Below are positions 1 through 6,422 of a stretch of DNA of 6,422 bases, one piece after another. Below the pieces are notes generated by a model. It was given only the letters and a program-made list of their open reading frames with translations, was not told where the DNA came from and did not search any database. The DNA is from Oscillospiraceae bacterium (GTDB taxonomy: Bacteria; Bacillota_A; Clostridia; Oscillospirales; Ruminococcaceae), in the NCBI GenBank assembly GCA_017848205.1, contig JAGDDO010000299.1:1-6422 (forward strand), given 5' to 3'. Made by a program: the position numbers and the translations under genes. How positions within the stretch are numbered: the first letter of the stretch is position 1; the number at the start of each line of letters is the position of its first letter.

Positions 1-94
1 AAAAGCCACCGGATATATACATAAAAATATTCTATTTTCATATAAAAATACAAAGGACAAAAATATACAAAAACAAAAAAACATTTTTTCCCGT
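1..94. other. AT-rich intergenic stretch without a gene
   Basis: This stretch is very A-rich, with several A runs, and has no open frame with a plausible start and ribosome binding site. It is downstream of the leftward regulator. Nothing further can be supported. Confidence 0.6.
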
Positions 95-124
95 AAACAG
101 CAGCTTGGTCATGAGCTGCTGTTT
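95..124. terminator. Hairpin at the end of the AraC-type gene, possible bidirectional terminator
   Basis: An 11-bp perfect stem (95-105 with 114-124) encloses an 8-base loop. The TGA stop of the leftward regulator (109-111) lies inside the loop, so the last codons form one arm. Read rightward, the stem is followed by a short T run (TTTTT, 122-126), partly in the stem. Read leftward, the T run is poor right after the stem and a longer one comes only about 12 bases later. It could therefore end a rightward transcript entering from the left edge as well as the regulator mRNA. The hairpin is directly seen; the terminator role is inferred. Confidence 0.55.
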
Positions 125-909
125 TTATTATGCACTGTATTTTCAAGCAGATTGTTTCCGAAGAAATTATACTTTTTCTTGTACTCATTAGGTGTGGTAC
201 CGGTATATTTCTTGAAAACCTTGATAAAGTAACTCTGAGTACTGAAATTAAGGATATTGCTTATCTCAAGTATTGAACTTCCGGAATATCTGATCATATC
301 AGCTGCTACTTCAACTTTTTTAATGGTCACATATTCACTGAAAGTCACTCCGAGTTCAGACTTGAAAAGCCTTGAAAAATACGGCAGACTAAGATTAAGA
401 TAATCGACAACATCCTGCATTTTTATCTTGTCATGAAGATGTTCACTGATATAGTCGATCGCTCTTATGACCTGCTTTGAATAAACTCTGGTATTTCTTA
501 CGGTACGCATTCGTTTGGTAAATCCGGTTATCATCTGGTCATGCATATCATGTACTTCCGCCTCAGTTGTACATGTATCCGCCTTCATGATATAGACATC
601 ACTGAGGTTATATGCCTCCTCAGGTGTCATTCCGCTGCTTATGCAGAATCTTGTGATCATGGCTACGGAAACAACAAAGTGATACTTAAGATTTCTTAAC
701 GGATCCTTTGAAAGATTACCGTATCCGCCGCTGCACAAAGGAGTGGCAAGAAGCTTTACTTTTTCAAGATCACCGGTACAAATACTTTCATAAAATGCGA
801 TTTCCCTGTCAAAAGATGCATGTTCGAAGTTTTCTTCCCTCTGGGCAAACAGATGCTCAAACATTCGTTTATTGGTTGCGTTATCATCCCCGGATGAATT
901 GTTTATCAT
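109..909 (-). CDS. AraC-family transcriptional regulator
   Basis: This 266-residue protein is a DNA-binding transcription regulator. The C-terminal part (about residues 145-247) is a typical AraC/XylS domain with two helix-turn-helix units, around residues 165-184 (MQDVVDYLNLSLPYFSRLF) and 213-235 (ILEISNILNFSTQSYFIKVF), ending in the family hallmark GTTPNEYKK. The N-terminal part (about 35-135) has no cupin look. Its GNLSKDPLRNLKYHF and AYNLSDVYI segments resemble the helical sensor region found in many Firmicute AraC proteins, including YSIRK-type regulators; its ligand is unknown. The ATG at 909 is supported by a GGGAGGG-type ribosome binding site. The gene is divergent from the GH5 gene, the usual arrangement for a local sugar-responsive activator, so that gene is the most likely target (inference). 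No signal peptide or membrane segment is visible. Confidence 0.93.
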   Translation of the reverse strand: MINNSSGDDNATNKRMFEHLFAQREENFEHASFDREIAFYESICTGDLEKVKLLATPLCSGGYGNLSKDPLRNLKYHFVVSVAMITRFCISSGMTPEEAYNLSDVYIMKADTCTTEAEVHDMHDQMITGFTKRMRTVRNTRVYSKQVIRAIDYISEHLHDKIKMQDVVDYLNLSLPYFSRLFKSELGVTFSEYVTIKKVEVAADMIRYSGSSILEISNILNFSTQSYFIKVFKKYTGTTPNEYKKKYNFFGNNLLENTVHNKNSSS

Positions 910-962
910 GGAATCCCTCCCTGTTTCTCAGATTTGCCGAGATCAAATCAATGTTTCTTTAT

Positions 963-991
963 ATTATATAATAACAGAACAATTTTTTCAA
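963..991 (-). promoter_or_regulatory. Sigma-70 type promoter of the AraC-family gene
   Basis: On the minus strand a TTGAAA -35 box (991-986) is separated by exactly 17 bases from a perfect TATAAT -10 box (968-963). Transcription would start near 956, giving a leader of about 47 bases. The near-consensus boxes suggest appreciable unassisted expression of the regulator. Confidence 0.75.
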
Positions 992-1001
992 TATAGAACC
1001 C

Positions 1002-1081
1002 TGAAATTTCATCAGATTGATCAATAAAAAATGAATTTCAAAAAGAAATGTTAATAAATTAATATACAGGCATATATTAAT
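1002..1081. promoter_or_regulatory. Cluster of symmetric sequences in the divergent promoter region, possible operators
   Basis: Between the two divergent genes lie TGAAATTTCA (1002-1011) and TGAATTTCA (1032-1040), about 30 bases or three helical turns apart, with a 10-bp palindrome ATTGATCAAT (1016-1025) between them. A 9-bp inverted repeat (ATTAATATA, 1058-1066, and TATATTAAT, 1073-1081) with a 6-base spacer follows. AraC-type proteins usually bind repeated half-sites upstream of their targets, so these are candidate operators. The region is very AT-rich and some symmetry is expected by chance. Confidence 0.35.
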
Positions 1082-1154
1082 GATATACTTTTTATCGGTT
1101 ATAATATATAATGAATTCTGATAATGATAAAGTACGACTCGAATATTAAAGCAG

Positions 1155-1160
1155 TATAAT
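1155..1160 (+). promoter_or_regulatory. Putative -10 box of the GH5 gene, no good -35
   Basis: A perfect TATAAT lies 29 bases upstream of the GH5 start codon, but the bases 16-18 positions further upstream show no TTGACA-like box. A good -10 with a missing -35 is typical of promoters that need an activator, which fits the divergent AraC-type gene. Other TATAAT strings at 1100-1105 and 1107-1112 also lack a -35, so the actual start site is uncertain. Confidence 0.4.
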
Positions 1161-1189
1161 ACACACAAATAATCTCAGGAGTTGATAAC

Positions 1190-2227
1190 ATGGCTAAAGT
1201 AAAAAAACTTGAAGGATTCATGAAGGGAATCAACCTCGGCGGCTGGATCTCACAGGGCGAAAAAGATCCGGAATACATTAAGAATTTTATCACTGAAGAT
1301 GATATCAGAAGAATTGCATCATGGAAGGTAGACCATGTACGCCTTCCTGTTGACTTTGACATTATACAGGACGAAAATGAAAACCCGATCGAACTCGGAC
1401 ACCAGTGCATAGAAAACTGTATCGCATGGTGCAGAAAATACGGACTCAATCTCGTGCTCGACGTTCACAAGGCTGACGGCTATGTTTTCGATGCCTACAA
1501 GGGTTCTGAATTTTTCAACGACGAAAAACTTCAGGAAAAGTTCTACCGCCTCTGGGACGATCTTGCAAGAAGATACAGCAAACACAAGGACATGATAATT
1601 CTTGAGCTTCTCAACGAAGTAGTTGATCCTAATGTTGCTAAACAGTGGAACGAGATCGCTGCAAAGGCTATAAAGGTAATAAGAAATATCTCACCTGACG
1701 TTCGCATTATTGTCGGAGGTGTTGAAAACAATGCCATCACTTCAGTAAAACTCCTCGATCCTCCGGCAGATGAAAATATAATCTATACTTTCCACTGCTA
1801 CGAACCGCTTATCTATACTCACCAGGGTGCGTACTGGATCGATACAATGGATGTAAACTTCCGCATTTCCTATCCGGGACCGTTTGACGAATATCTTAAA
1901 GCATCAAAGGAACAGCTTGGTGAAAAGGCCGGTTTCCTCTTCGATGAAAAGTTCGGTTTCACGGAAATAGGAACAGACTTTTTTGAAAAATTCTTTAAGG
2001 AAGCAATTGAGGTCGCTGCCGAAAGAAACGTAACTCTTTACTGCGGCGAATACGGAGTTATCGACCGTGCAGATCCTAAGGAATCGATCAAATGGTACCG
2101 CGACATTCAGTCCGTATTCGAAAAATACGGTATCGGACGTGCTGCATGGACATACAAGGAAAAGGATTTTGGTCTTATAGGCCCTGCTTATGACGATATC
2201 AGAGACGAGATAATCGCCCTTCTTTAA
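1190..2227 (+). CDS. Glycoside hydrolase family 5 beta-glucanase/endoglucanase, CelC-like, cytoplasmic
   Basis: This 345-residue protein is a single-domain GH5 (clan GH-A) enzyme, expected to hydrolyse beta-1,4 and perhaps mixed-linkage or beta-1,3 glucan oligosaccharides with retention. It aligns by eye almost end to end with Clostridium thermocellum CelC (343 aa): GINLGGWIS near the start, DHVRLP (R51), LVLDVHKADGY (H93), LELLNE with acid/base E143, FHCYEP (H202, Y204), LYCGEYGV with nucleophile E287, and AAWTYKEKDFG (W320) near the end. All expected catalytic residues are present. There is no signal peptide, carbohydrate-binding module or dockerin, so it is probably intracellular and acts on imported cello-oligosaccharides or similar. 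The ATG at 1190 is preceded by CAGGAG (1176-1181); a later ATG at 1220 directly before GINLGGW is less likely. It is a single-gene unit ended by a strong terminator. The exact substrate cannot be read from sequence. Confidence 0.93.
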   Translation: MAKVKKLEGFMKGINLGGWISQGEKDPEYIKNFITEDDIRRIASWKVDHVRLPVDFDIIQDENENPIELGHQCIENCIAWCRKYGLNLVLDVHKADGYVFDAYKGSEFFNDEKLQEKFYRLWDDLARRYSKHKDMIILELLNEVVDPNVAKQWNEIAAKAIKVIRNISPDVRIIVGGVENNAITSVKLLDPPADENIIYTFHCYEPLIYTHQGAYWIDTMDVNFRISYPGPFDEYLKASKEQLGEKAGFLFDEKFGFTEIGTDFFEKFFKEAIEVAAERNVTLYCGEYGVIDRADPKESIKWYRDIQSVFEKYGIGRAAWTYKEKDFGLIGPAYDDIRDEIIALL

Positions 2228-2258
2228 TCAGTATTCCCATATTTGACGGATTTTCACT

Positions 2259-2296
2259 TACTGCCGGAAACGTACTGCGTTTCCGGCAGTATTTTT
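2259..2296 (+). terminator. Intrinsic terminator after the GH5 gene
   Basis: A 14-bp perfect stem (2259-2272 with 2278-2291), rich in G/C at its centre, has a 5-base loop (TACTG) and is followed by TTTTT (2292-2296). It begins about 30 bases after the GH5 stop codon and separates that gene from the ParA operon. Confidence 0.92.
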
Positions 2297-2330
2297 ATAA
2301 AAAATTATTCTTTTTACGGTGATAAATGTA

Positions 2331-2359
2331 TTGAAATATTATTAAAAACTTGCTATAAT
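2331..2359 (+). promoter_or_regulatory. Strong sigma-70 promoter of the ParA/ComFB-like operon
   Basis: TTGAAA (2331-2336) and TATAAT (2354-2359) are separated by 17 bases, and TGC directly before the -10 makes it an extended -10 as well. Transcription should start near 2366, about 30 bases before the ATG. The near-consensus elements suggest constitutive expression. Confidence 0.85.
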
Positions 2360-2395
2360 AGTAGTAAGTTTTAAAAATCACGATGAGGTATAGAG

Positions 2396-3160
2396 ATGGC
2401 AAGAATTATTTCAGTTATTACTCAGAAAGGCGGAGTCGGCAAGACTACCACGGTAAATGCTCTGGCAGCCACTTTAAATAAATTAGGAAGGCGCGTCCTC
2501 GCCATAGATATGGACCCTCAGGGCAATCTTTCATTCAGCCTTGGTGCCGAAACTGAAGACGTCCGTACTATTTATGATGTAATCAGGAAAGAAATGAATG
2601 CTCTTGACTGCATACAGCGCTGCAATACTTCTGACGTTATACCATCTGACATCCTTCTCAGCTCCATCGAACTGGACTATACCGGAAAAAACAGAGAATT
2701 CCTTCTCAGAGAAGCTCTCGGTGATGTAAAGAATCTTTACGACTACATTCTCATCGATTCACCGCCAAGTCTCGGCGTTCTTACAGTTAACGCCCTTGCG
2801 GCAAGCAAATACGTCATCATGCCGATGCTTCCGGACATTTTCAGCCTTCAGGGAATTGCAAAGGTTTACGACGTTATCGAGCACGTAAGACTAACATGTA
2901 ACCCTAAACTTGAGATAGGCGGAGTTCTCGTTAACCGTTACAACAAACGTTCAAAACTACACAAGGAAGTTATGGGAACAGCTCAGCTGGTATCAAGAAA
3001 ACTCAGTATTCCTGTTTTCAGAACAGCAATAAGAAACAGTCCCGCTATTTCAGAAGCACAGTCACTTCAGTGTGACATAACCGAATACAACCGCAGAGTA
3101 GCTGCGATAAGAGATTTCAAGGCACTTACAGAAGAACTGATCGAACGAGGTATCCTATAG
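2396..3160 (+). CDS. ParA/Soj-type (MinD superfamily) partitioning ATPase, orphan
   Basis: This 254-residue protein is a ParA-family ATPase, the normal length for Soj-like members. It has the deviant Walker A motif KGGVGKTT (residues 11-18, signature lysine K11, K16), the A' motif IDMDPQGN (37-44, predicted catalytic D40) and the Walker B segment YILIDSPPS (117-124, D121). Further typical stretches are LTVNALAAS (129-137) and MPMLPDIFSLQG (142-153). Family members dimerise on ATP, bind nonspecific DNA and are released when a partner stimulates hydrolysis, which moves or spaces a cargo. There is no N-terminal helix-turn-helix, unlike plasmid P1-type ParA. A GAGG ribosome binding site (2385-2388) precedes the ATG. 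The next gene, 19 bases downstream, encodes not ParB but a low-complexity protein with a ComFB-like domain, so the cargo is probably not the chromosome origin. A chromosomal soj elsewhere in the genome is expected but not visible here. Confidence 0.95.
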   Translation: MARIISVITQKGGVGKTTTVNALAATLNKLGRRVLAIDMDPQGNLSFSLGAETEDVRTIYDVIRKEMNALDCIQRCNTSDVIPSDILLSSIELDYTGKNREFLLREALGDVKNLYDYILIDSPPSLGVLTVNALAASKYVIMPMLPDIFSLQGIAKVYDVIEHVRLTCNPKLEIGGVLVNRYNKRSKLHKEVMGTAQLVSRKLSIPVFRTAIRNSPAISEAQSLQCDITEYNRRVAAIRDFKALTEELIERGIL

Positions 3161-3179
3161 TATCAAGACGGAGGCAGTT

Positions 3180-3908
3180 ATGACAAACACAAGGAGAACA
3201 AAAAGAAATATAAACAAGGAACTTATGTTCAGCAAAATAATGCCTACCTACTCCACAAGTACTTTCAATGAGTATTATCAGAACAGTACGGAAGCAAGGG
3301 GTCCGAGAGGCAGTGAACCGGATACTTTCAAAATACGCGAAAAGGTACTCGACGCACTCAAGGACAGAGTACCTATGCAGGACGATGAGCTTGATCTTCC
3401 TCCTGTAAGGAACAGTGAACCGGAATTCCCGAACGGAACATACCGTCAGGCTTATCAGAACTATCATCAGAACCGTGACCAGATACAGCAGTCACAGCCT
3501 TATCAGAGCACACGCGTATTCCCTGTTCAAAACCAGATTCAGCTTACACAGGAAGTACCTGTCCAGCGCCAGATGCAGTTCACACAGGAAGCACCTGTTC
3601 AGCGTGAAACATCTGCAGCGACTCAGCCTGCTGTGATAAACAGTGACGAACCGCGTTACATCAATGTCACAGAAGAAGTTCTTTACTCAAAGCTTAACGA
3701 GATGATAGCAAAATTCAAATGCTGCAGCTGCGAAAAATGCAGACAGCACATCGTTCTTCAGGTTCTCAACAGTGTAAAACCTGAGTACGTATACAAAAAG
3801 CCTTCCGAAGTGAAGAAACTTATAGCTGAAAACAACTATGTTGATATAAATCAGCCGGTTATCAGGGCTATTCTCGAAACAAAGTCCAATCCGCCGCATA
3901 AAAAATAA
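3180..3908 (+). CDS. Low-complexity protein with C-terminal ComFB-like domain, putative ParA partner
   Basis: This 242-residue protein has three parts. Residues 1-20 are basic (RRTKR at 5-9), resembling the positively charged N-terminal peptides with which ParA partners stimulate ATPase activity. Residues about 25-158 are rich in Gln, Pro, Asn and Tyr, probably disordered, with a 12-residue tandem repeat at 119-142 (QIQLTQEVPVQR, QMQFTQEAPVQR). Residues about 160-240 look like a ComFB-type domain: NVTEEVLYSKLNEMI, then FKCCSCEKCRQHIVLQVLNSVKPEYV with Cys 181, 182, 184 and 187, then a second helical half ending in SNPPH. ComFB is named from a Bacillus competence operon; cyanobacterial relatives have been reported to bind cyclic di-GMP, and the Cys cluster may bind metal. 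The ATG has CGGAGG (3169-3174) five bases upstream and follows the ParA stop by 19 bases, so both genes share one mRNA. The ComFB assignment is by eye, and partnership with ParA is inferred from synteny and architecture. Confidence 0.8.
   Translation: MTNTRRTKRNINKELMFSKIMPTYSTSTFNEYYQNSTEARGPRGSEPDTFKIREKVLDALKDRVPMQDDELDLPPVRNSEPEFPNGTYRQAYQNYHQNRDQIQQSQPYQSTRVFPVQNQIQLTQEVPVQRQMQFTQEAPVQRETSAATQPAVINSDEPRYINVTEEVLYSKLNEMIAKFKCCSCEKCRQHIVLQVLNSVKPEYVYKKPSEVKKLIAENNYVDINQPVIRAILETKSNPPHKK
3534..3605 (+). repeat. Two in-frame 36-bp tandem repeats
   Basis: Two adjacent 36-base units (3534-3569 and 3570-3605) match at 30 of 36 positions and encode 12-residue units QIQLTQEVPVQR and QMQFTQEAPVQR. 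A partial copy (PVQN, residues 115-118) precedes them. They lie in the low-complexity linker of the ComFB-like protein and could vary in copy number between strains. Confidence 0.85.
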
Positions 3909-3913
3909 TTGTA

Positions 3914-3951
3914 AAAAGTCACAAATGTCCTTATGGATTTTTGTGACTTTT
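3914..3951 (+). terminator. Terminator hairpin after the ParA/ComFB-like operon
   Basis: A 12-bp perfect stem (3914-3925 with 3940-3951) begins six bases after the stop codon; inside it, after one T-T mismatch, 4 more base pairs including one G-U close a TTAT tetraloop. The T run (TTTT, 3948-3951) forms the end of the stem, with only TCTTT further on. It is A/T-flanked and nearly symmetric, so it may work in both directions. Confidence 0.75.
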
Positions 3952-4007
3952 CGGTCTTTAATTCCTATGATTTCTGACGAAAAATATAGTGTACGACGAG
4001 TATGGCT

Positions 4008-4030
4008 TGCTATAACTGCGTCCGTATAAT
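4008..4030 (+). promoter_or_regulatory. Putative promoter region of the 211-residue gene
   Basis: A perfect TATAAT (4025-4030) lies 42 bases before the start codon, and a second candidate, extended -10 TGCTATAAC (4008-4016), lies just upstream. Neither has a clear -35 at 16-18 bases. One of these probably starts the transcript because a terminator precedes and no upstream gene is close. Confidence 0.4.
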
Positions 4031-4034
4031 ATAA

Positions 4035-4052
4035 AGTGCAAAGGATTGCACT
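4035..4052 (+). promoter_or_regulatory. Perfect inverted repeat just downstream of the -10 box, possible operator or leader hairpin
   Basis: AGTGCAA (4035-4041) and TTGCACT (4046-4052) form a 7-bp perfect dyad with an AGGA loop. It begins 5 bases after TATAAT, thus at the expected transcription start, where a repressor site would block initiation; as RNA it would be a small 5' hairpin. It ends five bases before the GGGGAGGG ribosome binding site (4058-4065). Confidence 0.45.
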
Positions 4053-4071
4053 ATAACGGGGAGGGAAATCC

Positions 4072-4707
4072 ATGGAAATAAACGATACTACCAAGATCAG
4101 CTCTTTCTATCCGAAATCTGAAGTCAAAAGTGTCAGAAAGTCTGCTAAAACTTCAGACACATCTGCCGTAAGTACAGGCGCTCAGGAATCCGGAATTTCT
4201 GCAATGCAGAAGCAGGATACGTTTGTGAGGCAGGAAAGTGTTTCAGCTACTGACACCGGTATCTACTCAAAGGAGTCAATAACAAGGACCATTGAGGAAC
4301 TGGAAGATCAGAGAACCCAGGCTTTTGTATCTATGATCGAAAAAATGTTCCAGTCACAGAGCAATTCCGAGTTTCTTTCAGTAGGTGACATTACGAAGAA
4401 CATTTCTCTTCACTTCAGCACTGAGGATATCGAAGCAGCAAAGGAATCCATCTCTGACGGCGGTTTCTACTCTGTCGATGCTGTAGCAACAAGGATAATG
4501 GACATGGCAATGTCGCTTGCAGGAGACGATCCTGAAAAAATATCCGTGATGCGCGATGCAGTTACAAAGGGATTTGGTAAAGCAGCAGAAACCCTTCATC
4601 TGAAAGAGGACGATATGCCTGACATTACCAAGGACACCCTTGCAGAAGTTATGAAACGTTTCGACGACTGGGAGGAATCCTACAAGAAGACCGAAGAGAC
4701 TGTCTGA
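4072..4707 (+). CDS. Conserved-type acidic protein of unknown function
   Basis: I cannot name this 211-residue protein. Residues 1-65 are Ser/Thr-rich, low complexity and probably disordered. From about 68 it is predicted mostly helical: SITRTIEELEDQRTQAFVSMIEKMF (about 68-92), then a conserved-looking part from about 118 to 202 with GGFYSVDAVATRIMDMAMSLAGDDPEKI, AVTKGFGKAAE and MPDITKDTLAEVMKRFDDWEE. From memory this last pattern (a Y-x-V then T-x-RI, 'AGDDPEK', 'GF-KA', 'LP-IT--T', 'FD-W') occurs in uncharacterised proteins of Firmicutes and of flagellated Proteobacteria; I hold this at low certainty. There is no signal peptide, membrane segment or Cys, so it is probably cytosolic. The ATG has a strong GGGGAGGG ribosome binding site six bases upstream. 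It is apparently a single-gene unit between two terminators. Confidence 0.85.
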   Translation: MEINDTTKISSFYPKSEVKSVRKSAKTSDTSAVSTGAQESGISAMQKQDTFVRQESVSATDTGIYSKESITRTIEELEDQRTQAFVSMIEKMFQSQSNSEFLSVGDITKNISLHFSTEDIEAAKESISDGGFYSVDAVATRIMDMAMSLAGDDPEKISVMRDAVTKGFGKAAETLHLKEDDMPDITKDTLAEVMKRFDDWEESYKKTEETV

Positions 4708-4729
4708 TCAGGATTATTTCCGGCTCAAA

Positions 4730-4764
4730 CTAAAATATGTTCAGATTAACTGTTCATATTTTAG
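4730..4764 (+). other. AT-rich hairpin downstream of the 211-residue gene
   Basis: CTAAAATATG (4730-4739) pairs perfectly with CATATTTTAG (4755-4764). Inside, CAG and CTG can pair around an ATTAA loop with a TT/TT internal loop. No T run follows, so it is not a classic terminator; it may protect the 3' end of the upstream mRNA or be a protein-binding dyad. Confidence 0.5.
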
Positions 4765-4770
4765 CATCAG

Positions 4771-4806
4771 AAATTAGCTGTATTATTACAATACAGCTAA
4801 TTTTTT
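4771..4806 (+). terminator. Intrinsic terminator after the 211-residue gene
   Basis: A 14-bp perfect stem (4771-4784 with 4790-4803), a 5-base ATTAC loop and a TTTTTT run (4801-4806). The stem is AT-rich but long. The A-rich left flank could also let it act on transcripts from the right. Confidence 0.85.
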
Positions 4807-4823
4807 GTCCGTTTAAAAATTCC

Positions 4824-4848
4824 GCCCCACTCCGTTCAGGAATGGGGC
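4824..4848 (+). promoter_or_regulatory. GC-rich leader hairpin directly upstream of the TTG-start gene
   Basis: GCCCCA (4824-4829) pairs with TGGGGC (4843-4848); after one C/A mismatch, TCC pairs with GGA around a GTTCA loop. A TTTT run (4850-4853) follows and then at once the AAGGAG ribosome binding site (4854-4859). It may be a weak terminator or attenuator, or a leader structure that affects translation of the peptidase-like gene. Confidence 0.5.
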
Positions 4849-4867
4849 ATTTTAAGGAGAACATAAC

Positions 4868-5224
4868 TTGAAACCTGAATATATACACGAACCGACTGAT
4901 CTGCAGTGCGGTCAGGCTGTCCTTGCCATGCTCGCTGGCATCACTGTTGATGAAATCATCTCATTTCTTGACAACGACCGCGAGACAACACTTAAGGAAA
5001 TGAAGAAAGCAGCCGCTCACTACGGGCTTGAAATGAGTCCTCACAGAATCGAAGTTCACGACAGAACAGAACTGCCTGAGACCTGCATACTCAGTCTTGA
5101 AACGCCCCGCTGCTGGCACTGGTCGCTTTACAGCGAAGGCGTATTCTACGATCCGGAACACGGCGTAATGGACGACTTTCCGGAAGCAAACAGAAAATAC
5201 TACTGGGAGATAAAAATCAAATGA
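4868..5224 (+). CDS. Small C39-like (papain-fold) cysteine peptidase family protein, TTG start
   Basis: This 118-residue protein looks like a compact single-domain member of the C39-like/papain-like cysteine peptidase group. It has the N-terminal Cys helix HEPTDLQCGQAVLAMLAG (predicted nucleophile C14), a CWHWSLY strand (H84) and a FYDPEHGV strand (D95) in the expected order. Related proteins usually have Gln-Pro-Thr six residues before the Cys as oxyanion residue; here the position is Glu8, so activity may be altered or lost. No signal peptide or membrane segment is visible, so it should be cytosolic, unlike the C39 domains of bacteriocin exporters. The TTG start is supported by AAGGAGA (4854-4860) seven bases upstream, while no ATG lies close to the conserved N-terminus. 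The stop overlaps the next ATG (ATGA, 5221-5224), so translation is coupled to the S4-domain gene. The substrate is unknown; it could also be a non-peptidase acyl- or amide-transfer enzyme. Confidence 0.8.
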   Translation: MKPEYIHEPTDLQCGQAVLAMLAGITVDEIISFLDNDRETTLKEMKKAAAHYGLEMSPHRIEVHDRTELPETCILSLETPRCWHWSLYSEGVFYDPEHGVMDDFPEANRKYYWEIKIK

Positions 5225-5967
5225 AAGATGAACTCACAAAACGAAGGTTCGAAGACCTGGCAGACAAGGCATTCAAAAGCAATCACTACACTTTTACGTC
5301 TTTTCTGACCGAGGCCGAGCTTTCCGAATTCTATACTATAAAGCACCTGTCCCCTTCCTCATATACGATATGGGGCGGCAGAGAAAACGCCGACAGAGTT
5401 ATGATACGCTTCGGAAACCCTGAAGAACTTGGCTACACCGAGGAGTTTCCGATAAAATGCGTTGCCATTGAACCGCTGTCGAAGAAATTCGCCGAGGAAC
5501 TTACACACCGTGACTTTCTGGGATGTCTTATGAATCTCGGTATAAAGCGCTCGGAAACCGGCGACATTATTGTGAACGAAAAAGCTGCATATGTCTTCTG
5601 CACTGAAAAAATGGCAGAGTACATATGCAGCGAAATAACCCGTGTGCGTCATACCGTCGTCTCATGCAGAATAACTGAAGAACTGCCTGAAAGCTCCGGT
5701 TCAGAACCCACCTCACTTGAAATACAGGCCGCTTCCGAGCGTATCGACGGAGTTATCTCGAAGGTTTTCCACCTTTCGAGAAGCAATTGTTCAGAACTCT
5801 TCCGCGAAAAGAAGATCTTCGTAAACGGCAGACTTAACGAAAACAGCAGTTACCTTCTCAAAGAAGATGACAAGGTATCCGTCCGCGGTTTCGGAAAGTT
5901 TATTTTCAAGGGCATAAGCGGTACTACACGTAAAGGAAACAAGATCATAACCATCGAAAAATTCTGA
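5221..5967 (+). CDS. ylmH: YlmH-type S4-domain RNA-binding protein
   Basis: This 248-residue protein matches the YlmH family in length and order of motifs. The N-terminal part (about 1-150) carries WGGRENADRVMIRF (51-64) and the family hallmark HRDFLGCLMNLGIKRSETGDI (96-116). The C-terminal S4 domain (about 172-228) has ASERIDGVISKVFHLSRS, then LFREKKIFVNGRL and DDKVSVRGFGKFIF. S4 domains bind structured RNA; Bacillus YlmH has recently been linked to ribosome-associated quality control, binding peptidyl-tRNA-obstructed 50S subunits. In many Firmicutes ylmH sits near sepF/ylmG/divIVA in the division cluster, but here none is next to it. It follows the C39-like gene with a 4-base overlap; a GGGAGA (5205-5210) inside that gene may serve as ribosome binding site. 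A strong terminator lies 27 bases after the stop. Function is inferred from family. Confidence 0.9.
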   Translation: MKDELTKRRFEDLADKAFKSNHYTFTSFLTEAELSEFYTIKHLSPSSYTIWGGRENADRVMIRFGNPEELGYTEEFPIKCVAIEPLSKKFAEELTHRDFLGCLMNLGIKRSETGDIIVNEKAAYVFCTEKMAEYICSEITRVRHTVVSCRITEELPESSGSEPTSLEIQAASERIDGVISKVFHLSRSNCSELFREKKIFVNGRLNENSSYLLKEDDKVSVRGFGKFIFKGISGTTRKGNKIITIEKF

Positions 5968-5993
5968 TATACGAAATGAATATCACAAACAGC

Positions 5994-6044
5994 AGTCAGG
6001 GCATCCGGTACGTATTTACGCATACCGGATGCCCTGACTTTTTT
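5994..6044 (+). terminator. Strong terminator between ylmH and convergent leuB
   Basis: A 17-bp perfect stem (5994-6010 with 6023-6039) encloses a 12-base loop that itself contains CGTA/TACG, and a TTTTTT run (6039-6044) follows. It lies between convergent genes and touches the leuB stop codon (6044-6046). On the minus strand only a weak T run (CTGTTTG) follows the stem, so leftward termination would be less efficient, but the very stable hairpin probably serves both. Confidence 0.92.
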
Positions 6045-6422
6045 CAGATATTTTCAAGTATTTTTTCAGTCATCTCCGTGCAGCTCAGTGCATTTCCACC
6101 GGATGTTCCAAGAAGGTCAGCAGTTCTGAAACCTTTTCCGAGAACTGTATCAACGGCATTTTCAATGCAGTCTGCTTCACCGGCAAGGCCGAATGAGTAA
6201 CGCAGCATCATGGCTGCTGAAAGGATCGTTGCTATCGGATTTGCTTTGTTCTGACCGGCGATATCCGGTGCGGAGCCGTGTATCGGTTCGTACATGCCGC
6301 GCTTTGTGCTTCCGAGTGAAGCTGATGCCAGCATACCGATGGAACCGGTTATCTGGGATGCTTCATCGGAAAGGATGTCACCGAACATGTTTGAAGTAAC
6401 TATTACGTCAAACTGACCGGGA
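6044..6422 (-). CDS. leuB: 3-isopropylmalate dehydrogenase, C-terminal part (5' end beyond the window)
   Basis: The reading frame is open from the right edge to a TGA at 6046-6044 and gives about 125 residues, roughly the last third of the usual 350-360. It starts within [22 protein letters not shown], the LeuB region with two Mg-binding Asp residues, continues with [14 protein letters not shown] and [14 protein letters not shown], and ends with the [19 protein letters not shown] segment and a short helical tail. LeuB oxidatively decarboxylates 3-isopropylmalate with NAD in cytosolic leucine biosynthesis. The HGSAPDIAG and MLRYSFG motifs and the absence of tartrate- or isocitrate-type signatures favour LeuB over related enzymes. 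The internal Met at 6388 lies in the conserved core and is not the start. The gene is convergent with ylmH. Confidence 0.95.

Follow-up and report, generated by a model that had tools for sequence, protein, structure and literature searches.

The window, by which we mean the whole stretch of 6,422 nucleotides that we analyzed from an Oscillospiraceae bacterium, contains a parA gene that is directly followed by a gene for a protein with a ComFB domain. The locus raises the question of which partner and which cargo such a ParA has. In the accessible part of one account, the cargoes given for ParA/MinD ATPases are chromosomes, divisomes, carboxysomes, flagella, and chemotaxis clusters, and ComFB is not mentioned there (PMC10241942). 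We found neither a description of a ParA-ComFB pairing nor experimental work on it in the open-access literature, a scope outside which bioRxiv and most subscription journals fall.

Here, we report that the two proteins are a real, conserved ParA-partner pair that is linked to flagella. The first-pass annotation had proposed an undescribed positioning or partitioning system. This proposal is partly supported, by a ParA without ParB, by its conserved pairing with one dedicated partner, and by the adaptor-like build of that partner; from its genomic linkage, the cargo of the pair is probably the flagellum.

The gene pair and the architecture of the partner

The parA gene (positions 2396-3160, + strand) encodes a 254-residue Walker ATPase of the ParA/Soj type, which belongs to the ComFB-linked (flagellar) clade described below. 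The protein matched Pfam AAA_31 (E-value 3.3e-53) and its Walker motifs are intact; the deviant Walker A motif, KGGVGKTT (residues 11-18), showed few changes across 66 typed relatives. The comFB-like gene (3180-3908, + strand, 242 residues) begins on the same strand after a gap of 19 bases in the ORF calls. The layout annotated at first pass, a ParA ATPase and, after this gap, a protein with a basic N-terminus, a Gln/Pro-rich region, and a small C-terminal domain, was confirmed by the ORFs, the Pfam matches, the composition, and the AlphaFold2 model. The two genes form one unit, an ATPase with a dedicated partner.

A sigma-70-like promoter precedes parA (2331-2359, + strand, TTGAAA-17-TATAAT, 11 of 12 matches). 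The scan gave 6 such sites in the region with 4.7 expected; thus, only the quality of this site is notable. A terminator-like hairpin 3' of the GH5 gene (2259-2291, + strand; 5 found, 2.4 expected) separates the pair from that gene. By eye, we also noticed an inverted repeat 3' of comFB (3912-3950, AAAAGTCACAAA...TTTGTGACTTTT), a possible terminator that is absent from the scan output. In addition to the pair, the window encodes an AraC-type regulator, the GH5 protein, a protein designated c7, a C39-like protein (below the cut-off), a YlmH-type RNA-binding protein, and LeuB. The Pfam scan detected no ParB and no comFA or comFC product among the eight window genes.

The C-terminal part of the partner matched Pfam ComFB (E-value 1.4e-8, residues 162-238), and its match to the NCBIfam ComFB model (E-value 1.9e-6) was under the cut-off of that model. 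It is a ComFB protein both by sequence and by modelled fold. The ComFB domain (residues 158-240; 3651-3899, + strand) is preceded by two further regions. A basic N-terminal arm (residues 6-24; 3195-3251, + strand) is conserved, with a motif like [IFL]DKExMFxKIMP, hereafter type 1, in relatives; the net charge of residues 1-24 is +5. The Gln/Pro-rich linker (residues 66-157; 3375-3650, + strand) is not conserved and is disordered according to the structure model, composition, and conservation, with 29% Gln and 8% Pro in residues 88-150. The mean fraction of the commonest residue was 0.65 in the arm vs. 0.14 in the linker. In the AlphaFold2 model, a short helix occupies residues 13-20, the blocks of residues 21-150 have low confidence (pLDDT 46-69), and the C-terminal domain is confidently modelled (blocks up to 98). 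In two loci, L042 and L015, the partner frame has about 606 residues, with a very long acidic repeat linker.

This combination of a conserved basic arm, a disordered linker, and a small domain resembles the build of ParA adaptors. McdB, for example, is largely disordered and has a basic arm. Like McdA/McdB of carboxysomes, the window encodes an ATPase and an adjoining, mostly disordered partner with a basic arm; unlike that system, the partner domain and the gene neighbors are different and the cargo would be flagellar.

The ComFB domain contains a CCxCxxC motif (residues 181-187; 3720-3740, + strand), of which C182, C184, and C187, together with, in most cases, H240, are retained across ComFBs and likely form a metal site. 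A Gly, a Gln, and an Asp that are near-invariant in free ComFBs are absent from the ParA-linked ones; thus, the latter may have lost the binding of cyclic dinucleotides. In Anabaena, c-di-GMP influences cell size through the ComFB protein CdgR, according to the accessible part of its description (PMC13075795). Unlike ComFB/CdgR, the present partner has an arm and a linker, pairs with ParA, and is without these near-invariant residues.

Conservation of the pair and its relation to Soj

The closest locus (L002; partner 99% identical) was found in a Ruminococcus metagenome-assembled genome, G001, and we drew one genome sample from the family of G001 and one from its class. A partner with 70% identity is encoded by Ruminococcus sp. 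HUN007. The family sample comprised 297 genomes, 99 with flhA and 198 without. Many of the sampled genomes are drafts of unstated completeness; therefore, absences may be gaps. A profile built from ComFBs of close relatives matched 69 of the 297 genomes, all of them flhA-positive, and none of the 198 flhA-negative ones (Fisher 4.5e-44, computed ignoring shared ancestry). This co-occurrence is confounded by descent. Of the 30 loci fetched in the first family search, 29 had a ParA frame 5' of ComFB and in the same orientation, including two clipped by the locus end. Among the 69 genomes matched by the first profile, 53 had the pair and 16 had only a free ComFB. A second profile, A4 (type 2), was run on 59 chosen genomes, a set apart from the 198 flhA-negative ones. 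With both profiles together, the pair was found in 69 of the 99 flhA-positive family genomes, and the genes overlapped or were at most 39 bases apart in 61 of these. The neighborhood search called for at first pass thus established that the pairing is conserved. No pair was seen in the other 30 flhA-positive genomes, which include the 16 with a free ComFB. In the class sample of 291 genomes, flhA was present in 86 of the 88 genomes with a ComFB match of any length. As a side observation, flhA appeared to be in two pieces in G001 (C58) and in G114 (C2).

The partners fell into two arm types, type 1 in 45 of the 69 pair genomes and type 2 (KTAHVLxLL-like) in 23, with neither in one. Among 60 loci, a type 1 arm was accompanied by ParA in 40 of 40. 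The 20 loci without this arm had no ParA in 17 cases and ParA in three (L060, L079, and L085); on these 17, we rejected the free ComFBs as ParA partners.

The nearest solved chains of the window ParA are Soj-type (135 bits to 8ray and 125.6 bits to 1wcv). The phylogenetic tree, from which three of the 69 ParA rows (G018, G051, and G100) were omitted, separated the 67 ComFB-linked ParAs from 16 Soj ParAs by a branch with 100/100 support. The type 1 ParAs formed one group, such that the type 1 arm requires one change. The tracking of arm type with ParA group fits co-evolution in these sequences, and, as it is a single change, joint descent predicts the same.

We compared two positions that we take to be equivalent to the DNA-contact arginines R218 and R189 of Soj. 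At the former, Arg or Lys occurred in none of the 67 ComFB-linked ParAs vs. 15 of the 16 Soj proteins. At the latter, Arg occurred in 39 of 44 ParAs of type 1 and in 12 of 22 of type 2. The ComFB-linked ParAs have new basic residues at 181 and 213.

The absence of a ParB partner, also noted at first pass, extends beyond the window: the two closest genomes had one ParB match each, which adjoined another ParA. In the 20 genomes examined, the second ParA adjoined ParB in 19, and the two were about 2.9 kb apart in the 20th (G250). We therefore rejected ParB/parS as the partner, and ParB does not belong to this ParA. Within comFB, the window and L002 each contain one parS-like site, which has three mismatches (1 match vs. 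0.03-0.04 expected, which is notable). No such site was found in the relative L001, and we took the window site as chance rather than as a real parS. One parS-like site was found elsewhere in L033 and two in the soj locus L186. Compared with Soj/ParB-parS, therefore, the window ParA has its closest solved relatives among Soj-type chains but falls in a separate clade, with no adjoining ParB and no convincing parS.

Flagellar neighborhood of the pair

A flagellar operon adjoins the pair in 41 of the 69 genomes. Within 1 kb, flgM is divergent from the pair in 28 of the 69 and fliD in 5; the pair lies 5' of flgB/flgC, co-directional and within 1.5 kb, in 7, and is divergent from flgB/flgC within 6 kb in 1. 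The class sample added three genomes in which the pair is divergent from fliD. The neighbors were identified by Pfam spot checks of single loci: FlgM, FlgN, FlgK, a flagellin-type FlgL, FliW, CsrA, FliD, and FliS in L043, and rod proteins, FliE, FliF, and FliG in L079 and partly in L096, L143, L145, and L147.

The remaining 28 of the 69 have no flagellar operon beside the pair, and in 16 of them less than 5 kb of DNA was available on one side. These 28 include the two genomes closest to the window, G001 and G002, which have flhA; no flagellar genes were recognized in the available flanks of the pair, which span 2.8 kb on the upstream and 7.6-8.0 kb on the downstream side. In the relative G242 (L033), parA, comFB, and c7 are together, with flgM to fliD divergent from them. 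This arrangement suggests that the flagellar neighborhood was lost in the lineage of the window.

A PilZ-like gene lies upstream of the pair, co-directional and within 3.5 kb, in 16 of the 69 genomes (15 of the 16 with a type 2 arm; 8 confirmed by Pfam). By an in-house profile, a GGDEF-like gene lies likewise in 5 of the 69 (2 confirmed by Pfam). The searches for GGDEF and PilT covered all pair genomes except G100, G123, and G199, 66 in total; GGDEF matches occurred in 62 of the 66 and in none of the other four. With these neighbors and matches, a link to c-di-GMP stays plausible despite the lost ComFB residues. The highest numbers of GGDEF matches among the scored candidates of the 66 genomes, 46 each, were those of G001 and G002.

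In Bacillus subtilis, comFB shares a listed operon with flgM to csrA, according to the accessible part of the source (PMC8849057), and thus adjoins the same late flagellar block. Unlike the present loci, that listing names no parA, and the window has no comFA or comFC. On this basis, ComFB may have been tied to flagella before it came to be paired with ParA. Our results give ComFB, a widespread domain, a flagellar context outside cyanobacteria.

FlhF/FlhG sites and counts flagella in many flagellated bacteria. Like FlhG, the window ATPase is of the ParA/MinD family, and its relatives are encoded among flagellar genes. Unlike FlhF/FlhG, FlhF over the cut-off was found in 0 of the 297 family genomes, the partner is a ComFB protein, and the ATPase is nearer to Soj-type chains than to FleN, to which its match was weak (30 bits to 5j1j). 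By sequence, the window ATPase is not FlhG/FleN. No FlhG-like frame was found beside flhA in eight genomes, as judged by comparing the window ParA with the open frames in eight stretches around flhA and by an AAA_31 search of 20 genomes. In the class sample (n = 291), flhA was present in 112 genomes, the same FlhF search matched 102, and 101 have both. Among the 11 with flhA and no FlhF, four have the pair (G001, G415, G456, and G539), four have only ComFB-domain matches in short frames (G017, G387, G480, and G484), and G308, G346, and G452 have neither. ParA beside ComFB was found in none of the 34 FlhF-positive class genomes for which a locus was fetched (about 1.5 kb per side, some clipped by contig ends). 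In a family without detected FlhF, the pair is a specific candidate for the missing siting or counting function.

Possible functions of the pair

We consider it probable that ParA and ComFB are a ParA-partner system dedicated to the flagellum, serving its siting, its number, or its c-di-GMP-linked control in the manner of McdA/McdB or FlhG. Such a system may be a hitherto undescribed way to place or control flagella, with positioning as the likeliest mechanism. We infer the contact between ParA and arm, the matrix, the cargo, the ComFB dimer, and any ligand control. ParA would dimerize with ATP on a matrix, either the nucleoid or the membrane. The conserved basic arm of the partner would bind the ParA dimer and stimulate hydrolysis, and the linker would be a flexible tether. 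The ComFB domain, probably dimeric, would dock on a flagellar or c-di-GMP-linked component, and basal bodies would be spaced, counted, or inherited as a result.

A bolder version of this proposal, which is possible and against which we lean slightly, is that the pair is a third kind of flagellum-siting system, used by a large group of flagellated Ruminococcus relatives in place of FlhF/FlhG. The arm would switch the ATPase, ComFB would connect the system with the basal body in a c-di-GMP-controlled manner, and ComFB would be chiefly flagellar in the class.

The divergent intergenic regions shared with flgM and fliD, together with the PilZ-like and GGDEF-like genes and the GGDEF matches given above, would also suit a regulator of flagellar expression, that is, a FleN-like antiactivator or a tuner of the adjoining flgM, fliD, or flgB operon, perhaps with c-di-GMP input. 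We think this unlikely: Pfam detected no DNA-binding domain in ParA or the partner, and the arm-linker-domain architecture is that of a ParA adaptor. The position ahead of flgB-flgC-fliE-fliF-fliG in L079 also suits a structural partner.

The dedicated flagellar system is also preferred over a positioner of chemotaxis arrays, which accompany flagella; we regard such a PpfA- or ParC-like role as quite improbable. For ParA relatives, the accessible part of PMC10241942 gives chemotaxis clusters as the second known kind of motility cargo, and in L040 the pair is about 6.6 kb away from a CheA gene. Like PpfA/ParC, the pair would be a ParA-type motility system; unlike them, its neighbors are flagellar operons in 41 of the 69 genomes, which is weak evidence against this role.

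Partitioning of another cargo, such as type IV pili, a plasmid, or a second chromosomal site, is the least probable reading, since the Soj-type ParA, the single three-mismatch parS-like site of the window, and PilT over the cut-off in 43 of the 66 pair genomes are set against a ParB that adjoins another ParA, the flagellar adjacency of the pair, and the 21 of 66 genomes with no PilT match, on account of which we discarded type IV pili as the feature shared by these genomes.

Downstream of the pair, c7 (4072-4707, + strand) encodes a 211-residue protein that had no Pfam family and no family match at E-values up to 0.001; its structure model is helical, with low confidence. It is found again close to the pair in some relatives and is a possible third member. 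Beyond L001 and L002, c7 was near the pair in 11 further fetched loci, in 4 of which it has the opposite orientation.
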